DNA of 64,000 nucleotides from Scytonema millei VB511283 (lineage in GTDB: Bacteria; Cyanobacteriota; Cyanobacteriia; Cyanobacteriales; Chroococcidiopsidaceae): the NCBI RefSeq assembly GCF_000817735.3, contig NZ_JTJC03000008.1:1-64000 (forward strand), written 5' to 3'. The position numbers were made by a program, and so were the translations under genes. The notes below the pieces were generated by a model, which did not search any database, was not told the DNA's origin, and saw only the letters and a list, made by a program, of their open reading frames with translations. Of the stretch, positions 1-64,000 are shown in pieces; position 1 is the first letter of the stretch, and each line of letters starts with the position of its first letter.

Positions 1-1
1 T

Positions 2-391
2 CCCAAGAACTTGAAAAGTTACCAACAAGCCGTAATTAATGCGGAGCAGGAGTTTGAGCTAGAAGTGTTGGCGGAGGCAGAAGGGGCGTGGCTGCGAGTC
101 CCAGAATCAGTCGTCGAATCAGATCCGCGCTGGCAAAAATTAGCAGGCAATGGGGTAGTTAAAGCCAAGTGGGAAGGCGTTTCGCTCAGGTTATGTGCTG
201 CTAACAATCTACACCTGGTCATGAAAAAAGAATACGAAGAAGCTGCGACATCACAACAGGAATGTTGCGTAAAATGCCAGTACTTCAACGAAAAAAGCGG
301 TTGTTGCGAATGTGGCGACAGCCCGCTAGCAGAACACAAAGTCGATCCTCGGGGATATTGCTTAGAGTATATTCCGCGTAAATTCACCTAG
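2..391 (+). CDS. Hypothetical protein with Cys-rich C-terminus (5' end probably outside window)
   Basis: The reading frame is open to the left edge; the first in-window start is a TTG at 11 without a visible ribosome site, so the true start is probably upstream. The C-terminal 40 residues carry CC-x2-C, then CC-x-C and a final Cys in a GYC context, a spacing that could bind a metal or Fe-S cluster. The N-terminal 80 residues show no domain I recognise. A similar Cys-rich tail ends the protein at 50471-50887. Function unknown. Confidence 0.6.
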   Translation, partial: PKNLKSYQQAVINAEQEFELEVLAEAEGAWLRVPESVVESDPRWQKLAGNGVVKAKWEGVSLRLCAANNLHLVMKKEYEEAATSQQECCVKCQYFNEKSGCCECGDSPLAEHKVDPRGYCLEYIPRKFT

Positions 392-441
392 ATCGACGCA
401 GAATGCATACTGCGATCCAGTCATTGAATTTCATCATCAAA

Positions 442-463
442 ATCGTCATCGTCATCGTCATCG
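442..463. repeat. (ATCGTC)n simple repeat
   Basis: Three to four copies of a 6-bp unit lie in the gap between the first gene and the minus-strand operon. Read on the minus strand it would encode an Asp run in a short open stretch without a start codon, possibly the tail of a lost gene. Confidence 0.5.
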
Positions 464-524
464 AATCGATTTCGATACGTAGCATTTACATAGACAAGCG
501 GTCGGGCAATTCAAAGCTGAAGTC

Positions 525-1268
525 TTAGGCATTAATAACAGGCAAAGAAACCCAAACTCCAGTTTGACTGTAGAAATCTTCCCGCTGCACCAACTCAAAA
601 TCACCTGACAGAACAGCTAACCAAGTTTTGACTAATAGCACTTTTCGATCTGACTCTAGTGTAGATGAAGACTGTATTTGTTCTACCAGCTCAATCAATG
701 GTAAACACCTAACTGACGCACTTATAAAACAATCGGCGATCGCACGCTGCCACATCGAAAAATCTTCAGTATGGGCAAGCGCAATTATGAAATCTTTTTG
801 CTCTGCATCAGATAGGGTTGAATTATCTTCTGCTTCTAGTTGTCTTACCATTGCCAATACTGCTGACTTATCTACTTGTCCGACAAGAGAGTTATTGGTA
901 GCGATCGCAGTTGGGGGCTGTCGATTTTGGGGATACTGTACTGCTTGGGGTGGTTCAATAAAATCGGATAGATCTAAATGGAGCGACTGCACGAATAGAT
1001 CGGCACATTCATCGACATCTACAACTGGTTCGGTTGGATTGTATTGGGTTTCCCATTCCCAAATTAGTGACTCTGCCCGTGCCGCGTAAACTGCTGCGAT
1101 TCGCGCTACCCCCTCAGCTCCGATCGCTAACTGTTGTGCCAGATCGCCATGCTCCATCACCCGATCTAAGGACAGCAGCAGCGATCGCACGTCCGCCGAC
1201 TCAGGGGACTCGATTGCAACATCCAATGCCTGCCACAAATCCAATTCGAGCTGTACGATTTCCACCAC
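525..1268 (-). CDS. Hypothetical protein, last gene of DUF4058 operon
   Basis: A 247-residue soluble, acidic, mostly helical protein with no signal peptide, membrane segment or motif I recognise. It begins 4 nt after the stop of the preceding gene, so it is almost certainly translated from the same message. The order on the minus strand is DUF4058, Cys-rich protein, then this gene. Function unknown; the tight spacing is the main clue that the three act together. Confidence 0.65.
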   Translation of the reverse strand: MVEIVQLELDLWQALDVAIESPESADVRSLLLSLDRVMEHGDLAQQLAIGAEGVARIAAVYAARAESLIWEWETQYNPTEPVVDVDECADLFVQSLHLDLSDFIEPPQAVQYPQNRQPPTAIATNNSLVGQVDKSAVLAMVRQLEAEDNSTLSDAEQKDFIIALAHTEDFSMWQRAIADCFISASVRCLPLIELVEQIQSSSTLESDRKVLLVKTWLAVLSGDFELVQREDFYSQTGVWVSLPVINA

Positions 1269-1272
1269 GTTT

Positions 1273-1791
1273 TTAGCTATTGGGATGCATTGGACAAGGG
1301 CGAATCGGGCAGTTGGTTGGATGCAGTTCTACCGTAGAACGGAAGCGCTCGATCTTGACTCTACTATGACTAGAAAATCCCTCTAATATCCTCATCAATA
1401 ACATTCTCACTTGTGCTTCTGCCAGCCCCAAACAATGTACTGGTTCAATTTTTGCCACTCGATGGTTGCCCATCCACAGTTCGGCTCCAATTGCGTGTAG
1501 GGGCGAGTCTTTTGTTTCTCGGTAGAAGTGAGCAATTGCTGCTCCAAGGGCGGGAGCGGGAATTTCCAGAATTGCTGTATGCGTTGGCTGCGAAAGTTCT
1601 GGCGCGATCGATTGGCGGCGGTGTTGTTTGCGATTGTAGTTTCGCACTCCTCGATGGCGGTAGTAGGAGCGGCGATTGTGACAGCGCTCGTCATCCCAAC
1701 AGCGATCGCCTTCTTGTCCGTGTTTGAGCTTGGCTTCAGTGACGCTCAACTTCGAGCATAACCTGCATTTTTCCTGGCTGGGGCGAGACAT
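1273..1791 (-). CDS. Hypothetical protein with N-terminal Cys cluster, coupled to DUF4058 gene
   Basis: The ATG at 1791 overlaps the stop of the upstream DUF4058 gene (TGATG), so translational coupling decides the start; the frame is open 39 nt further up but that would run into DUF4058. The N-terminal 40 residues hold a CxxC and two further Cys with His among many basic residues, suggesting a small zinc-binding module. The middle is rich in Arg, Tyr and His. The C-terminal half has no domain I recognise. About 172 residues. It might bind nucleic acid, but this is only inferred from charge and the Cys pattern. Confidence 0.6.
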   Translation of the reverse strand: MSRPSQEKCRLCSKLSVTEAKLKHGQEGDRCWDDERCHNRRSYYRHRGVRNYNRKQHRRQSIAPELSQPTHTAILEIPAPALGAAIAHFYRETKDSPLHAIGAELWMGNHRVAKIEPVHCLGLAEAQVRMLLMRILEGFSSHSRVKIERFRSTVELHPTNCPIRPCPMHPNS

Positions 1792-2579
1792 CACTCCTCC
1801 CTCAACGGTGCGAGTAAGTTTTCCAGCCAAAGGTTATCCGACTCGGATAACGGTGGAGGCGGTGGTGAGGTGCGATAGTCGATTGACAGATCGTAAGCTG
1901 CCTCGTCGTAAATAGCATTCAAGACAGCAGCCAGATCGAGGGGTACGTCAGGATCGGGCTGGCGCAGTGGCACGGGGATCGCGGGCAACCGATCTTGCAA
2001 CCCCAACGTCCAAACATCTACCACGCCGGAGGAGGCGCGAGTTAGCTCAATTAAATATGGCACGCTTGGCAAACGCGGATGGTTGAAAGGGCGACTACCT
2101 CGGCGCAGCAAGTCCAGTTCGATTAAGTTGACTCCTGCTTGGTAAAGGCGGTGGCGTTTTTGGCGGTATCCAGCCAGTCCTGGTTCGCGCTTGTTGACGG
2201 GAGACAGAATTTCGATACAAGTTACCAAGACGTTGAGTGCGGTGTCGCGGATTTCCACAGTTGGCACGCGGACTTCAACTGGTTGCAGCACGGGCAGCGT
2301 TAGTTGAGCGGGTGTCGTAGCGATCGCACCAGACTGGTTTGAGTATAGCGCACCAGTTGGAGCGGTACGAACCTGAAGTACTTCCACGTCGGGGTAGAGA
2401 ATCCCGACTTCGGCTTCTGGAGCGTTATCTTCCACTAAATAAATTTCCAGCCTAGCCGTATAACGGGGACGCAGTAGCGGCACTAACACTTGGCGAATCT
2501 TGTTTGCCAATGCCGAATGCACGTCCGACCACAAGTATCCCTCAAGATAAGGGTCCATCCCTGGAAAGGGCGAAGGCAT
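1791..2579 (-). CDS. DUF4058 family protein
   Basis: The start is placed at the ATG at 2579 because family members begin with MPSPFPGMDPYLE followed by W-x-DVH, which is exactly what follows. The 262 residues cover the full family length. A later block with EILSPVNKR and LIELDLLRRG is also typical; this E-x(n)-K arrangement recalls PD-(D/E)xK-like folds, but catalytic activity is not established. DUF4058 proteins are widespread and often multicopy in cyanobacteria. First gene of a three-gene operon with overlapping or nearly touching ends. Confidence 0.85.
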   Translation of the reverse strand: MPSPFPGMDPYLEGYLWSDVHSALANKIRQVLVPLLRPRYTARLEIYLVEDNAPEAEVGILYPDVEVLQVRTAPTGALYSNQSGAIATTPAQLTLPVLQPVEVRVPTVEIRDTALNVLVTCIEILSPVNKREPGLAGYRQKRHRLYQAGVNLIELDLLRRGSRPFNHPRLPSVPYLIELTRASSGVVDVWTLGLQDRLPAIPVPLRQPDPDVPLDLAAVLNAIYDEAAYDLSIDYRTSPPPPPLSESDNLWLENLLAPLREE

Positions 2580-3313
2580 AAACGCAAAGCCGATGACAAT
2601 CTTCTGTATTGTACAACTTGCCAAACCGATAATACTGGACTACGAGCGTACGTCTGCAAACTACGCCAGTTATAGAGTCGCTGTTAACGCACTGACTTGA
2701 GGCTGTCAATACTCTTAGTAAACAAATCGGTGAAGATGCTCATAACCGGACGCGATCGCACTTTGACATTTGTGCTAACCGATATCCCCAATTGTAGTGA
2801 CACGCTTCGCCATACTCACCACTACCTTTTTCCAAACCGTGCATCATTTGTATATATTCGTCACTTATTACACGAAGTTGTTTGAGCCGTGTTACCGAGA
2901 TGGGTGGTTAGTGGAATTGAACGGTGTATCCTAGTTTGGTCAGTTTATTCATTACCGAGCGCTAATTCTTCTCGGCTTTTTCTTTGAGGGTAAATTTCTG
3001 GAAATTAATGTGCGCCAGCTCGTACCTCAAATGAAAACACAGCCCTAATTAACTTGACTCGTTCATCCAAACTAGGTGTGTCAACAAATGATCAGTTGAC
3101 GAGACTTGCTAGTGCAGTGACAAGAGCTGCTGTCCAAAGTTCAAAATCTGGGCGCTGATGACTATAGTATTGTGCTGCTGTCATTCCAGCCTATCTCAAA
3201 TAAATGACAATACCACTTCGATGGAGAAGATAGGAAGATAGTTACGGTTGAAAATCGCTCTAAATCTTCTATAGTTTAAGTTATGGCGGCATGATACTCA
3301 TCTCAAGAGTTAT
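2580..3313. other. Gene-poor gap with decayed sequence
   Basis: No convincing gene. On the minus strand 3092-3184 there is a 30-codon ATG frame (begins MTAAQYYSHQRP), and a protein-like but stop-interrupted stretch lies at about 2900-3060. Both look like remains of lost genes. One HIP1-like site lies near 2754. The promoter of the DUF4058 operon should lie at the left side of this gap. Confidence 0.4.
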
Positions 3314-3862
3314 ATGATTACCCTACCTGGTATCATCATCCAAGCCAAGCTTTATGAAAGTTCAGCAACTCTTGTGTATCAGGGGATTGGAGAGCAAGAT
3401 CGTCGTGCAGTTGTCGCTGAAGTCCTCAAGCAAGATTATCCCTCCTCCCAAGAATTAACCCGCTACAGACAAGAATATGAAATTACTCGTTCCCTCAACC
3501 TAGAAGGTGTGGTCAAGGCATACAGCCAGCAAAACTATCAACGCACGCTGGTCATCCTTCTAGAAGACTTTAGCGGCGAGTTTTTAGAACGCTGGCGACA
3601 GCAGCAATCAGACTTCTACTCCATGCCTAGTGCGAATTTTCTGAGGCTGGCGATCGCCATTACCGATATTTTAGGCAAAATTCATGCCGCTAATGTGATT
3701 CATAAAAATATCAACTCAAGCAATATCGTCCTGAATCCGAAGACTGGCGTTGTCAAAATGATTGATTTTGGGATTGCTACTCGTTTCAGCCGCACCAATC
3801 CAACGTTTAAAAGTCTCCATCTTCTAGAAGGAACCCTTGCCTACTTATTAAACCGGCAATGA
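3314..3862 (+). pseudogene. Truncated Ser/Thr kinase, N-terminal copy of the 2228-residue kinase
   Basis: The 175 residues align end to end with the first 178 residues of the giant kinase at 16707-23393, with long identical blocks around residues 103-128 and 144-178. It stops just before the Ser-Pro-Glu (APE-equivalent) motif and joins unrelated DNA near 3847. Two catalytic residues are lost: the ATP-anchoring Lys36 is Glu, and the catalytic Asp132 (HKD in the parent) is Asn. The DFG motif is kept. It is therefore both truncated and catalytically dead. A functional pseudokinase cannot be excluded but no C-lobe is present. Confidence 0.85.
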
Positions 3863-3979
3863 AAGGTACGAAAAGAAGTCTAGGTTTTTCAAAGGTTCTA
3901 GCTTCAAAAATGCACTCTCAATTATTGCCGGAGTAATAGGTAGAACAAATGAATTTCGGAACGTGTTGCGAGTAGACAT
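3848..3979 (-). CDS. Small ORF (43 aa) with perfect Shine-Dalgarno
   Basis: An AGGAGGTGA sits 8 nt before the ATG at 3979, one of the strongest ribosome sites in the window. The product starts MSTRNTFRNS and has no recognised domain. It ends at the junction where the kinase pseudogene was cut, so it may be the front part of a larger gene broken by the same event. It lies 70 nt downstream of the cupin gene on the same strand and could be co-transcribed. Confidence 0.4.
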   Translation of the reverse strand: MSTRNTFRNSFVLPITPAIIESAFLKLEPLKNLDFFSYLSLPV

Positions 3980-4048
3980 CGGTGATTTCACCTCCTGAAA
4001 AAATGGAAAAAGCTGTTGAATATAGTTCATTGGCAGCAAACTTAAGAA

Positions 4049-4414
4049 TTAATCAACATATACGATTTCATCTTCTTTGCGCCAAGCAGGATCTACGATA
4101 CATAGAAATACCAAAGGTTCAACACCATAATTACGAACAAATTGCTTAGAATTGGGTGGAATATAAACTGTGTCACCTGGTTCTATTGTCTCACTTTCAT
4201 TGTCTATATGCATTTCTCCTTCACCGCTGAGGATGTAGTAGACTTCAGAGGTCTTTAAAGAATGCGGTTTAGAAGTTTCTCCTACTGGTAAGATTGCGTG
4301 CGCTAAACTGTAGCTTAACTCAAGAGGTTGCTTATCAGGATGTAAAAGCTCTCTCAATTTAGTACCATCTCCAGCAGCAAAGGTTTTGCGTTCACTCAAT
4401 TTTTGAATCAGCAT
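4049..4414 (-). CDS. Cupin-domain protein
   Basis: A 121-residue single cupin. The beta-barrel motifs are visible: PHSLKTSEVYYILSGEGEM (cupin motif 1, with His and Glu as probable metal ligands) and PGDTVYIPPNSKQFVRN (motif 2). The start has an AGGAG. A paralogue of similar length lies at 13957-14346 with the same conserved C-terminal DPAWRKEDE block. The family ranges from dioxygenases to sugar binding and sensing, so substrate is unknown. No enzyme-specific neighbour narrows it. Confidence 0.85.
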   Translation of the reverse strand: MLIQKLSERKTFAAGDGTKLRELLHPDKQPLELSYSLAHAILPVGETSKPHSLKTSEVYYILSGEGEMHIDNESETIEPGDTVYIPPNSKQFVRNYGVEPLVFLCIVDPAWRKEDEIVYVD

Positions 4415-4496
4415 TGATTAGACTCCTGAATACAACAAGGATGAACGATTTATTGACACGTCTTGAATTTCAGATTTCATGCACAAAAACAGAGTA

Positions 4497-4567
4497 GTAG
4501 GGTGGGCATCGTCCACCATTTTGTAAAACCCTTCACAGTAAGGTTTTGTGGGCACTGCCCACCCTAC
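4497..4567. repeat. MITE-like palindromic element
   Basis: The ends are a 12-bp perfect inverted repeat, GTAGGGTGGGCA and TGCCCACCCTAC, enclosing about 47 bp with a second short inverted arm. A degenerate relative lies at 6210-6292 and related GTAGGG-ended palindromes at 42728-42804 and 58728-58754. It has no coding capacity. Confidence 0.75.
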
Positions 4568-4584
4568 TGGCTTTTGCAAATCAT

Positions 4585-4962
4585 TTACGCCGCGCTGCTG
4601 GTTTCATTCTTGACCTCGGTTTTGATGACGAAAGCTTTTAATTCGACCATCTTGCCGCCGCGAAAGCGCCAGACATCGCAGTAGGAGTAATGAGTTGCGT
4701 TCCCGTCTTCGTCCTTGATTGTGAGGTCGCCCAGTGCCGTGACGAAATCACCCTCAGCGATTAAGTTAGCAACCATAAACTTTGGTGGCTCTATGTATGT
4801 CGTTGCTATCCATTGGCGAACGGCTACTTTTCCTTTCAGGGACTTGTCGCCGATAAATGTCCATTCCGTATCGTCGGTGCAGAACGACAAGAATCCTTCA
4901 TAGTTGCCTAGCGCGATCGCCGCGTTTGCCGCTTCTAAGATTGCTTTATTGTTCTCTGACAT
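4585..4962 (-). CDS. Nuclear transport factor 2 / SnoaL-like protein
   Basis: Start at the ATG at 4962, preceded by AAGGAGAG; an upstream in-frame extension lacks a ribosome site. The 125 residues fit a single NTF2-like alpha+beta barrel: N-terminal helix with the FLSFCTDDTEW block, then strands including CDVWRFRGGKM near the C-terminus. Members are cyclases, isomerases or small-ligand binding proteins; the ligand is unknown. The last 35 codons occur again as a broken copy at 10268-10370. Confidence 0.85.
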   Translation of the reverse strand: MSENNKAILEAANAAIALGNYEGFLSFCTDDTEWTFIGDKSLKGKVAVRQWIATTYIEPPKFMVANLIAEGDFVTALGDLTIKDEDGNATHYSYCDVWRFRGGKMVELKAFVIKTEVKNETSSAA

Positions 4963-5006
4963 CAGGATCTCTCCTTTGTTCAAGATTGTGTAGGATGTGT
5001 GAGGCT

Positions 5007-5426
5007 CTATTGTTGCCAGGGAAGCGGCGATCGGTAGAGGTTTTCGCGCATATCCAGGACTTCCCAAGTTGTAGGGTTCACTTGCCCTGTGACTGGGATT
5101 TTGTACCGTTGCTGTAAATCTCGTATCGCAGAAGCTGCGATCTCACCATAGATGCCATCGACGATCGCACCATTTGAATTGCCTAATCTCACGCCTGCGG
5201 CTCCTAAAAAGCCATTGTCTTGAAGAATGCGTTGTAACAATTGTACGTTTCTGCCGCGATCTCCTTGGCGCAAGGTGGGTAAGGTTAAATCAGTGTAGGC
5301 AGTTGCAATCAGAATCGGTGATGGTTGTTGTGAAGGAATGCTTTGTGCGATCGCCCGATGAGTGAAGGCGCCTCCGAGCAATCCGATAGCGAGCGTTAGT
5401 AATCCGAAAATGGTTCGAGGTTTCAT
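5007..5426 (-). CDS. Exported peptidoglycan-binding domain protein
   Basis: A signal peptide (residues 1-27, AIA cleavage context) is followed by a PG_binding_1 domain: LRQGDRGRNVQLLQRILQDNGF and later DGIYGEIAASAIRDLQQRYKIPVTG, the classic repeat binding peptidoglycan stems. About 139 residues with no catalytic domain, so it probably binds the wall in the periplasm without cutting it. The start has AGGAGA upstream. Confidence 0.85.
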   Translation of the reverse strand: MKPRTIFGLLTLAIGLLGGAFTHRAIAQSIPSQQPSPILIATAYTDLTLPTLRQGDRGRNVQLLQRILQDNGFLGAAGVRLGNSNGAIVDGIYGEIAASAIRDLQQRYKIPVTGQVNPTTWEVLDMRENLYRSPLPWQQ

Positions 5427-5482
5427 GATTGTTCTCCTGATGGATTGGTTCTAGTTCATTTCGGCATCATCCACAACTGACA

Positions 5483-5860
5483 TTAACGTTCAGGATTCAC
5501 TTGCCATGTAACAACAATGATTTCTGCAAACAGTAAGACAACTATTAGCCGCGAAAACGCTTGTAAAATGGCTTCCATCGCCCAGTTCTGACTCTGAACC
5601 TCCCAGATCGTCACAACAATGTTGAATCCAATCACCAACCAGGGTAGAATGACCGCTGAATTCCGTCTGCGATAGAAGCGGATCGTCATCTCACGCCAAA
5701 ATGGGAAAGTACTGAAGAGGCAAACAAGGTAGGATACTCCTGCACTGACGAACAGGCTGGTTTGAAGACCCGAAGGCAGGTTTGGGTATCCCAGCGCGAT
5801 CGCGGTCAGACAAATTCCCAGCGCGAGATACAGGAAAGTAAACAAGGTAAATCGTTTCAT
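5483..5860 (-). CDS. Small integral membrane protein
   Basis: The ATG at 5860 follows GGAGAAAG and begins MKRFTLFTF. Four hydrophobic segments are visible in 125 residues, separated by a basic loop (REMTIRFYRRRN). I do not recognise the family. It lies between the peptidoglycan-binding protein and a small unknown gene, all on the minus strand. Confidence 0.6.
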   Translation of the reverse strand: MKRFTLFTFLYLALGICLTAIALGYPNLPSGLQTSLFVSAGVSYLVCLFSTFPFWREMTIRFYRRRNSAVILPWLVIGFNIVVTIWEVQSQNWAMEAILQAFSRLIVVLLFAEIIVVTWQVNPER

Positions 5861-5878
5861 TGCTTTCTCCAATAAAGC

Positions 5879-6166
5879 TTATTCTCTGTACCAGACCCGC
5901 ACAGATTGAAAGCAATTGATTGTAACGCCTTGACTGATTATCACTGGGTAGAAGCCATTACTGGTTGTCAATCCGTAGTCACCATCACTTGTGCCTTCTA
6001 TCCGATCGGGTAAAACAACGGTTTCAACATTGATCGCCTGGATCGTTCTACTTCCGATCCACTGATTGACAACACTCACAACCTCAGAGAAGGATTCATA
6101 CTCGGAAGCTCCCCCGAAGGGTCCCCGTTCTGTAATCCGAGGCGCAAAATCTTTGCACTGAATCAT
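5879..6166 (-). CDS. Hypothetical protein
   Basis: The ATG at 6166 has AAGGTGG at good spacing; a GTG four codons earlier would place the ribosome site inside the gene. About 95 residues, starting MIQCKDFAPRITERGPFGG. It is soluble, without signal peptide or recognised domain. It ends 18 nt before the start of the membrane protein at 5860, so the two may form one unit. Confidence 0.5.
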   Translation of the reverse strand: MIQCKDFAPRITERGPFGGASEYESFSEVVSVVNQWIGSRTIQAINVETVVLPDRIEGTSDGDYGLTTSNGFYPVIISQGVTINCFQSVRVWYRE

Positions 6167-6209
6167 TTGATTTACCACCTTAAAACTGTAGAGTTGAGCA
6201 TCAATTCAA

Positions 6210-6292
6210 GTAGTGGGCATCGCCCACCATTTTTAAAACCTTTCTTTGTAAAACTTTTCACGGTAAAGCTTTGTGGGCAGTGCTAGCCCTAC
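6210..6292. repeat. Degenerate MITE-like element
   Basis: It begins GTAGTGGGCATCGCCCACCA and ends in TGCTAGCCCTAC, matching the element at 4497-4567 in end sequence and in the internal AAAACC/TTTGTGGGCA stretch, with mutations that break the terminal repeat. It sits just downstream of the broken CPBP gene. Confidence 0.65.
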
Positions 6293-6309
6293 GAGATCTA
6301 TTCCAAAAC

Positions 6310-7100
6310 TTAAGGCAACCTTGCCAGTAAACCGCTAAGAACAGAGGTGAAAGCATGAAAGCTGATATGGGCTAACATTGCAGCTTCTAGCGAATATTGC
6401 CAAAAGAGCCAGCCAAACGCAATCCCCACAATCCCATTCAGTAACAACGCCCGAATAATCACAACTGGAGTGAGGGAAACGATCGCGGCAGTCGCTGGCA
6501 GGTGTAGTAGTCCAAATACCAACGCGGCTAGAACGATCGCACCCTGGTAAATCCCTTGACTTGGCAACGTAACGCCTTGTTTTAGCCCTTTCCACGCGAT
6601 CCAAACAAACAGCGACATTAAACCCAGCGCATCAAAATTTCCTCAGTGATGCCGCCATAGAACATTGCTGTGAGCAAATTCAACCCACTTGGCTCTGTAT
6701 TATTGGCTGCCCGTAGCGCTTCAGGTAGGACAGGTTGCATCAACTGATCGAGCAACAAGAGAACGATCGCTGCCGCTGCACCCACACCCAAGCTCCACTT
6801 CATCTCAACGACAAAAGATGGAGACTTAGCGGTGTGAAACACCCAACGATCGATAAAATGGGAGCATAATCCAACACGATAGGCACAACCAATTCCGATC
6901 AGAATGCTGATTGCCAATAGAATTGAATACTGTAGTCCTTGCAGAAGCATTAAAATCCACAATGGAGGTACTTTTTCCAGTATTTCTGGCGACAGTTTCG
7001 CTAACTGTTGCTCGACTAAAGGAATAGACGCGATCGTGAACATCACAATTCCCACACTGCCCAATACAAATAAAATCCCGAATTGTTTCAGAATTGCCAT
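6310..7100 (-). pseudogene. CPBP-family intramembrane protease, single-base frameshift
   Basis: The N-terminal part (from ATG 7100) ends GGITEEILMRWV-stop, and the C-terminal part continues GLMSLFVWIAWK in another frame. Restoring one G in the GGG run near 6630 joins them into EEILMRWGLMS, the standard CPBP glutamate motif. Further motifs are present downstream: FGLLHLPA and HISFHAF, which hold the other metal-site residues. Combined length is about 260 residues with several membrane spans. The reading frame is broken exactly at the active site, so the protein is probably lost unless this is a sequencing error. Confidence 0.75.
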
Positions 7101-7109
7101 TGGTTTAAT

Positions 7110-7640
7110 CTCTGCGGGTCAAATTCCCCGCCGCTCTGCGGCGTAAAATGTGAGGAATGAGCGAATATATTCATAAAAGTCATAACGTTACGGTGTTGCT
7201 TTACCATTTGGTGTTTCCCGCAAAGTATAGACGAGCTGTGTTCGACGAACAGGTAGATGCAGTTTTGAGGGAGGTGTGTTTAGAGATTGAGAAACGCTAT
7301 GAAATCAAGTTTGTCGAAATTGGTGTGGACAAAGACCATGTGCATTTCTTAGTACAGTCAGTGCCAACTTATAGTGTGACCAAGCTGGTAACAATGCTCA
7401 AAAGTCTCACAGCCAGAGAAGTATTTAAACGCTGTCCGCAAGTGAAACAACAGCTGTGGGGCGGCGAGTTTTGGAGTGATGGGTATTTTGCGAGTACAGT
7501 TGGAAAACATGGTGATGAAGGGATGATTGCCAGGTATGTGAAAAAACAGGGGAATGACTATCTCAAATTGCATCGAGATGAGCAATTATCTCTCTTTTGA
7601 TTCTGATACCCCGTCCGCTTGCGGCGGGGTAGTTCATTCT
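7110..7640 (+). mobile_element. Solo-tnpA IS200/IS605-type element
   Basis: A Y1 transposase gene is flanked by subterminal hairpins as in IS200/IS605 elements: CGCCGC-TCT-GCGGCG at 7129-7143 on the left, and an imperfect CCCCGTCCGC/GCGGCGGGG at 7609-7629 on the right. No TnpB gene is present and there are no terminal inverted repeats or target duplications, as expected for single-strand peel-and-paste transposition. It lies directly upstream of the frameshifted CPBP gene and may have cut that gene from its promoter. Exact ends are estimated. Confidence 0.8.
7157..7600 (+). CDS. tnpA: IS200/IS605 family transposase (Y1, HUH)
   Basis: A 147-residue single-strand transposase. The HUH metal motif is HVH in KDHVHFLVQ, and the catalytic Tyr is in IARYVKKQG near residue 128. 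The opening KSHNVTVLLYHLVFPAKYR is typical of the family. Full length and uninterrupted, so likely active. It cuts and joins hairpin-marked single-stranded ends, often at replication forks. Confidence 0.93.
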   Translation: MSEYIHKSHNVTVLLYHLVFPAKYRRAVFDEQVDAVLREVCLEIEKRYEIKFVEIGVDKDHVHFLVQSVPTYSVTKLVTMLKSLTAREVFKRCPQVKQQLWGGEFWSDGYFASTVGKHGDEGMIARYVKKQGNDYLKLHRDEQLSLF

Positions 7641-7657
7641 CCAAATGATCCGTCCTA

Positions 7658-8398
7658 TCAGCCTATGCCAGCGGCAACCACCACTGGGATCGTGGGCAGG
7701 TTGACGACGGCGTGAACGACAACAGCGGGCCAGACCGATCCACTACGGCGGAAGATTTCGGCGGTGATGAGACCGACTATTAGGGCTACGGGGAAGACGG
7801 TGTTGATGCCGTGGGCGATCGCGAAGATCAAGGCGCTGCCCACAACCCCAGGAACCGGACTATGTCGAAGCAGGGCATTGGTGATGACACCCCGGAAGAG
7901 CAACTCCTCGCCCAGGGGTGTGAGAAGTCCGAGGAACACCGTCGCCAGGATCAGGGATAGTATCCCGCCGCTGCCACCTTCCCCGTACATAGCCTGGACG
8001 TTGGTGCTGTCCCCGGTGATCTGAATCCAGGCCAGAGCCGCCAGACTCTTGAGGACAAAAGCAACCACTCCTGCTGCGACTCCGATGAGCAGCCACCGCC
8101 GAGAAGTCGGGCGGACACCGAAGGGGCTTAGGGAACGGATACGGAGCAGCACAGCGGCGGCGAACCCGGCGATGCCAGCGATGCCAGACAGCGCGGTGAA
8201 AACCAGTCCGTAGACCACGGGATCGAGTCCAAGCCGCGAGAGTTGCAAGCCACCGCCGATCCCGACTACGAAAAAGACGACAAGACCAACAATGGCTTCG
8301 GGCCACTTTGGACGTGTGAGCCGGTTGTGTGCAGGCCGACTAGAGAACTCGGCAGTATCTTCTGACTCCTGCGGGTGGTTAGAAGAGAATTTAGACAT
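7658..8398 (-). CDS. CPBP-family intramembrane metalloprotease
   Basis: Start at ATG 8398, with AAGGAG 9 nt upstream. About 246 residues and several membrane spans. All CPBP motifs are present: LGEELLFRG (catalytic Glu pair at about 164-165), FAIAHG and VVHAVVN. Such proteases cleave or process substrates within the membrane; some confer bacteriocin immunity. The gene is visibly richer in G+C than its surroundings, as are the next two genes upstream. Together with a second CPBP gene and a TetR regulator it looks like a transferred block. Confidence 0.85.
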   Translation of the reverse strand: MSKFSSNHPQESEDTAEFSSRPAHNRLTRPKWPEAIVGLVVFFVVGIGGGLQLSRLGLDPVVYGLVFTALSGIAGIAGFAAAVLLRIRSLSPFGVRPTSRRWLLIGVAAGVVAFVLKSLAALAWIQITGDSTNVQAMYGEGGSGGILSLILATVFLGLLTPLGEELLFRGVITNALLRHSPVPGVVGSALIFAIAHGINTVFPVALIVGLITAEIFRRSGSVWPAVVVHAVVNLPTIPVVVAAGIG

Positions 8399-8473
8399 GA
8401 TGATCAACTCCTTTGGTACATTTGCTTATGGTTGTACGAACTGATGAGATCACCAACGACCCTTCTGATGGCT

Positions 8474-9433
8474 CTAGGAAACGGGTTCGGATGCTTCGTC
8501 GCGTTTGAACAACCGGAAAACGATCACCAGGAAGACGGGAATCAGCACGAGAGATGTGATGTCGTAGAATCTCGCATGGTACTCGCTGATGCTGAACAGG
8601 GCTGGCGTGGTGAAGAAGCTTCCAGACCAGTTGAACAAGAGAAAGTACGCAATGTTGTTGGCGAAGTGTGCGCCGATCGCAAGCTCGGTCGTGCCATCGA
8701 TCAGTGAAACGATCGCAAACAGCAGACCCGTGCCGACGAAGAGTCCGAGGAACATCCCAATCCAGCCACCCTCCTGTGACTCCGGATTGGTGGCGTGCGG
8801 CAGGGTGAAGATTACAGCCGAAACGATCGCCAGAAACACGCGGTTAGACCAGATCAGGCTCGCGCCCTGCACGATGTACCCGCGAAAGAAAAGCTCCTCG
8901 GTGGTCGTCTGGATCGCAGTGATGACCAGTGCGATCGGCACGAAGAGCGCGAACGTCTTGAGGTCGGAGTTGAAGGAGAAGCTATCGGGGTAAAGGAGGT
9001 ACTGCCCCAGCCCGCCTAGCAGCACCCACGGCACGAACCCAGCCACGAAGCCGTGACCGACGCGATGCCAACTGATCTTCTCCCGCGCTGTGACGAGCGT
9101 CCGGGGATGACGCTGGTGGATGAGGGAGACAGCGATGAGGATTCCCGCGAGAAACACCGGAAAACCCGCCATGACCACGACGAAGCCTCCCACGGAACCG
9201 AACGCAGCGTAATCCAGCCGACTGAATGCCGCAACACCCTCCCGACCGCTGAGCGCAAGCGCGACGAGCGCACTGGCGAAGTTAGCGGCGACCATCCATG
9301 CAAAAAGGATGATCATCAGCCCTAGAAGATACCGCCACCACCGATACTTACCCCACCGGGCAGCCTCCACGTAAGTCGCGTCTTTCACTTCCGTTCCGAT
9401 TCCCTGCTTTCTTTTGATTGCTTTGATCTTCAT
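8474..9433 (-). CDS. CPBP-family intramembrane metalloprotease (second)
   Basis: A 319-residue polytopic protein. The glutamate motif TTEELFFRGYIVQ lies at about 177-189, followed by TLPHATNPE and GAHFANN, the remaining metal ligands. It differs from the neighbouring CPBP protein in sequence, so this is not a tandem duplication. The start at 9433 has AAGGAGAC. Codon use is G+C rich. It lies between the TetR gene and the first CPBP gene on the same strand, with gaps of 56 and 75 nt, and is probably under TetR control. Confidence 0.85.
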   Translation of the reverse strand: MKIKAIKRKQGIGTEVKDATYVEAARWGKYRWWRYLLGLMIILFAWMVAANFASALVALALSGREGVAAFSRLDYAAFGSVGGFVVVMAGFPVFLAGILIAVSLIHQRHPRTLVTAREKISWHRVGHGFVAGFVPWVLLGGLGQYLLYPDSFSFNSDLKTFALFVPIALVITAIQTTTEELFFRGYIVQGASLIWSNRVFLAIVSAVIFTLPHATNPESQEGGWIGMFLGLFVGTGLLFAIVSLIDGTTELAIGAHFANNIAYFLLFNWSGSFFTTPALFSISEYHARFYDITSLVLIPVFLVIVFRLFKRDEASEPVS

Positions 9434-9489
9434 CTTTGTCTCCTTTACTCGTATACGTAGTGCTTGGATCGGGTCGCTAGTTGCCTCTG

Positions 9490-10209
9490 CTATTGTTTTC
9501 CGGGTTCGACGGGATCACCGACCACCCCACCAGTGGCTACACGCACGGCGTGGGCCATGTGCTTGATCGGGTTGCCGATAGAGGCGCGATCTGCTCCCGC
9601 CATCAGCGCGGCACTGACATCTTCACTAATGACCCGCAAGACTGCGGTGGCTGCTGCCGCGTGCAGCCGCACCTCGATATCGTCAGCCGAACGGCGCAGG
9701 CGATCCGCGATGATCTCAGCCATCTCGCGCTCTATTCGATCGTTAGTCATTAGCCAAGCCGCACGCAGATCCGGCTCTTTTTCAGCCAGCACGGTCATCT
9801 TGATCACAGCCTCGTCATAGGACTGCCGATCGGGATCTCGGGGTCGGTTCGTCGCCCACTCGACGAGGTGATCTTCGAGGGAAACCTCCCGAGGCCAGCG
9901 GCGCAACACCGCCACAAACTCCTCGACATCCTGCGCCAAGACCGGCTCAGCACAGCTTTCCTTGTTGCGGAAGTGCCGCCAGAGGGTTCGCACCGAGATT
10001 CCAACCGCGCTTGCGATTTGCTCGCCGCTCGTGGCAGCAACACCGTGTTCCCAGAACAAACGCGCTGCCTCCCGCGAAATCTCCAGACGTACCCGCTGTT
10101 GCCGTTGTGCATTCATCCCCCCTGATTTGCGATTGCCTGATTTGTGATTGCTCCTCGTGTTGCTGTCACCATCACTCGTCATGACCGTCTTTCTTGTCAT
10201 ATTTGTCAT
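9490..10209 (-). CDS. TetR/AcrR-family regulator
   Basis: The DNA-binding helices are clear: RLEISREAARLFWEHG, then TSGEQIASAVGISVRTLWRHFRNKE. The C-terminal domain resembles actinobacterial TetR proteins, and the Arg-rich, G+C-rich sequence supports a foreign source (inference). The start is uncertain: the ATG at 10209 overlaps an operator-like palindrome and has no ribosome site; ATG at 10116, just before the HTH domain, is a good alternative. It likely controls itself and the two CPBP genes downstream. Confidence 0.8.
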   Translation of the reverse strand: MTNMTRKTVMTSDGDSNTRSNHKSGNRKSGGMNAQRQQRVRLEISREAARLFWEHGVAATSGEQIASAVGISVRTLWRHFRNKESCAEPVLAQDVEEFVAVLRRWPREVSLEDHLVEWATNRPRDPDRQSYDEAVIKMTVLAEKEPDLRAAWLMTNDRIEREMAEIIADRLRRSADDIEVRLHAAAATAVLRVISEDVSAALMAGADRASIGNPIKHMAHAVRVATGGVVGDPVEPGKQ

Positions 10210-10236
10210 TTAATGACATTTTGTCACTAAATGACA
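10204..10236. promoter_or_regulatory. Tandem TetR operator candidate
   Basis: Two near-palindromes, TGTCATTTAATGACA (10204-10218) and TGTCACTAAATGACA (10222-10236), are spaced 18 bp centre to centre and share TGTCA-N5-TGACA. They lie at the 5' end of the TetR gene. This is the usual place for autoregulatory TetR operators. Binding is inferred. Confidence 0.7.
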
Positions 10237-10267
10237 TACCTCACAGGAGGTAGCTTTTGCAGATGAT

Positions 10268-10370
10268 TTATGCTGCGCTGCTGGTTTCAGCCTTGACCTC
10301 AGTTTTGATGACGAAAGCTCTTAATTCGACCATCTTGTCGCCGCGAAAACGCCAGATATCGCAGTACGAG
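10268..10370 (-). pseudogene. 3' fragment of a SnoaL-like gene
   Basis: The last 34 codons, including the stop, match the SnoaL-like gene at 4585-4962 (CDIWRFRGDKMVELRAF, then IKTEVKAETSSAA). The similarity also runs a little past the stop codon. The 5' part is missing; at 10371 the sequence changes to the region leading into the attC-like site. A duplicated and truncated tail. Confidence 0.8.
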
Positions 10371-10402
10371 AATCAGCCACCTTCCCGTCTTAGGTTTAAG
10401 CG

Positions 10403-10489
10403 GCATAACGTTCCCGCTTACCGGACGCAGATCACCTGTGCCTGTGACCAACAACCTATATTCGTTCTGGTGCAGAGGGTTTGTTAGCT
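10403..10489 (-). repeat. attC-like integron recombination site (downstream of TMEM175 gene)
   Basis: Read on the minus strand it begins AGCTAACAAACCC and ends GGGAACGTTATGC over 87 bp. The outer TAAC/GTTA and inner CCC/GGG pair around an unpaired spacer, as in folded attC sites; R' is GTTATGC against the GTTRRRY consensus. It lies 27 nt after the stop of the TMEM175-like gene, where a cassette attC belongs. The orientation matches the second site at 11126-11253. Confidence 0.6.
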
Positions 10490-10516
10490 GGTTTTTGTTG
10501 CATCGAACATGGAACT

Positions 10517-11092
10517 TTATGAGTTCAACGTCTTTTCAATCCGGCGATCGGGAATGAGCCACAGGACTGCAACCAAAACGTATAACGCACAGGCAAGCCA
10601 AGAAGTTGCAAAAGCAAGTGGAATTGTAACTGCATAAATCAATACCGATAACTTGCCTTTAAAATCCCGACCCAGAGCGTTTGCAAGTGTGGAACCTTGA
10701 CCGTGGTGAAAAATCAGCGTGCGGGTCAGAGTGAAGTAGGCGATCGCAGCCAACAATAGAACCACACCATAAAGCGCAACAGGCAACGCAGCAAAGTGAT
10801 TTTCACCCATCCATGCGGTGGCAAAGGGAAATAATGATAACCAGAACAACAAATGTAGGTTCGCCCACAAAGTTGAACCATTCACTTGTCGGACTGCCTG
10901 AAACAGGTGATGGTGATTGTTCCAGTAGATCCCAACATACACGAAACTCAACACATAGCTTAGAAAGGTTGGAATCAGCGGACGTAGCGCAGCTAAATCT
11001 GACTTATGAGGTGTTTTTAACTCCAATACCATAATGGTGATAATAATAGCAATTACCCCATCACTGAATGCTTCTAACCTACCTTTAACCAC
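10517..11092 (-). CDS. TMEM175/DUF1211-family potassium channel-like protein
   Basis: The opening RLEAFSDGVIAIIITIMVLEL contains the FSDG motif of transmembrane helix 1 that lines the pore in bacterial TMEM175 channels. Six hydrophobic segments fit in 191 residues, and WNNHHHLF is also typical. Family members conduct K+ without the classic selectivity filter. The gene lies precisely between two attC-like sites in the same orientation, its start 34 nt after the R' box of the upstream one, which is the anatomy of an integron cassette. Confidence 0.88.
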   Translation of the reverse strand: MVKGRLEAFSDGVIAIIITIMVLELKTPHKSDLAALRPLIPTFLSYVLSFVYVGIYWNNHHHLFQAVRQVNGSTLWANLHLLFWLSLFPFATAWMGENHFAALPVALYGVVLLLAAIAYFTLTRTLIFHHGQGSTLANALGRDFKGKLSVLIYAVTIPLAFATSWLACALYVLVAVLWLIPDRRIEKTLNS

Positions 11093-11125
11093 TTTTGGGT
11101 ATGCTCCTTGTCTGCTTACCGCGTT

Positions 11126-11253
11126 GTATAACTGCCGTTTGCAAAAATGGTTGTCCGGTTATCCACCATCCATCAGTATCGCTAAGTGGCAGCAGATCGC
11201 CTCAAACTTCGTATCAAGATCGCTAAGCCATCCGTTTCAGCAATTTGTTAGCC
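11126..11253 (-). repeat. attC-like integron recombination site (downstream of DUF5996 gene)
   Basis: On the minus strand the DUF5996 stop codon is followed directly by GGCTAACAAATTGC (R''), and the site ends GGCAGTTATAC (R') 128 bp later. The outer TAAC/GTTA and inner TTGC/GCAA arms can pair. Length is within the known 57-141 bp range. Together with 10403-10489 it frames a cassette of about 720 bp. Confidence 0.55.
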
Positions 11254-12195
11254 TTACACAGTTGGGGTGCGTTCCAGGGCGACTCGATCCCAATGTCCTA
11301 AATTTGCTGCTGCTTCATAAGTGCTTTGGAGAAAAGCAAGGAGTACCGCATCTGGTTCGCCAGCTTGTCTTACTACCTCATAGGGTAGGATAAACTCTTG
11401 CAACTCCGAGCTATAGAATGCCTCCTTAGGCTGAACAGGGTAATCGCGGAACCCTTCCGGCGCAGGGTAAGCATAAGCGTAAAAAACAGGCTCCACAATT
11501 GACCCACCCCCTGGCCAAAAGCCGCAACTACTGACTTCGTGTGAATAGGCTTCTCGTGTGACCCAATCTGCCATATTCGGAACTCCCCCTGGATGCTCTG
11601 GCGCACGACGACCGGAGAAACGAGTCATAGCGAGATCGAAGCTGCCCCAAAAGAAATGCACAGGGCTGGATTTACCAATAAACTGCGAACGGAATAAGGT
11701 CATGACCCGATCGACTTGCACGAGAATTCGCCAGAACCGTTGTGCATATTCCGGATCGTAAGCTGCATGTCGATCGTCCCGCTCGAACGGGATTGGTTCT
11801 GACACTTCTTGCGGCATCGTCCAGATTCGGACTTCGATGCCGATGTTGCTCAATGTGGTCAGCACCGTTTGGTAAAAATCTGCAACAGAGCGAGGAGCCA
11901 ATGCAATTCTTTTAGTGATGCCGTCGCTAGTGTCGATTTGTAGTTGATGGTCGAGAAAATCAAAGCTAATTTGAAAGTTACGAGTTTCGTAAGGGATTGA
12001 AGCGGTTGTCAGTCCACGCGGTGTGACATAGAGAGTAGATTGCCACCAGTGGTTGAGTTTAGGAGCTAGTGCCAACCGAATTTTACCGATGATTTGTGTC
12101 CATAAATGGACGGTTGTATATGTATCCTGCCAGGCTGCTAGGGGCAAACTGGGCCAAACGATGTCAATGGGAGTACCTTGAACAGAAACTGCCAT
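11254..12195 (-). CDS. DUF5996 family protein
   Basis: A 313-residue soluble protein. WPSLPLAAWQDTYTTVHLWTQIIGKIRLA, HWWQSTLYVTPRGL, FHHFWGSFDLA-like (here HFFWGSFDLAMTRFSGR) and SCGFWPGG are signature blocks of DUF5996. Activity is unknown. Its stop codon touches the R'' box of an attC-like site, so it may be the remnant of a further integron cassette, although no attC is visible upstream of its start. Confidence 0.85.
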   Translation of the reverse strand: MAVSVQGTPIDIVWPSLPLAAWQDTYTTVHLWTQIIGKIRLALAPKLNHWWQSTLYVTPRGLTTASIPYETRNFQISFDFLDHQLQIDTSDGITKRIALAPRSVADFYQTVLTTLSNIGIEVRIWTMPQEVSEPIPFERDDRHAAYDPEYAQRFWRILVQVDRVMTLFRSQFIGKSSPVHFFWGSFDLAMTRFSGRRAPEHPGGVPNMADWVTREAYSHEVSSCGFWPGGGSIVEPVFYAYAYPAPEGFRDYPVQPKEAFYSSELQEFILPYEVVRQAGEPDAVLLAFLQSTYEAAANLGHWDRVALERTPTV

Positions 12196-12274
12196 AAGAA
12201 GCCTTCACTTGAGGAAAATATGCTAAAAAGTGAGAAGAGAATCTAGATGAAATCAGAATCGCTATCAATCGCTA

Positions 12275-12550
12275 TCAATAGTCTTTTCCCTGTTTATCTG
12301 CAAAACACCATAACCACTGCTCTCCCAATTCAGCCGAACTAACCACTGCATGACTGGTTGCCTCATAATGACGGCGAGCATGTTGATGCTCAGAAGAATC
12401 ACAGCACAGCATCTTACCACAGGTTTGGCAAATCCGCAGGTGTACCCAGCGGCTATTTATTTTCATGCACTCTTCACAACGAAATACGGGATAAGCTGCT
12501 TTAGAAATCAGGTTTTCCGCAGTTAGATTGTTGAGATGTTCGCAGGTCAT
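12275..12550 (-). CDS. UBP-type zinc finger protein
   Basis: A 91-residue protein made almost wholly of one ZnF-UBP domain: C-x2-H near the N-terminus, then C-x2-C, the WVHLRICQTCGKMLCCDSS block and H-x(3)-H. In eukaryotes this fold binds ubiquitin C-termini; in bacteria the stand-alone form is of unknown role. The start is ATG 12550, with no strong ribosome site. Confidence 0.85.
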   Translation of the reverse strand: MTCEHLNNLTAENLISKAAYPVFRCEECMKINSRWVHLRICQTCGKMLCCDSSEHQHARRHYEATSHAVVSSAELGEQWLWCFADKQGKDY

Positions 12551-12681
12551 AGTTTTTTGGTATCTTTGATAGGAGACAACGGTGAACAGAATGATTGAGG
12601 CTGATGTGAAACCTGAAATTAGGGGCGCGTCCTTCTCCTCAACGTAGTCGCCGAATCACCCCGTTGCCGCTTGTGCAAAAT

Positions 12682-13083
12682 TCACGGAACAATTGCAGTC
12701 ACGCGGATTTCAATCCGCATCGTTGGAAGCGCAAGCGCCGCGACTCCTACCTCTGTCCAAATTGGGGCGCGATCGGGCATGTAATGACGAAATAGCTTGA
12801 CCATCACCTCGTTAACCTCTGGGGGAAACCCGCCAACATGGTAAGAATTGATGTGGACAACATGATCCCAACCCGCACCAGCAGTCGCCAAGGTTCGCTC
12901 TACGTTCCGAAACGCCTGAGCAATTTCGTCTGCGAGCGATTTGGGAATTTGCAGATTGTCATCCCAGCCACCTTGACCTGATATCTCTACTCGATCGTCA
13001 ATTTTTACCGCTTGCGAGTAGTGCAATCTACTCAGCATGTATTCCCCATAACCAGGGGTGACAAAAAACTCTGGCTTTTTCAT
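12682..13083 (-). CDS. RidA/YjgF family protein
   Basis: A 133-residue Rid protein: LHYSQAVKIDDRVEISGQGGWD, then AFRNVERTLATAGAGWDHVVHINSY and a C-terminal RIEIRVTAI. Canonical RidA deaminates reactive enamines and has Arg in the IRVTA-like block, which is kept here. The subfamily cannot be fixed. It lies 34 nt downstream of the SnoaL-like gene at 13118-13708 and may share its transcript. Confidence 0.85.
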   Translation of the reverse strand: MKKPEFFVTPGYGEYMLSRLHYSQAVKIDDRVEISGQGGWDDNLQIPKSLADEIAQAFRNVERTLATAGAGWDHVVHINSYHVGGFPPEVNEVMVKLFRHYMPDRAPIWTEVGVAALALPTMRIEIRVTAIVP

Positions 13084-13117
13084 GGTGTTCCTATTGATGA
13101 AAAGCTTGCTCTAACAT

Positions 13118-13708
13118 TTAGTTGCTATGACTAGCACGATCGATTAGTGTATTCGAGGGCAAGTTCCGATTCATCAATTTACGCGCACTATCAACGCCCA
13201 CAACAGGCAGTTTTTCAGCATCCAACAAGCCGATTTGAACCAAGACACTCGCCTGATCCCAGTAGAGGTGTTCATGGGCTATCTTGCCATCACGAAACCG
13301 AATAATCCCCACCACTGGCACTTCAACCCGTTTCCCAGTCGGAGCAACGCCAGGGATCATCCAGTTCATCTGAAGCGTATGCGTGAACTTAGCCACCATT
13401 TCATCAACGAGTTGATCCATCCCGATCGTGCGCGAAATCGGAACTAGCTCGAGGTCTGGCGGAATCTGGGGAATGAAGTCTTTGGAATAAAACTCACCCA
13501 CTGCTGCTTTTCCGACTCCCCCAGTCATCACTGGAATGTTATTCACATAAGCGTCCTCAACCATAGTAGCGAGAGCATCTTCAGGGCTGTGAGTACCAAA
13601 CTCGTGCCCGATATGCTCTTCCCAGACCGCTTGCAAGGCTTCCTGAGCGGGTGTCAGGCTTGGAGTTGCCTGTACTGCCTGTTTGTCTGCTGTTTGCTCT
13701 TTGACCAT
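13118..13708 (-). CDS. SnoaL/NTF2-like (ester cyclase-type) protein
   Basis: A 196-residue protein with an NTF2-like fold: EEHIGHEFGTHSPEDALATMVEDAYVNNIPVMTGG and, later, VGIIRFRDGKIAHEHLYWDQASVLVQIGLL. HEHLYWDQ is the typical ester-cyclase/SnoaL catalytic-side motif. The N-terminal 20 residues are low-complexity. ATG 13708 follows TTAGGAGAA. It is likely co-transcribed with the RidA gene. Substrate unknown. Confidence 0.8.
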   Translation of the reverse strand: MVKEQTADKQAVQATPSLTPAQEALQAVWEEHIGHEFGTHSPEDALATMVEDAYVNNIPVMTGGVGKAAVGEFYSKDFIPQIPPDLELVPISRTIGMDQLVDEMVAKFTHTLQMNWMIPGVAPTGKRVEVPVVGIIRFRDGKIAHEHLYWDQASVLVQIGLLDAEKLPVVGVDSARKLMNRNLPSNTLIDRASHSN

Positions 13709-13956
13709 GTTGAATTCTCCTAAGTTCTATCTAAACTGCATTGATTCCAATGCTTTACTTCTTTCAGATCCTTACAATGATTCGTCAGATTCTTACGAGT
13801 TGCGCGTCTATCCAGCACATCACACCCAGGGTGCCTGTCCGCTAGATGCGGTGAGTTCAAGACGCTACGCGATGGTGATGGAAAGACGGATTGCGGACTC
13901 GTCAGCCGTAGTGGTGGTTTGAGCTGTTTGTGAATTCATAGTTTTGAGCGATTGGA
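13709..13956. other. Intergenic gap, no supported gene
   Basis: Both strands have open stretches, but none has a ribosome site or a recognisable domain. It should hold the promoter for the SnoaL/RidA pair at its left end. Confidence 0.4.
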
Positions 13957-14346
13957 TTAGAGTGATGCGGTTGCTTCAATTTCAGGTGCATAAATCGTTT
14001 CGTCTTCTTTGCGCCAAGCTGGATCGACTAGACAAACGAAAACAATGGGTTCATCGCCGTAGTTGTGAAGGAACTGGATTGCATTTGGAGGAATGTAAAC
14101 CGCATCGCCTGGTTCAATGCGACGAACTTCACTGTCGATCGACATTTCTCCAACACCGCTAATGATGTAATAAACCTCAGAAGTCTTTAGGGAATGGGGA
14201 ATCGAAGTTTTGCCAACAGGCAAGATCGCATACGCCAAACTGTAACGCAAGTTGATGTCTTGTTTGTCAGGATGAAGCAGTTCGCGCAGAATAGTTCCAT
14301 CTCCAGCGATAATTTCTTCACAGTCGTTTAGTTTTTGGATCAGCAT
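13957..14346 (-). CDS. Cupin-domain protein (paralogue)
   Basis: The ATG at 14346 (MLIQKLNDCEEI) aligns with the start of the cupin at 4049-4414; a TTG further up is less likely. The two are closely related throughout, including HPDKQ, HSLKTSEVYYI, EPGD and VDPAWRKEDE, so they arose by duplication within the region or entered twice. About 129 residues. One cupin barrel with His and Glu metal ligands in motif 1. Confidence 0.85.
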   Translation of the reverse strand: MLIQKLNDCEEIIAGDGTILRELLHPDKQDINLRYSLAYAILPVGKTSIPHSLKTSEVYYIISGVGEMSIDSEVRRIEPGDAVYIPPNAIQFLHNYGDEPIVFVCLVDPAWRKEDETIYAPEIEATASL

Positions 14347-14419
14347 AAGTTTAGGCTTGCAATTACACAATCGGCTCGATTTCAGGATCTGTGAATTTTG
14401 GAGGAGAAAAGGTCACTGA

Positions 14420-15256
14420 TTATTCCTGCTGCAGAAAGTCAAGCAACACGGGATTGACTCGATCGGCATGAGTCCAGTTGATCGCGTGTGGTCCACCAGG
14501 AATGACAACCAGTTGACTGTTTTTAATCAGCTTCGGGAGTCTTGCTGCGGTGGACTCAAGCGGCAAAATCCGATCGGCATCGCCATGAACGATCAAAGTC
14601 GGTACGTCAATGCGGGGCAGATCGGCGCGGAAATCGGTGAGCCAGGACGGAACACAATCCAAAGTCCCTTTAGCAGAAGCGCCTGCTGCCACATTCCAAC
14701 TTGCCTGAATTGCTTCATTGCTGATGCGATCGCCCAACAACACATCCACATTGAAGAACGCTTTGAAAAATTCAGAAAAGTAAGCTGGACGATCTTCAAC
14801 GATCGCTTTCATAATGCCATCGAAAACGCTTTGGTCAACGCCCTCTGGATTGTCATTCGTCTTTAACAAAAATGGTGGCACAGGAGCCATCAGAACCGCT
14901 TTTTGCACCCGTTCTGAGCCATATTTGCCAAGATAGCGCGTGACTTCACCCGTCCCCATTGAGAAGCCAACCAACACGGTATTTTGCAAGTCAAGCCTAG
15001 TCATGAGTGTATTCAAATCGGCGGCGAAGGTGTCGTAGTCATAGCCAGATGAGGGTTGACTGGAGTTGCCAAATCCGCGGCGATCGTAGGTAATGACTCG
15101 ATATCCCGCATTCAGTAATACTAATACTTGCTTTTCCCAGGAATGACCGTTGAGGGGAAACCCATGAATGAGAACAATCGGTTGACCTGTTCCCAAATCT
15201 TCATAGTAGAGATCGATGGTTGCAGAATTTTCTTGACCGACAGTAACGTAAGGCAT
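14420..15256 (-). CDS. Alpha/beta hydrolase, non-haem chloroperoxidase-like
   Basis: A 278-residue single-domain hydrolase. The oxyanion motif HGFPLNGHSW is at about 31-40, the nucleophile Ser99 in GFSMG, the acid in HGDADRILP (Asp228) and His257 in GPHAIN, so the triad is complete. YDRRGFGNSSQP is typical of the cofactor-free haloperoxidase/esterase group. True activity is more likely esterase or lactonase. Start after TAGGAGATT. Confidence 0.88.
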   Translation of the reverse strand: MPYVTVGQENSATIDLYYEDLGTGQPIVLIHGFPLNGHSWEKQVLVLLNAGYRVITYDRRGFGNSSQPSSGYDYDTFAADLNTLMTRLDLQNTVLVGFSMGTGEVTRYLGKYGSERVQKAVLMAPVPPFLLKTNDNPEGVDQSVFDGIMKAIVEDRPAYFSEFFKAFFNVDVLLGDRISNEAIQASWNVAAGASAKGTLDCVPSWLTDFRADLPRIDVPTLIVHGDADRILPLESTAARLPKLIKNSQLVVIPGGPHAINWTHADRVNPVLLDFLQQE

Positions 15257-15301
15257 TGCAATCTCCTATAAATACTGCATTGGATTCTTGTCTGATTTAA
15301 C

Positions 15302-15859
15302 TTAATTACTTGCAGCAATCATGGCTGCCATCAACTGGGTCGTGTTCCAGTGTCCGATATACCGAATTCCATTGATAAACAGGGCTGGAGTAGTCGTTAC
15401 TCCACTCTGTATTCCGCCTTCGATGTCTTCATTGATACAATCGACACGCGCTTGTTTAGGCAAGTCTTTGAGAAACTGAGGAATATCAAGCCCTAAATCA
15501 TTGGCGTACTCGACAAGATAACCATTCTCCAGATTTTGTTGATGGGCAAATAAAGTATCGTGCATTAACCAAAACTGTCCTTGGGCAGCGGCGGCTTCGG
15601 CAGCTTGGGCAGCCCGTTGAGCATGAGGATGAATCTGTGTTTGCGGAAAGTGACGGAAGATCAAGCATAAATAATCCTCTCCAAAGGAAGCACTAAGCTC
15701 TCGTTTGATGACTTGAATCAGCTTGTAAACGTCCGCACTTCTGGAGTCTTGATAGTCTCCATACATCACCAGCACTACCTTGGCACTCAACACACCTTGA
15801 ATACGATCTTGGGTTGAAGGTGGTACAAGTAAGGAACTGTGGTTACAATCGTCGTTCAT
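15302..15859 (-). CDS. DsbA-like thioredoxin-fold protein lacking CxxC
   Basis: A 185-residue thioredoxin-fold protein of the DsbA/Na+:H+ antiporter-linked type. The fold markers are clear: VLVMYGDYQ, IFRHFPQTQIHPHAQRAAQAAEAAAAQGQFWLMHD and GVTTTPALFINGIRY (cis-Pro in TTP). Where relatives have DYQCPYS or similar, this has DYQDSRS, so both active-site cysteines are missing. No signal peptide, so cytoplasmic. It may bind rather than oxidise thiols. Confidence 0.82.
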   Translation of the reverse strand: MNDDCNHSSLLVPPSTQDRIQGVLSAKVVLVMYGDYQDSRSADVYKLIQVIKRELSASFGEDYLCLIFRHFPQTQIHPHAQRAAQAAEAAAAQGQFWLMHDTLFAHQQNLENGYLVEYANDLGLDIPQFLKDLPKQARVDCINEDIEGGIQSGVTTTPALFINGIRYIGHWNTTQLMAAMIAASN

Positions 15860-16038
15860 CTTTCTACATCTGCATCAAGCATGGAACTTTGCAATTAACT
15901 TGCTCAATTCATTGCCTGCATGACTGTTTGCATAAATTCAATATAGGCGATCGCCTCCAAGCTGTCGTCTACAGCAAGTTAAAACTTTTGCAGTATAAAT
16001 TGATAGAGCAATCATGCCATCGTGGAGTAGAAGGCTGG

Positions 16039-16056
16039 TTCTAACTTAAGTTAGAA
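16039..16056. terminator. 18-bp perfect palindrome downstream of response regulator
   Basis: TTCTAACTTAAGTTAGAA is fully self-complementary and lies 25 nt past the response regulator stop. No long T-run follows, so it could be a weak terminator or a protein-binding palindrome. Confidence 0.4.
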
Positions 16057-16080
16057 TCCCAATTCTATCGAAAGTACATC

Positions 16081-16710
16081 CTATAAATTGACAATGCCGC
16101 GTTTAACGGCAACAATCACAGCTTGGGTGCGATCGCTGACATCTAACTTATTCAAAATTCGATTGACATGAGATTTGACAGTGCCTTCACCGATACTCAA
16201 AGCATCCGCAATCTCGGCATTACTCATCCCCTGTGCCAGTGAGCGGAGTACCGCCAGTTCTCTTTCACTCAGTTCTGGATTGCTGAGGCGCTGTACCAAC
16301 TTTGCTCCCACATCGGGCGGAATATACTGCTGACCCCGGTGAACGGTGCGAATGGCATTCAGAAGCTCGTCCGGTTCAGTTTCTTTCAACAGATAGCCTC
16401 TTGCACCTGCCTGCAATCCCCGATAGATATCTTCGTCGCTATCATACGTTGTCAGGACAATAATCCGAGCAGATTTAGCACTAGCACGAATTGCACCGAT
16501 GGCGGCAACCCCTTCGATTTCAGGCATTCGCAGATCCATGAGCGTCACATCCGGTTGGTGTTCCTCAAATAGAACGATCGCTTGTTCCCCATTTTCGGCT
16601 TGGGCAATCACCTGCATCTCTAAGTCACGGTTAATAATCGTAGCTAATCCTTGCCGAAAAATAGCATGATCGTCCGCAATCAGAACTCGAATCGTCGTGG
16701 CTTGGCTCAT
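16081..16710 (-). CDS. NarL/LuxR-type response regulator
   Basis: A 209-residue NarL-family regulator. The receiver domain has the acidic pair in IADDH, phospho-acceptor Asp59 in LMDLRMPE and Lys in LLKE; the C-terminal LuxR HTH reads LSERELAVLRSLAQGMSNAEIADALSIGEGTVKSHV. Start at ATG 16710, which overlaps the stop of the giant kinase (ATGA). The coupling and the NarL-type HisKA_3 domain of the kinase make the pair a cognate two-component system. Confidence 0.93.
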   Translation of the reverse strand: MSQATTIRVLIADDHAIFRQGLATIINRDLEMQVIAQAENGEQAIVLFEEHQPDVTLMDLRMPEIEGVAAIGAIRASAKSARIIVLTTYDSDEDIYRGLQAGARGYLLKETEPDELLNAIRTVHRGQQYIPPDVGAKLVQRLSNPELSERELAVLRSLAQGMSNAEIADALSIGEGTVKSHVNRILNKLDVSDRTQAVIVAVKRGIVNL

Positions 16711-19700
16711 CGTGCTACCCAAGGGTTGACGGTGACAATAATCTCTGTTCCTTGCCCAGGTTGACTCCTAATCGTCAGTTGTGCGTCGATGCGCTCTGCC
16801 CGCTCGCTCATGCCTAATAAGCCAAACCCCTCAGAGCATGGAATACTCCCAACTCCAAAGCCCTGCCCATTGTCTTTCACACGCAAGCAAAACCGCTCGA
16901 GATCGTAGACTAGCTTCACTCGGATTTCGTCAGCATTGGCGTGTCTGATCGCATTCGTTAATGCTTCCTGCCCAATCCGTAGTAGGTTATTCTCGACTTC
17001 AGTGGGTAGAGAATACACTGCACCCTCAATCTCATAATATAAGGTGGTGTCAGTTGCAGCAGCTCTGGTTTGAGCGACGAGACGATGGAGAGCGCTCTGT
17101 AAACTGCCCGACTCCAAAAGCTGAGGACGGAGCGCGACGACCGATCGCCGCGCTTCAGTCAATCCAGTTCGCGCCAATTCTTTGATCAGGTCTAGATGTG
17201 CCTGAGCTGCTTCTAAATCATCCGTTAGCACCTGTTTTGCAGCGCCTACCTGAGCCAGAATACCTGTAAACGCCTGAGCGAGTGTATCGTGAATTTCGCG
17301 TGCCATGCGGTTGCGCTCCTCTAAAATTGAGGCGGCTTCTGCTTGCTTCAGCGCCGTAATATCTCGCGTTAGCCAAATCACCCGATCGCGATCGATTGGT
17401 GCAATGCGAGCCGAAAACCAGGCTTCTCGTCCATTTAGAAACGTACTGTACTCGACTGTAAGGATTTGTTGGGTTCCCAGCACCTGCTGAATATAGCTTA
17501 GAAATTCATCGGCTTGTTCCTTTCCGAGTTGATGCATGGTTTGACCAATCATCTCCTCAATGGGTTGCCATAGCAGATTTGGTTCCTGTACGATTATTTC
17601 AAGGAATCGCCCTTCAGCAGTCAGTACAAATAATGGATCGGGAATTGCCTCAATTAGAGTCCGTAGCTTTGTCTCTGAGGCTTGTAGGGCTTCTTCTGCT
17701 TGCTTGCGTTCGCGTAGCGCAGCTTGCTGTTCGCTAATATCTGCAACCACTCCTTCTACACATTCATCATTCAGACGAGAAGAGTAAAGTGCCCAAAACG
17801 GCGTACCATCTCGTTTTCGCATCTGCACTTCAAAGCTTTGAATTGTACCATCACGGGTTAGCAATTCAATCGCTGAGGAGCGATCGCTGAGATTCACATA
17901 GTAGTTTACAGTATGTTCAAGCCCAATCATTTCATCGGGTGAATCAAAACCAAACAGATCGGCAAGGCGTTGATTGGCTTCGAGAATTAATCCATCCGAG
18001 AGGCGGGTGCGGTAGATACCTACCTGTGAGTTTTCAAAGATATTGCGGAACTTGGCTTCACTGCGCTGTAGGGCTGCCTCTGCAAGTTTGCAGTCGCTAA
18101 TGTCCCTAATCAAACCATAGTATCCTTGGACTTGACCATTGGCACTAAAATCGGGGATGTGGGTAGCACTGATATAATTTTTGCTACCTGGGGGAATTTC
18201 TGCCTCGAAAGTGGTGCTTTGCCCTCCCAGCACTTGATTAATATACGGCTCAGCAATCTGATAAGCCGCCTCACTCACAATCTCACGAACATGTTTGCCC
18301 AGAATTTCATCTCGACTACGCTTGAACCAAACCTCATAGGCACGATTAACAAACCGATAGCGTCGATCTGCATCCACATAGCTGATATAAACAGGAAGAG
18401 CATCGGTGATGAGTCGTAATTCCTGTTCTCGGTCGCGCAGTGCGGCTTCGCTTGCCTGTAACGCTGCCGTTCGTTGGGCGACCTGTTGCTCAAGAGTGCG
18501 GTTGTAATCGGCTAGCAGTTTCTCTGCTTGTTTGCGCTGGGTAATGTCTTGAAAAGCAGCGATCGCATGAGTTATATTGCCCTGTTCGTCATAAACTGGC
18601 GTTCCCCATGCCTCAACTGGAATTGTGGTGTTGTTTTGCCGAATTTCTAGATCTTCACTCCTGGTGCGTTCGCCCTTTAACGCTCGGATAGTTGGCAGTT
18701 TCTCTGTCGGATAGATTCGATCCGTTTCCGCTTCATAAAACTGATAAACTGCTGAAATTTGCTCCTGTGCTACGGAGGGATCGGTTCCTTTCCCCATGAG
18801 CTGAATGCCGCGTTGGTTGGCATAGTAAGGGCGACCAGTCGCATCCACGATCGCAATTCCCACCGGAACCGCTTCGAGAAACTGAGCGATCTTGCTTTCG
18901 CTCTTCCGCAGCTTGGAGTAAAGGAAAGCATTTTCGATCGCGATTGCTGTTTGTGTCGATAATAGGTTCAAAACCTGCGTTCTTTCGGTTGTAAATGCTC
19001 CAACTGCTAATTTATTTTCTAAATACAATATGCCAACCAGTTTAGCCTGATTGAGTAGCGGCAAACAGAAAATAGATTTAGTTTGGTTGCGTTGAATGTA
19101 TGACTCATTGATAAAAGCTCCTTCACCAATCGCTTCATTTAAAATGACAGATTCATGAGTGCGGATAACATAATTAATAATTGCTTCGGGTAAGCGATCT
19201 ATAATTGGAACGGATTGCAGCACTTGCGTAATATAGACATTCTCACCATCACCATCATTTAGTTGACCAGTCGCTTCAATTACCCACCCTCCTGAGTTTT
19301 CTAGAATTAAATATCCGGTTTGTGCGCCAGCATTTTGAATTAATATCTGCATTAATAAACGCAGCAAATGCTCTAGTTCAATTTCACGAGCAATCGCTTG
19401 TGAAGCTTTCATTATCGCCGCTAAATCTAAAGCAATATCCGAGCGACTAGAGCTAGTTTCAGAAGTGGTAGATACTGACGTGAGAGTTACCTTAGACAAC
19501 TGAGAAAAAAATTGTGGATAGCGATTTTCTAAATCTTTAACTTTAGCTTTTGCACCCCAGCGATTGTAGCAGTAATGGGCTTCTTTCATGTAGGTTTGGG
19601 CAAATTTTTCTCTACCTCGCATCAAATAATGTTTAGCCGCCAATTCATAAGCTAGTGCTTCTTCTTGGATAAACTCATTCTCAGCAGCACCTGCGATCGC

Positions 19701-22700
19701 TCGTTCGTAAAACTCTTCAGCCTCAAAAAATTGCCCTAAGACTCGCGCTTTTTCTGCCTCAACTAGATCGTATTTATGCAAATAATTCATTGGGGCATAA
19801 TGCGCCCATTGTTTCATTTTCTCCTGGCTATGAGCAACTTGTTCAAGGATTTCCGACTGCGCTCGATCGCTACTTTCAAAATAGGTTCCAAGTCTTGCTA
19901 GAGAATTGTAGAGGTAGTACAAAACAAAAATGGTAGCCGCTGTGACGCAGCTTGAATAACTTTCCGCTATATCTGCGTATTCAACTGCACGAGCATTCTC
20001 AGAAAATAGATAGTATAGGAAAAGTTTGCTGAAATAGACACAAAAGATTGCAGTTCCATCATTTGCTGCTTGGTGTTGTGGTAATCCATTTTCCTCATTG
20101 TAGAATTTGCCAACTAGACGGTAGGGATCGCTCGATCGTCCCATCAAATTGGCAATCGTCTGCTGAAAAATTTGAATCCAGGTGAGTGCTACTTCTTGCT
20201 TGATTTGGCGGATTGCTTCGCTATAGGTTGCTATGTTGCCCTCAACTTCCGCGAGTTCCTTCCCCATGAAAAAGGAGTGAGTGCAGTAACCCTGAGCGCA
20301 ATAGGCAGCAAACTCTAAATCCCCAGTCTCCAGCCCGCTTTGATAGCCTTCTAGTAATGGCTTGGATATTTTTCTAAGATACTCTTTCCAGTGAATGATG
20401 GAGATGTTCACGACGAACAATGTTCTAGCTCTAAGTGAATGAAGATTCGACTGCGACAAGAGCTTCAAAGCAAGCTGTCCAAACTGGTAGCCAGACTCGA
20501 TGTTTCCGACTATTCCACAGAGAATTAATCCATGCAAGGCGTATGCAAAGGGAGACACCAGTGCATTGCCATACTGGATTGACAAGTTAACCTGTTTAGA
20601 CACCAGTAGAGGCATTAGATCGGGAGCAGCAATCCAGGCAGCAACCGTTATCCTGGATAGGATTCGCATCGCCGTCAACTTTTCTGGCTCGGTCATTTGG
20701 GGCAAATGAATCAAGCCCTCGATCGCTTTTCCACTGAGAAGGCTTAAAATTACATCTAGCTCAAGCTGAATATCTGACTGAGTGGGCTTTTTGGGAAAAT
20801 CGATCCCTAGTTGCTGCAAAACTTGCAATGCCGTATCGATCGCCTTCAATGGCTGGTTCTGTGCGATGTAAGTTTGAATTTTGACTTCATAAACTTTTAT
20901 GATGTCGAGAATTGTTTTAGCTTCTTGTATAACGATCGGTGTCCAGTATTCTACCTGCTCAAAATTGCCACACAAGTATGCGACTTCTGTTGTTTCTAAA
21001 GATAAATCCAATGCTAGCTGATAATTTGTTTGCCAGCTAGAAGCTGCCAGCCATTCTCGAGCTGTGGCTAAGTAATTTTGAGCCATACTATAGGCGATGG
21101 CGGCTTTTGCTTTCTGACCTGCGATTAAATTCAAGAAAGCAATTTCAGTTCGTTTTGCGCGATCGCTGACCAACTCAATTCCCCGATTGAGATGATCGAC
21201 AATTTCAAACAGTCGCTCAGATTGTTGCTCTGCTGAAGTTTTTTCAAGTAAATTGCGACCAATTTGGAGATGAACGACTTGTTTTTGAGATTCATCAATT
21301 AAAGCATAAGCAGCTTGCTGTACGCGATCGTGCGAAAACTTATACTCTTGAACTAACAAGTTTTCATCTAATTCAGATAGAGGTTGAATTAATCCAGCTT
21401 GGATTGCAGCTAGTAAATCTAGAGAAATTGCTGGCGGCGATTTTTCACAAACAAGTGCGAGAGTATCTAGATCGAATTCTGCTCCGATACAAGCGGCTAA
21501 ACGAAGAATTTGCTGTGTTTCTTGTGGCAGATTCTTTAACTGGAGCAGCAGCAACTCCACCACATTATCAGTTATATCTTGGGTTTCAATCTGGGCAATG
21601 TCCCACTGCCAGCATAAGCGATCTGCATCAAAAGTCAGCAGATTTTCGCTATACAGCATTCGTAAAAATTCACATGAGAAGAAAGGGTTACCCTCGGTTT
21701 TACGTAACACTAATTGGGTGAGGGGACGCACGGTGTCAACATTGTGATGTAGCGTCTCGGCAATCAATTGACTTAACGGATCAGGCGTTAAGGGCGCTAA
21801 GATAATCTCCTGAAGCACTGCCCCTTGTTTTCTCAGTTTCTCCAGCGTTAGTATTAGTGGATGCGTTGAAGTTACTTCATGATCTCGATAGGCTCCAATC
21901 AAAAATAGATACTGGGTTTGCTCGTCGAGTAATATTAGCTCGATTAACTTCAGCGTCGCGGAGTCGATCCACTGCAAATCGTCTAAGAAGATGACCAGGG
22001 GATGCTCCTTGTCACAAAACACCCGCACAAACTTTTGAAACGTTAGATTGAAGCGATTTTGAGCTTCAGTTGCTCCAACTTCCGGTACGGGCGGCCGCTT
22101 GCCAATAATTAGCTCAACTTCTGGGATTGCATCAATGATGATTTGTCCGTTGCTGCCCAATGCCGCAAGTAAATGCGATCGCCACTGTTGCAACTGCTCG
22201 TCAGGTTCGCCTAGTAGTTGCTGTACCAATTTTTGCAGGGCATCGACGATCGCGCTGTAGGGAATATTGCGCTCGAAAGAGTCAAACTTTCCCCAGATAA
22301 AATAGCCGTGCTTTGCCGTAATGGGTTTGTAAAGTTCCTGCACCAATGCCGATTTACCAATTCCAGCGTAACCAGAAACCAACATCATTTCGACATTGAA
22401 TTGTGGAGAATTCTCTGCATTTTCCCTTGCGGCTACTCTGTCAAACGCCGCTAATAATGCTTCAATCTCTCCTTCTCGCCCATACAGTTTTTGGGGAATT
22501 TGAAACTGCTCGGAAACATCTTGCCGACCTAATTGGAAGGAGTTAATTTGACCAATTTGGGCTAGTTGCCGATCGCAGCGTTCTAAATCTGCTTTAATGC
22601 CCCAAGCACTTTGATAGCGATCCTCGGCATTTTTCGCCATCAATTTCAAAATTATGTCGGAAACAGGTTTGGGAATTGTAGAATTTAGTTCGTGTGGGGG

Positions 22701-23393
22701 AACGGGCTGTTTGGCAATATGGCAATGAACTAGTTCTAGGATGTCGCTGGTGGGAAACGGCAACTGTCCGGTCAAAAGTTTGTAAAATGTTGCGCCCAGC
22801 GAGTAAAAATCGCTGCGGTAGTCGAGCATCCGGTTCATGCGCCCAGTTTGCTCTGGAGATAAGTAGGCAAGGGTTCCTTCCAGAAGATGGAGACTTTTAA
22901 ACGTTGGGTTAGTGCGGCTGAATCGGGTGGCAATCCCAAAATCAATCATTTTGACCACGCCAGTATCTAGATTCAGGACGATGTTGCTAGGATTGATATC
23001 TTTATGAATGATGTTAGCAGCATGGATTTTGCCTAGAATGTCAGTAATGGCGATCGCTAGCCTAAGAAAATTCGCACTAGGCATGGGGTAAAAGTCCGAT
23101 TGCTGCTGCCGCAACCGTTCTAAAGACTCGCCGCCAAAGTCTTCTAGCAGGATGACGAGCGTGCGCTGATAGTCCTGCTGGCTGTAAGCCTTCACTACGC
23201 CATCGATGCTGAGGGAATGGGTAATTTCATATTCCTGTTTGTAGCGGGTTAATTCTTGGGGAGAGGGGTAATTTTGCTTGAGCAGTTTGACGACGATCGC
23301 CCGCTCGTCTTGCTCTCTGATGCCCCGATACACTAGAGATGCCGAACTCTCATAGATTTTGCTTAAGATGGCAACTCCAGGTAGGGCGATCAT
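16707..23393 (-). CDS. Trifunctional Ser/Thr kinase / AAA ATPase / sensor histidine kinase
   Basis: 2228 residues. In order: Ser/Thr kinase (1-270; Lys36, HKD Asp132, DFG Asp151), AAA ATPase (about 300-600; Walker A GYAGIGKS at 341-348, Walker B FLDDLQW), a helical repeat region (about 600-1290), GAF (about 1315-1490), four PAS domains (about 1490-2010), HisKA_3 (phospho-His2035 in AREIHDTLAQ) and HATPase (N box QEALTNAIRHA, DNGQGFG). All catalytic residues are present. This class is frequent in filamentous cyanobacteria. It should integrate phosphorylation by two chemistries and signal to the coupled response regulator. The start ATG 23393 follows GGAGAGAG. The stimulus is unknown; GAF and PAS suggest a small ligand or redox input. 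Confidence 0.95.
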   Translation of the reverse strand: MIALPGVAILSKIYESSASLVYRGIREQDERAIVVKLLKQNYPSPQELTRYKQEYEITHSLSIDGVVKAYSQQDYQRTLVILLEDFGGESLERLRQQQSDFYPMPSANFLRLAIAITDILGKIHAANIIHKDINPSNIVLNLDTGVVKMIDFGIATRFSRTNPTFKSLHLLEGTLAYLSPEQTGRMNRMLDYRSDFYSLGATFYKLLTGQLPFPTSDILELVHCHIAKQPVPPHELNSTIPKPVSDIILKLMAKNAEDRYQSAWGIKADLERCDRQLAQIGQINSFQLGRQDVSEQFQIPQKLYGREGEIEALLAAFDRVAARENAENSPQFNVEMMLVSGYAGIGKSALVQELYKPITAKHGYFIWGKFDSFERNIPYSAIVDALQKLVQQLLGEPDEQLQQWRSHLLAALGSNGQIIIDAIPEVELIIGKRPPVPEVGATEAQNRFNLTFQKFVRVFCDKEHPLVIFLDDLQWIDSATLKLIELILLDEQTQYLFLIGAYRDHEVTSTHPLILTLEKLRKQGAVLQEIILAPLTPDPLSQLIAETLHHNVDTVRPLTQLVLRKTEGNPFFSCEFLRMLYSENLLTFDADRLCWQWDIAQIETQDITDNVVELLLLQLKNLPQETQQILRLAACIGAEFDLDTLALVCEKSPPAISLDLLAAIQAGLIQPLSELDENLLVQEYKFSHDRVQQAAYALIDESQKQVVHLQIGRNLLEKTSAEQQSERLFEIVDHLNRGIELVSDRAKRTEIAFLNLIAGQKAKAAIAYSMAQNYLATAREWLAASSWQTNYQLALDLSLETTEVAYLCGNFEQVEYWTPIVIQEAKTILDIIKVYEVKIQTYIAQNQPLKAIDTALQVLQQLGIDFPKKPTQSDIQLELDVILSLLSGKAIEGLIHLPQMTEPEKLTAMRILSRITVAAWIAAPDLMPLLVSKQVNLSIQYGNALVSPFAYALHGLILCGIVGNIESGYQFGQLALKLLSQSNLHSLRARTLFVVNISIIHWKEYLRKISKPLLEGYQSGLETGDLEFAAYCAQGYCTHSFFMGKELAEVEGNIATYSEAIRQIKQEVALTWIQIFQQTIANLMGRSSDPYRLVGKFYNEENGLPQHQAANDGTAIFCVYFSKLFLYYLFSENARAVEYADIAESYSSCVTAATIFVLYYLYNSLARLGTYFESSDRAQSEILEQVAHSQEKMKQWAHYAPMNYLHKYDLVEAEKARVLGQFFEAEEFYERAIAGAAENEFIQEEALAYELAAKHYLMRGREKFAQTYMKEAHYCYNRWGAKAKVKDLENRYPQFFSQLSKVTLTSVSTTSETSSSRSDIALDLAAIMKASQAIAREIELEHLLRLLMQILIQNAGAQTGYLILENSGGWVIEATGQLNDGDGENVYITQVLQSVPIIDRLPEAIINYVIRTHESVILNEAIGEGAFINESYIQRNQTKSIFCLPLLNQAKLVGILYLENKLAVGAFTTERTQVLNLLSTQTAIAIENAFLYSKLRKSESKIAQFLEAVPVGIAIVDATGRPYYANQRGIQLMGKGTDPSVAQEQISAVYQFYEAETDRIYPTEKLPTIRALKGERTRSEDLEIRQNNTTIPVEAWGTPVYDEQGNITHAIAAFQDITQRKQAEKLLADYNRTLEQQVAQRTAALQASEAALRDREQELRLITDALPVYISYVDADRRYRFVNRAYEVWFKRSRDEILGKHVREIVSEAAYQIAEPYINQVLGGQSTTFEAEIPPGSKNYISATHIPDFSANGQVQGYYGLIRDISDCKLAEAALQRSEAKFRNIFENSQVGIYRTRLSDGLILEANQRLADLFGFDSPDEMIGLEHTVNYYVNLSDRSSAIELLTRDGTIQSFEVQMRKRDGTPFWALYSSRLNDECVEGVVADISEQQAALRERKQAEEALQASETKLRTLIEAIPDPLFVLTAEGRFLEIIVQEPNLLWQPIEEMIGQTMHQLGKEQADEFLSYIQQVLGTQQILTVEYSTFLNGREAWFSARIAPIDRDRVIWLTRDITALKQAEAASILEERNRMAREIHDTLAQAFTGILAQVGAAKQVLTDDLEAAQAHLDLIKELARTGLTEARRSVVALRPQLLESGSLQSALHRLVAQTRAAATDTTLYYEIEGAVYSLPTEVENNLLRIGQEALTNAIRHANADEIRVKLVYDLERFCLRVKDNGQGFGVGSIPCSEGFGLLGMSERAERIDAQLTIRSQPGQGTEIIVTVNPWVAR

Positions 23394-23914
23394 ACAACTC
23401 TCTCCCGATGAGTGTCATCAGCTGTATCATCAAGTATATCGTTTATATCATGTGCCAAGCTCCAGCAAATAACACAATTGGGCAAATTCGCCTGGTGCTG
23501 GCTCCGCTCCGCTAAACGGGTTGCTCTCTAGGGGTGCGAGGCAGTTATTCTACATCGCTAGATTTTCTCTAATAAGCGCGTCGAAATCAAATTGGTTTTA
23601 GAACTCAAATCCTGCGCGAGCTTGAAATTTAGAATCTTTGCACAGTAAGAGCTTTAGACTACATCACATTCACCAAATTTGTCAGTAAATTCGCTCTTAT
23701 CCTTGTGGTGTTTCAGTTTTCAAGAATCGGATCGAAATGCTTTGAGATCCTAAACTAATTCGCACCATGATACACTTAGGCCATATATTCTTGCTCAGTA
23801 GATTGAAGAGAGAAAATTGCCACAAAAGCTGCGTACTTTCCTCACTGTCTGTTTTTGGTAGTGCTAAAGAGGAAAGGATGAGAACATGAAATCATTGTTG
23901 TCATTTGATTAAGT
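23394..23914. other. Intergenic gap before IS1 remnant
   Basis: No gene seen. It holds the promoter region of the giant kinase at its left end. Near 23859 a GGTAGTGCTAAAGAGG stretch may be the left end of the IS1-family element whose transposase remnant follows, but no matching right end is visible. Confidence 0.4.
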
Positions 23915-24335
23915 GTGCTGATGTTTACTGCTCTGCCTGCCTGTCCCAGTTGTCAGTCTGAAGATGTGGTCAAAAACGATCGAACTCGACATCAAAAGCA
24001 AAATTACAAGCGCCGAGACTGTGGGCGGCAATTCGTCAAAAATCCACAGTGGCGGATGATTAGCGAGGAAACTAAAGGTATCATTGACCGATTGCTGCTG
24101 GAAAAACTGTCACTAGCTGGCATTGCCCCTGCCTTACAAATTTCCGAACTGTGGGTACAACAATACGTCAACCAGAAATACCAGCAAGTGACTCAGAAGG
24201 TGCAGGTGCGCGACATGCGCCGAAACGCCGTCTAACAGTGCAGATGGATGAGTTATGGTCGTTTGTGGACGGGCGGGGACAAGCAGTGGGTGTGGCTAGC
24301 AATGGACGCAGACACTCGTGAGAAGACTTGCAGAT
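23915..24335 (+). pseudogene. IS1-family transposase remnant
   Basis: The first 106 codons give an InsA-like N-terminus with the zinc motif CPSCQSEDVVKND and YKRRDCGRQFV. The frame then stops at 24233, but the InsB part continues in another frame (RRLTVQMDELWSFVDGRG) and shifts back again (DKQWVWLAMDADTRE). The C-terminal catalytic half is missing after about 24335, where the asparaginase frame starts. So there are at least two frameshifts plus a 3' truncation. Confidence 0.85.
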
Positions 24336-25395
24336 CGAATGCACTAGCACGAAGGGCGATCGCTTGACCGATGCTACCTGCACCAATACCACCATTCAGC
24401 CTCAACTGCCAAATGTCGTTATTATTGCAACTGGTGGCACGATCGCAGGTACGGGGGCGACTAGCACGACAACAGTAGGATATACTGCCGCTAAGGTAGG
24501 AATCGATTCACTGCTGAACGCCGTTCCTGAAATCAAGAAAGTAGCCAATGTCAAAGGCGAACAACTATTTCAAATTGCCAGTCAACATATCACTAACGAC
24601 CATTGGCTTAAACTAGCTAAGCGAGTCAATCAACTTTTAGCATCAAATGATGTCGATGGAATTGTCATTACTCACGGCACTGACACGCTAGAAGAAACAG
24701 CCTATTTTCTCAATTTGGTTGTGAAAAGCGATAAGCCAGTAGTATTAGTTGGTTCGATGCGTCCCTCGACTGCAATTAGTGCCGATGGTCCTTTAAATTT
24801 ATACAATGCAGTAGTTGTGGCAGGTAGTAAGCAAGCGAAAGGCAAGGGAGTATTAGTATGCTTAAATGACGAGATTAGTAGCGCCAGAGATGTGAGCAAG
24901 ACAAGTACCATGCTGATAGAAACTTTTCAAACTCCAGATCTAGGCTACTTAGGATATATTCAAGCAGGCGTACCCCACTTCTACAGACAAGCAACCCGCA
25001 AGCACACAACGGCAAGTGAATTTGATGTTTCTCGTCTCAATTCGTTACCGCGAGTTGAGATCCTTTATGGTTATGCCAACAACAGCCGTGTCATGCTAGA
25101 TGCTGCCGTTGCAGCTGGTGCAAAAGGCTTAGTTCATGCGGGGACGGGAAACGGTAGCCTATTTAGTGAAATTGAACAAGGACTGATAGACGCACAAAAA
25201 AAGGGGGTGGAGATCGTCAGAAGTTCTCGTACTGGTAGTGGGATCGTAGCGCGGAACGGTGAAGTCAATGATGATAAATTAAATTTTGTCGTAGCCGATA
25301 ATTTGAATCCACAAAAAGCTCGCGTCCTGTTAATGCTAGCTTTGACGAAAACAAACGATCCGAAAACAATTCAGCAGGCATTCTATGAATACTAG
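24328..25395 (+). CDS. ansB: Type II L-asparaginase, 5' end replaced by IS remnant
   Basis: Catalytic motifs are intact: ATGGTIAGTG with nucleophile Thr38, and THGTDTLEET with Thr118-Asp119, plus GSMRPSTAISADGPLNL. It hydrolyses asparagine to aspartate and ammonia. No ATG lies before the first motif; in-frame starts are TTG at 24328 and 24364, both within or next to IS1-derived sequence. Type II enzymes normally carry a signal peptide here, and none is visible. The native start was therefore probably removed by the insertion, and export or expression may be lost. Confidence 0.85.
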   Translation: MQIECTSTKGDRLTDATCTNTTIQPQLPNVVIIATGGTIAGTGATSTTTVGYTAAKVGIDSLLNAVPEIKKVANVKGEQLFQIASQHITNDHWLKLAKRVNQLLASNDVDGIVITHGTDTLEETAYFLNLVVKSDKPVVLVGSMRPSTAISADGPLNLYNAVVVAGSKQAKGKGVLVCLNDEISSARDVSKTSTMLIETFQTPDLGYLGYIQAGVPHFYRQATRKHTTASEFDVSRLNSLPRVEILYGYANNSRVMLDAAVAAGAKGLVHAGTGNGSLFSEIEQGLIDAQKKGVEIVRSSRTGSGIVARNGEVNDDKLNFVVADNLNPQKARVLLMLALTKTNDPKTIQQAFYEY

Positions 25396-25455
25396 GAATA
25401 TTAAAAATGGTCTACGAACAAAGATTTTTCACCAACAAGCTCCAAGTGGTACAGA

Positions 25456-25599
25456 TGTTTGAATAAACTCATCCCTGCAAGGCACAGTGCAGAGTCAGCT
25501 TGGGATAGGATGGCTATTTGGTTTTCAGGGGAAGTCAAGGAAGGGTTTACCGTTGACGAGTGGGAAAGTTTTAGTGAGGAAGTTAAACGCGACGAGTAG
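25456..25599 (+). pseudogene. Short protein-like remnant
   Basis: A frame without start reads CLNKLIPARHSAESAWDR, then MAIWFSGEVKEGFTVDEW to a stop at 25599. The composition looks like coding sequence and ATG 25510 could start a 29-residue product, but the upstream part is cut. I do not recognise the family. It may be the 3' end of a lost gene. Confidence 0.3.
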
Positions 25600-25710
25600 C
25601 GATCGCCATCCACTCTTAAAGAAAACTGTAGCGGCATCTCAAATTTACCGTTCGGCAGCGGATAAAGGAAAGTAAAATTAGAAACAAGGCTGTTACCCGT
25701 AGAGTTAGCT

Positions 25711-25893
25711 ATGCTTGACTTTCCGCTTTTGGCACAAAAGTCTTCTGATATCGCTTTCAGTATCAGTATCAACGGAGTTGTCGCTTTAATAGCAGGGATA
25801 CTGATTCTTTTTCTCCCGCGACTACTCAATTACATTGTGGCAGTGTATCTAATTGTTATCGGGCTAGTGGAAATCTTCAATTTACGTACTTAG
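25711..25893 (+). CDS. DUF3096 family small membrane protein
   Basis: A 60-residue protein with two hydrophobic helices. GVVALIAGILILFLPRLLNYIVAVYLIVIGLVEI matches DUF3096 (ILIxxxPRLLNYIVAxYLIxxG). Function unknown. It is convergent with the hydroquinone reductase gene across a 42-bp palindrome. Confidence 0.8.
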   Translation: MLDFPLLAQKSSDIAFSISINGVVALIAGILILFLPRLLNYIVAVYLIVIGLVEIFNLRT

Positions 25894-25910
25894 ACAATGG
25901 GGTCAGCCGT

Positions 25911-25952
25911 TTGGGAGTGCATAGGGAGCGATCGCTCCCTATGCACTCCCAA
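25911..25952. terminator. 42-bp perfect palindrome between convergent genes
   Basis: The sequence begins TTGGGAGTGCATAGGGAGCG and is perfectly self-complementary, with a HIP1 octamer at its centre. It lies 18 nt after the DUF3096 stop and includes the last codons and stop of the opposing gene. It would form a strong hairpin in both transcripts, so a bidirectional terminator is likely. Confidence 0.7.
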
Positions 25953-26907
25953 AGCGATCGCGATCGTGCTGTTGGTCAAAATCGACGATTGGACCCTTCG
26001 GCACAATTCGATTGGGATTAATCTCGGTCATACTCATGTAATAGGCACATTTGATATAGTCCTGATTGCACGTCACTTTGAATTGGGGACGCTGATATAG
26101 GTCTAGTAGATAATTCCAAAGGTTCGGATAGTCGATAATTCGCCGCAAATTGCACTTAAAGTGACCGTAATACACCGAGTCGAAGCGATAAAGCGTTGCA
26201 AATAGACAAATATCAGCTTCCGTGAGGCGATCGCCACATAAATAACGCTGCTTGCCCAGAACAGTTTCCCATCGATCTAAACTCTCGAACAGTTGGGTCA
26301 CGGCTTCTTCGTAGGCTGCTTGCGAAGTTGCAAAACCAGCGCGATAAACACCAGCATTAATTGGTAGATAAATTGCATCGATAGTTTCATCGATCTGCTG
26401 TTGTAAGTCGCGTGGGTATAAGTCGATTTTCTGCGTTGCCAATGCAGCAAACTCTACGTCAAACATCCGCACGATCTCGCGAGATTCGTTGTTGACAATG
26501 GTTTGAGATTGCTTATCCCACAAAACGGGAACAGTGACTCGCCCTGTGTAATTGGGATCGGCTTTGAGATAAATCTCTTGCAAATATTGAGCGTGATTCA
26601 CCGAGTCAGGAATGGCTCCTGGCGCATCACTAAACATCCAGCCTTTATCGCTCATAATTGGATCGACAATAGAGACAGAGATGACATCATTCAACCCTTT
26701 GAGTTGGAGCATGATTAAGGTGCGGTGCGCCCACGGACACGCCAAGGAAACGTAGAGGTGATAGCGTAGAGCTTCTGCCTTAAACCCGCTCTTTCCACCT
26801 GCACTCACGCGCTCTCGAAACGTTGTTGGAATCTCATGGAACTCACCGCTTTGATTTTGCTCGTTCTCATCAGTTATCCATTTACCTGCAACCATTATTC
26901 CCGTCAT
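25939..26907 (-). CDS. yqjG: Glutathionyl-hydroquinone reductase (Xi-class GST)
   Basis: A 322-residue cytoplasmic enzyme. The active-site Cys57 is in SLACPWAHR, the hallmark of Xi-class GSTs, preceded by LYV. VPVLWDKQSQTIVNNESREIVRM matches the glutathione site, and the C-terminal helical domain contains the usual DRLTEADICLFATLYRFD. It reduces glutathionyl-hydroquinones to hydroquinones. ATG 26907 follows GGAGG. The stop lies in a large palindrome. Confidence 0.92.
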   Translation of the reverse strand: MTGIMVAGKWITDENEQNQSGEFHEIPTTFRERVSAGGKSGFKAEALRYHLYVSLACPWAHRTLIMLQLKGLNDVISVSIVDPIMSDKGWMFSDAPGAIPDSVNHAQYLQEIYLKADPNYTGRVTVPVLWDKQSQTIVNNESREIVRMFDVEFAALATQKIDLYPRDLQQQIDETIDAIYLPINAGVYRAGFATSQAAYEEAVTQLFESLDRWETVLGKQRYLCGDRLTEADICLFATLYRFDSVYYGHFKCNLRRIIDYPNLWNYLLDLYQRPQFKVTCNQDYIKCAYYMSMTEINPNRIVPKGPIVDFDQQHDRDRFGSA

Positions 26908-27065
26908 AATTCCCTCCTAAATGTGTTGGTGCAATTCTGCCTCTGCTGCTTTATTTGAATTGATAAAAGTGTTATTAGAGTAGTCTTAAGTTGTCGTTTT
27001 TCTTGAGTGATACTGTTAAGTGCGCTTGCAGCAGTCTAGAGTATTAGAGCAATCGTAAATAATAA

Positions 27066-27090
27066 GGGGTGCAGTATCGGATTGCACCCC
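27066..27090. terminator. Hairpin terminator candidate
   Basis: GGGGTGCA, a 9-nt loop and TGCACCCC form a perfect 8-bp stem between the reductase gene and the integrase-like fragment. A short AGTTT follows. It could end transcription of the minus-strand fragment at 27131-27367. Confidence 0.45.
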
Positions 27091-27130
27091 AGTTTAAACA
27101 TAAAGTTTTATATTTAGAATTGAACCGTTA

Positions 27131-27367
27131 TTAGATAACTCCATCACTCACACGCCCGATTCCAGAAAATCTATTCTGAACTGACAAATTTAGCAAAGGA
27201 CAGCACCATGCTGCTACTCGGTTCTTGTTTGTCATTGTGGAGCGGTACATTTCAGCGTCAACAGCCCACACACCTATCCCTACAGGCTCATAGTTGTCAT
27301 TCAGCACCAAAACTACCGTTTTACCTTCTGGTGTCTTACCTTTTTGTAATTTCACAGCGGCTGCCAC
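27131..27367 (-). pseudogene. Possible integrase N-terminal fragment
   Basis: The 78-residue frame opens with a GTG and VKLQKGKTPEGKTVVLVLNDNYEPVG, which resembles the N-terminal strand pair of cyanobacterial tyrosine site-specific integrases (KLxTPxGKxxxLVLxDDxxPV). The following SAM-like and catalytic domains are absent; the remainder is unrelated. Identification is tentative. Confidence 0.35.
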
Positions 27368-27490
27368 TTCGTTTTGCTATTCGTTTTATATAAGTGATAG
27401 CTACGATGTGTAAGATAAGTTTTATAAACTTACACAAAATAAAAAAACAGAGTCTTATCCCTGTTGTTGTTGTTGTTGTGTATATATTAT

Positions 27491-27997
27491 TTAGGAGGGT
27501 TTATAAGAAACCGTGACGGCTTGCTGTTGTGTCATGCTCAGCCAGGTCAGGGCAACAATAAAGGCAGCTTCTAAAGTAGCGGCAATGATTAAACCATAAC
27601 CCGCGATCGCCAACCAATGACGGCGCGTTAGGATCGGCTCTTTTGCCCGCCGAGGTGGATGCTGCATCAAGGCAGTTCCGCCTTCTCCGACACCAAGCGC
27701 CAGCGCGGGAAAGGCATCATTCACAACATTGATATATAAAATCTGAAGTGGCAGCAGTGGTAAGGGTGCGTTCAATAGCGAGGCGACGGTGACGGCAATA
27801 ATCTCACCGACATTGTCAGAGAGCAGATAGACTGTAAACTTACGAATATTGTTAAAAATCGCTCGTCCCTGTTCGACCGCCGCCACAATGGACGAAAATG
27901 CATCATCCTGAAGCACCATATCAGCCGCCTCTTTTGCGACTTGCATTCCCCGTTGCCCCATTGCTACACCAATATCAGCCTTTCGCGTAGTAAACAA
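27491..27997 (-). pseudogene. C-terminal fragment of a P-type cation ATPase
   Basis: About 165 residues: KADIGVAMGQRGMQVAKEAADMVLQDD (end of the P domain), GRAIFNNIRKFTVYLLSDN (M5) and LPLQILYINVVNDAFPALALG (M6), then two more helices. The phosphorylation and nucleotide domains are absent, and the last helices are cut at AVTVSYKPS. At its 5' end it is joined out of frame to an ATG with GGGAGGAAT reading MKILVVYYAKG, probably the start of another gene. So it is cut at both ends. Confidence 0.8.
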
Positions 27998-28072
27998 CCA
28001 GAATTTTCATTATTCCTCCCAAATCGATGATTTAAATTTTTCTGTACTAACGATACAGCCAACTCAACTTGC

Positions 28073-29734
28073 TTACTGAGTTAGGCTTTCCAAAGGTAGA
28101 GATTGCACTAAGCTCAAAGTTAAAGGCATTTGACTGATAAACCGAGCGTAATCAGCACTCAGATAGGGACGGTATTGCTGCGAACCTGCTACGTAAGTCT
28201 CAAAAAAAGCCACGCTCCAAGCCCCCAGATAGCGACGAGCCAAGGACGGATCTGGACCGATGACTGATTCGGGAATGGGTAAGGGTTCGCTACCTGGATC
28301 GGATTTATCGGCAGCGGAAAAATGGGTTCCACCTGCGAGTAAAAGGAGATATTTATTCTGAGCAGTCAGCCATGTAAAGGGCAAAATTTGCTCTGGTAAA
28401 GCTGGTGCAACTTTATCGTCGCTACTGCTGGCAATTGTCACGGGGATTTTTATTTGACTTAAACCAGCTTTACCAAAAAGGGCGCTGGCAATAGGATTAA
28501 TCGCGATCGCCGCCTTAATTCTTTTGTCTCGCAAATTATACTGGGTGCGCGGTAGTTCCAGCGTCCGACACTGGAGCAGTAAAGACAAATTAAAAGTCTC
28601 GCCCAAATTCTCACAGTCTTGTTGTAATTGGTTGAAATTCAACTTAGCACCTGCTAAAGCTAAGGCTGTATAACCACCATAGGAATGCCCGACAACTCCG
28701 ACTTGTTGTAAATTGAGGGCAAAAGATGAATCGGTGCGATCGAGTTGTGCCAAAACATCGAGCAAATACGATACATCCAGCGGACGATTGATAAACTCCC
28801 TTGGAGGCGTAACGGCAGTAGCGCGACCATTCAGGAGCGATCGCAATTGTTCGGCATTGCTATTTGGATGTTCGGGAACGGCAACGGCAAAACCATAACT
28901 AGCTAACTGCTGAGCGAGATATCCAAAGCTGTTGCGGTCTGAACCTAAACCGTGAGAGATGACTATGACAGGGGTGAGGAGTGAGGAGTGAGGGGTGAGG
29001 GAAGGAGGCGAGAGGTAAGAGTTTGGTAAATAAAGATCGGCAATAAAGGCGCGATCGCGGCTGCTGTCGTAAAGTTCTAAGGTGCGTTTCGTCCAAGTAA
29101 ATCTTCCTCGTTGGCGCAAGTCTGGTAGCTGGGAGAAATTGGCAGGCTGTTGGGCGATCGCAGCGGCAGCTGATTGTCTCTGCACTAGGGCGATCGCTTC
29201 GTTTGTGCGATTGATGACAGCTTGCAATTCTTCTACAATTTCTAAACTTTGCCCCAGATCGACTCGAATTCCATTCGTGGGAAACTGACGCAAGACATCA
29301 AGTAAGGTAAAGCCTTGGCGATTTTCTGCTGCTGCTAAGATCAGAGCCGAGCGAATGGCGTAAAATCCTGGAAGTGTTGCTTCAGTCCGAATCAGTTGTC
29401 CCAGTCGTTGTAATAAAGTTTCGCCAATTGAGGAGTAAAGAAATTGAGAGATTGCTACCGGACTCAGATCGACTGGTGTAGTCAGTATACCTCGCAGTCG
29501 CTCCAGCTGTGCGGGGGTGAGTCTGCGGGCGTAATCGATCAGTCCGCCTTCAATTTCGCCTGTTTTGGCAAACTTTGCCAAATCTTCGATCGCCACCGAA
29601 CTTTCAAAAGCACCGTATGTCGCGTAAATGCGATCGGCTGCGACTGCGGTTTGAAGCCCCGTTGCTGGAAATAATAATAAGGATGCAATGCTCGCGGATT
29701 TGAGCAGTTTTGAGGTGAAAAGTTTTTGCAACAC
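28073..29734 (-). CDS. DUF1400 / alpha-beta hydrolase, exported
   Basis: A signal peptide (1-32) precedes a DUF1400 domain (about 33-160) and an alpha/beta hydrolase domain with VIVISHGLGSDRNSFGYLAQQLASYGF, nucleophile GHSYGGY near 349 and GGTHFSAAD as the His motif. 553 residues; similar two-domain esterases occur in most cyanobacteria. A short repeat (LTPHSSLLTP) has been inserted in frame just before the first hydrolase strand. It follows the TamB-like gene by 14 nt and is co-transcribed. Confidence 0.88.
   Translation of the reverse strand: MLQKLFTSKLLKSASIASLLLFPATGLQTAVAADRIYATYGAFESSVAIEDLAKFAKTGEIEGGLIDYARRLTPAQLERLRGILTTPVDLSPVAISQFLYSSIGETLLQRLGQLIRTEATLPGFYAIRSALILAAAENRQGFTLLDVLRQFPTNGIRVDLGQSLEIVEELQAVINRTNEAIALVQRQSAAAAIAQQPANFSQLPDLRQRGRFTWTKRTLELYDSSRDRAFIADLYLPNSYLSPPSLTPHSSLLTPVIVISHGLGSDRNSFGYLAQQLASYGFAVAVPEHPNSNAEQLRSLLNGRATAVTPPREFINRPLDVSYLLDVLAQLDRTDSSFALNLQQVGVVGHSYGGYTALALAGAKLNFNQLQQDCENLGETFNLSLLLQCRTLELPRTQYNLRDKRIKAAIAINPIASALFGKAGLSQIKIPVTIASSSDDKVAPALPEQILPFTWLTAQNKYLLLLAGGTHFSAADKSDPGSEPLPIPESVIGPDPSLARRYLGAWSVAFFETYVAGSQQYRPYLSADYARFISQMPLTLSLVQSLPLESLTQ
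28966..29003. repeat. STRR (GAGGAGTGAGGAGTGAG type) inside coding sequence
   Basis: Heptamer copies of GAGGAGT/GAGGGGT in the DUF1400 hydrolase encode LTPHSSLLTP on the minus strand without breaking the frame. The same repeat lies in the histidine kinase gene near 54216-54256. Confidence 0.8.
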
Positions 29735-29748
29735 GGTTATGACGTAAA

Positions 29749-32700
29749 CTAAAATCTGGTTTCGTACTCCACCAGCAGCCGACTCTCACCGCTCAAATTG
29801 GTAGAGGCACGTACCAAGATTTGGTCGTTGAGGCGATAAATTAGGTTGTAACGCAAGGGATCGTCAGCAGCAAATACCCGCGAGAGGGAGAGAGAAAAAT
29901 CGTTCGTGATGTCAAACACTGCCTCTGCTGCTAAACCAAGGACAGAAACGTTTTCTTCTGGTTCGGTGACGATCGTAGGAAACAAGCGTAATTCATCGAT
30001 ACCTAAAGCCTCGCCAATCTCGGTAATATTGTCTTGGAAGTTGGACAGTAAGGTAGATCCTGCAATTGTGGCAAGCCCTAGAGCAGGATCTCCTCTACCC
30101 AAGGTATTGATAAAGGAACCGCCTAACAGTGCGACGATCTCTGCTTCGCTGCGATTCGGTTCGCTAGTTAGCTCTAAGTTATCCGCCAATTCACTAGCGG
30201 GTCCCTCTACTGCTGCTTGCACGCGCACGGTGCGGAAAGTGCCGAAGCTTGTAGCGGGAACGTCACGGATCTCGCCAGAAAAAGGTGAAGTGGGAACCCG
30301 CCCAATACCACCAGTTGTCTCTGGTACAGTTGCGACTAGGGTGACATCAAGGATGGGATCTAGTCCTCCCTTGGGCGTGAAGCGAGCCGTCTGTTCTTCG
30401 CCCCGTGCTAGGGTGAACTGAGTCGTAAATAAGTTGACTTGTCCGCCTGTCAGACGCACCACTCCTTGGGGACGAGGGTTGGTTAAAGTGCCATTAATCG
30501 CCAGGTCGCCTTCTGCCTCAAAGCTAAGTAAAGGCTGGCGGACGATCCGCACGTCGTTGTCGAGAATTAACTGCAAATTGGTAAATTCAATCGGAGATTC
30601 CTCTGTGGTGTTACGATTTGTCGCTGTACTACTTGTAGCCGTACTACCTGCGGGTGTGACTGCTGCGGTAGTAGGAGTATCTTCAGTTCCTCCCAAAGAG
30701 ACTTGACCGTTCGCCAATCGAATCTTACCCCCAAGATCGGGAGATAGGGCTGTTCCGGTAATAACGACGTTGCCGCTGACTCCGCCCTCATAGCGTCCCT
30801 CGATATCTACATTGAGATCGTTTAGGGATACTGTGAGGGGATTTGTCGCTGGTTGTCCCTGTTGAGTGGCAAAAATCGGGAGAGTTCCCTCAGCAGTCAC
30901 TTTACCTGAATTGTACTGTCCTGTAACACCAGGAACGACAATGCGATCGCCATTAAACTCCACCGTCCCCGTTACATCCATCAGCGGTTCGGGCAAAGCT
31001 TGAGCCTTCAAAGTGGCATTCTTGACGACAGCTTCCCCCGTCACCACAGGTCGATCTAAAGTTCCTTGCACTTCGACATTGACTTGTCCCTGACCTTTTA
31101 CCCAAGCAACTTGCTCGGTGAATAAATTCAATAACGCCAAACCTTCATCTTGTACGTTTGCTCGGATGCTAAGAAGGTTACTATCGGGCTGGACGGAGGC
31201 AAACGGTAACGCTACGGGAATACTGCCTGTAATTTCGACTGGTTGAGTCCCTGTTATCAATACATCGCTGGCAAAACTCAACCGCGCCTCATTATAATCA
31301 AAGCTTAGCCCAGCTACCTGAATCGGTTGTTGATTCAAACTTCCTTCCACCAGCGATACCTCACCGATCGCTTGGGGGTTTTCTAAACTACCTGCTAAGG
31401 TGACGAGGGCATTCAACTGTCCGGTGACATCAAATGGTAATGCTTGTGGTAAGCGGTCTAGAAAAGGCTGTAAAGTTGCTACAGGTAGGCTGACGACGCG
31501 CAATTGTCCAGAAAGTTCCTCTCCTAGTTGTCCGGTAAAGGCAATAAGTCCGTCACCGAGATCGAGTCGCAAGGGTAGCAGCGTCAAAACGCCATTTTCA
31601 AAAGTTCCTCTGGCGATCGCTTCATCGACTGTATAAGTCCCCCATTGCCAATCTTGTCCGAGTAGTTCAAAGTCAACGTCAAACGATGGCTGTAAACCAG
31701 GTGCTAATGCTCCTGTTACGGCAATTTCGCCGCTAATCGTACCGTTTAAAGCTGAAATTGGTGGTAATTTGGCTGAAGCTCTTTCTTGTTGTTGCTGTTG
31801 TGCGATTAACGCTCTAATTTCCGAAAATAGTTGCAGTTGAGCAAGTAAGGATTGTTTTGGTAAACCCACAGATACGGTTGGTAATGCCTCTGCTCCAGGG
31901 AGATCTTCGGGTAACAAGCCACCTGCTAAGTCTTCAAAACCGAAGATACTCAGTGCTTGCAACACATTTTCAATTCTGGCAGAGTCAAAGTCGAGCTGAA
32001 ATTGAAATTGTCTGTCGTCCTCAGCTTGTAAATCTCCACTTAAGGAGATGCGGCTTTCACCTTGTTGCAACTCGCCTTGGGTCAAAGAGAAAGCCCCTGC
32101 ATCATAACGAAAGCGGGCTTGAATTCGGTCGGCTGAAAACCTGCCTGCTCTCGGTCGCGCAATTGCTAAATCTCCTACTACAGTAGACTCGGTTATATTC
32201 TCGGCTAAGTCAACAACTAACTTGCCCGATACTTCCCCCCCAATCGCGCCAATTTGCTTGAGGCGATCGCCCCCAATTACGCTTCGCAGCACCGCTACGG
32301 GAAAGTCTTGGACGTTGACAACTAAGTTTTCGCCTTGGGTTGTACCTCTAGCTACCGCTTGGTTTCGCCGCACGAAAAATGAAACGGGGCGATTATTCTC
32401 ATCTAAAGTAAAGGCAATTCTATCTTGTTTACCGCTGACTTGCAGTTGAGTCTGCTGTTCTGCCTGATAATTTAATTTGCCAGTCAATACTGGATCGAAG
32501 GCTAAACCGTTGACTCTCAAGTTTTGCAAACCCAGATTTCCAACTGCATTGGGAGCATCAGGAGTGCCTGTAACTTTTCCGGTAAAATCTGCTTGCCCTG
32601 CTAGCATTACGTTACCAGGAATCTCCAAACCGAAGTCTTGCAAGTCGTAATCTCGCGCTCGCACGTCCAAGTTGAACCCAGCAATTTCTGGCGCTGCTCG

Positions 32701-34593
32701 TTCTGGTAAGCGCACGTCAACAGTTCCACTAGCATTCAGTCCTGGTGCAGTTGCTTTTTGAACGATAATTCGCTCTCCATTCCACCTAACTTGAGCTGTC
32801 AGGGGTTGCTCGATAACGGCTAAACCTTCAGAAAAGCGCACTTGTCCTTGGGCTTGAATCTCGGCTAGATCGAACGAATTTCCGGTCACGCGCACTTTAT
32901 TGGCACTAAATTCTCCCCGCAACTCAGGAGAAAAGGATTTAAGTTGCACTCCACTGGCATTTACGACCGCTTGGAATTGACGATTTCTATTAATTTGACC
33001 GTTTGCTGTCACCGTACCACCTGCAACCTGGAAAACTGCATCTCGGATTAGCGTATTTCCCTCGTTGGTAACGATGACTTCTGCCGTACCAGGATAAGTA
33101 GCTTCAGGTGCTTGCAATTGAGCGACAGTACGAATATTACCAGGAGAGCCAGAAATTTTTGCCGTTCCTGCGACATCGCCAATTTGAATTGGGGGTGTAG
33201 TGCCGTAAAGCTTGGCTATAGCATTCCCTGGTACGTTTTGCCCCTGAAAATTAAATGCAACTTGGGGTTGAGTTCCTAGCTGAATTTGACCCTTACCTGT
33301 AATTTTGCCCCCCACCGTGGGAGTTGCCTGAATATTGGTAAATGTAATTTCTGGTGTTGCTCCACCTGTTGTTAACCGAAAGCGACCGCTAATATCTTTA
33401 AATGGAATGCGATCGATCTGTGCTGTTTTAATCGTGCTGACAGTGCCGCTCAGAATGGGTTTGTCGATCGCACCCTGTAACTGAAGATCTGCTCTGACGG
33501 TTCCCTTTGTTGGAAAGGGAGATTCAACATCTAGCGCGTCTAAAACATTATTGACACTAGCTGCTTTCACCCGACCTGATAAGTTATAACCTTTGAGAGT
33601 ATTGAGCGACCCGCCGAGCTGAACCGGAATTTTGCCATAGCGCGTTGTCACATTTTGCAGGGCGATCGTCCGATCCGGTTGAAATAACAGTTTTCCTTGG
33701 ATATTAGTAAATAGATTCGGTACGTTTTCAATCTTGGCAGTGACGTTACTCAAGCTAGCCGTCCCTGCGATCGCGGGTTGTTGTCCTTCAGGTTGCAACT
33801 GCACTCTTAAGTCACCATCTACCCGACCTGCTTGTAGGTTGATGGGCAGATCGATTAACCGACTAATCTCGCTGGCAAGTAAATTCTCTGCCTCGATATT
33901 GAGAGTCGTCTGTTGCAATGCCGCAGGGCGCGTTTCTCCAGCGATCGCTAGTTTGCCTCCTGTTTTCGGTTGACCAGTCAGCTCGAACTGAATGCGTTGA
34001 TTTTGGTCTAAAAAGCGGGCAACTCCACTCACATCTGCGATTGCGACTGCACCTGATGGTCTATCTGGGGCTGGATTTGGTACTAAGACAATATCGGCAT
34101 CTCGTACCCGAATTGTCTCTAACTCAGTTTGAATGAAACCAGCACCGCCTTCGGGAATTTTAATTTGGGTTGAAACCCACTGTCCGTTTTTCGCCTGTTC
34201 GACATATACATCCGGTTGAACCAACGTCACATCTAATTCCAGTCTGCGGTTGAATAGGAGCGGCAAAGGATCGAACTGGACTTCTACTGCTTCTGCTACT
34301 AATCGGTCGGGATCGGTAGAAGTTGCTGGCAGGGATGCCGAACTAAATCGCAAGCTGTTGAGCGAAAACCTTTCTACTGACCCTATATCTACAGGTCTTC
34401 CCAGGATCTGCTCTAAATTCCTTTCAACTAGCGGTACTAACCTTCGGTTGACAAAGATCCAACCCCACGACACGCCTCCTGCAATTGCTACGAGTAGAAA
34501 TGCTCCGACAGCAATACTGCTGCGGCTCAATATCAACAGCCACAAACGCCGACGAGAATTTGCTTCTGGTGGACGACGGGGGGAGTTTGTCAT
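29749..34593 (-). CDS. tamB: TamB/TIC236-like translocation and assembly protein
   Basis: 1614 residues. One N-terminal membrane anchor (about 22-50) is followed by an AsmA-like start (LVPLVERNLEQILGRPVDIGSVERFSLNSLRF) and long repetitive beta-helical sequence (repeats of the GxxxLxGxxxxPxxxGxxxL type). The C-terminal third is the TamB/DUF490 domain, ending in LLVEYETRF as expected for contact with an Omp85 barrel. It spans the periplasm and helps lipid or protein transfer to the outer membrane. Plants have TIC236 from the same family. First gene of a pair with the DUF1400 hydrolase. Confidence 0.9.
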   Translation of the reverse strand: MTNSPRRPPEANSRRRLWLLILSRSSIAVGAFLLVAIAGGVSWGWIFVNRRLVPLVERNLEQILGRPVDIGSVERFSLNSLRFSSASLPATSTDPDRLVAEAVEVQFDPLPLLFNRRLELDVTLVQPDVYVEQAKNGQWVSTQIKIPEGGAGFIQTELETIRVRDADIVLVPNPAPDRPSGAVAIADVSGVARFLDQNQRIQFELTGQPKTGGKLAIAGETRPAALQQTTLNIEAENLLASEISRLIDLPINLQAGRVDGDLRVQLQPEGQQPAIAGTASLSNVTAKIENVPNLFTNIQGKLLFQPDRTIALQNVTTRYGKIPVQLGGSLNTLKGYNLSGRVKAASVNNVLDALDVESPFPTKGTVRADLQLQGAIDKPILSGTVSTIKTAQIDRIPFKDISGRFRLTTGGATPEITFTNIQATPTVGGKITGKGQIQLGTQPQVAFNFQGQNVPGNAIAKLYGTTPPIQIGDVAGTAKISGSPGNIRTVAQLQAPEATYPGTAEVIVTNEGNTLIRDAVFQVAGGTVTANGQINRNRQFQAVVNASGVQLKSFSPELRGEFSANKVRVTGNSFDLAEIQAQGQVRFSEGLAVIEQPLTAQVRWNGERIIVQKATAPGLNASGTVDVRLPERAAPEIAGFNLDVRARDYDLQDFGLEIPGNVMLAGQADFTGKVTGTPDAPNAVGNLGLQNLRVNGLAFDPVLTGKLNYQAEQQTQLQVSGKQDRIAFTLDENNRPVSFFVRRNQAVARGTTQGENLVVNVQDFPVAVLRSVIGGDRLKQIGAIGGEVSGKLVVDLAENITESTVVGDLAIARPRAGRFSADRIQARFRYDAGAFSLTQGELQQGESRISLSGDLQAEDDRQFQFQLDFDSARIENVLQALSIFGFEDLAGGLLPEDLPGAEALPTVSVGLPKQSLLAQLQLFSEIRALIAQQQQQERASAKLPPISALNGTISGEIAVTGALAPGLQPSFDVDFELLGQDWQWGTYTVDEAIARGTFENGVLTLLPLRLDLGDGLIAFTGQLGEELSGQLRVVSLPVATLQPFLDRLPQALPFDVTGQLNALVTLAGSLENPQAIGEVSLVEGSLNQQPIQVAGLSFDYNEARLSFASDVLITGTQPVEITGSIPVALPFASVQPDSNLLSIRANVQDEGLALLNLFTEQVAWVKGQGQVNVEVQGTLDRPVVTGEAVVKNATLKAQALPEPLMDVTGTVEFNGDRIVVPGVTGQYNSGKVTAEGTLPIFATQQGQPATNPLTVSLNDLNVDIEGRYEGGVSGNVVITGTALSPDLGGKIRLANGQVSLGGTEDTPTTAAVTPAGSTATSSTATNRNTTEESPIEFTNLQLILDNDVRIVRQPLLSFEAEGDLAINGTLTNPRPQGVVRLTGGQVNLFTTQFTLARGEEQTARFTPKGGLDPILDVTLVATVPETTGGIGRVPTSPFSGEIRDVPATSFGTFRTVRVQAAVEGPASELADNLELTSEPNRSEAEIVALLGGSFINTLGRGDPALGLATIAGSTLLSNFQDNITEIGEALGIDELRLFPTIVTEPEENVSVLGLAAEAVFDITNDFSLSLSRVFAADDPLRYNLIYRLNDQILVRASTNLSGESRLLVEYETRF

Positions 34594-34647
34594 CTTTATA
34601 TCTGAATGGGACTGGAGCGAAACATTATGCTGTATGAGTTTGGTAAC

Positions 34648-35454
34648 TTATTGCCCCACGACTTGAGTTGTCTGAGCAACAATTGCAGGCTGTTTCTGGA
34701 CGTACACTTCATACTCCTTAGCCGGACCCAAGTTAAATTCCCGCTCTAAATCTCTTGTCGTCAACTTACGGACATTTCCCGTGACTTGGACGCGGCTACC
34801 TTCGGTAATATTCTTGGCTGGCTTGGCACTGACAATCAGTATGTCATCGTCCCCAAGCACTTCGTTGTTGTCAACCATGAAAGCAGTTGGGCTAATCACT
34901 CTCTCGACATCGCCTTCAACGGCGACTGTGCGACCCAAGAACGGGACTGGGTTTTTGGTAATTTTCTCTAAATTAGGATTGAGAGCAACTTGGGTAGCCA
35001 CAATGACGGGTTGTTCTCTAATTTCTGCTTCCAAACCTGGGTCTAGATCGAAGCCGTACTCTTTTTCTACGTCAACTATAGTTAAATCTCGAACTGTACC
35101 CGTCACCTGTGTCAGAGTCCCTTCGACAATTGGAACTTTATTAGCATTGACAACCAATACTTCTTGACCGTTGACAAACTCATCGCTTTGAATCGTAAAA
35201 GCCTGCTGGCTGACTTGCCTTTGAATGTCACCACTGATAGTTACAGTCTTGCCAATGAGATTAGAATTCGATCGATCGGCGACTTCGCTTGTAGTAGTAC
35301 CAGCTTCGCGACCTGCTGAGTCGGAGTCAGTACCAGTACAAGCAGGAAGCACTAAAGCAAACAGTGCTAGGGCGATCGCTCCTTGAGTTTTTCCGAAAAC
35401 TTGGGTGAGTTTACGTGGGCGATGAGAAGTTGTGTTGCTAAATCTGCTTATCAT
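34648..35454 (-). CDS. Lipoprotein with duplicated OB-like domain, paralogue 1
   Basis: A 268-residue lipoprotein: signal peptide with lipobox LPAC (Cys about 39) and two copies of an approximately 85-residue unit. Each opens with LIGKTVTISGDIQ or FLGRTVAVEGDVE, has the AFTIQSDE/AFMVDNNE strand, LVV/LIVSA, VQVTGNVRKL and an E-rich helix, and ends KQPAIVAQT. The alternation suggests OB-like beta barrels (inference from pattern). Three paralogues lie at 44646, 47963 and 62619. A promoter-like motif lies 38 nt upstream. Function unknown. Confidence 0.7.
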   Translation of the reverse strand: MISRFSNTTSHRPRKLTQVFGKTQGAIALALFALVLPACTGTDSDSAGREAGTTTSEVADRSNSNLIGKTVTISGDIQRQVSQQAFTIQSDEFVNGQEVLVVNANKVPIVEGTLTQVTGTVRDLTIVDVEKEYGFDLDPGLEAEIREQPVIVATQVALNPNLEKITKNPVPFLGRTVAVEGDVERVISPTAFMVDNNEVLGDDDILIVSAKPAKNITEGSRVQVTGNVRKLTTRDLEREFNLGPAKEYEVYVQKQPAIVAQTTQVVGQ

Positions 35455-35491
35455 GAAAATCTCTTATACTTTGATGAAAACCAATATTTTG

Positions 35492-35526
35492 ACGATAAGC
35501 CCCAATAGTGGAAAACTAGTGGAGAA
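35492..35526 (-). promoter_or_regulatory. TCCAC-repeat promoter motif, site 1
   Basis: On the minus strand TTCTCCACTAGTTTTCCAC is followed 10 bp later by TATCGT (TANNNT). The two TCCAC half-sites are 11 bp apart. It lies 38-72 nt upstream of the lipoprotein at 34648-35454 and points toward it. One of ten alignable sites in the window. Confidence 0.7.
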
Positions 35527-35542
35527 CTCAAAAACACTAACT

Positions 35543-35992
35543 TCAAACTCGCCGAAACAGATTAGCTCCTGCATATCTCCAAGCAATTTGCGCTGGATCT
35601 TTGCTTTTCGACCATTCCACAAACTCCTTACCATCGGTTTCGTGTTGCGCGATCGCCGTCTGGTCAACTCCTAGTCGCTCAGCCAATTGCTTTCTGTCCA
35701 ATAAATCGCCTTGGCTGTTCGTGTTGCTAGATTGGTTTAGGCGATCGCTGAAATTTTGCTGTTGTAGTTGCGACTGACTTTTCAAATCGCTAACTTCACC
35801 GCTTAAGTCCTCCACCATTGTCGTGAGAGTTTTATCCGTGGGAGTTTGATAAGAATGCAATCCAAAGTAGTCTTCTAAGATGACATTTACAGCATCAGCA
35901 ATCGAGTTTAAACTCTGCTGCTCTTTAAACTGCTCTACACGTTGATAAAGTTGTGGGGGAATATAACTGACAATTTCAGTTTCAGTTGACAT
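35543..35992 (-). CDS. Hypothetical DNA-binding-like protein
   Basis: 149 residues. The N-terminal 45 residues (EIVSYIPPQLYQRVEQFKEQQSLNSIADAVNVIL) resemble ribbon-helix-helix regulators. The C-terminal part (LDRKQLAERLGVDQTAIAQH, then FVEWSKSKDPAQIAWRY and NLFRRV) matches a helix-turn-helix module common in cyanobacterial proteins of unknown role. A coiled region lies between. Possibly a transcription factor; targets unknown. Confidence 0.65.
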   Translation of the reverse strand: MSTETEIVSYIPPQLYQRVEQFKEQQSLNSIADAVNVILEDYFGLHSYQTPTDKTLTTMVEDLSGEVSDLKSQSQLQQQNFSDRLNQSSNTNSQGDLLDRKQLAERLGVDQTAIAQHETDGKEFVEWSKSKDPAQIAWRYAGANLFRRV

Positions 35993-36047
35993 TATCTCAA
36001 TTTCCTATTCAATGAAGGTAGTAATACACAATGAGAAAGGATAAAAA

Positions 36048-36413
36048 CTAGCAATCAATATTATTTTTTTCAGTCAATTCAGTTACAACGTTTGCGCGAT
36101 CGCTCATTAATTTTTCCCACTCGCAACGGTTTTCTTGAAGAAGATGATAAATCCTCTGTTGAGCAATCTCTTTCATATCTAACCACTGTTGGGAGGATAG
36201 AGCAGTTGTGGAGTAGTTGGATGAGGGTTGAGTATCGTCAATCAAAACCGTGTAGCGATCGCGAATTTGTCTGAAAATATCTGCAATCAGCTTTTGCTGT
36301 AATTCAGGAATGACAAAAAAATTTTGATAGAAACGATAGGGTTCTGTAGCTAAAACATCTTCAATGACTTCGGCGATCGCTGGCAATGTCAGATAAATTA
36401 GTTGTTTAGACAT
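36048..36413 (-). CDS. Hypothetical cyanobacterial protein
   Basis: The ATG at 36413 begins MSKQLIYLTLPAIAEVIEDVL; the open frame upstream has no better start. About 121 residues, helical and soluble. The IEDVL-x(12)-LQQKLIADIFRQIRDRYTVL block vaguely recalls ComFB-type proteins, but the match is too weak to name. A 13-bp inverted repeat and a TCCAC-repeat promoter motif lie 150-280 nt upstream. Confidence 0.6.
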   Translation of the reverse strand: MSKQLIYLTLPAIAEVIEDVLATEPYRFYQNFFVIPELQQKLIADIFRQIRDRYTVLIDDTQPSSNYSTTALSSQQWLDMKEIAQQRIYHLLQENRCEWEKLMSDRANVVTELTEKNNIDC

Positions 36414-36560
36414 TGGATGGCTTTCCTGAATGATGGGGAGTCGCGAACAAGTATTGTGTTTTGCAATTTGAAGTTGGCTGAGCGATCGAACTAAAGTTAT
36501 AGTCAAAATTGAAACTCAATTGCTCATTGTTACTATCGTTGAAAAGTCAAAACTTACAGT

Positions 36561-36598
36561 CTTTAGTACAAAAGATCGCGTATGTTTTTGTACTAAAG
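36561..36598. promoter_or_regulatory. 13-bp inverted repeat upstream of 36048-36413
   Basis: CTTTAGTACAAAA and TTTTGTACTAAAG are perfect complements around a 12-nt spacer. It lies between the TCCAC-repeat site 2 and the gene start, so it is inside the leader and could be an operator or an RNA hairpin. Confidence 0.5.
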
Positions 36599-36663
36599 TA
36601 TTTTTACTTTGCATAGAGTTTTAGGTTTCCATACAGGAAATCCAGTTTGGTTGTCTACCTCTA

Positions 36664-36697
36664 AAGCTAGGGTATAAAAGTGGAAAACTTGGGTAGA
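36664..36697 (-). promoter_or_regulatory. TCCAC-repeat promoter motif, site 2
   Basis: On the minus strand TCTACCCAAGTTTTCCAC is followed 10 bp later by TAGCTT. The first half-site is weak (ACCCA), the second perfect. It points toward the gene at 36048-36413, about 250 nt downstream. Confidence 0.55.
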
Positions 36698-36833
36698 AAG
36701 AAGATTGAATCAGCGATCGGTGACCAGTGACCAGTTAAGAGTTGTCATTTGTCATATAGATCGCATTGCAATTTCGCGCTCTTTAACTGCTTCAGCACGG
36801 GCAGACAGGCAAAAACAACAGGAGAAGCTGAAC

Positions 36834-37036
36834 TTGAAACGCTCCCAACTACAGCGTTATAGCATTGCTATCCTCAGCACCGTCGTAGCAATGCTACTCA
36901 CAGAATGGTTGTGGTGGCAGCTTCAACCAACTATCTACCCATTTTTTCTTTCTGCTGTAGCGATGTCGGGCTGGATGCAATGTTACGCTCTGTCCAACGG
37001 CAAGCTCAACGCGATCGCGCACTTTTGCAGCAATAG
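36834..37036 (+). pseudogene. Remnant of a DUF4118-type sensor histidine kinase
   Basis: The TTG at 36834 follows AGGAGAAG. The first 45 codons give two hydrophobic segments (LQRYSIAILSTVVAMLLTEW, then IYPFFLSAVAMSGW), matching the N-terminus of the histidine kinase at 53831-55939 (LLTQLIWWLIQPHLYPLF). A frame change then joins MLRSVQRQAQRDRALLQQ, which resembles the coil after the membrane domain of such kinases, and a stop. The core kinase is gone. Confidence 0.6.
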
Positions 37037-37127
37037 AAAGCTTGAATTAAAGCACGATACAGGATACGCGATCGCCAATTTGATTAGATAAAATTTACAA
37101 AAAAGCGTATCTCTACAGAAATATTAC

Positions 37128-37789
37128 ATGAGGGAGCCGAGAAAGAGATTGTGGAGTCAAATTCATCATCCGGTGTTAGTTCGCTTTCTACTATTATTTG
37201 CTTCTGGTTGGGCTTTAGTCCAGCTAATATCTTACTTTGAAACTATTATCTTTATTTTTGCTTTTGCGGCAATTTTAGCTTTTGTACTCAGCTATCCTGT
37301 TCGTTGGCTCAGTCGTTTCTTGCCACGCATTCTAGCTTTTATTAGAGGACAGTTTCTATTAGTTTTGTTTTTGTCATTTTCTAGTTTTGTAGTTTTTTAG
37401 TTTTACAAGTTCCATTTTCATTAATTTTGTCACTCATGCTCGGCTTTGTCAATCTTATCCCTGAAATTGGAGCAATATTAGGAATTACTATAGTTTTTTT
37501 AATCGTTTTATCTCAAAGCGTTTGGCTAGCCTTAAAAGTTTTAGGAGTTTGTTTTGTGCTTCAGCAGATTCAAGATAACTTAATTGCTCCTAAAGTCATG
37601 CAAGATGCAGTCAATATTAATCCTGTAGTCACTTTTTTGGCTATACTTGTCGGTGCTAGAGTTGCGGGAATAGTAGGTGTTTTTCTGGCAATTCCCATAA
37701 CTGGTGTCATTGTTAGCTTTTTTGAAATTGAAGAAATGCAAGCAGAACAAGAAATGTCAACTAGAGTGGATAGACTTAAGAGGCATTAA
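37128..37789 (+). pseudogene. AI-2E-family permease, frameshifted and internally deleted
   Basis: The N-terminal part (HHPVLVRFLLLFASGWALVQL to LPRILAFIRG) and the C-terminal part (VPFSLILSLMLGFVNLIPEIGAILG to the end) match the two ends of the AI-2E/PerM permease at 48899-49999. About 130 central residues are missing, and a shift in a run of six T near 37395 adds a stop. Total coding about 220 residues against about 350 in the family. Confidence 0.75.
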
Positions 37790-37798
37790 TTAAATGAA

Positions 37799-37837
37799 TT
37801 AACCATTTAATATTCAAACTTTAACCAAATTTTAACT
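37799..37837 (+). promoter_or_regulatory. Pho-box-like repeat array
   Basis: TTAACC occurs at 37799 and 37821, and TTAACT at 37832, all in one 11-bp register (the unit at 37810 is degenerate). This matches the cyanobacterial SphR Pho box (CTTAACCT units every 11 bp). It lies about 440 nt upstream of pstS and points to it; the long distance is unusual. Confidence 0.5.
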
Positions 37838-38277
37838 CTGATTCTCCTAAAAGAGGATTGACTGTGTATTAGCAATGTTGCAGGGAAACGACATTTTTCA
37901 GCAATACTATTTCATAAGAAATAGCTCTATTGATACTTGATTCAAATTGTATATTTTTTCAAAATGTTACTGTCGTCACAAAGCTTTTGACAGTTGAATT
38001 ACTATCTTCTAGCTAAAGATAATAATTCAAATTAGTTAAATAAGGTTGACTGCTCTCCTTTTCTAATAGACTTGTTGCAAGCTTCATTTTTGAGTCATGT
38101 TTTGGCAAGAATTTCAGGGGTTCGATCGCTAGATGTATGCTGCTGCGATCGCCCAATCCAAACTACTAGCGGATCTAGAATCGCTCAAAAGAGCTGACAC
38201 CACTCAGTTTTCCCGTTACAGATCCCGAACCAGTCAAACGTAGACGTGACTTTTCTGCAAAACAAAAAGGACATTTT
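37838..38277. other. Long leader/gap upstream of pstS
   Basis: No gene supported. A short open frame at about 38133-38243 (MYAAAIAQSKLLADLESLKR) looks protein-like but lacks a ribosome site. If the Pho-box array drives pstS, this is its untranslated leader. Confidence 0.4.
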
Positions 38278-39381
38278 ATGCTGACTAAACTTTCTGCGAT
38301 CCGACGAACCTTTGTTCTACCCTTAATTGCTATCTCTCTGGGGACTGCTGCTTGTCAACCGCCGAACACTGCTGAAAACACACCTGGAGCTAATCCCGCT
38401 ACCTCTCCAGCCGCAGATACCGCAGCAGGTGAAAATGTCACCTTAACTGGTGCTGGAGCAACTTTTCCGGCTCCGTTTTACCAACGGTGTTTTGCCGAGT
38501 ACAACCAAAAAAATCCAAATGTACGAGTTAGCTATCAACCTGTGGGTAGCGGAGCTGGTGTAGAGCAATTTACTCAAGGAACTGTGGACTTTGGCGCTAG
38601 CGACGTAGCAATTACAGAGGAACAAAGGAAAAAGATCGAACGGGGGGCGCTGACGATCCCCTTGAGTGCGGGGGCAATTGTCCTGGCATACAACTTACCT
38701 GGTGTAGAAAAGCCCATCCGATTGCCACGGGAAATTTATCCAGCAATTTTTACGGGTGAAATTAAGAATTGGAATAACCCCCAAATTGCCGAAGCTAATC
38801 CTGGCGTAAATTTGCCTGACTTACCGATTACAGTCGTCCATCGCTCTGATGGTAGCGGGACTACAGCCGTTTTCACCGAACACTTGAGTGAAATTAGCCC
38901 GCAGTGGAAAGGTAAAGTCGGGGCGGGTAAAACTGTAAGTTGGCCCGTCGGTATTGGAGCAAAAGGAAACCAAGGTGTAACGGCTCAGATTCAGCAAACC
39001 AAAGGAGCAATTGGCTATGTGGAATACGGCTATGCTTCGCAGAATAAGCTACCTGTAGCTGTTTTAGAAAATAATTCCGGCAATTTTGTCGAACCGACAC
39101 CAGAAACATCTGCTAATGCCTTGGAATCGATCGAACTACCTGAGAACTTGGTTTCTTTTGCTAGAGATCCTCAAGGAGAACAATCTTATCCAATTGTGAC
39201 TTACACCTGGCTGCTAGTTTACGACCAATATCAAGACCAACAAAAAGCCCAAACCATAGAAAACGTGGTGAACTATGCATTGAATGAGTGTCAAAAATTC
39301 AGTGCAGAGCTAGGCTATATCCCTTTACCGGAAGGAGTTGTCAAAAAAGTCACGCCAACTGTAGAGCAGATTGGTAGTTAA
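38278..39381 (+). CDS. pstS: Phosphate ABC transporter substrate-binding protein PstS
   Basis: A 367-residue lipoprotein (lipobox TAAC, Cys26). Phosphate-binding motifs are present: TGAGATFPAPFYQRCF, QPVGSGAGVEQF, DFGASDVAI and VVHRSDGSGTTAVF. It captures phosphate in the periplasm for PstCAB. The last residues follow the usual PstS fold end (LGYIPLPEGV). It is separate from and convergent with pstCAB, an uncommon layout. Confidence 0.95.
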   Translation: MLTKLSAIRRTFVLPLIAISLGTAACQPPNTAENTPGANPATSPAADTAAGENVTLTGAGATFPAPFYQRCFAEYNQKNPNVRVSYQPVGSGAGVEQFTQGTVDFGASDVAITEEQRKKIERGALTIPLSAGAIVLAYNLPGVEKPIRLPREIYPAIFTGEIKNWNNPQIAEANPGVNLPDLPITVVHRSDGSGTTAVFTEHLSEISPQWKGKVGAGKTVSWPVGIGAKGNQGVTAQIQQTKGAIGYVEYGYASQNKLPVAVLENNSGNFVEPTPETSANALESIELPENLVSFARDPQGEQSYPIVTYTWLLVYDQYQDQQKAQTIENVVNYALNECQKFSAELGYIPLPEGVVKKVTPTVEQIGS

Positions 39382-39394
39382 AGTTAGTTTTGAA

Positions 39395-39420
39395 GGGCGA
39401 AAATATCGCCCTTATTTTTT
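39395..39420 (+). terminator. Intrinsic terminator of pstS
   Basis: GGGCGA-AAATA-TCGCCC forms a 6-bp G+C-rich stem followed by TTATTTTTT. It lies 14 nt after the pstS stop. Confidence 0.85.
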
Positions 39421-39450
39421 GATTTTTAACTTTTGACTTTTGAATTTTTC
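39421..39450. repeat. STRR (AACTTTTGACTTTTG type)
   Basis: Imperfect TTTTAAC/TTTTGAC heptamers between the convergent pstS and pstB genes. The same family occurs at 54597-54637 (in a gene), 60847-60887 and 62561-62590. Confidence 0.6.
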
Positions 39451-39472
39451 TGACGATCTATTTACCTTTTGC

Positions 39473-40306
39473 TTAACCAAAGCGACCGCTGACGTACTCT
39501 TTAGTAGAAGATTGCTGAGGACTCTCAAAAATTGCTTCAGTTCTGTCGTACTCTACAAGATAACCAAAGCGTTTCCCGTTATCTCCTGCTTCGGCATTAA
39601 AGAAAGCAGTGTAATCTGAGACTCGTGCTGCTTGTTGCATATTGTGAGTCACGATGACAATCGTGTACTCCTGCTTCAGTTCGTGAATTAGTTCTTCTAT
39701 GCGCTGGGTAGATATCGGGTCGAGAGCGGAAGCAGGTTCATCCATTAAGACGACTTCTGGCTTAAGCGCGATCGCCCGTGCAATACACAAACGCTGTTGT
39801 TGTCCGCCAGAGAGCGACAAGCCACTGCTTTTGAGTTTATCTTTGACTTCATTCCACAAACCCGATCGCTGGAGCGATCGCTCGACTAATTCATCCATAT
39901 CGCCCTTGAAACCAACTACCCTAGCACCATAGGCAATATTTTCATAAATTGACTTCGGGAAAGGATTCGGTTTTTGAAATACCATACCGATCCGCCGCCG
40001 CACTGCAACTGGATCGATTTTGGCTGCATAAAGGTCTTTACCACGGTAAATCACTTTACCTTCTACCCGACAGCCATCAATGAGTTCATTGAGCCGATTG
40101 AAGCAGCGAATTAGCGTACTTTTACCACAACCAGAGGGTCCGATAAAGGCAGTAACGCTATTTTTCAAAATGTCCATCGAAACTTCTTGCACTGCTAAAG
40201 TGTCGCCGTAGTACACGTTCACTCTTTCTGTCCGTAATACCATATCGCGTGGATCGGCTGGCACTGGTTGAGCCAAGCGATCGTCGGTCTGATTTCTAGA
40301 GTACAT
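39473..40306 (-). CDS. pstB: Phosphate ABC transporter ATP-binding protein PstB
   Basis: 277 residues with Walker [10 protein letters not shown] (56-64), signature LSGGQQQR, Walker [14 protein letters not shown] and switch His in VTHNMQQ. The N-terminal approximately 20 residues are a variable extension. It drives phosphate import from the cytoplasmic side. Third gene in the order pstC, pstA, pstB with short gaps, so one operon. Confidence 0.96.
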
Positions 40307-40347
40307 AACAATTGTTGGGAGGATGGTAAGTTGTACGAGTCAGCTTT

Positions 40348-41244
40348 TTAGTAAGTCGATCTACTTGCTACCCAGCGAGCGAGAATACTGGCAAGCAAAA
40401 TCAAAAGCACCAGGATTAGGGAAGCTGCCCAGGCGATTTCTTGCTGATTCTGATAAGGTACGGCAGCAAAGTTATAGATCAAAACAGAGAGGGTTGGGAC
40501 AGGCTCCCAAATACCTCTAGGCCAGTATTGAGAGAACAACGCTGTAAAAATCAGTGGTGCAGTTTCTCCCGCCGCACGGGCGATCGCCAAGGTCACTCCA
40601 GTAGCGATCGCCCCCATCGCCGCAGGTAATACTACTGTCAACACGGTTTGAAAGTTAGAAGCTCCCACCCCAACTGATGCCCAGCGTATCTCTTGCGGTA
40701 CGAGCTGCAAAGACTCATCAGCAGTCCGTACTACAATTGGCAACATGAGAATGGCTAGGGCAAATCCCCCCGCCACAGCAGAGTAAGTATTGGTCGTCAG
40801 AACGATAACGCCATAAGCAAAAATACCAACGATGATGGAAGGAACTCCACTAAGAACATTAGTAGCAAAACGAATCCACCTAGCTATTCTACCAGAGCTA
40901 AATTCTGATAAATAAACTGCGGCTAGCACGCCAAAGGGAATGCTGATTGCAGTAGCAATTCCAACCACAATCAGCGTTCCCACAATTGCCGGAGCGATAC
41001 CTCCGCCTGGTTGTAGTGCTACGGGGATCGAGCCTGTAAATAATTCAAAGTTAAGTCGATTTGCGCCTTTAACAATGACAAAGCCAATTACCAAAAACAG
41101 CGGTAGCAGGGCAACTCCTAGTAGTAAAAATGCTAATACTGTCAGCGCCAATCCGATCGCCGTTCGAGGAGTAGTGTAGGAATGCTCCATTTTCGGAGTT
41201 GGAAATTCTTCGGCATAGCGATCCTCAATATTATTAGTTGCCAT
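40348..41244 (-). CDS. pstA: Phosphate ABC transporter permease PstA
   Basis: Six membrane helices and the ABC-2-type permease motif around LVPQEIRWASVGVGASNFQTVLTVVLPAAMGAIATG (EAA loop). The start at ATG 41244 (MATNNIED) has AAGGAGAAG upstream; the frame also has ATGs at 41265 and 41253. It forms the channel with PstC. Confidence 0.93.
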   Translation of the reverse strand: MATNNIEDRYAEEFPTPKMEHSYTTPRTAIGLALTVLAFLLLGVALLPLFLVIGFVIVKGANRLNFELFTGSIPVALQPGGGIAPAIVGTLIVVGIATAISIPFGVLAAVYLSEFSSGRIARWIRFATNVLSGVPSIIVGIFAYGVIVLTTNTYSAVAGGFALAILMLPIVVRTADESLQLVPQEIRWASVGVGASNFQTVLTVVLPAAMGAIATGVTLAIARAAGETAPLIFTALFSQYWPRGIWEPVPTLSVLIYNFAAVPYQNQQEIAWAASLILVLLILLASILARWVASRSTY

Positions 41245-41310
41245 AAGCTTCATCTTCTCCTTCATTAGCGATCGCTTGCTTTTCACTCAAAGTTAACTAC
41301 CAATTACCAA

Positions 41311-42264
41311 TTAATACTTTTTCACCCTTTGAATAATCCAATACGCCAAAATATTGACAATTAACGTGATGACAAACAAAACTAGCCCAGCATAAAATAA
41401 AGAGGACTTTTGCAATCCAGATGCCTCGGCAAATTGATTAGCTAGTAGAGAAGCGATTGTATTTGCTGGTGCTAAAATTGAAAAACTTAAATTATTACTA
41501 TTTCCAATTACCAAAGTAACAGCAATTGTTTCTCCTAACGCCCGCCCCAGACCTAGCATAATACCACCCACAATACCTGAAAATGCGGCTGGGATTAGAA
41601 CGCTAAAAATTGTTTGCCAGCGCGTCGAGCCGATGCCATAAGAACCCCATCGAAGTTCGCTAGGAACGGCAGCGAGGGAATCGCGGGAGATGGCTGCAAT
41701 AATTGGTAAAATCATAATCGCCAGGACGACTCCAGCAGGTAACATACCTGGTCCCGCGTACTGTGTGGCAAATAGGGGTATATAACCGAAATTATCGTGG
41801 AACCACCTGCCAATCGGTTGCAGAAACGGGATCAAAACATATATGCCCCACAAGCCATAGACAACACTGGGAATTGCTGCTAGCAGTTCTACCAAAAAAG
41901 TCAGTGAAGTCCGAATTGACAATGGTAAAAAATTTTCGCTCAAAACGATCGCACACGCTAAGCCAACTGGAACAGCTAATAGCAATGCGATGAAGGAACT
42001 TACTACTGTTCCATAAGCCATAGGCAGTACGCCATAGAGTTCTTCAACCGGATTCCAAGCAGCAGTTGCGAGAAATTCTAAGCCAAATTGTTGAATCGCA
42101 GGGATAGAATTCCAAGCTACTTGTCCGGCTATCCACAACAGAACTCCAGCTACAGCTAGTGCTAGTATTCGTGTAGTCCAAAAAAAACTTCGATCTATTG
42201 TTTTTTCAGTTCCAGACCGCGCTTCTTGCGCTGTCATCTGGGAGTTATTAGTTGTAGTATTCAT
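41311..42264 (-). CDS. pstC: Phosphate ABC transporter permease PstC
   Basis: 317 residues with six helices. The EAA loop reads AVPSELRWGSYGIGSTRWQTIFSVLIPAAFSGIVGG, and GRALGETIAVTLVIGN is a PstC hallmark. First gene of pstCAB. I found no clear Pho box directly upstream. Confidence 0.94.
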   Translation of the reverse strand: MNTTTNNSQMTAQEARSGTEKTIDRSFFWTTRILALAVAGVLLWIAGQVAWNSIPAIQQFGLEFLATAAWNPVEELYGVLPMAYGTVVSSFIALLLAVPVGLACAIVLSENFLPLSIRTSLTFLVELLAAIPSVVYGLWGIYVLIPFLQPIGRWFHDNFGYIPLFATQYAGPGMLPAGVVLAIMILPIIAAISRDSLAAVPSELRWGSYGIGSTRWQTIFSVLIPAAFSGIVGGIMLGLGRALGETIAVTLVIGNSNNLSFSILAPANTIASLLANQFAEASGLQKSSLFYAGLVLFVITLIVNILAYWIIQRVKKY

Positions 42265-42900
42265 TTTTCATCTCAAGTAAAAGTCAAAAGTAACAAACTT
42301 TAAAATACAATAATGAAATTGAATTAAGCTGTTTAAAACTGTTATTGACTACTTTAATTATTTTAGAACTAACTTTATTGCTAAAATATTGCCGCCTGAA
42401 TTGAGTTCTAGGATGTCTAATCTTACTTCTAACTAACAAAGCAGATTCTATCAAGCTTGTTTGGCTACCGTTCTTCTTGCTTGCGATAGATTTATACTAA
42501 AGTTTGGCAAGCAATATCTATATCTTTAGTTCTAAATATTTCAAAAAGGCGTATTTTGCTAATAAGATTAATAGAAATATAACTTGAATTTTACCTCGTC
42601 TTAATATTTAATAGGTAATTTATGCAGCAATTCTCGATTGCATACATGACATTTATAGGGATAAATACAAAGCTGTGCGCTCCTACTATAGGAATTCAGT
42701 TTGATTATTGAAAAAATCTAAGTACAGGTAGGGTGGGTTACGCGATCGCGTAACCCACCAAAAACTTATAGTGGTGCGTTAGCCTTTGGCATAACGCACC
42801 CTACGTATATTTCAAAAATCGAATATGAGTTCTATAGGCTTCAGTCTGATATTTCAATAAAGCTAGCAATCCGAACTCAGTTATAAAAATAGAATTGATG
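42265..42900. other. A+T-rich intergenic region upstream of pstC
   Basis: No gene. It carries the promoter region of pstC on the left, an STRR-like CAAGTAAAAGTCAAAAGTAA at 42277-42296, and a composite palindromic element at 42728-42804. Confidence 0.5.
42728..42804. repeat. Composite palindromic (MITE-like) element
   Basis: The ends are GTAGGGTG and CACCCTAC. Inside lie two hairpins: GGTGGGTTACGCG/CGCGTAACCCACC around HIP1 sequence, and GGTGCGTTA/TAACGCACC. The element belongs to the GTAGGG-ended class seen at 4497-4567. Confidence 0.75.
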
Positions 42901-43572
42901 TTATCCTTCTTCTGGTGCTACTTCATCAGTTGCTAATTGATGAGTCAGCCATCCGGCAAACTGCTTTTGAAAATCCTTAGCCTCTATTTCTAGTTTATTA
43001 TCTTTATAACTTTGACCTGCCCTTCTGAATTCTTTAAAGTAAGCATATCCAAACTGAGTTTCCCCACCAAGGCTCTCGCATTGCCGCGCATGTACGAGTT
43101 CGTGAGCTAATAATGCCAGTTGAACGGGATCGCCAGATTTATAGGAGCCTTCAAGGTAAATGCGATCGCAATAAGTCTGAGCAATCGCATCAACTTGTCC
43201 AATATCTATTTTGAAATCAGCATATAACCAGCCATCCATCAATTTAGCATTGTAGGCGATTGCCACGCGATCGACTAAATCGCCAAAATAGATGCGTAAA
43301 TACTGTTTTTGCAGATCGTCTAATGCTCGACCACTACCGTTATTCGCATACATCCACCGAGCAGCGGCTTGATATGCTACTATCCCTGCTTGACCCCATG
43401 TTTCTTCAGTCAAGATTTCTGTATATTTTTGAAAGTATAGGTTACAACTTATGTCTGACCAATGACAGTTATGAGTTCGATTTCCTGTAAGCTTTGAACT
43501 GCCAAAAAATAGGATAATTAATGCCAATAAAATAGCGAGCGAACCGAATTTGAAAACCCTTTTTCTTTTCAT
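42901..43572 (-). CDS. Membrane-anchored zincin-like (DUF4157-type) peptidase
   Basis: The ATG at 43572 (MKRKRVFKFGSLAILLALIILFFG) starts a signal anchor; the upstream frame is less likely. The zinc motif is HELVH in LLAHELVHARQCESLGG, and the third ligand may be the Glu in LEIEAKDFQ downstream. About 223 residues, facing the periplasm. Similar HELxH proteins act as small metallopeptidases. A TCCAC-repeat promoter motif lies 170 nt upstream. Confidence 0.7.
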   Translation of the reverse strand: MKRKRVFKFGSLAILLALIILFFGSSKLTGNRTHNCHWSDISCNLYFQKYTEILTEETWGQAGIVAYQAAARWMYANNGSGRALDDLQKQYLRIYFGDLVDRVAIAYNAKLMDGWLYADFKIDIGQVDAIAQTYCDRIYLEGSYKSGDPVQLALLAHELVHARQCESLGGETQFGYAYFKEFRRAGQSYKDNKLEIEAKDFQKQFAGWLTHQLATDEVAPEEG

Positions 43573-43741
43573 AAGATCGACCTGTATTCTTGAAGATCGG
43601 TTTGCTCCGCTTACTATTAATGTGATGGTAGTAAGTCGCGATCGCAAATTAGACTTTTTCAGAAAATCTTCGCACTGGCGTACTAGAGGAGTTATCCGAG
43701 CAATAGCTGGAATGAATTTAGTTCAATTAATTGTATTCTTG

Positions 43742-43776
43742 AGGATAGCTCTGAATAGTGCAAAACTCGTGGAGAA
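43742..43776 (-). promoter_or_regulatory. TCCAC-repeat promoter motif, site 3
   Basis: On the minus strand TTCTCCACGAGTTTTGCAC is followed 10 bp later by TATCCT. One mismatch in the second half-site (TGCAC). It points to the peptidase gene at 42901-43572. Confidence 0.65.
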
Positions 43777-43813
43777 TTGTAGGTATTAAGATAAATGAGT
43801 AGTGCGGCAAAGT

Positions 43814-44614
43814 ATGCGAAAGCTCAATACTGACAACTCGTGGATTGAGCGAGTAGCCAGGTTCGGCTATGCAGTTAAAGGAGTGGTTTACTTAATTGTC
43901 GGTTTGCTAGCAATGCCTGTAGCACTCGGCATTGGTGACGAAGCACCTGGGACGAGTGATGTTCTCCAGATAATTGTGACGCAACCATTTGGTAAATTTT
44001 TGCTGACGGTAGTGGCTGTCGGTTTAGCTAGCTATGCAGTTTGGCGTTTCTTTCAAGCGTTTGTAGATCCTGAATATCAAAGCAATAATGCTAACAGAGT
44101 TATCCCCCGCCTGGGCTACGCGATTAGCGGCGCGAGTTACGCAGGTCTAGCCGTTACTGCCGTACAGATTATTGCTGGTGTATCAAGTGACAATCGTTGG
44201 AGACAGGACTGGACGGCACGTTTGCTAGCACAACCCTTTGGACAATGGCTGGTCGGGATTGTTGGAGTCGTGGTGCTAGGCATAGGCGTTTCCTTTGCGT
44301 ATGTAGCCTTTACCGAACGATTCCGTCAACGGCTGCAATTAAAACAAATGAGTACTGCCCAGGTAAAATGGGCGATGGGTATCGGTAGATTTGGTGTTAC
44401 TGCCCGTGGCGTTGCTTTCGGTGTTATCGGTCTGCTTCTGATTCAAGCCGCCGTTCAGTCCGACCCAGACGAAGTTCAAGGACTGGGTGGGGCGTTGCAA
44501 ACGCTAGCAGAAGAAACATTTGGTCGCTGGCTTTTGGGTATTATTGCAGTCGGTCTGATTGCTTATGCCATCCACTTGCTGATCCTGGCACGGTATCGAC
44601 GGATTCGGATCTGA
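43814..44614 (+). CDS. DUF1206 family membrane protein
   Basis: Three repeats of a two-helix unit, each opening with ARFGYAVKGVVYLIVG or a variant (PRLGYAISGASYAGLA, GRFGVTARGVAFGVIG), followed by a QPFGKFLL/QPFGQWLV/ETFGRWLL block. This matches DUF1206. About 266 residues with six helices. ATG 43814 is preferred over GTG 43802. Role unknown; found near stress genes in other bacteria as a rule of thumb only. Confidence 0.88.
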   Translation: MRKLNTDNSWIERVARFGYAVKGVVYLIVGLLAMPVALGIGDEAPGTSDVLQIIVTQPFGKFLLTVVAVGLASYAVWRFFQAFVDPEYQSNNANRVIPRLGYAISGASYAGLAVTAVQIIAGVSSDNRWRQDWTARLLAQPFGQWLVGIVGVVVLGIGVSFAYVAFTERFRQRLQLKQMSTAQVKWAMGIGRFGVTARGVAFGVIGLLLIQAAVQSDPDEVQGLGGALQTLAEETFGRWLLGIIAVGLIAYAIHLLILARYRRIRI

Positions 44615-44645
44615 TGAGACTGTATGGGTAGTTTTGTCTACTAAT

Positions 44646-45374
44646 TCACTGTACAATCTCAATTGACTGAGCGATCGCCGCAGCTCTGCCCTCATATTTT
44701 GCTTTTAGTTCGGGTTGTAGCTTAACACCCAAATCTTTTTCAATCTCTGCTGCAACGAACTTGCGAATCGTTCCAGTCACTCGGACAGTCTCACCTGTAT
44801 CAATAGCACCAGTAGCGCCTACAACTAACAACTCTTTACCACCAATAAATTCTTGGTCATCAAGTGTAAATGCATTGCGACTAATAACTCGTTCAACTTT
44901 GCCACTGATGGTAACGTTCTTACCGATAAATGGGGCTGGTTCCTCAGCAACTTCACCTGGCTCTGGTGTTAGGGTAATTGCCGTAGCGACAAGTAGAGGC
45001 TTACCCTTAAATTCTGCTTCCAACTGCTGAGCCAAATTCAAATCCAACTGTTTCTCAATTTCCGATTTAGAGAACTGACGAACTGTGCCTGTTACTTGGA
45101 TGTTACTGTCGTTAACTATGGGAGAATCACTGAGATTTACAACTAGTAATTCTGGATCGTTAAAGAAGCCATCCCCCTCAATAATAAATGCCTTTAGACT
45201 GATGACTTCTTCGATTTCTCCGCTGACTGTCACGGTCTTGCCTATAAGGTTGGCGTTAGGTCGGTTGGTAATTTCATTAATCGTCATGCCAGTATTGGAA
45301 CCATTCGAGTTAGTCATATTGCAGGCAGTCAGAGCCGATAAAAGCAACAAGGCGATTGCGCCATTATTCCACAT
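44646..45374 (-). CDS. Lipoprotein with duplicated OB-like domain, paralogue 2
   Basis: Start at ATG 45374 (MWNNGAIALLLLSALTAC), since a lipobox LTAC follows; the frame is open 30 nt upstream across a promoter-like motif. About 242 residues. Two repeats: LIGKTVTVSGEIEEVISLKAF with LLVVNLS and VQVTGTVRQF, then FIGKNVTISGKVERVISRNAF with LLVVGA and VRVTGTIRKF. Closest to paralogue 1 in layout. It ends 31 nt from the convergent DUF1206 gene. Confidence 0.7.
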   Translation of the reverse strand: MWNNGAIALLLLSALTACNMTNSNGSNTGMTINEITNRPNANLIGKTVTVSGEIEEVISLKAFIIEGDGFFNDPELLVVNLSDSPIVNDSNIQVTGTVRQFSKSEIEKQLDLNLAQQLEAEFKGKPLLVATAITLTPEPGEVAEEPAPFIGKNVTISGKVERVISRNAFTLDDQEFIGGKELLVVGATGAIDTGETVRVTGTIRKFVAAEIEKDLGVKLQPELKAKYEGRAAAIAQSIEIVQ

Positions 45375-45386
45375 TTGAGTCGAGTC

Positions 45387-45420
45387 TCTCCACCAGTTTT
45401 CCACTATCTAGATCTATTCT
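45387..45420 (+). promoter_or_regulatory. TCCAC-repeat promoter motif, site 4
   Basis: TCTCCACCAGTTTTCCAC on the plus strand, then TATTCT after 10 bp (45415-45420). By its orientation it drives the plus strand, toward 45609 and the hydrolase at 45763; it also overlaps the 5' end of the minus-strand lipoprotein. Confidence 0.65.
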
Positions 45421-45608
45421 TAACGCAAGGCTAGTAAAGCTGTTGATTTACAGAAGTTTCTGGAGCGCAACTATGCCTTCGGTGGGATGAAGGATCGAGC
45501 AGTAATACCACCGAAACTTATTTTCATTTGTGATGTCCGCAGATGAAAGTAACAAGATTCCTTACCATCAGATCGATGAAACTCACGTTTTTGAGAAGGA
45601 GAATTTTG

Positions 45609-45692
45609 ATGAAAAGCTTAATCTATTCCACAATGTTTACTTTGGCAGCTGCAACGACAACTATTGGTCATTGGTCATTTGTGAATTGCTGA
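45609..45692 (+). pseudogene. Signal-peptide-only gene stub ended by a repeat
   Basis: GAGAAGGAG precedes ATG 45609. The product (MKSLIYSTMFTLAAATTTIG and 7 more) looks like an export signal, then runs into GGTCATTGGTCATTTGTGAA, an STRR of another class, and stops. It was probably the front of a secreted protein cut by repeat insertion. Confidence 0.45.
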
Positions 45693-45762
45693 TGACCGAT
45701 GACAGCTTTCGTACACGATCTCAGATTGCCATACGGTAAAAAATTGAATCAATAGGCTAAAA

Positions 45763-47820
45763 ATGTTGCCACACAGAAGAAACAAGGCGATCGCCAAACG
45801 CAAGTTTGCCTCTAAGTTAATTTCTTGGGTAGCGATCGTTATCCTATTGCTATCGCTATCAGGACTACCGAGTTGGGCGCGAAACACTCCAGCTGACGTA
45901 CAAGTTATCGATCGCCAACCCCAACAGCCTATTACTGAACCAGAGCAAACTGTACCTGCGGCTCCGAGTGCGCCTGGATTAAACGATCCGCAAGAGTTTG
46001 AAGCATTTGTAGACAATTTCTTTCAAGAGGAGTTGTCAAAAACTCATGTCCCAGGCGGCGTTATTTCTGTAGTGAAAGATGGCAAGCTCTTTTTTGCTAA
46101 AGGTTATGGTTATGCCAACTTAGAAAAGAAAATCCCAGTTGAAGCAGATAAAACTCTGTTTCGCGTTGCCTCGCTTTCCAAACTGTTTACAGCTACAGCA
46201 GCAATGCAGTTGTACGAGCGGGGACAGCTGGATATACATGCTGATGTCAACAAGTACCTGACGGACTTTCAAATCAAAAATCCTTTTTCTGAGCCAGTCA
46301 CGGCTGCCAGAATGATGCTGCATACAGATGGTACGACAAAACGACGGATTGGACTTGCCGCTCGTACTGCCCAGGAAATGGAGCCACTAGGAGACTATCT
46401 AGCCGACCACATGCCACCTGTTGTCTGGCAACCTGGTGAGTTATACAGTTATTCCAGCCACAGCATTGCTTTGTTGGGATATCTCGTGGAGAAAATTTCT
46501 GGTACTCCCTTCGCTCAATATATTGATAAAAACATTTTTCAACCGCTCCAGATGCGGCGAAGTACCTTTCTTCAGCCGCCACCACCCCCTTTAGCTAACG
46601 ATTTGGCAGTAGGTTATCAGTACCAAAGCGGCAAGTTTAAACCCGTCCCCTATCTGTATCTCAACATTGCTCCAGGTGCGTCAATGCAAGCTACTGCAAC
46701 AGATATGGCTCAATTTATGCTGGCTCACCTATTGCAAGGTCGCTATGAAAACTCCCGCATTTTAGAGGAAGATACAGTGAGGCTAATGCACGAGCAGCAC
46801 TTCACCCACCACCCCCTATTACCTGGTACTGGCTACAGTTTTCGCGAACGGTTGGAAAATAATATCCGTACAATCGGACACTTAGGTAGTTTGCGGGGGT
46901 ATTCTAGCTCTCTCACCCTCATGAGCGATCGCAACATCGGTATTTTCATTGCTACCAATAGCTTTAGTGGGATACATGGCAAGCTATTGACTCAGTTTTT
47001 CGATCGCTATTTTCCCGCTCCCCAGCAACAAACAGTCAAGAAACCTCTGGCTTTAAGTGCAGAGCAGCTCGAACGATTCACCGGAACTTACCGAGATCTA
47101 GAATATCCTCGCCATACCTTCGCTAAGCTCACCGCTCCGTTTGCACATATTAATATCAAGCAAGGCGACAACGGTACTCTACTCGTTAGCACTCCTGGTT
47201 TGTTCTTCGTTGGCGATGCTCCAAAGATCCAGTTAGCTCCCATCGAACCATTGCTATTCCGGCGAGTTAATGATGATGCTTTCACAGCCTTTGAGCCGGA
47301 TGAAAGCGGTTGGATTAAATATGCGTTTAATCCCCTGTGGGCTAAAATTGGAGCCTACGAGCATGTACCTTGGTATGAAACAAGTTGGGTGCAGCTAGGG
47401 ATCTTAGGATTTTGTACAGTCGTATTTCTATCAGCTATCTTGGTTTATCCGGTTGCGCCTTTATTTCGGCGGTTGCGTGGTAAGCGGTTTCAAGTAAAGC
47501 GGCAGTTGCGTTGGGCTTGGATACTAGCAGGTTTAATCGGTACTTTAAACTTAGCTTTCCTGATTGGCTTTCCTCTATCGATCTGGCTGTATGGCTTTTG
47601 GCGACTAGTATACGGCGTGCCTCCTGTGGCGATCGCATTTCTTTGCATTCCCTTACTTACCACTGTTTTGACACTAGGATTGTTTATCTTTACCGCTTTG
47701 GCTTGGCAGAATAATTACTGGTCTTCCTTGAGGCGATCGCACTATTCCTTAATTACTCTAGCTGCTTTAGTGTTTATTCCCTTTCTGACCTACTGGAATT
47801 TATTAGGATTTCAGTTTTAA
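45763..47820 (+). CDS. Class C beta-lactamase-like serine hydrolase with C-terminal membrane domain
   Basis: 685 residues: N-terminal signal/anchor, a beta-lactamase/DD-peptidase fold (about 75-420) with SxxK at Ser137-Lys140 (RVASLSKLF), YSYSSHS in the place of YxN and HLGSLRGY as the third motif, then a lipocalin-like linker and four to five membrane helices after residue 540. The altered YxN leaves activity uncertain. Family members are esterases or D-amino peptidases acting at the envelope. The usual HTSG-like box reads LHTDGT. Not a resistance enzyme by this evidence. Confidence 0.85.
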   Translation: MLPHRRNKAIAKRKFASKLISWVAIVILLLSLSGLPSWARNTPADVQVIDRQPQQPITEPEQTVPAAPSAPGLNDPQEFEAFVDNFFQEELSKTHVPGGVISVVKDGKLFFAKGYGYANLEKKIPVEADKTLFRVASLSKLFTATAAMQLYERGQLDIHADVNKYLTDFQIKNPFSEPVTAARMMLHTDGTTKRRIGLAARTAQEMEPLGDYLADHMPPVVWQPGELYSYSSHSIALLGYLVEKISGTPFAQYIDKNIFQPLQMRRSTFLQPPPPPLANDLAVGYQYQSGKFKPVPYLYLNIAPGASMQATATDMAQFMLAHLLQGRYENSRILEEDTVRLMHEQHFTHHPLLPGTGYSFRERLENNIRTIGHLGSLRGYSSSLTLMSDRNIGIFIATNSFSGIHGKLLTQFFDRYFPAPQQQTVKKPLALSAEQLERFTGTYRDLEYPRHTFAKLTAPFAHINIKQGDNGTLLVSTPGLFFVGDAPKIQLAPIEPLLFRRVNDDAFTAFEPDESGWIKYAFNPLWAKIGAYEHVPWYETSWVQLGILGFCTVVFLSAILVYPVAPLFRRLRGKRFQVKRQLRWAWILAGLIGTLNLAFLIGFPLSIWLYGFWRLVYGVPPVAIAFLCIPLLTTVLTLGLFIFTALAWQNNYWSSLRRSHYSLITLAALVFIPFLTYWNLLGFQF

Positions 47821-47898
47821 CACTTGAATTATTCAGACTGAAAAATAGTAAGTCAAACTAACTACTTCTTTGGGCGTAATTGTGCTAGCGTTTGACAT

Positions 47899-47932
47899 TT
47901 TCCCCGAATTTTCCACTATTTATTCTTACTGT
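47899..47932 (+). promoter_or_regulatory. TCCAC-repeat promoter motif, site 5
   Basis: TTCCCCGAATTTTCCAC, then TACTGT after 10 bp. The first half-site has one change (TCCCC). It lies 31-64 nt upstream of the GTG of the exported protein at 47963. Confidence 0.65.
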
Positions 47933-47962
47933 CGATAAGTAAAGAGTAAACAGGAGTTTATC

Positions 47963-48847
47963 GTGTTTAAGAAACCGAACCGTAAAAGTGTGAGTTCTCA
48001 TTTAAGCAAGGGCGATCGCTCTGTTCGATCGTGGAGTGCTAAAGGAGCATTTGCCTTAGCCGCGATCGCGATCGCTATGCCTACAGGTTATCTCAATGCC
48101 GGAGAAGTAACGCGAAGCACAAACAAAGAAAACGTTATTGCTCAAGTCAATAATCAAAGAACGCCACAAGAGCGCCGGAACGTCACCTCTGAAGAATTAG
48201 CTGATAAATTCAAAGCTATGGTTGGTAAAAGAGTAACCGTCAGAGGTAGGTTTCTAGAAAAAATTGGGAACAATACCTTTACTATTGCCGACGAAGAATT
48301 TCTTGGCGTTGAACCGATTTTAATCGTAAATCTTTCTGGCAATCCACTAGATATTCCGTCTAATGGCATAGAAGTGCAAGCAACAGGCGTAGTTCGGAGT
48401 TTTTCGCTGGCTGAGATCGCAAAAAGATACAACCAGCAATTCGATCGCGCTACGTATGCTCAATACGAGAACGATCCGGTAATTATTGCCCGCTCGGTTG
48501 CTCCAGCTCCAGAACCAGAGGAGATAACTGGCAACCCCACCCCCTACTACAATAGACGACTTGCCGTACCTGGTAACGTTGAGCGCGTCTATAGTCCTAA
48601 TGCTTTTGTACTGGAAAACAATTTGCTAGTTTTGAATCCATATCCAAAACAGGCTGCGAGACAAAGAGTGACTCAAGGTGAGAAAGTAGTTGCAACTGGG
48701 GTGCTAGATCGGCTGGTTATCGCTGATATAGAACGGGAATATGGCTTCACTTTAGACGCTGGTATACGAAAACAACTGGAAGTAGATTACGCTGACAGAC
48801 CCGTGCTGATTATCGATAACGTGTATCCATCCGCAGTTGAACAATAG
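47963..48847 (+). CDS. Exported protein with duplicated OB-like domain, paralogue 3
   Basis: 294 residues from a GTG start with CAGGAG. The N-terminal hydrophobic stretch (FALAAIAIAMPTGYLNAG) looks like a type I signal peptide rather than a lipobox, unlike the paralogues. Repeat 1 begins MVGKRVTVRGRFLEKIGNNTF with EEFLG and LIVNLSG; repeat 2 begins RRLAVPGNVERVYSPNAF. APAPEPEEITGNP links them as in paralogue 4. Function unknown. Confidence 0.7.
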   Translation: MFKKPNRKSVSSHLSKGDRSVRSWSAKGAFALAAIAIAMPTGYLNAGEVTRSTNKENVIAQVNNQRTPQERRNVTSEELADKFKAMVGKRVTVRGRFLEKIGNNTFTIADEEFLGVEPILIVNLSGNPLDIPSNGIEVQATGVVRSFSLAEIAKRYNQQFDRATYAQYENDPVIIARSVAPAPEPEEITGNPTPYYNRRLAVPGNVERVYSPNAFVLENNLLVLNPYPKQAARQRVTQGEKVVATGVLDRLVIADIEREYGFTLDAGIRKQLEVDYADRPVLIIDNVYPSAVEQ

Positions 48848-48855
48848 ATAAATGG

Positions 48856-48882
48856 CGAGTGGGAGAAATCTCGCTCGCACTC
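48856..48882 (+). terminator. Hairpin terminator candidate
   Basis: GCGAGTGGGAGA and TCTCGCTCGC can pair with wobble just after the stop of the exported protein, in a gap between convergent genes. No strong T-run. Confidence 0.45.
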
Positions 48883-48898
48883 AATCGGGTAATTATTC

Positions 48899-49999
48899 CT
48901 AATTATTTTGTCGTCCTTGCCATTTATTCATCACATCTTTAACCAAGACTTCTTTGAGCCAAATCTGTAACGCTATCAACAGCGGGATAGCGAGAAACAA
49001 ACCTAAAAAGCCGAATAAGCTGGCAAAAACTACCACTGATAATATGGTAAACACAGGCATTAGATTCACCTCTTGTTTCATAATTAAGGGAACTAAAACC
49101 AGGCTTTCAAACTGCTGAATTACAATATAAAGTAATATAACTGCTCCTGCCTTCCAGGGAGCATCAAGCAGGGCAAGCAGTGCTGGAGGAACGACGCTCA
49201 AAGTTGGTCCCACATTAGGAATGAATTCTAACAATCCGGCTAAAGCAGCATTGACTAAAGGTAGTGGTACTCCCAAAATTGACAGCCCAATCAAAGAGAC
49301 TATACCAATAACAACCATTGCTATAAGAGTGCCTTCGATCCAACCAACTAAGGATTCCTCGGTTTCTGACAAAATTTCGTCAATTCGTCGTCGATAAAAG
49401 TTAGGAAAAGCTAAGATAAAAACCCGTCTGTACTGGGAGGGGTTCGCCAATAGCATGATGGTCAGAACTAAGAATAGCAGCAAGCTAAGAACAACGGTAA
49501 GCGAGTTATTGAGGATGACAAAGAAGTTACCTAATAATCGTGTTATCCATATTTGAAGCTGTTGTGGAATATTCTCCAATACGCGGAGCTGTTCAAATAT
49601 TGCTCCTGGGATCGTAGATTGCAACCAATTCAACCAAGCCGCTATTCTTTCTGATGTTTGGGGCAATACACCAACTAATTGTTGTAACTGATCGACAATG
49701 CGCGGCACGATGAACGCAAAAAAGCCAACAATGACTGCTAGTAAAACCGCAATTGTAATTGCAATAGCAAATCCACGTTTAATGCGGTATTGCTGCATTC
49801 TTCGCACAACTCGATTTAAAACTGTTGCTAAGACTACAGCTGCAAATAACAGTAAAACGACCTGCTGAATTTGCCAAAGAATATAAAGAGAGATCGCCAA
49901 GGCAAGTAAGCCGAGCCATTGACCTAAGCGCACAATACTACCTCCAGAGATTGCTTTTTTGAGCGGTTGGCTCTCACTGATTCCAACCCAGACGAACAT
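48899..49999 (-). CDS. AI-2E family (PerM-like) transporter
   Basis: 366 residues, eight hydrophobic segments. The C-terminal block LLEFIPNVGPTLSVVPPALLAL and FGFLGLFLAIPLLIALQIWLKEV is diagnostic of AI-2E/PerM permeases. Substrates in this family are varied (signal export, Na+/H+ antiport, others), so none is claimed. A deleted paralogue lies at 37128-37789. Confidence 0.88.
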   Translation of the reverse strand: MFVWVGISESQPLKKAISGGSIVRLGQWLGLLALAISLYILWQIQQVVLLLFAAVVLATVLNRVVRRMQQYRIKRGFAIAITIAVLLAVIVGFFAFIVPRIVDQLQQLVGVLPQTSERIAAWLNWLQSTIPGAIFEQLRVLENIPQQLQIWITRLLGNFFVILNNSLTVVLSLLLFLVLTIMLLANPSQYRRVFILAFPNFYRRRIDEILSETEESLVGWIEGTLIAMVVIGIVSLIGLSILGVPLPLVNAALAGLLEFIPNVGPTLSVVPPALLALLDAPWKAGAVILLYIVIQQFESLVLVPLIMKQEVNLMPVFTILSVVVFASLFGFLGLFLAIPLLIALQIWLKEVLVKDVMNKWQGRQNN

Positions 50000-50010
50000 C
50001 TCTTAAATCA

Positions 50011-50029
50011 GTGACCAGTGACCAGTAAA
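50011..50029. repeat. STRR (CAGTGACCAGTGACCAGT)
   Basis: Heptamer copies of GTGACCA in the 31-bp gap. The same unit occurs at 36719-36735. Confidence 0.6.
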
Positions 50030-50030
50030 C

Positions 50031-50462
50031 ATGACTTTCTGCTGCGGGAGTCAGAAACCGCCAGCTCAAGATTGGTGGCGAGTTTCATTCAAAAATCATC
50101 ACTACCATTACCATACGTCTACTTCTCCCAATTGTAAGTACGCTATCTTCGACGCTCACCTACATGGCGTTAATTTTATTCAACAAACTGACGGTTTTCA
50201 GGCTTTGTTGCGAGAAATGGACAATATTTGTCCTGATGGCAACCCCGATCCAAATTGGAGTGAAATTACGGAGAAACATAGCGATCGCATCTATTTAGGT
50301 TCAGATATTTTCGGTCATTTTGAAACTTTAGCAGCAGATATTTCTCGATATACGCCATTTCTCGATTGTTTGAGCAAAGAAACACGCGATCGCGTTTGCA
50401 TGTTAACTGCTGAAAAGTTGTATGCATCAACCGCCGCTATTGGCGATCGAGAAAGTTGGTAG
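50031..50462 (+). pseudogene. Amidohydrolase with internal deletion
   Basis: The frame contains YAIFDAHLHGVNFIQQTDGFQALLREMD, the N-terminal metal motif (HLH) of a TIM-barrel amidohydrolase, followed at once by PDGNPDPNWSEITEKHSDRIYLGSD, which belongs to the C-terminal end with its metal-binding Asp. The intervening barrel (about 200 residues) is missing, though the frame is kept. The first 35 residues are probably not native. No activity expected. Confidence 0.65.
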
Positions 50463-50470
50463 AGTGCAAC

Positions 50471-50887
50471 TTAGCGAAAAGATGTTGTATCGTTACGAGG
50501 ACGATAATCTGGGCAATCGATAGCTCGCCTAGTTAAAACAACAGATGGATTTACCGCACACTTGAGATGCGGGTTCATGCAATAAAAATGACAATTCATG
50601 CAGGGAAGTTGATGAAGACGACTCAAAAAATCGCTAGCAAGGCTTTGTTCTCTTTTGCGTGAGATCTGAAAAATAATTAGTACCCCTGCTGCTATTGCTA
50701 AGTAAATAGGTAAAACAATTCCTGTATATTCAGCGGGATTTACTACATCTATTTTTTCTCTAGTTAGCTGTCCCCCTTCTGGTTTTTCTGTAATTAAATT
50801 TGTTCTTTCCAAGCTTTTTAGGTTTGTAGTTTCTCTGTGAAGATTTTTCTGAGATGCCATGTGTTCGATCGAATCGCTAGCATTCAT
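50471..50887 (-). CDS. Hypothetical membrane protein with Cys-rich tail
   Basis: 138 residues: a polar N-terminus, one membrane helix (YTGIVLPIYLAIAAGVLIIFQ) and a C-terminal motif CMNCHFYCMNPHLKCAVNPS, followed by AIDCPDY. The Cys-rich tail is found in several cyanobacterial proteins and resembles the one at the start of the window. It probably binds metal or forms disulfides. Function unknown. Confidence 0.65.
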   Translation of the reverse strand: MNASDSIEHMASQKNLHRETTNLKSLERTNLITEKPEGGQLTREKIDVVNPAEYTGIVLPIYLAIAAGVLIIFQISRKREQSLASDFLSRLHQLPCMNCHFYCMNPHLKCAVNPSVVLTRRAIDCPDYRPRNDTTSFR

Positions 50888-50905
50888 ACGATTTACTCCC
50901 TGAGA

Positions 50906-51077
50906 TTAAACAAAATTACGTTCTACTTCACTAGCAGTATAGTTACCAAGAGTTGTCCCTTCTTTACCTACAATCGCTGCAGAAGAATAATCGTAAGTAC
51001 CGGAGTCAAATCCAGAACCGAAAAGAGCGAGTCTTCGGTCTGGATATTGAGGATCGATTTGTTTGCAGTTGTTAATC
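50906..51077 (-). pseudogene. Fragment of a PstS-family phosphate-binding protein
   Basis: A 56-codon minus-strand frame without start reads INNCKQIDPQYPDRRLALFG, GSGFDSGTYDYSSAAIVGKE and GNYTASEVE, the central ligand region of PstS-family proteins of the type different from the intact pstS here (DSGTFDYFTxAIVGKxxxxRxDYTASED). Both ends are missing. Confidence 0.7.
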
Positions 51078-51088
51078 TTTCCTTTGAA

Positions 51089-52351
51089 CTATTGCAACTG
51101 ACTCAGATCTAAATTGGGTGGTAGGAGAACTTCGTTCACTGCATGGATGACTCCATTGCTAGCTTGAATGTTTGGTTGAATTACTCTGGCATCGTTGACG
51201 GAAATTTGATTTCCAGCCGGATCGATTTGAATGTTTACAGGTCTTTCTGCCAGCGTTTTCAATTCTCCCGCCGAGAGTTCTTTGGCGGTTTGTTGCTCAG
51301 GAACCAAGTGATACATCAAAATTTGCATCAGAACTTCACTATTTTCTGGCTGTTGCAACTTTTTCAAAGTTCCTTGGGGTAGAGCTGCAAATGCCTCGTT
51401 GGTAGGAGCAAAAACTGTAAAAGGTCCTCGTTTTTGCAAGCTTTCTGCTAGCCCCGTAGCTTTTAATAAAGAAGTCAGCGTGGAAAAAGATTCGTTTGAG
51501 GTTGCTACTGCAACCAAGTTATTTGCAGCTGTCGCACTAGAAGTTTGAGGAGTTTGAGTATTTGGGGTGGTTTGACTCACATTACTATTGCGACCCACAA
51601 TATACTGAGTTGCTGCTACATTACTAGCTAGCGGTTGTACCTGCCCTAGTCGTACTAAAGCTTGGTACAAGTGAGCTGCGGCTTCTGCTCTCGTCAGCGG
51701 TTGTTGTGGATTGAGTTGTCTGACATTGGGGTAATTAACGACCAGGTTAGCTTGGGTTGCGGCTGCAACTTCACCTGTAGCATAAGCTGGAACTGCTTCA
51801 GCATCTAAATAAGAAGTACTGATAATATTCTGGAGAGAGCGATCGCTCGTCAAATTTAAGCCATTTGCTAAAGCAACGATCGCCTGTAACTTAGTAATAT
51901 CCTCCGCTGGCTGAAAAACTCCTCCAGGTACGCCTCCCATAAACCCCGTTTCGTATGCTGACTCAATCGCCGCCGCCGCCCAGTAGTCGGGTGGGACATC
52001 TTTAAATCCAGGTTCAGTTAACTGACGTACTGACTTTTGGTTGAAAGCTTTTTGAATCATCGCAGCAAATTCAGCTCGCTGTACGGGCTGTTCTGGTCTG
52101 AAAGTCCCGTTGGGAAAGCCAGTAATGATGTTTTTAGCAGCTAGGGCTTGAATAAATGGTTGCGCCCAATAGTCAGCCCCAACATCAGAAAAGTTAGTCG
52201 TTGTACCTTGAGCGGGAGATGGAGAAGCAGGAGTTGTAGAATCTTGTGCGAAAGCAGATTGCGAAATTGTGTTTGGACTTACAACACCAATTGATATCCC
52301 AAAAGCTAGCAAGGCGGTGCTTAAAGCAGATCGACGAAATAAACTCTTCAT
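51089..52351 (-). CDS. SLH-domain and fasciclin (FAS1) surface protein
   Basis: 420 residues: signal peptide (1-36), three S-layer homology repeats (about 52-235; DYWAQPFIQALAAKNIITGF, DYWAAAAIESAYETGF and a third) and one FAS1 domain (about 285-418; GPFTVFAPTNEAFAALP, VLMQILMYHLV, NGVIHAVNEVLLPP). SLH repeats bind the wall in the periplasm, FAS1 mediates adhesion. A TCCAC-repeat motif lies 130 nt upstream. Confidence 0.92.
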   Translation of the reverse strand: MKSLFRRSALSTALLAFGISIGVVSPNTISQSAFAQDSTTPASPSPAQGTTTNFSDVGADYWAQPFIQALAAKNIITGFPNGTFRPEQPVQRAEFAAMIQKAFNQKSVRQLTEPGFKDVPPDYWAAAAIESAYETGFMGGVPGGVFQPAEDITKLQAIVALANGLNLTSDRSLQNIISTSYLDAEAVPAYATGEVAAATQANLVVNYPNVRQLNPQQPLTRAEAAAHLYQALVRLGQVQPLASNVAATQYIVGRNSNVSQTTPNTQTPQTSSATAANNLVAVATSNESFSTLTSLLKATGLAESLQKRGPFTVFAPTNEAFAALPQGTLKKLQQPENSEVLMQILMYHLVPEQQTAKELSAGELKTLAERPVNIQIDPAGNQISVNDARVIQPNIQASNGVIHAVNEVLLPPNLDLSQLQ

Positions 52352-52482
52352 GGAATCCTTTTTTGTGATGTTCTAGTTAAAATTGGATAATGTTTGATAA
52401 ATTTAAAATCAACTCGAATAATCCACCAGCGACCTCGATCGCATCAACTATCGAGTTATCTGTTGAACTAGCTATCTTCTTG

Positions 52483-52517
52483 AGGTTAAGTCGTAATAGT
52501 GGAAAACTGGTGGAGAA
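52483..52517 (-). promoter_or_regulatory. TCCAC-repeat promoter motif, site 6
   Basis: On the minus strand TTCTCCACCAGTTTTCCAC is followed 10 bp later by TAACCT. It lies between the response regulator and the SLH/fasciclin gene and points to the latter. Confidence 0.7.
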
Positions 52518-52530
52518 GTTGAAATAATTT

Positions 52531-53631
52531 TTAATTGAGAAACAATTTCCCTAAATCTGTTTTGTCGGGAGTTTCCTGTATTTGCTTCTCCAACTCTTCT
52601 AAAAGCTGACACAAACGCAGACAACTAGTAGAGCGATGCTCCAGAGGAGCCGTTTCGCTAACGCCATTTTTGGCTTCTAACAAAGACTCGATCTCTTGAG
52701 CCAAGTGCGAGGCTTGAGTAAAACCAAAACTGCCTAAAGCACCTGCTAGTTTGTGAGCTTCTCGCACAGCTTGTTTTTGCAACTCAGGCGAAAGCGTACC
52801 GCGACATAAAGCTTCTACCGCTTGCTCTAACACCGCGAGGCGATCGCCGATTCCTGCTGTAAAAACTTCCCTAAATTTGACGACTACTGATAAAACTTCT
52901 TGCTGCATCTCATCCAAATCCGACGCAGTTGGTTCTGGATGAGAAGTTTCTGAATCTAGAGGTTTGAGACGATAGCCCAAACCGTAAACTGTTTCAATAA
53001 AATCCGTGGGCGCACCAGCAGTTTTGAGTTTGTGACGCAAGCTTTTGATGTAAGACTTGATTGTGTTCTCCTGCGGCGGGTCTTCTAAATTCCACAGGCG
53101 ATCGACGATCGCGCTGCGGCTAAATGTCCGTCGCGGGTTGCGGAGAAACAGCTCTAACAGTGTATACTCCTTTGGAGTTAACGGCAAAACTTGCTGCCCG
53201 TATGTCGCCTCGCAGCTACTCGGATCGAGCCGCAGATCGCCCCATTCTAATACTGGTGGTAAAGCGGTACTACCTCGACGCAATAAAGCGCGGACGCGAG
53301 CGATTAATTCGGGAAAATCAAACGGTTTGACGACATAATCATCCGCACCAGCATCTAATCCCACAACTTTATCAGAGCTGCTATCTTTCGCCGTCAGCAT
53401 CAGAATTGGTATGCGATCGCCTTTTTGCCTTAGTTGCCGACATAAACTCGTACCATCTAGTTTAGGCAACATGACATCGAGCAAAATTAAATCGTAGCTG
53501 AATGCTGTGGCTAATTCCCAGCCCTCTTGACCGTCAGTGGCAATATCAACAAGACAATGCTGCTGTTGTGCCAGCGTTGCCGCAACAGCTTGAGCTATGG
53601 AATTATCGTCCTCAACCACGAGAATTTTCAT
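52531..53631 (-). CDS. OmpR-type response regulator with C-terminal HPt domain
   Basis: 366 residues from ATG 53631 (MKILVVEDDN). Receiver domain with Asp52 and Lys102 in VVKPF; winged-helix domain (about 127-225; LTPKEYTLLELFLRNP, TVYGLGYRLKP); then a coil and an HPt domain with His293 in EAHKLAGALGSFG. It follows the hybrid kinase gene on the same strand, so the HPt could relay from the kinase receiver to this receiver. A plausible activator of the TCCAC-repeat sites (inference). Confidence 0.92.
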   Translation of the reverse strand: MKILVVEDDNSIAQAVAATLAQQQHCLVDIATDGQEGWELATAFSYDLILLDVMLPKLDGTSLCRQLRQKGDRIPILMLTAKDSSSDKVVGLDAGADDYVVKPFDFPELIARVRALLRRGSTALPPVLEWGDLRLDPSSCEATYGQQVLPLTPKEYTLLELFLRNPRRTFSRSAIVDRLWNLEDPPQENTIKSYIKSLRHKLKTAGAPTDFIETVYGLGYRLKPLDSETSHPEPTASDLDEMQQEVLSVVVKFREVFTAGIGDRLAVLEQAVEALCRGTLSPELQKQAVREAHKLAGALGSFGFTQASHLAQEIESLLEAKNGVSETAPLEHRSTSCLRLCQLLEELEKQIQETPDKTDLGKLFLN

Positions 53632-53794
53632 CGGCGATCGCCTACCTCTGATGAAATTATTTGTGACAACAGTAGACTCTCTAACTCCACTAAAGACTTT
53701 TTTAGCTGCACCAAACATCTATCAAAAGTAACGCAGCTTAATCTTTAGACAGATAGAATACTACATTAAATCTCCTCAATTTTATTGATAGGGA

Positions 53795-53828
53795 TGCCCT
53801 ACACCCCACACCCCACACCCCACACCCT
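53795..53828. repeat. STRR (CACACCC)n
   Basis: Four copies of a CCCCACA heptamer in the gap between the kinase and response regulator genes. Confidence 0.8.
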
Positions 53829-53830
53829 TC

Positions 53831-55939
53831 TTAAAGTTTTCCAGCCATTTTAGCTAAACTCGTCACCACAGCTACTAATTCAGCTGCTCTGATTGGTTTA
53901 GCGACGTGGAGCTGAAACCCTTCTGCTAGGGCTTTGGTGTAATCTTCTTCTCTGGCATATCCTGTGAGTGCTACGGCGGGAATAGTTCCGCCCAGTTGGG
54001 GTTCCAGTTCTCTGATTTTACGGATCAGCGCATAGCCATCCTCCCCTGGCATTCCAATGTCGCTGATGAGTACATCCGGTCTTTGTCGTTCTATTGCCTC
54101 AAGTGCCTCCTCCACCGAACCAACGGCAATAACTTCTGCGCCTGACTCTTCCAGTACGATCGCAATCCACTGCCGCGCGTCAGCTTCGTCATCCACAACT
54201 AATACTCGCAAGCCATGAAGAGAGGGGTGAGGAGTGAGAAGTGAGGAGTGAGGGGTAAGTTTTTCTTCTGCTTCCCCTGCTCCAGATACTCTTTCTGAAA
54301 TGGGGAGTTCGATTGTAAATGTAGTACCTTGTCCTCTGCCTGGACTATCGACGCGAATTGTGCCACCGTGTAGTTCGATTAAGTGGCGGGCGATCGCCAA
54401 ACCCAAGCCCAAGCCTTTATTCGATCTAACGCTCGTGCTATCTGCCTGACGAAAGCGATCGAAAACGTAGGGGAGAAATTCAGGACTGATACCTATGCCC
54501 GTATCGGTAACTTGGATTTGGGCAAAGTTGGTAGTTGGTAGTTGGTAATTGGTAGTAGACGCTGGCGCTACACTGCGTGAAGGTAGTTGGTCTTCAGTTA
54601 AACTTTTGACTTTTAACTTTTGACTTTTGACTTTTTCCAGCCGCACCTCAACTCTTCCCCCTTCAGGAGTAAATTTGATTGCATTGGAAAGTAAATTCCA
54701 CACCACTTGTTGCAAGCGTTCTGCGTCACCCCAGATAATGGATGAGCGATCGCTATCTCCCGACTCCCGATTCCCGACTCCCGACTCCCGCATAAATTCC
54801 AAAGCGATCGCTTTCTCATTAGCAGTTGGCTCTACGACTTCAATTGCTGCGGTGATGACTCTGGCGAGATCGACTCGATCGAAATTGAGCGGAATATCTC
54901 CCCTGACAATGCGGGAAATATCGAGCAGGTCTTCAATGAGTTGCATCTGCAAGGTGGCATTGCGCTCGATTGTCTCCATTGCTAGAGTCGCTCGACCTTC
55001 ATCTAACATACCCGTTTGCAACATTCCAGCCCAACCGACGATCGCCGTCATCGGAGTACGTAATTCGTGGGACACTACAGCTAAGAAATCATCCTTGGCG
55101 CGGTTGGCTGCTTCGGCTTGGGCGCGGGCAGCTTGTTCGCGTAGTAGCAATTCCTCCCGTTCTTCTTCAGCTAACTTGCGCCCTGTAATGTCTTGCATAA
55201 TTTTGGCAAAACCCCGCAGATTTCCACTCTCATCTCGCAAGACAGTGATGATGCAGTGAGTCCAAATGTACGTACCATCCTTACGAATATGCCAGCGATT
55301 CTCTCTCGAAAAACCTTCGGCGATCGCCATTTGTAGCACTTGGGCGGGTAAGCCTTGCCGTATTGCTTCTGATGTAAAAATCCGCGCAAAAGGTTGACCG
55401 ATGATTTCTGCCTCTGAGTAGCCTAGCATCCGCTCCGAACCAACATTCCAACTAGCAAAGATCCCGTTTGGGTCTAGCATGAAAATGGCGTATTCTGTGA
55501 CTCCTTCTACTAATATGCGATAGCGTTCTTCGCTGCGGCGCAGGCTTTCTTGGCTTTGACGTAAAAACTCATAATTTTGTTGGGCTTCCCGCGCATTGCG
55601 TTCGGCTATTTCTTGGGTAGAGCGCAATCTTGTGTTGAGGTAGCTAATCAGTAGTGCTACTAGCACAAACTGGAGTAACCCATCGATCCCATCTCGCTCG
55701 ACTGCCAGCGAATAAAATGGGGGAACAAAGAAGTAGGCACACAATACAGAGGACAATGCAATGGCAAATAATCCAGGTCCCATACTGCCATACCAGGAAC
55801 TCACCATCACCGCAGCTAGGAATAGTGGATAGAGATGAGGCTGGATCAGCCACCAGATCAGTTGTGTTAAGAGAAAAGCAACAGCAACGGCGATAACAGC
55901 AACGCCGTAGCCCTTAAAGTGACGTATCGAACCGAGCAT
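53831..55939 (-). CDS. Hybrid sensor histidine kinase (DUF4118-PAS-HisKA-HATPase-REC)
   Basis: 702 residues: DUF4118-like membrane domain (1-105), PAS (about 135-255), HisKA with His291 (SHELRTP), HATPase (N box WNLLSNAIKF, DTGIGI, GLGLGLAI) and a C-terminal receiver with Asp627 in SDIGMPGEDG. Four STRR insertions lie in the gene at residues about 384-396, 436-448, 459-472 and 561-574; all preserve the frame. First gene of a pair with the OmpR/HPt regulator, forming a phosphorelay. Confidence 0.93.
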   Translation of the reverse strand: MLGSIRHFKGYGVAVIAVAVAFLLTQLIWWLIQPHLYPLFLAAVMVSSWYGSMGPGLFAIALSSVLCAYFFVPPFYSLAVERDGIDGLLQFVLVALLISYLNTRLRSTQEIAERNAREAQQNYEFLRQSQESLRRSEERYRILVEGVTEYAIFMLDPNGIFASWNVGSERMLGYSEAEIIGQPFARIFTSEAIRQGLPAQVLQMAIAEGFSRENRWHIRKDGTYIWTHCIITVLRDESGNLRGFAKIMQDITGRKLAEEEREELLLREQAARAQAEAANRAKDDFLAVVSHELRTPMTAIVGWAGMLQTGMLDEGRATLAMETIERNATLQMQLIEDLLDISRIVRGDIPLNFDRVDLARVITAAIEVVEPTANEKAIALEFMRESGVGNRESGDSDRSSIIWGDAERLQQVVWNLLSNAIKFTPEGGRVEVRLEKVKSQKLKVKSLTEDQLPSRSVAPASTTNYQLPTTNFAQIQVTDTGIGISPEFLPYVFDRFRQADSTSVRSNKGLGLGLAIARHLIELHGGTIRVDSPGRGQGTTFTIELPISERVSGAGEAEEKLTPHSSLLTPHPSLHGLRVLVVDDEADARQWIAIVLEESGAEVIAVGSVEEALEAIERQRPDVLISDIGMPGEDGYALIRKIRELEPQLGGTIPAVALTGYAREEDYTKALAEGFQLHVAKPIRAAELVAVVTSLAKMAGKL
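54216..54256. repeat. STRR inside histidine kinase gene (1)
   Basis: GAGGGGT/GAGGAGT/GAGAAGT heptamers encode LTPHSSLLTPHPSL between the HATPase and receiver domains. Confidence 0.8.
54529..54564. repeat. STRR inside histidine kinase gene (2)
   Basis: GGTAGTT/GGTAATT heptamers encode TTNYQLPTTN in the HATPase domain, next to a TGGCGCTACACTGCGTGAAG unit, which I suspect is another dispersed repeat. Confidence 0.75.
54597..54637. repeat. STRR inside histidine kinase gene (3)
   Basis: TTTTGAC/TTTTAAC heptamers encode KVKSQKLKVKSL just after the N box strand. Confidence 0.8.
54758..54793. repeat. STRR inside histidine kinase gene (4)
   Basis: TCCCGAC/TCCCGAT heptamers encode RESGVGNRESGDS before the N box. 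Confidence 0.8.
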
Positions 55940-56016
55940 ATTCTACAATTTGGGCTGGCATTTCTATGTTGGCGCAATCGGTTGACTCATCGCAGGTAAT
56001 TTGCTTGTCATTCTTT

Positions 56017-56050
56017 TCTGCCCGACTTTTCCACTTTTGCACCCTACCTT
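56017..56050 (+). promoter_or_regulatory. TCCAC-repeat promoter motif, site 7
   Basis: TTCTGCCCGACTTTTCCAC, then TACCTT after 10 bp. The first half-site is weak (TGCCC). It points to the DUF3267 peptidase gene 300 nt downstream, in the gap 55940-56345, which has no other feature. Confidence 0.5.
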
Positions 56051-56345
56051 AGAAAACGTAAGGTTCTCAAGACCTACGCCTTTTCTGAAGTTCGACAGTT
56101 GTATAGGTAGTATATCTCACACACACTCCTGCTCATTGAGGCACTAACTCTAGAGTCAGCAGAACTGTCTGTATGACTCTAAATCTCACAACCGAGCAAT
56201 ATTCATCCAGGTGGCGATCGCGCAAAGCGCACGCGATCGCGATCTGATGGATCGTTGCTCTTGTGTTGGTGCATCTGACTGGTTCGTACTACCTGTACTG
56301 CTGTCGCGCCAGATGAGGCAAAATTAGAATTCTATCTCTTGGCAG

Positions 56346-57242
56346 ATGTTTTCCGACAATCGCCCAATTCATGTTTTTTGCCTCACTCCCTCACTAGCCA
56401 TGCGTTGGAGTAGCTTGAGTATTATTTTGTTTGTCATCACAGCAGCAGCTATTAGTAGTTTTTACCAAGTGATTCACGGATATAAGCGATCGTGGATTTT
56501 CGATGCCGCAGTCTATTCTCAACAAGCATGGCAAATTATGTTGTTTTTAGTTTATTTTGTCGCAATTCCTGTCGGTACATTTCTGATCCACGAACTTATA
56601 CACGGTTTGGCTTTCATTGCCTTTGGTGGTAAACCGCGATCTGGAATAGGAATCGAACATTTTCTTCCCTACGGTTACACGACTGCACCGAGAAGGCGTT
56701 TTTCTCGCAATGCTTTTTTAGTCATTTCGCTGGCTCCTTTATTTGCGATCGACGCGATCGCTATACTGTTACTAGCTGTTTTACCTCAAGCGCCTTGGTT
56801 AGGCTGGGTAGCCATTCTCAATACTGCTGGCGCAAGTGGCGATCTTTGGATTGCAACGCTACTGCTGCGCTGTCCGCGATCGGTTACAGTGGAAGACCGT
56901 AAGACAGGAGTAGCTATTTACGCGCCTGCTGATGTCGATGCTCGTTCCCTGCCTTTTCGACAACGCGGCATGACTAAATCTACATTCCAAAAATGGCTAG
57001 ATTTGACCGTTTTAGTAATTGGATTGATAATTTTCGTCAGTTTTCTCCTACCTATATTATTCGATCTTTTAAACGTGCCTTCATTTACAGTTGGCACTGA
57101 TTCTTTACAGCTTTTAAATTGGGAAAATAGTCCCAAAGGATTTTGGATCTCGTTTAACCCGTGGCTCTGGATAGCGATCGCTACCGTACTTAGTCTATTA
57201 GGAGTGTTGTTTAAGTCGGTGAGCGATCGCTCAGAATCGTAA
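56346..57242 (+). CDS. DUF3267 family membrane metallopeptidase
   Basis: 298 residues, five to six membrane helices. HELIHGLAFIAFGGKPRSGIG holds the HExxH zinc motif, with a downstream NTAGASGDLW that may supply the third ligand. This matches DUF3267/site-2-protease-like proteins, which act inside the membrane. The ATG at 56400 is an alternative start. It follows a weak TCCAC-repeat motif. Confidence 0.82.
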   Translation: MFSDNRPIHVFCLTPSLAMRWSSLSIILFVITAAAISSFYQVIHGYKRSWIFDAAVYSQQAWQIMLFLVYFVAIPVGTFLIHELIHGLAFIAFGGKPRSGIGIEHFLPYGYTTAPRRRFSRNAFLVISLAPLFAIDAIAILLLAVLPQAPWLGWVAILNTAGASGDLWIATLLLRCPRSVTVEDRKTGVAIYAPADVDARSLPFRQRGMTKSTFQKWLDLTVLVIGLIIFVSFLLPILFDLLNVPSFTVGTDSLQLLNWENSPKGFWISFNPWLWIAIATVLSLLGVLFKSVSDRSES

Positions 57243-57265
57243 ACGTTATTTTTAACCGCTCTAAA

Positions 57266-57299
57266 TCTCCACCACTTTTCCACTTTTAGCTCTTATATT
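57266..57299 (+). promoter_or_regulatory. TCCAC-repeat promoter motif, site 8
   Basis: TCTCCACCACTTTTCCAC, then TATATT after 10 bp. It points to the small membrane gene at 57435 and the receiver protein at 57763. Confidence 0.65.
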
Positions 57300-57434
57300 A
57301 AAGAACAAATCAGACTCTTTACATCAACAAACTTTGTTGTTTAGAGCATGAGTCATAGCATATTCACGCTGTAAAGATGCTTTCTGATGATTTCTGAGCG
57401 ATTCGGTCTAAAAATTCAATAAAAATGGTTTTTT

Positions 57435-57596
57435 ATGCGAAATCCTCGTCCTAGTAACGTCATGCTGAGTATTATTATGGCAATTACTACGCTATTTACT
57501 CTCTTTGCGATCGGTGCGTTAATCAATCATTTTGCTAAAAACTTCGTCAACGAGCAAGAGCTGGGTAAATTAGAACAAACAAATATTCAAGCATGA
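57435..57596 (+). CDS. Small membrane protein (53 aa)
   Basis: ATG 57435 begins MRNPRPSNVMLSIIMAITTL; one transmembrane helix, then a charged tail. No family recognised. The motif 136 nt upstream and the response regulator 167 nt downstream on the same strand suggest co-regulation. Confidence 0.55.
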   Translation: MRNPRPSNVMLSIIMAITTLFTLFAIGALINHFAKNFVNEQELGKLEQTNIQA

Positions 57597-57762
57597 AGGT
57601 AAGTATGTATTAATACTTACAATCGGAAGATGTAAAAATTTAACGTGAATTTTCGAGTTGTAGTATTCTTTTTAAATAAATCAAAACTTTTGAATGCAAA
57701 AACAGCAAGCGATCGCATCCAGCAATAATTCGCTTGAAATTGAGAAGGAGAAGAAAATAGTG

Positions 57763-58128
57763 ATGAGCAAAAAAATTTTAGTCATTGATGACGAAGATGA
57801 TATTCTAAAATTGGTTCAAACCTGCTTGGAAATTATGGGAGGATGGCAGGTAATAACTGCTCATTCTGGTCGGGAAGGCTTTCATTTAGCCCAAGATAAC
57901 CAGCCAGACGCAATTCTTTTAGATATTATGATGCCCGATGAAGATGGTTTATCTACTTTAAAAAAACTCCAATCTAATACAAGAACTAGCAAGATTCCAG
58001 TAATTTTACTCACGGCCAGAGGACGTTTTATCGAACAGAAATTTGACCATTTAGGTGTGAGAGGTGTACTTAATAAACCATTTAATCCTTTAAAGCTTGC
58101 CGAACAAGTGGAGGCAGCCTTAGCTTAA
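57763..58128 (+). CDS. Single-domain response regulator (REC only)
   Basis: The ATG at 57763 (MSKKILVIDDEDD) follows GAGAAGGAGAAG. 121 residues: acidic pocket at Asp9-Asp10, phospho-acceptor Asp54 in LLDIMMPDE, Thr in LLTARG, and Lys in LNKPF. No output domain; such proteins act as relay or through protein contacts. No kinase is adjacent. Confidence 0.88.
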   Translation: MSKKILVIDDEDDILKLVQTCLEIMGGWQVITAHSGREGFHLAQDNQPDAILLDIMMPDEDGLSTLKKLQSNTRTSKIPVILLTARGRFIEQKFDHLGVRGVLNKPFNPLKLAEQVEAALA

Positions 58129-58486
58129 ATAGAAACATTTGTCTGCTCACACCTATACTTAGATTTCGGCAGTTGCCCGCTTTATAAATATCTTCCATCG
58201 CATCTGAAATTTTACTGGTGTACGTGATTTTCTTGGTAATGTTAATAATACAAAAGTTGGCAAACAAGACTTCGCCTGCTTTAGCGTGACCGATCGTAGG
58301 TGTCATGCCATCTAAAAAACTCAATTTTTGGCGAAAAATCTTGTTGAAAAATTTAGCATAGATTGCTAGATTCTCTTTTCTGTAGTAGTAGCGATCGCTC
58401 GTACTTAAGTAGCAAACAGCGGGCGTGCTAGCTTCAATTTTAATCGCTAAGAGAGCTGTTGAATTGATGATTTAGGAGTATTTGTA
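58129..58486. other. Gap without supported gene
   Basis: A minus-strand frame at 58082-58324 (MSFLDGMTPTIGHAKAGEVL) has protein-like composition but overlaps the response regulator and has no ribosome site or domain. Otherwise nothing seen. Confidence 0.4.
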
Positions 58487-58853
58487 ATGGTTGTCATTCC
58501 TTCAACAATTGCTTGCGGCTACTGTTCTTATTGTTGTTCGGGGTATCATTCTCAATGCGATAATTCTAATCCCAACGGTAGTAGTGCAGGGACGGCTTTT
58601 TTCGGTGGTCCTGCCGAGACTGGTTTCTTTAACGGCTTGCAAGCAGAATACGCTCGGATTCCCTTTGCTAATGCGTGTCTGTTATTGATGCGTATAATAG
58701 CAATTTTCGATTGTGTGCGTGATACGGGTAGGGCGCACGGCTGTGCGCCCCTACGGACGTGTATTTTACCCAATTGAAAAACGCTATAAGGCATTCGCTC
58801 GACGACAACCAGGCTGGGTGAAGGTAGAATTAATCCCAGGAGTCGCAGCGTAA
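58487..58853 (+). pseudogene. Zinc alcohol dehydrogenase fragments around a MITE-like hairpin
   Basis: The first 65 codons (VVIPSTIACGYCSYCCSGYHSQCDNSNPNG, then QAEYARIPFAN) carry the structural-zinc Cys cluster of a glutathione-independent formaldehyde/alcohol dehydrogenase. A GTAGGG-type hairpin (58728-58754) follows, and then another frame reads EKRYKAFARRQPGWVKVELIPGVAA to a stop at 58853, as at the C-terminus of these enzymes. The N-terminal catalytic part and the Rossmann core are missing. Confidence 0.7.
58728..58754. repeat. Short GTAGGG-ended palindrome
   Basis: GTAGGGCGCAC-GGCT-GTGCGCCCCTAC, 11-12-bp arms. It lies within the dehydrogenase pseudogene at the deletion point. Confidence 0.75.
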
Positions 58854-58908
58854 TCTCTACAATTCACTCGCAATCGCTTTTCAAGCTTCCTCAACCGATT
58901 AGGGGAGG

Positions 58909-58942
58909 CTTCCACGAGTTTTCCACCATTGCAATCTAAGTT
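58909..58942 (+). promoter_or_regulatory. TCCAC-repeat promoter motif, site 9
   Basis: CTTCCACGAGTTTTCCAC, then TAAGTT after 10 bp. It lies 61-94 nt upstream of the HtrA-type protease. Confidence 0.7.
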
Positions 58943-59002
58943 GAAGTTAGCTCTGTCTTCAGATCCAGAGTTAGTTAAAGCTATTTAGAAAGGCTTGCAG
59001 TC

Positions 59003-60178
59003 ATGAAATCACAAAAATGGCGTGGGGAGACAATTAAGCGAATTTTCAAACAACCAGTCTTATATCTAGGCATACTTGTAATTGGCAGTTCTGCAGGATG
59101 CGAATCTTTTGGAAATAGAGAAGTTCAAGTCCAACCTTCACCGACCCAACCAGCAGCAAATTTACAAAATAATCCTAACTTTGTCACTGAAGTTGTCCGA
59201 GATGTAGGAGCGGCAGTTGTACGGATTAATGCTACCCGTACAGTTGAAGTTCCCACAGCTTTTAGCAATCCTCTGATTGAGCGATTTTTTGGGGAAAATC
59301 CATTTCCTCCCGAACAGAAAGTTCAACGCGGTATCGGTTCGGGATTTATTATCAGCCAAGATGGTCGCATCCTGACTAATGCCCATGTGGTAGAAGGAGC
59401 TGATAAAGTATCAGTCGTGTTAAGAGATGGTCGGAGTTTTGCTGGAAAAGTTGTGGGTGCAGATCCAGTTACAGATGTAGCAGTAGTTGATATTGAGGGG
59501 ACAAATTTACCTACAGTTGAGCTGGCTAATTCCGATAATATTGCTGTCGGACAATGGGCGATCGCCATTGGTAATCCTTTAGGTTTAGACAATACCGTAA
59601 CTCAAGGAATTATTAGCGCTACAGGACGCAGTGGTTCTGATATTGGTGTCAACGACAAACGGCTTGATTTTATTCAAACTGATACAGCAATCAATCCAGG
59701 TAATTCTGGTGGACCCTTACTTAATGCTCAAGGCGAAGTTGTTGGCGTGAATACTGCAATCATTGGCGGAGCGCAAGGTTTAGGCTTTGCGATTCCAATT
59801 AATACAGCTCAAAGAATTGCCGAGCAGTTAATTACAACTGGTCGAGTCGAACATCCATATATCGGCGTGCGACTGATTGAACTAACACCAGAAATTCAAC
59901 AGGAAATTAATCAAAGTAACCTTGGTTTTAAAGTCGCGCAAGAACGGGGAGTTTTAATCGTACAAGTTGCTCCTAACTCTCCAGCAGCGCGTGCTGGTTT
60001 GCGTCCTGGTGACATTATTACTCAAATTAACTCAACCGAAATTCAAAATGCTGACTCTGTACAAGACGCAGTAGAAGCAACGAATTTAGGCAAGACATTA
60101 CAGGTTACAGTCAATCGTAATGGCTCGACTCAACAGCTAACGTTGAAACCAGAACAGTTACCATCTCCCTCCAGATAG
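59003..60178 (+). CDS. HtrA/DegP-type serine protease, lipoprotein
   Basis: 391 residues. Lipobox SAGC (Cys33), trypsin-like domain with His128 (TNAHVV), Asp158 (DVAVVDI) and Ser235 (NPGNSGGPL), and one PDZ domain (about 290-380). The triad is complete. It degrades or refolds damaged proteins at the periplasmic face. Related to the cyanobacterial HhoA/HhoB/HtrA group; I cannot assign which. TCCAC-repeat motif upstream. Confidence 0.92.
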   Translation: MKSQKWRGETIKRIFKQPVLYLGILVIGSSAGCESFGNREVQVQPSPTQPAANLQNNPNFVTEVVRDVGAAVVRINATRTVEVPTAFSNPLIERFFGENPFPPEQKVQRGIGSGFIISQDGRILTNAHVVEGADKVSVVLRDGRSFAGKVVGADPVTDVAVVDIEGTNLPTVELANSDNIAVGQWAIAIGNPLGLDNTVTQGIISATGRSGSDIGVNDKRLDFIQTDTAINPGNSGGPLLNAQGEVVGVNTAIIGGAQGLGFAIPINTAQRIAEQLITTGRVEHPYIGVRLIELTPEIQQEINQSNLGFKVAQERGVLIVQVAPNSPAARAGLRPGDIITQINSTEIQNADSVQDAVEATNLGKTLQVTVNRNGSTQQLTLKPEQLPSPSR

Positions 60179-60278
60179 AAGATTTTTGGTTGTAAATCGT
60201 CAACTCTACTTCTAGGCAATTATTTTCTGTTGAAAACTTTTTATAAACATAAGCGACATACCCTCGCAGGAGAAAACC

Positions 60279-60845
60279 ATGTCTGAGTTAATCCAAAATT
60301 CTCTTCCAACCCCAACGAAACAGCGATTTGCTGCTACTTTTCGCGTTGTCAGCCGCTTTAGCTTCTGGATACAGTTGGCGTTAGCTAGTACTTCCGGTAT
60401 TATTTTAATCTTTGCCGTCTTTAGCCGCAGCCTCAGTGCAGTCACAAATAATGCAGCCATTGGTTTTAGTATCTTTTTTGCTGTAATTGGCGTATTACTT
60501 GCTGCTTTTAGAATATTTTGGGCATTTAGAGGACGAGTTTTAGCCAGACGCTTGCAGTCGAGCGATCGCACCGTGCATCCGCGCAAAGAAGAAGTAATTC
60601 AAGCTTTGAAGATTGGTTTAATCGCGAGTTTTGTGGGAATGTTGTTAGCTTTTATCGCATCTGAGGTTAGCGCGATCGCCGTGCTATCACAATCTTTAGC
60701 TGTACCCCAAGGCATAGCTGTGTACCAGCAGGGAAATGTGATTCGTTCGTTCGATATTCTTGTCATCCTAGCTAATGTCAATTTAATTGGTACTCACTTA
60801 GTTGGTAGTCTTACTTCTTTAGGACTACTCGAATGGATAGACTAA
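60279..60845 (+). CDS. DUF3611 family membrane protein
   Basis: 188 residues with four helices. FRVVSRFSFWIQLALASTSGIILIFAVFSR and ANVNLIGTHLVGSLTSLGLLEWI are characteristic of DUF3611, also found in plastids. ATG 60279 follows CAGGAGAA. It lies 100 nt after the HtrA gene and may be expressed with it. Function unknown. Confidence 0.85.
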   Translation: MSELIQNSLPTPTKQRFAATFRVVSRFSFWIQLALASTSGIILIFAVFSRSLSAVTNNAAIGFSIFFAVIGVLLAAFRIFWAFRGRVLARRLQSSDRTVHPRKEEVIQALKIGLIASFVGMLLAFIASEVSAIAVLSQSLAVPQGIAVYQQGNVIRSFDILVILANVNLIGTHLVGSLTSLGLLEWID

Positions 60846-60846
60846 G

Positions 60847-60887
60847 CAAGTCAAAAGTCAAAAGTCAAAAGTTAAAAGTTAAAAGTT
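60847..60887. repeat. STRR (AAAAGTC/AAAAGTT)n
   Basis: Five heptamers just after the DUF3611 stop. Same family as inside the histidine kinase gene. Confidence 0.8.
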
Positions 60888-61029
60888 GAGATCGTGAACT
60901 TCAATAGGCGGATGTGTTCCGATTTCAAGCGTTTTAGGACTTGGTTCAAAAATGCTTTGAGGCTAGCAACTACTCCAATTGGTTGAGTCAAAGTCTATCT
61001 TAAGTAGCAAATGGTGGAGAAATTAGGTT

Positions 61030-61063
61030 TCTCCACGAGTTTTCCACTATTTGAATCTAATCT
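61030..61063 (+). promoter_or_regulatory. TCCAC-repeat promoter motif, site 10
   Basis: TCTCCACGAGTTTTCCAC, then TAATCT after 10 bp. It is among the best-conserved copies. It points to the PRC-barrel gene at 61290, and perhaps the genes after it. Confidence 0.7.
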
Positions 61064-61289
61064 GAAAATAGATTCGGTCGAAACGGAAACGATCGAACTG
61101 TACACCAGTTCAAACAATTGAACTTACACCCCCCAGTTGAGCGCTCAACTTTTTCTCTTTACTGCCTGGGATAGTCAGATGCGATCGCAAACAATAATCT
61201 CTATGGCAGGCTTCCTGACTTGAGTGAGGCTAATACTCTTGCCTACGTAGAATCTATTCGATCGCTGAAACGGAACGCTAATTAAAAAA

Positions 61290-61736
61290 ATGGCTTTACT
61301 AAAACTGAAAGATCTCTATCCGCAGATGATAAATAGAATGAGAGATAGTGCTGTTATTGGATTTACTGTGTATGCAAATGAAGACGAAAAAGTTGGCACA
61401 GTCAAAGATATTTTAGTGGATGAAGACACGGGAAAGTTTCGATATCTGATTGTCGATCTTGGTTTTTGGATTTTTGGAAAAGAAGTTTTACTTCCAATAG
61501 AAAAAGCGCGAGTAAGTGCTGTAGAAAGAAGAGTGGACGCTGAAGGATTAACAAAAGAACAAGCAGAGAATTTACCTGAATTTAATGACGATTTGAAACT
61601 CGACCGCGATCGTGAAGCTCGCGTCAGCAATGCTTATCATCCTGCAAACAACAATCCTTCAATTCAACCAGGGCCGATCGCGCCAATCGATCCAATGGTA
61701 TTGAATACTACTGCAACTTTAAACAAACCGTCATGA
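61290..61736 (+). CDS. PRC-barrel domain protein
   Basis: 148 residues. One PRC-barrel (about 12-85): DSAVIGFTVYANEDEKVGTVKDILVDEDTGKFRYLIVDLG. The C-terminus is a charged and Pro/Asn-rich tail. Proteins of this kind are induced in stress and resting cells in some cyanobacteria (general knowledge); here the TCCAC-repeat promoter motif suggests the same kind of role. No signal peptide. Confidence 0.88.
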   Translation: MALLKLKDLYPQMINRMRDSAVIGFTVYANEDEKVGTVKDILVDEDTGKFRYLIVDLGFWIFGKEVLLPIEKARVSAVERRVDAEGLTKEQAENLPEFNDDLKLDRDREARVSNAYHPANNNPSIQPGPIAPIDPMVLNTTATLNKPS

Positions 61737-61827
61737 GTTGTTTTGTCAAAAAGTAGCACGCGATCGCCTCTTGTAGCTAATGCAAACTGCTTGAATCTAA
61801 CCAAAACACTTTTAATTGGAGTTTCAA

Positions 61828-62490
61828 ATGCATAATAAAAATAGAATTCAACCTAAAAAAGTTGGGATAGTAGGAACCATTTTTGGTGGCTTACTAATTG
61901 GTATATCAGCAATTCCTCTAGTGGCATCGGCACAGGGATCTCAGGTACTCAATCCTTGTCCTCGGATTTACTACGAAGAACCTTTCAATAGTACGCGCCT
62001 AGCTCCTGAAGGCTGTCCTCCTAATGCCGCAACTAGAATAGTGCAAGGACAAGGTACGCCTGAAGCAGCTCGTCCAGGAGCAACATCAGCAGATCCTTAC
62101 TACTCCCCAAGAATGCGCGATCGAACAAACCCACCTGTCACGCCACCTCTACCAGAGAACCGCTCTCAGGCAGTTGCTAAAGTCATGCTGATGGATGGCA
62201 ACGTCAGCGTTAGACTGAAGAATAATACCAATGCGATCGTTACTTATGAGGCAGTCGGGTATACACAACGCCGAGTTTTACCAGGCGGAGAAGAAACTGT
62301 ACTGCAAAATCTGCCTGTACCCGTAACCGTGACTTTTACGCGCCAAGACGATGGTTTTGTGCAAGTCATGCCCATGTCTGCATCCAAAGATGGAACGCTA
62401 GAGGTGGCGTTAGATGAGGACGCGAACCCCCGCGATCGTAACCAAGGCGTTCTGAGAATTCAAAAAGATGGTCAAGTCTTCTTGAACTAA
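61828..62490 (+). CDS. Hypothetical secreted protein
   Basis: Start at ATG 61828, with TTGGAG upstream. About 220 residues: signal peptide (GIVGTIFGGLLIGISAIPLVASAQG), a Pro-rich linker (about 80-110), and a C-terminal beta-rich domain with NVSVRLKNNTNAIVTYEAVGYTQRRVLPGGEE, recalling small beta sandwich folds. Two Cys near the N-terminus may pair. Not recognised. Confidence 0.65.
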   Translation: MHNKNRIQPKKVGIVGTIFGGLLIGISAIPLVASAQGSQVLNPCPRIYYEEPFNSTRLAPEGCPPNAATRIVQGQGTPEAARPGATSADPYYSPRMRDRTNPPVTPPLPENRSQAVAKVMLMDGNVSVRLKNNTNAIVTYEAVGYTQRRVLPGGEETVLQNLPVPVTVTFTRQDDGFVQVMPMSASKDGTLEVALDEDANPRDRNQGVLRIQKDGQVFLN

Positions 62491-62560
62491 TTCACTTCCG
62501 CAAAGGCTAGATAATTCGTACCCACAATCATCTAGCACTAGTCAAAACTGTATTTAAACA

Positions 62561-62590
62561 TTTTGACTTTTGACTTTTAACTTTTGACTT
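62561..62590. repeat. STRR (TTTTGAC/TTTTAAC)n
   Basis: Four heptamers 30 nt upstream of paralogue 4. Same family as at 60847-60887. Confidence 0.75.
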
Positions 62591-62618
62591 ACCTAACAGG
62601 TGCAAGGAGATTTTCTCA

Positions 62619-63488
62619 ATGTTAAATAAGATCTGGAATACTAAAAGCGCGATCGCCTTAGCACTAGCCGCGATCGTTCTTCCGGCTTGCACGAATCAAC
62701 TAGAAACAAACAGACCAGCAGCTCCCACAGGAGAGACTGCGACACAGCCACAAGCAAATACTCCTGCATCTCCAGCAGGAAACGTTACCACAGACGAAGT
62801 GACCGATAATACTGCCCAACTGATCGGTAAGACTGTAACGGTAAGAAGCGAACCCGTGAGAAAAGTTGGTAATAACACTTTCACGATTAGCGACGAGGAA
62901 TTTTTTGGCAATGAAAACATTCTAGTTGTTAATGCTTCAGGGCAGCCTTTAGCTCTCCCGACTGACGATGCAGAAGTTCAAGTCACAGGTGAGGTACGCA
63001 GATTTGTAATAGCTGATGTTAATCGAGACTACGATTTTCTGGAGTTGGAGCCGAACCTGTATGTAGACTACGAGGGCAAACCAGCAATTATCGCTCAGTC
63101 GATCGCGCCCGCACCCGAACCAGGGGAAATTACTTCAAATCCAAAACAATATTACGGCAGAACTCTAGCTGTAACGGGCGAAGTTGAGGAAATCCTCAGT
63201 CCAACTACTTTTACCCTGGATGAAGACCAACTATTTGGCGCTAGCGACTTACTCGTGTTAGTAGCAAATCCTAAAACAGGCAACACAGCAAACACGGCAG
63301 TTAAAGAGGATCAGACAGTTGCCGTCACAGGTGTACTGCGTCCCTTAGTCGTCGCTGACCTCGAAAGAGAATATGATTTCAATTGGGATGAGGGTTTTGT
63401 AAAACAGCTAGAAGCAGAATACAGCCAAAAGCCCGTACTCGTCGTTCAATCTGTCTATCAGTCTGCAATTCCCAGAGCAGCTAAATAG
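62619..63488 (+). CDS. Lipoprotein with duplicated OB-like domain, paralogue 4
   Basis: 289 residues, lipobox LPAC (Cys about 26), then a Pro/Thr-rich linker and two repeats: LIGKTVTVRSEPVRKVGNNTF with EEFFGNENILVVNASGQ and VQVTGEVRRF, then YYGRTLAVTGEVEEILSPTTF with DLLVLVANP and VAVTGVLRPL. Most similar to paralogue 3 (NNTFTI-DEEF). No TCCAC-repeat directly upstream; site 10 lies 1.5 kb upstream with co-oriented genes between. Function unknown. Confidence 0.7.
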   Translation: MLNKIWNTKSAIALALAAIVLPACTNQLETNRPAAPTGETATQPQANTPASPAGNVTTDEVTDNTAQLIGKTVTVRSEPVRKVGNNTFTISDEEFFGNENILVVNASGQPLALPTDDAEVQVTGEVRRFVIADVNRDYDFLELEPNLYVDYEGKPAIIAQSIAPAPEPGEITSNPKQYYGRTLAVTGEVEEILSPTTFTLDEDQLFGASDLLVLVANPKTGNTANTAVKEDQTVAVTGVLRPLVVADLEREYDFNWDEGFVKQLEAEYSQKPVLVVQSVYQSAIPRAAK

Positions 63489-63526
63489 GTAGGAATGACT
63501 TAGATAGTTGTTGGCGATCGCGCTCT

Positions 63527-63999
63527 TTACATTCCTAGAATAATCATTACTGGCCAGAGGATTAAACCTGATAGGGCAAAAAAGGAAGCAGTTATCGCGA
63601 TCGCCAAACAGAAAATAGCTTTCCACCAACTGATTTCATGTACGCGATGGATAGCAATTGTCAGCGTTACTAACACGGCGATGCTGATGAGAAAAGAGAA
63701 CAAATCTCCCAAAGCCTCAGACCATCGACTCATCGCGATCGCTGGCGCAGTAAAAATCAGGGGATAAAGACCAGTAGCGATCGCTTGCATGGTGGCACGT
63801 CCATCTGCTCGTCCGCCCAATAACTGTGCTAGTAAATTCACCGCCGCAGATAACCAAAACCACCCCAACAACCCAGCAAACAGAAACAGTAATGCAAATC
63901 CGATAATTCCACCTACACCCAGTCCTGCCGCACCTGCTGCATTGAATGCCAGTATAAAGATGATTAGCAACCCAATTGAGATCGCAACTTGAGCGGAAA
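63527..63999 (-). CDS. YIP1-like membrane protein (partial, runs off the right edge)
   Basis: The frame is open to the edge; the in-window TTG at 63970 is probably not the start. Four to five hydrophobic segments; AVNLLAQLLGGRADGRATMQAIATGLYPLIFTAPAIA resembles the core of YIP1-domain membrane proteins. Ends at TAC-ATT context 39 nt from the convergent lipoprotein. Confidence 0.65.
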   Translation of the reverse strand, partial: SAQVAISIGLLIIFILAFNAAGAAGLGVGGIIGFALLFLFAGLLGWFWLSAAVNLLAQLLGGRADGRATMQAIATGLYPLIFTAPAIAMSRWSEALGDLFSFLISIAVLVTLTIAIHRVHEISWWKAIFCLAIAITASFFALSGLILWPVMIILGM

Positions 64000-64000
64000 A

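Follow-up and report, generated by a model that had tools for sequence, protein, structure and literature searches.

Four tandem heptamer arrays lie in frame inside the gene of a hybrid histidine kinase. They are best explained, with a probability of about 0.75, as tolerated passengers: STRR arrays spread and resize neutrally in this genome, and translation filters them for reading frame and for positions in loops. The original prediction had placed four heptamer repeats, in frame, in one histidine kinase gene. TRF detected four period-7 arrays there, and a single open frame on the complementary strand (53831-55939) runs through all of them. The arrays encode the peptides that had been listed, and the four repeat families are distinct as claimed, with the TRF units GAGGAGT (54222-54253), AGTTGGT (54526-54556), ACTTTTG (54602-54635) and CTCCCGA (54757-54790). 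Each array has 4.4-4.9 copies, with 88-92% matches. The features of the locus, numbered in the window (the whole stretch of 64,000 nucleotides that was analysed), are:

53831-55939, complementary strand: gene of a hybrid histidine kinase of 702 aa, with the Pfam architecture DUF4118 - PAS - HisKA - HATPase_c - receiver
54908-55099, complementary strand: HisKA domain, uninterrupted (Pfam PF00512)
54757-54790, complementary strand: site A, CGGGAGT heptamers encoding RESGVGNRESG, in the loop just before the N box (TRF)
54299-54730, complementary strand: HATPase_c domain, 144 aa against a profile of 111 positions (Pfam PF02518)
54602-54635, complementary strand: site B1, AAAAGTC heptamers encoding EKVKSQKLKVKS, in the beta-hairpin between the N box and DTGIGI (TRF)
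54558-54581, complementary strand: dispersed element of 24 nt, TTCACGCAGTGTAGCGCCAGCGTC, not a heptamer, within the heptamers of site B
54526-54556, complementary strand: site B2, AACTACC heptamers encoding TTNYQLPTTNF, in the same hairpin as B1 (TRF)
54222-54253, complementary strand: site C, ACTCCTC heptamers encoding (LT)PHSSLLTPHPS, in the linker between HATPase_c and receiver (TRF)
53864-54205, complementary strand: receiver domain (Pfam PF00072)
53797-53827, complementary strand: fifth heptamer array, ACACCCC, intergenic, directly after the kinase stop codon (TRF)

In the kinase, HisKA, HATPase_c and receiver domains are all present with their motifs, which places it among the hybrid histidine kinases; the phosphoacceptor His, the N box, DTGIGI and GLGLG are intact and the receiver Asp is conserved. 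The dN/dS of the gene is 0.12-0.17 against three relatives, i.e. it is under purifying selection, which points to a functional gene. A putative OmpR-like response regulator, named by its sequence, is encoded downstream on the same strand (52531-53718).

In terms of structure the four arrays make up three sites (A, B and C), since B1 and B2 share one hairpin between the N box and DTGIGI. The inserts of site B account for the excess length of the HATPase_c domain over its profile. The added loop had been put at about 40 residues, which was too many: the N box and DxGxG are 52 residues apart, where the shortest kinases of the genus have 19-20, an excess of about 32. Part of this excess is the 24-nt element (54558-54581), which encodes part of LPSRSVAPAS. 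This element has more copies in 1.2 Mb of the source genome and in two other species of the genus, nearly all of them within heptamer arrays.

We compared the gene of the source genome (G000) with its orthologues in these two species (G001, 87% identity; G002, 85%), in four genomes from other genera of the family (74-78%), and in several Nostocales (60-67%). At site A, the source gene reads CGGGAGTCGGGAGTCGGGAATCGGGAGTCGGGAGATAGCGATCGC where Gloeocapsopsis (G003) has CAGGAGTTAGGAGACAGCGATCGC, and it is exactly 21 nt, or three heptamers, longer. The same site holds heptamers and a palindrome in G001, quite different repeats in G002, and nothing in Nostoc. The AAAAGTC array of site B1 is common to G002 only, and is absent from G001 and Nostoc. 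The AACTACC heptamers are interrupted by the 24-nt element in G000 and G003; G002 and G014 lack it, their sequence being shorter at this point by exactly 24 nt. Site C has different repeats in G000, in G001 and G002, and in Nostoc. Site A is absent from the orthologues of Nostoc, Spirirestis, Calothrix and others, in which sites B and C are short or hold different residues. As judged from these alignments, the kinase arrays are shown to be lineage-specific insertions, as had been predicted: we looked for the same residues in all orthologues, and this was not the case. On the same comparison, the same loops of the kinase have been filled more than once.

Other repeats were seen in and around these genes. 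The ACACCCC family that follows the kinase stop codon is also found downstream of the G001 orthologue. The palindrome at site A of that orthologue (L007) is the element GTAGGGGCGCAAAGCTTTGCGCCCGTAC, in frame inside a CGGGAGT array. Three Nostoc orthologues (L092, L093 and L098) have an 8-bp tandem repeat, AGCAGAGG, beside heptamers in the linker between kinase and receiver.

We surveyed 1.2 Mb of the 5.97 Mb of the source genome (contig 1), with ORFs called by length and no gene finder. This identified 581 period-7 arrays in 71 families. Simulated first-order Markov sequence of the same length (1.2 Mb), with the genome's dinucleotide composition, yielded no such array at the score used in the survey, hence the arrays are not due to chance. 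They are tandem heptamers in several copies, dispersed and mostly intergenic; we assigned them to the STRR by these features and not by published consensus units. Twenty of the 71 families hold about 80% of the arrays, which suggests copying between sites. Whereas 451 arrays (78%) were outside long ORFs, 130 were inside, with at least two arrays in 33 ORFs, and neighbouring arrays within one gene are not independent. The kinase is therefore one of many hosts, and the survey rules out that it is unique. Arrays were inside genes in 41 out of 145 cases for families open on both strands, in 37 out of 369 for those open on one, and in 4 out of 67 for those open on none.

The hosts include housekeeping genes, in which the arrays sit mostly between Pfam domains. 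The insert lies between the 5'-3' and 3'-5' exonuclease domains in DNA polymerase I, after the catalytic domain in the topoisomerase A subunit, between the two enzymes of PutA, in the linker of MutL, and between NusB and the rest in RsmB. A class I tRNA synthetase and NAD synthetase are further hosts. A CobN/Mg-chelatase gene (G000:C1:328054-332322) contains five arrays and encodes 1422 aa, whereas the open frames of many relatives have about 1230-1290 aa (about 130-190 aa shorter). Two DUF1400 alpha/beta hydrolases have arrays just before the hydrolase domain (window positions 28970-29001, and G000:C1:757878-759755). In G001, the topoisomerase A-subunit gene (L280) loses its frame precisely at an ACACCCC array (G001:C1, about 332870-332900). 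The arrays of G000 and G002 at this site consist of AATTCCG units and are in frame, and the break in G001 is possibly an assembly error.

The AlphaFold (AF2) model of the kinase was made from 16 sequences and has a mean pLDDT of 65, hence it is of local use only. Confidence is very low at residues 387-396, 440-469 and 549-571, which correspond to sites A, B and C, and the flanking strands are more confident. Site A is a loop between the strands 379-384 and 401-404, with pLDDT below 50 at 387-396, and site B a loop at 440-469 with pLDDT of about 30; all inserts are within loops of pLDDT of about 30-50. The solved kinases VicK/CovS and SrrB can be aligned with the regions flanking site B, and have there a turn of a few residues in place of about 34. 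The model thus shows the inserts in three predicted surface loops or linkers. Of the 12 kinase-like ORFs scanned within the survey, five have an array in the same hairpin between the N box and DxGxG, and the gap between these motifs ranges from 19 to 67 residues across the 12.

Across species, the sites of arrays are retained even as their units mutate or give way to others. An array was found at the orthologous coding site of another species in 53 out of 59 cases (90%), against 43 out of 472 for control intervals shifted by 500-1200 nt. At the occupied sites, the units differed by zero bases in 22 cases, by one in 13, and by at least two in 18, which is closer than under random pairing. Compared with the sequence that they hold, the sites are old: the units acquire mutations and become homogenised, and some have given way to others. 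Our notion of wholesale family replacement was softened accordingly, as identical units, or units one base apart, are more frequent among orthologous arrays than among random pairs.

The conservation of sites counts against the neutral explanation, since some of the loops could be used. The inserts might have been kept because they tune the geometry between kinase and receiver or the dynamics of the ATP-binding domain, and the same loops do hold different heptamer families in several lineages and in paralogous kinases. Yet, neither the length nor the sequence of the inserts is conserved, they are predicted to be disordered, and similar inserts in the linkers of unrelated enzymes are what tolerance would give. 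We therefore regard such tuning as unlikely. A broader proposal, to which we give somewhat less than even odds, is that across the genus heptamer arrays are an ongoing, genome-wide source of new loop peptides for core enzymes, with sites that last for long, exchanged families, and frame-compatible heptapeptide cassettes.

Arrays in genes nearly always keep the frame when they change length. We anchored the flanks of array clusters in the syntenic DNA of G001 and G002, and defined interior coding arrays as those lying 90 nt or more inward from the ends of an ORF of at least 200 aa. Non-zero length differences were multiples of three in 46 of the 49 coding cases, against 62 of the 196 clearly intergenic ones, the latter being the chance value (Fisher P = 3e-16, which is optimistic because one and the same G000 allele enters the comparisons with both G001 and G002 and some clusters lie in one gene, although the contrast is large). 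The ORFs were picked for being open in G000, a choice that does not constrain the lengths in the other species to multiples of three. The commonest single step at coding arrays was 21 nt, i.e. three heptamers. Two of the three exceptions are in one frame by tblastn and look like anchor artefacts, and the third is the topoisomerase frameshift of G001. Hence, length changes of coding arrays in the surveyed genome are almost confined to multiples of three bases.

This result bears on the proposal that the gene is a contingency locus, where changes by single units would switch the frame of the kinase on and off. A change by a single 7-nt unit necessarily alters the frame. In the G001 kinase the frame is lost precisely at site C, with 563 aa followed by the receiver in a different frame, and the topoisomerase A-subunit gene of that species is out of frame at its own array; slippage by single units would leave such a pattern. 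However, the original suggestion of a phase-variable frame finds no support in the present data, since the frameshifts of one relative, G001, are not clearly concentrated at arrays: 1/19 genes with arrays and 6/186 without were frameshifted in G001. The counts were 1/24 and 2/344 in G002. The rate among array-free genes indicates that frameshifts are generally more frequent in G001, and those of this genome are probably assembly indels. For this reason we set aside phase variation at site C, where the break may be an assembly error. The arrays of the kinase have only 4-5 imperfect copies, and the frame was kept in nearly all length changes, so that we consider switching very unlikely. That the residues are ancestral low-complexity sequence instead of insertions is extremely improbable: some inserts are common to G000 and G002, but site A is missing from the orthologues of Nostoc, Calothrix, Spirirestis and further genera of the family, in which B and C are shorter or hold different residues, and orthologues lacking site A and the nested 24-nt element refute this reading for both.

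We favour neutral spread under a filter of translation, which might proceed as follows. The arrays of the kinase would be members of the abundant heptamer families of the genome that landed in a gene. Arrays could be seeded at dispersed places when existing families are copied or when slippage occurs on short matches, and slippage would then lengthen and shorten them. As 7 and 3 have no common factor, a run of three units passes through every frame and encodes a single heptapeptide cycle, so that any stop-free strand of a family is translatable when the units number a multiple of three. Selection would purge the arrays that break the frame or strike the folded core. The kinase would most likely be normal in function, with longer loops that are predicted to be disordered, and its inserts would be passengers and not regulators.

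These arrays amount to a natural insertion-scanning experiment, in which the tolerated inserts of dozens of housekeeping proteins reveal where loops are permissive. The contrast between coding and intergenic length changes is a direct measure of selection on slippage. We found no report of this contrast, or of the recurrent use of the same loops, in the open-access literature. Repeats inflate the annotated lengths and domain models of such cyanobacteria, and apparent frameshifts at array sites call for checks at the level of reads.

The STRR heptamer repeats of cyanobacteria were reportedly described by Mazel et al. in 1990. The arrays studied here resemble them in their period of 7, their 4-5 copies, their many dispersed families, and their location, 78% being outside ORFs. 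They differ in that they were traced in protein genes, with lengths that keep the frame, positions in loops, and turnover of units at kept sites. Elhai et al. are said to have found, in 2008, small dispersed repeats (SDR) within heptamer arrays of Nostoc. The 24-nt element is similarly dispersed and embedded in heptamers, and we liken it to this class of 20-30 nt by description, not by sequence.

Heptamers within genes have been reported before. Vioque 1997, on STRRs in the functional RNA gene rnpB, is listed among the references of PMC4748335. In Nostoc PCC 7120, 68% of the GGGGA(C/T)T arrays are intergenic (PMC4692102), and thus about a third are not. TAACTGA heptamers occur within ORFs of Beggiatoaceae and some cyanobacteria, mostly at the ends of proteins (PMC4679880). 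They too are translatable only in the stop-free orientation, and are thought to succeed at the protein periphery (PMC4679880). However, they affect mostly hypothetical proteins and termini, whereas here many families also occupy interior loops of core enzymes. The best functional parallel is the Rickettsia palindromic elements (Ogata et al. 2000), which are, in the account given in PMC10969869, in-frame dispersed repeats in unrelated genes, presumed to be compatible with the fold. In-frame insertion into protein genes at tolerated positions is found here as well. The Rickettsia elements are palindromes of about 150 bp with a conserved peptide, whereas ours are short tandem heptamers. Hence, the inserts of the kinase would work like Rickettsia palindromic elements without being such elements.
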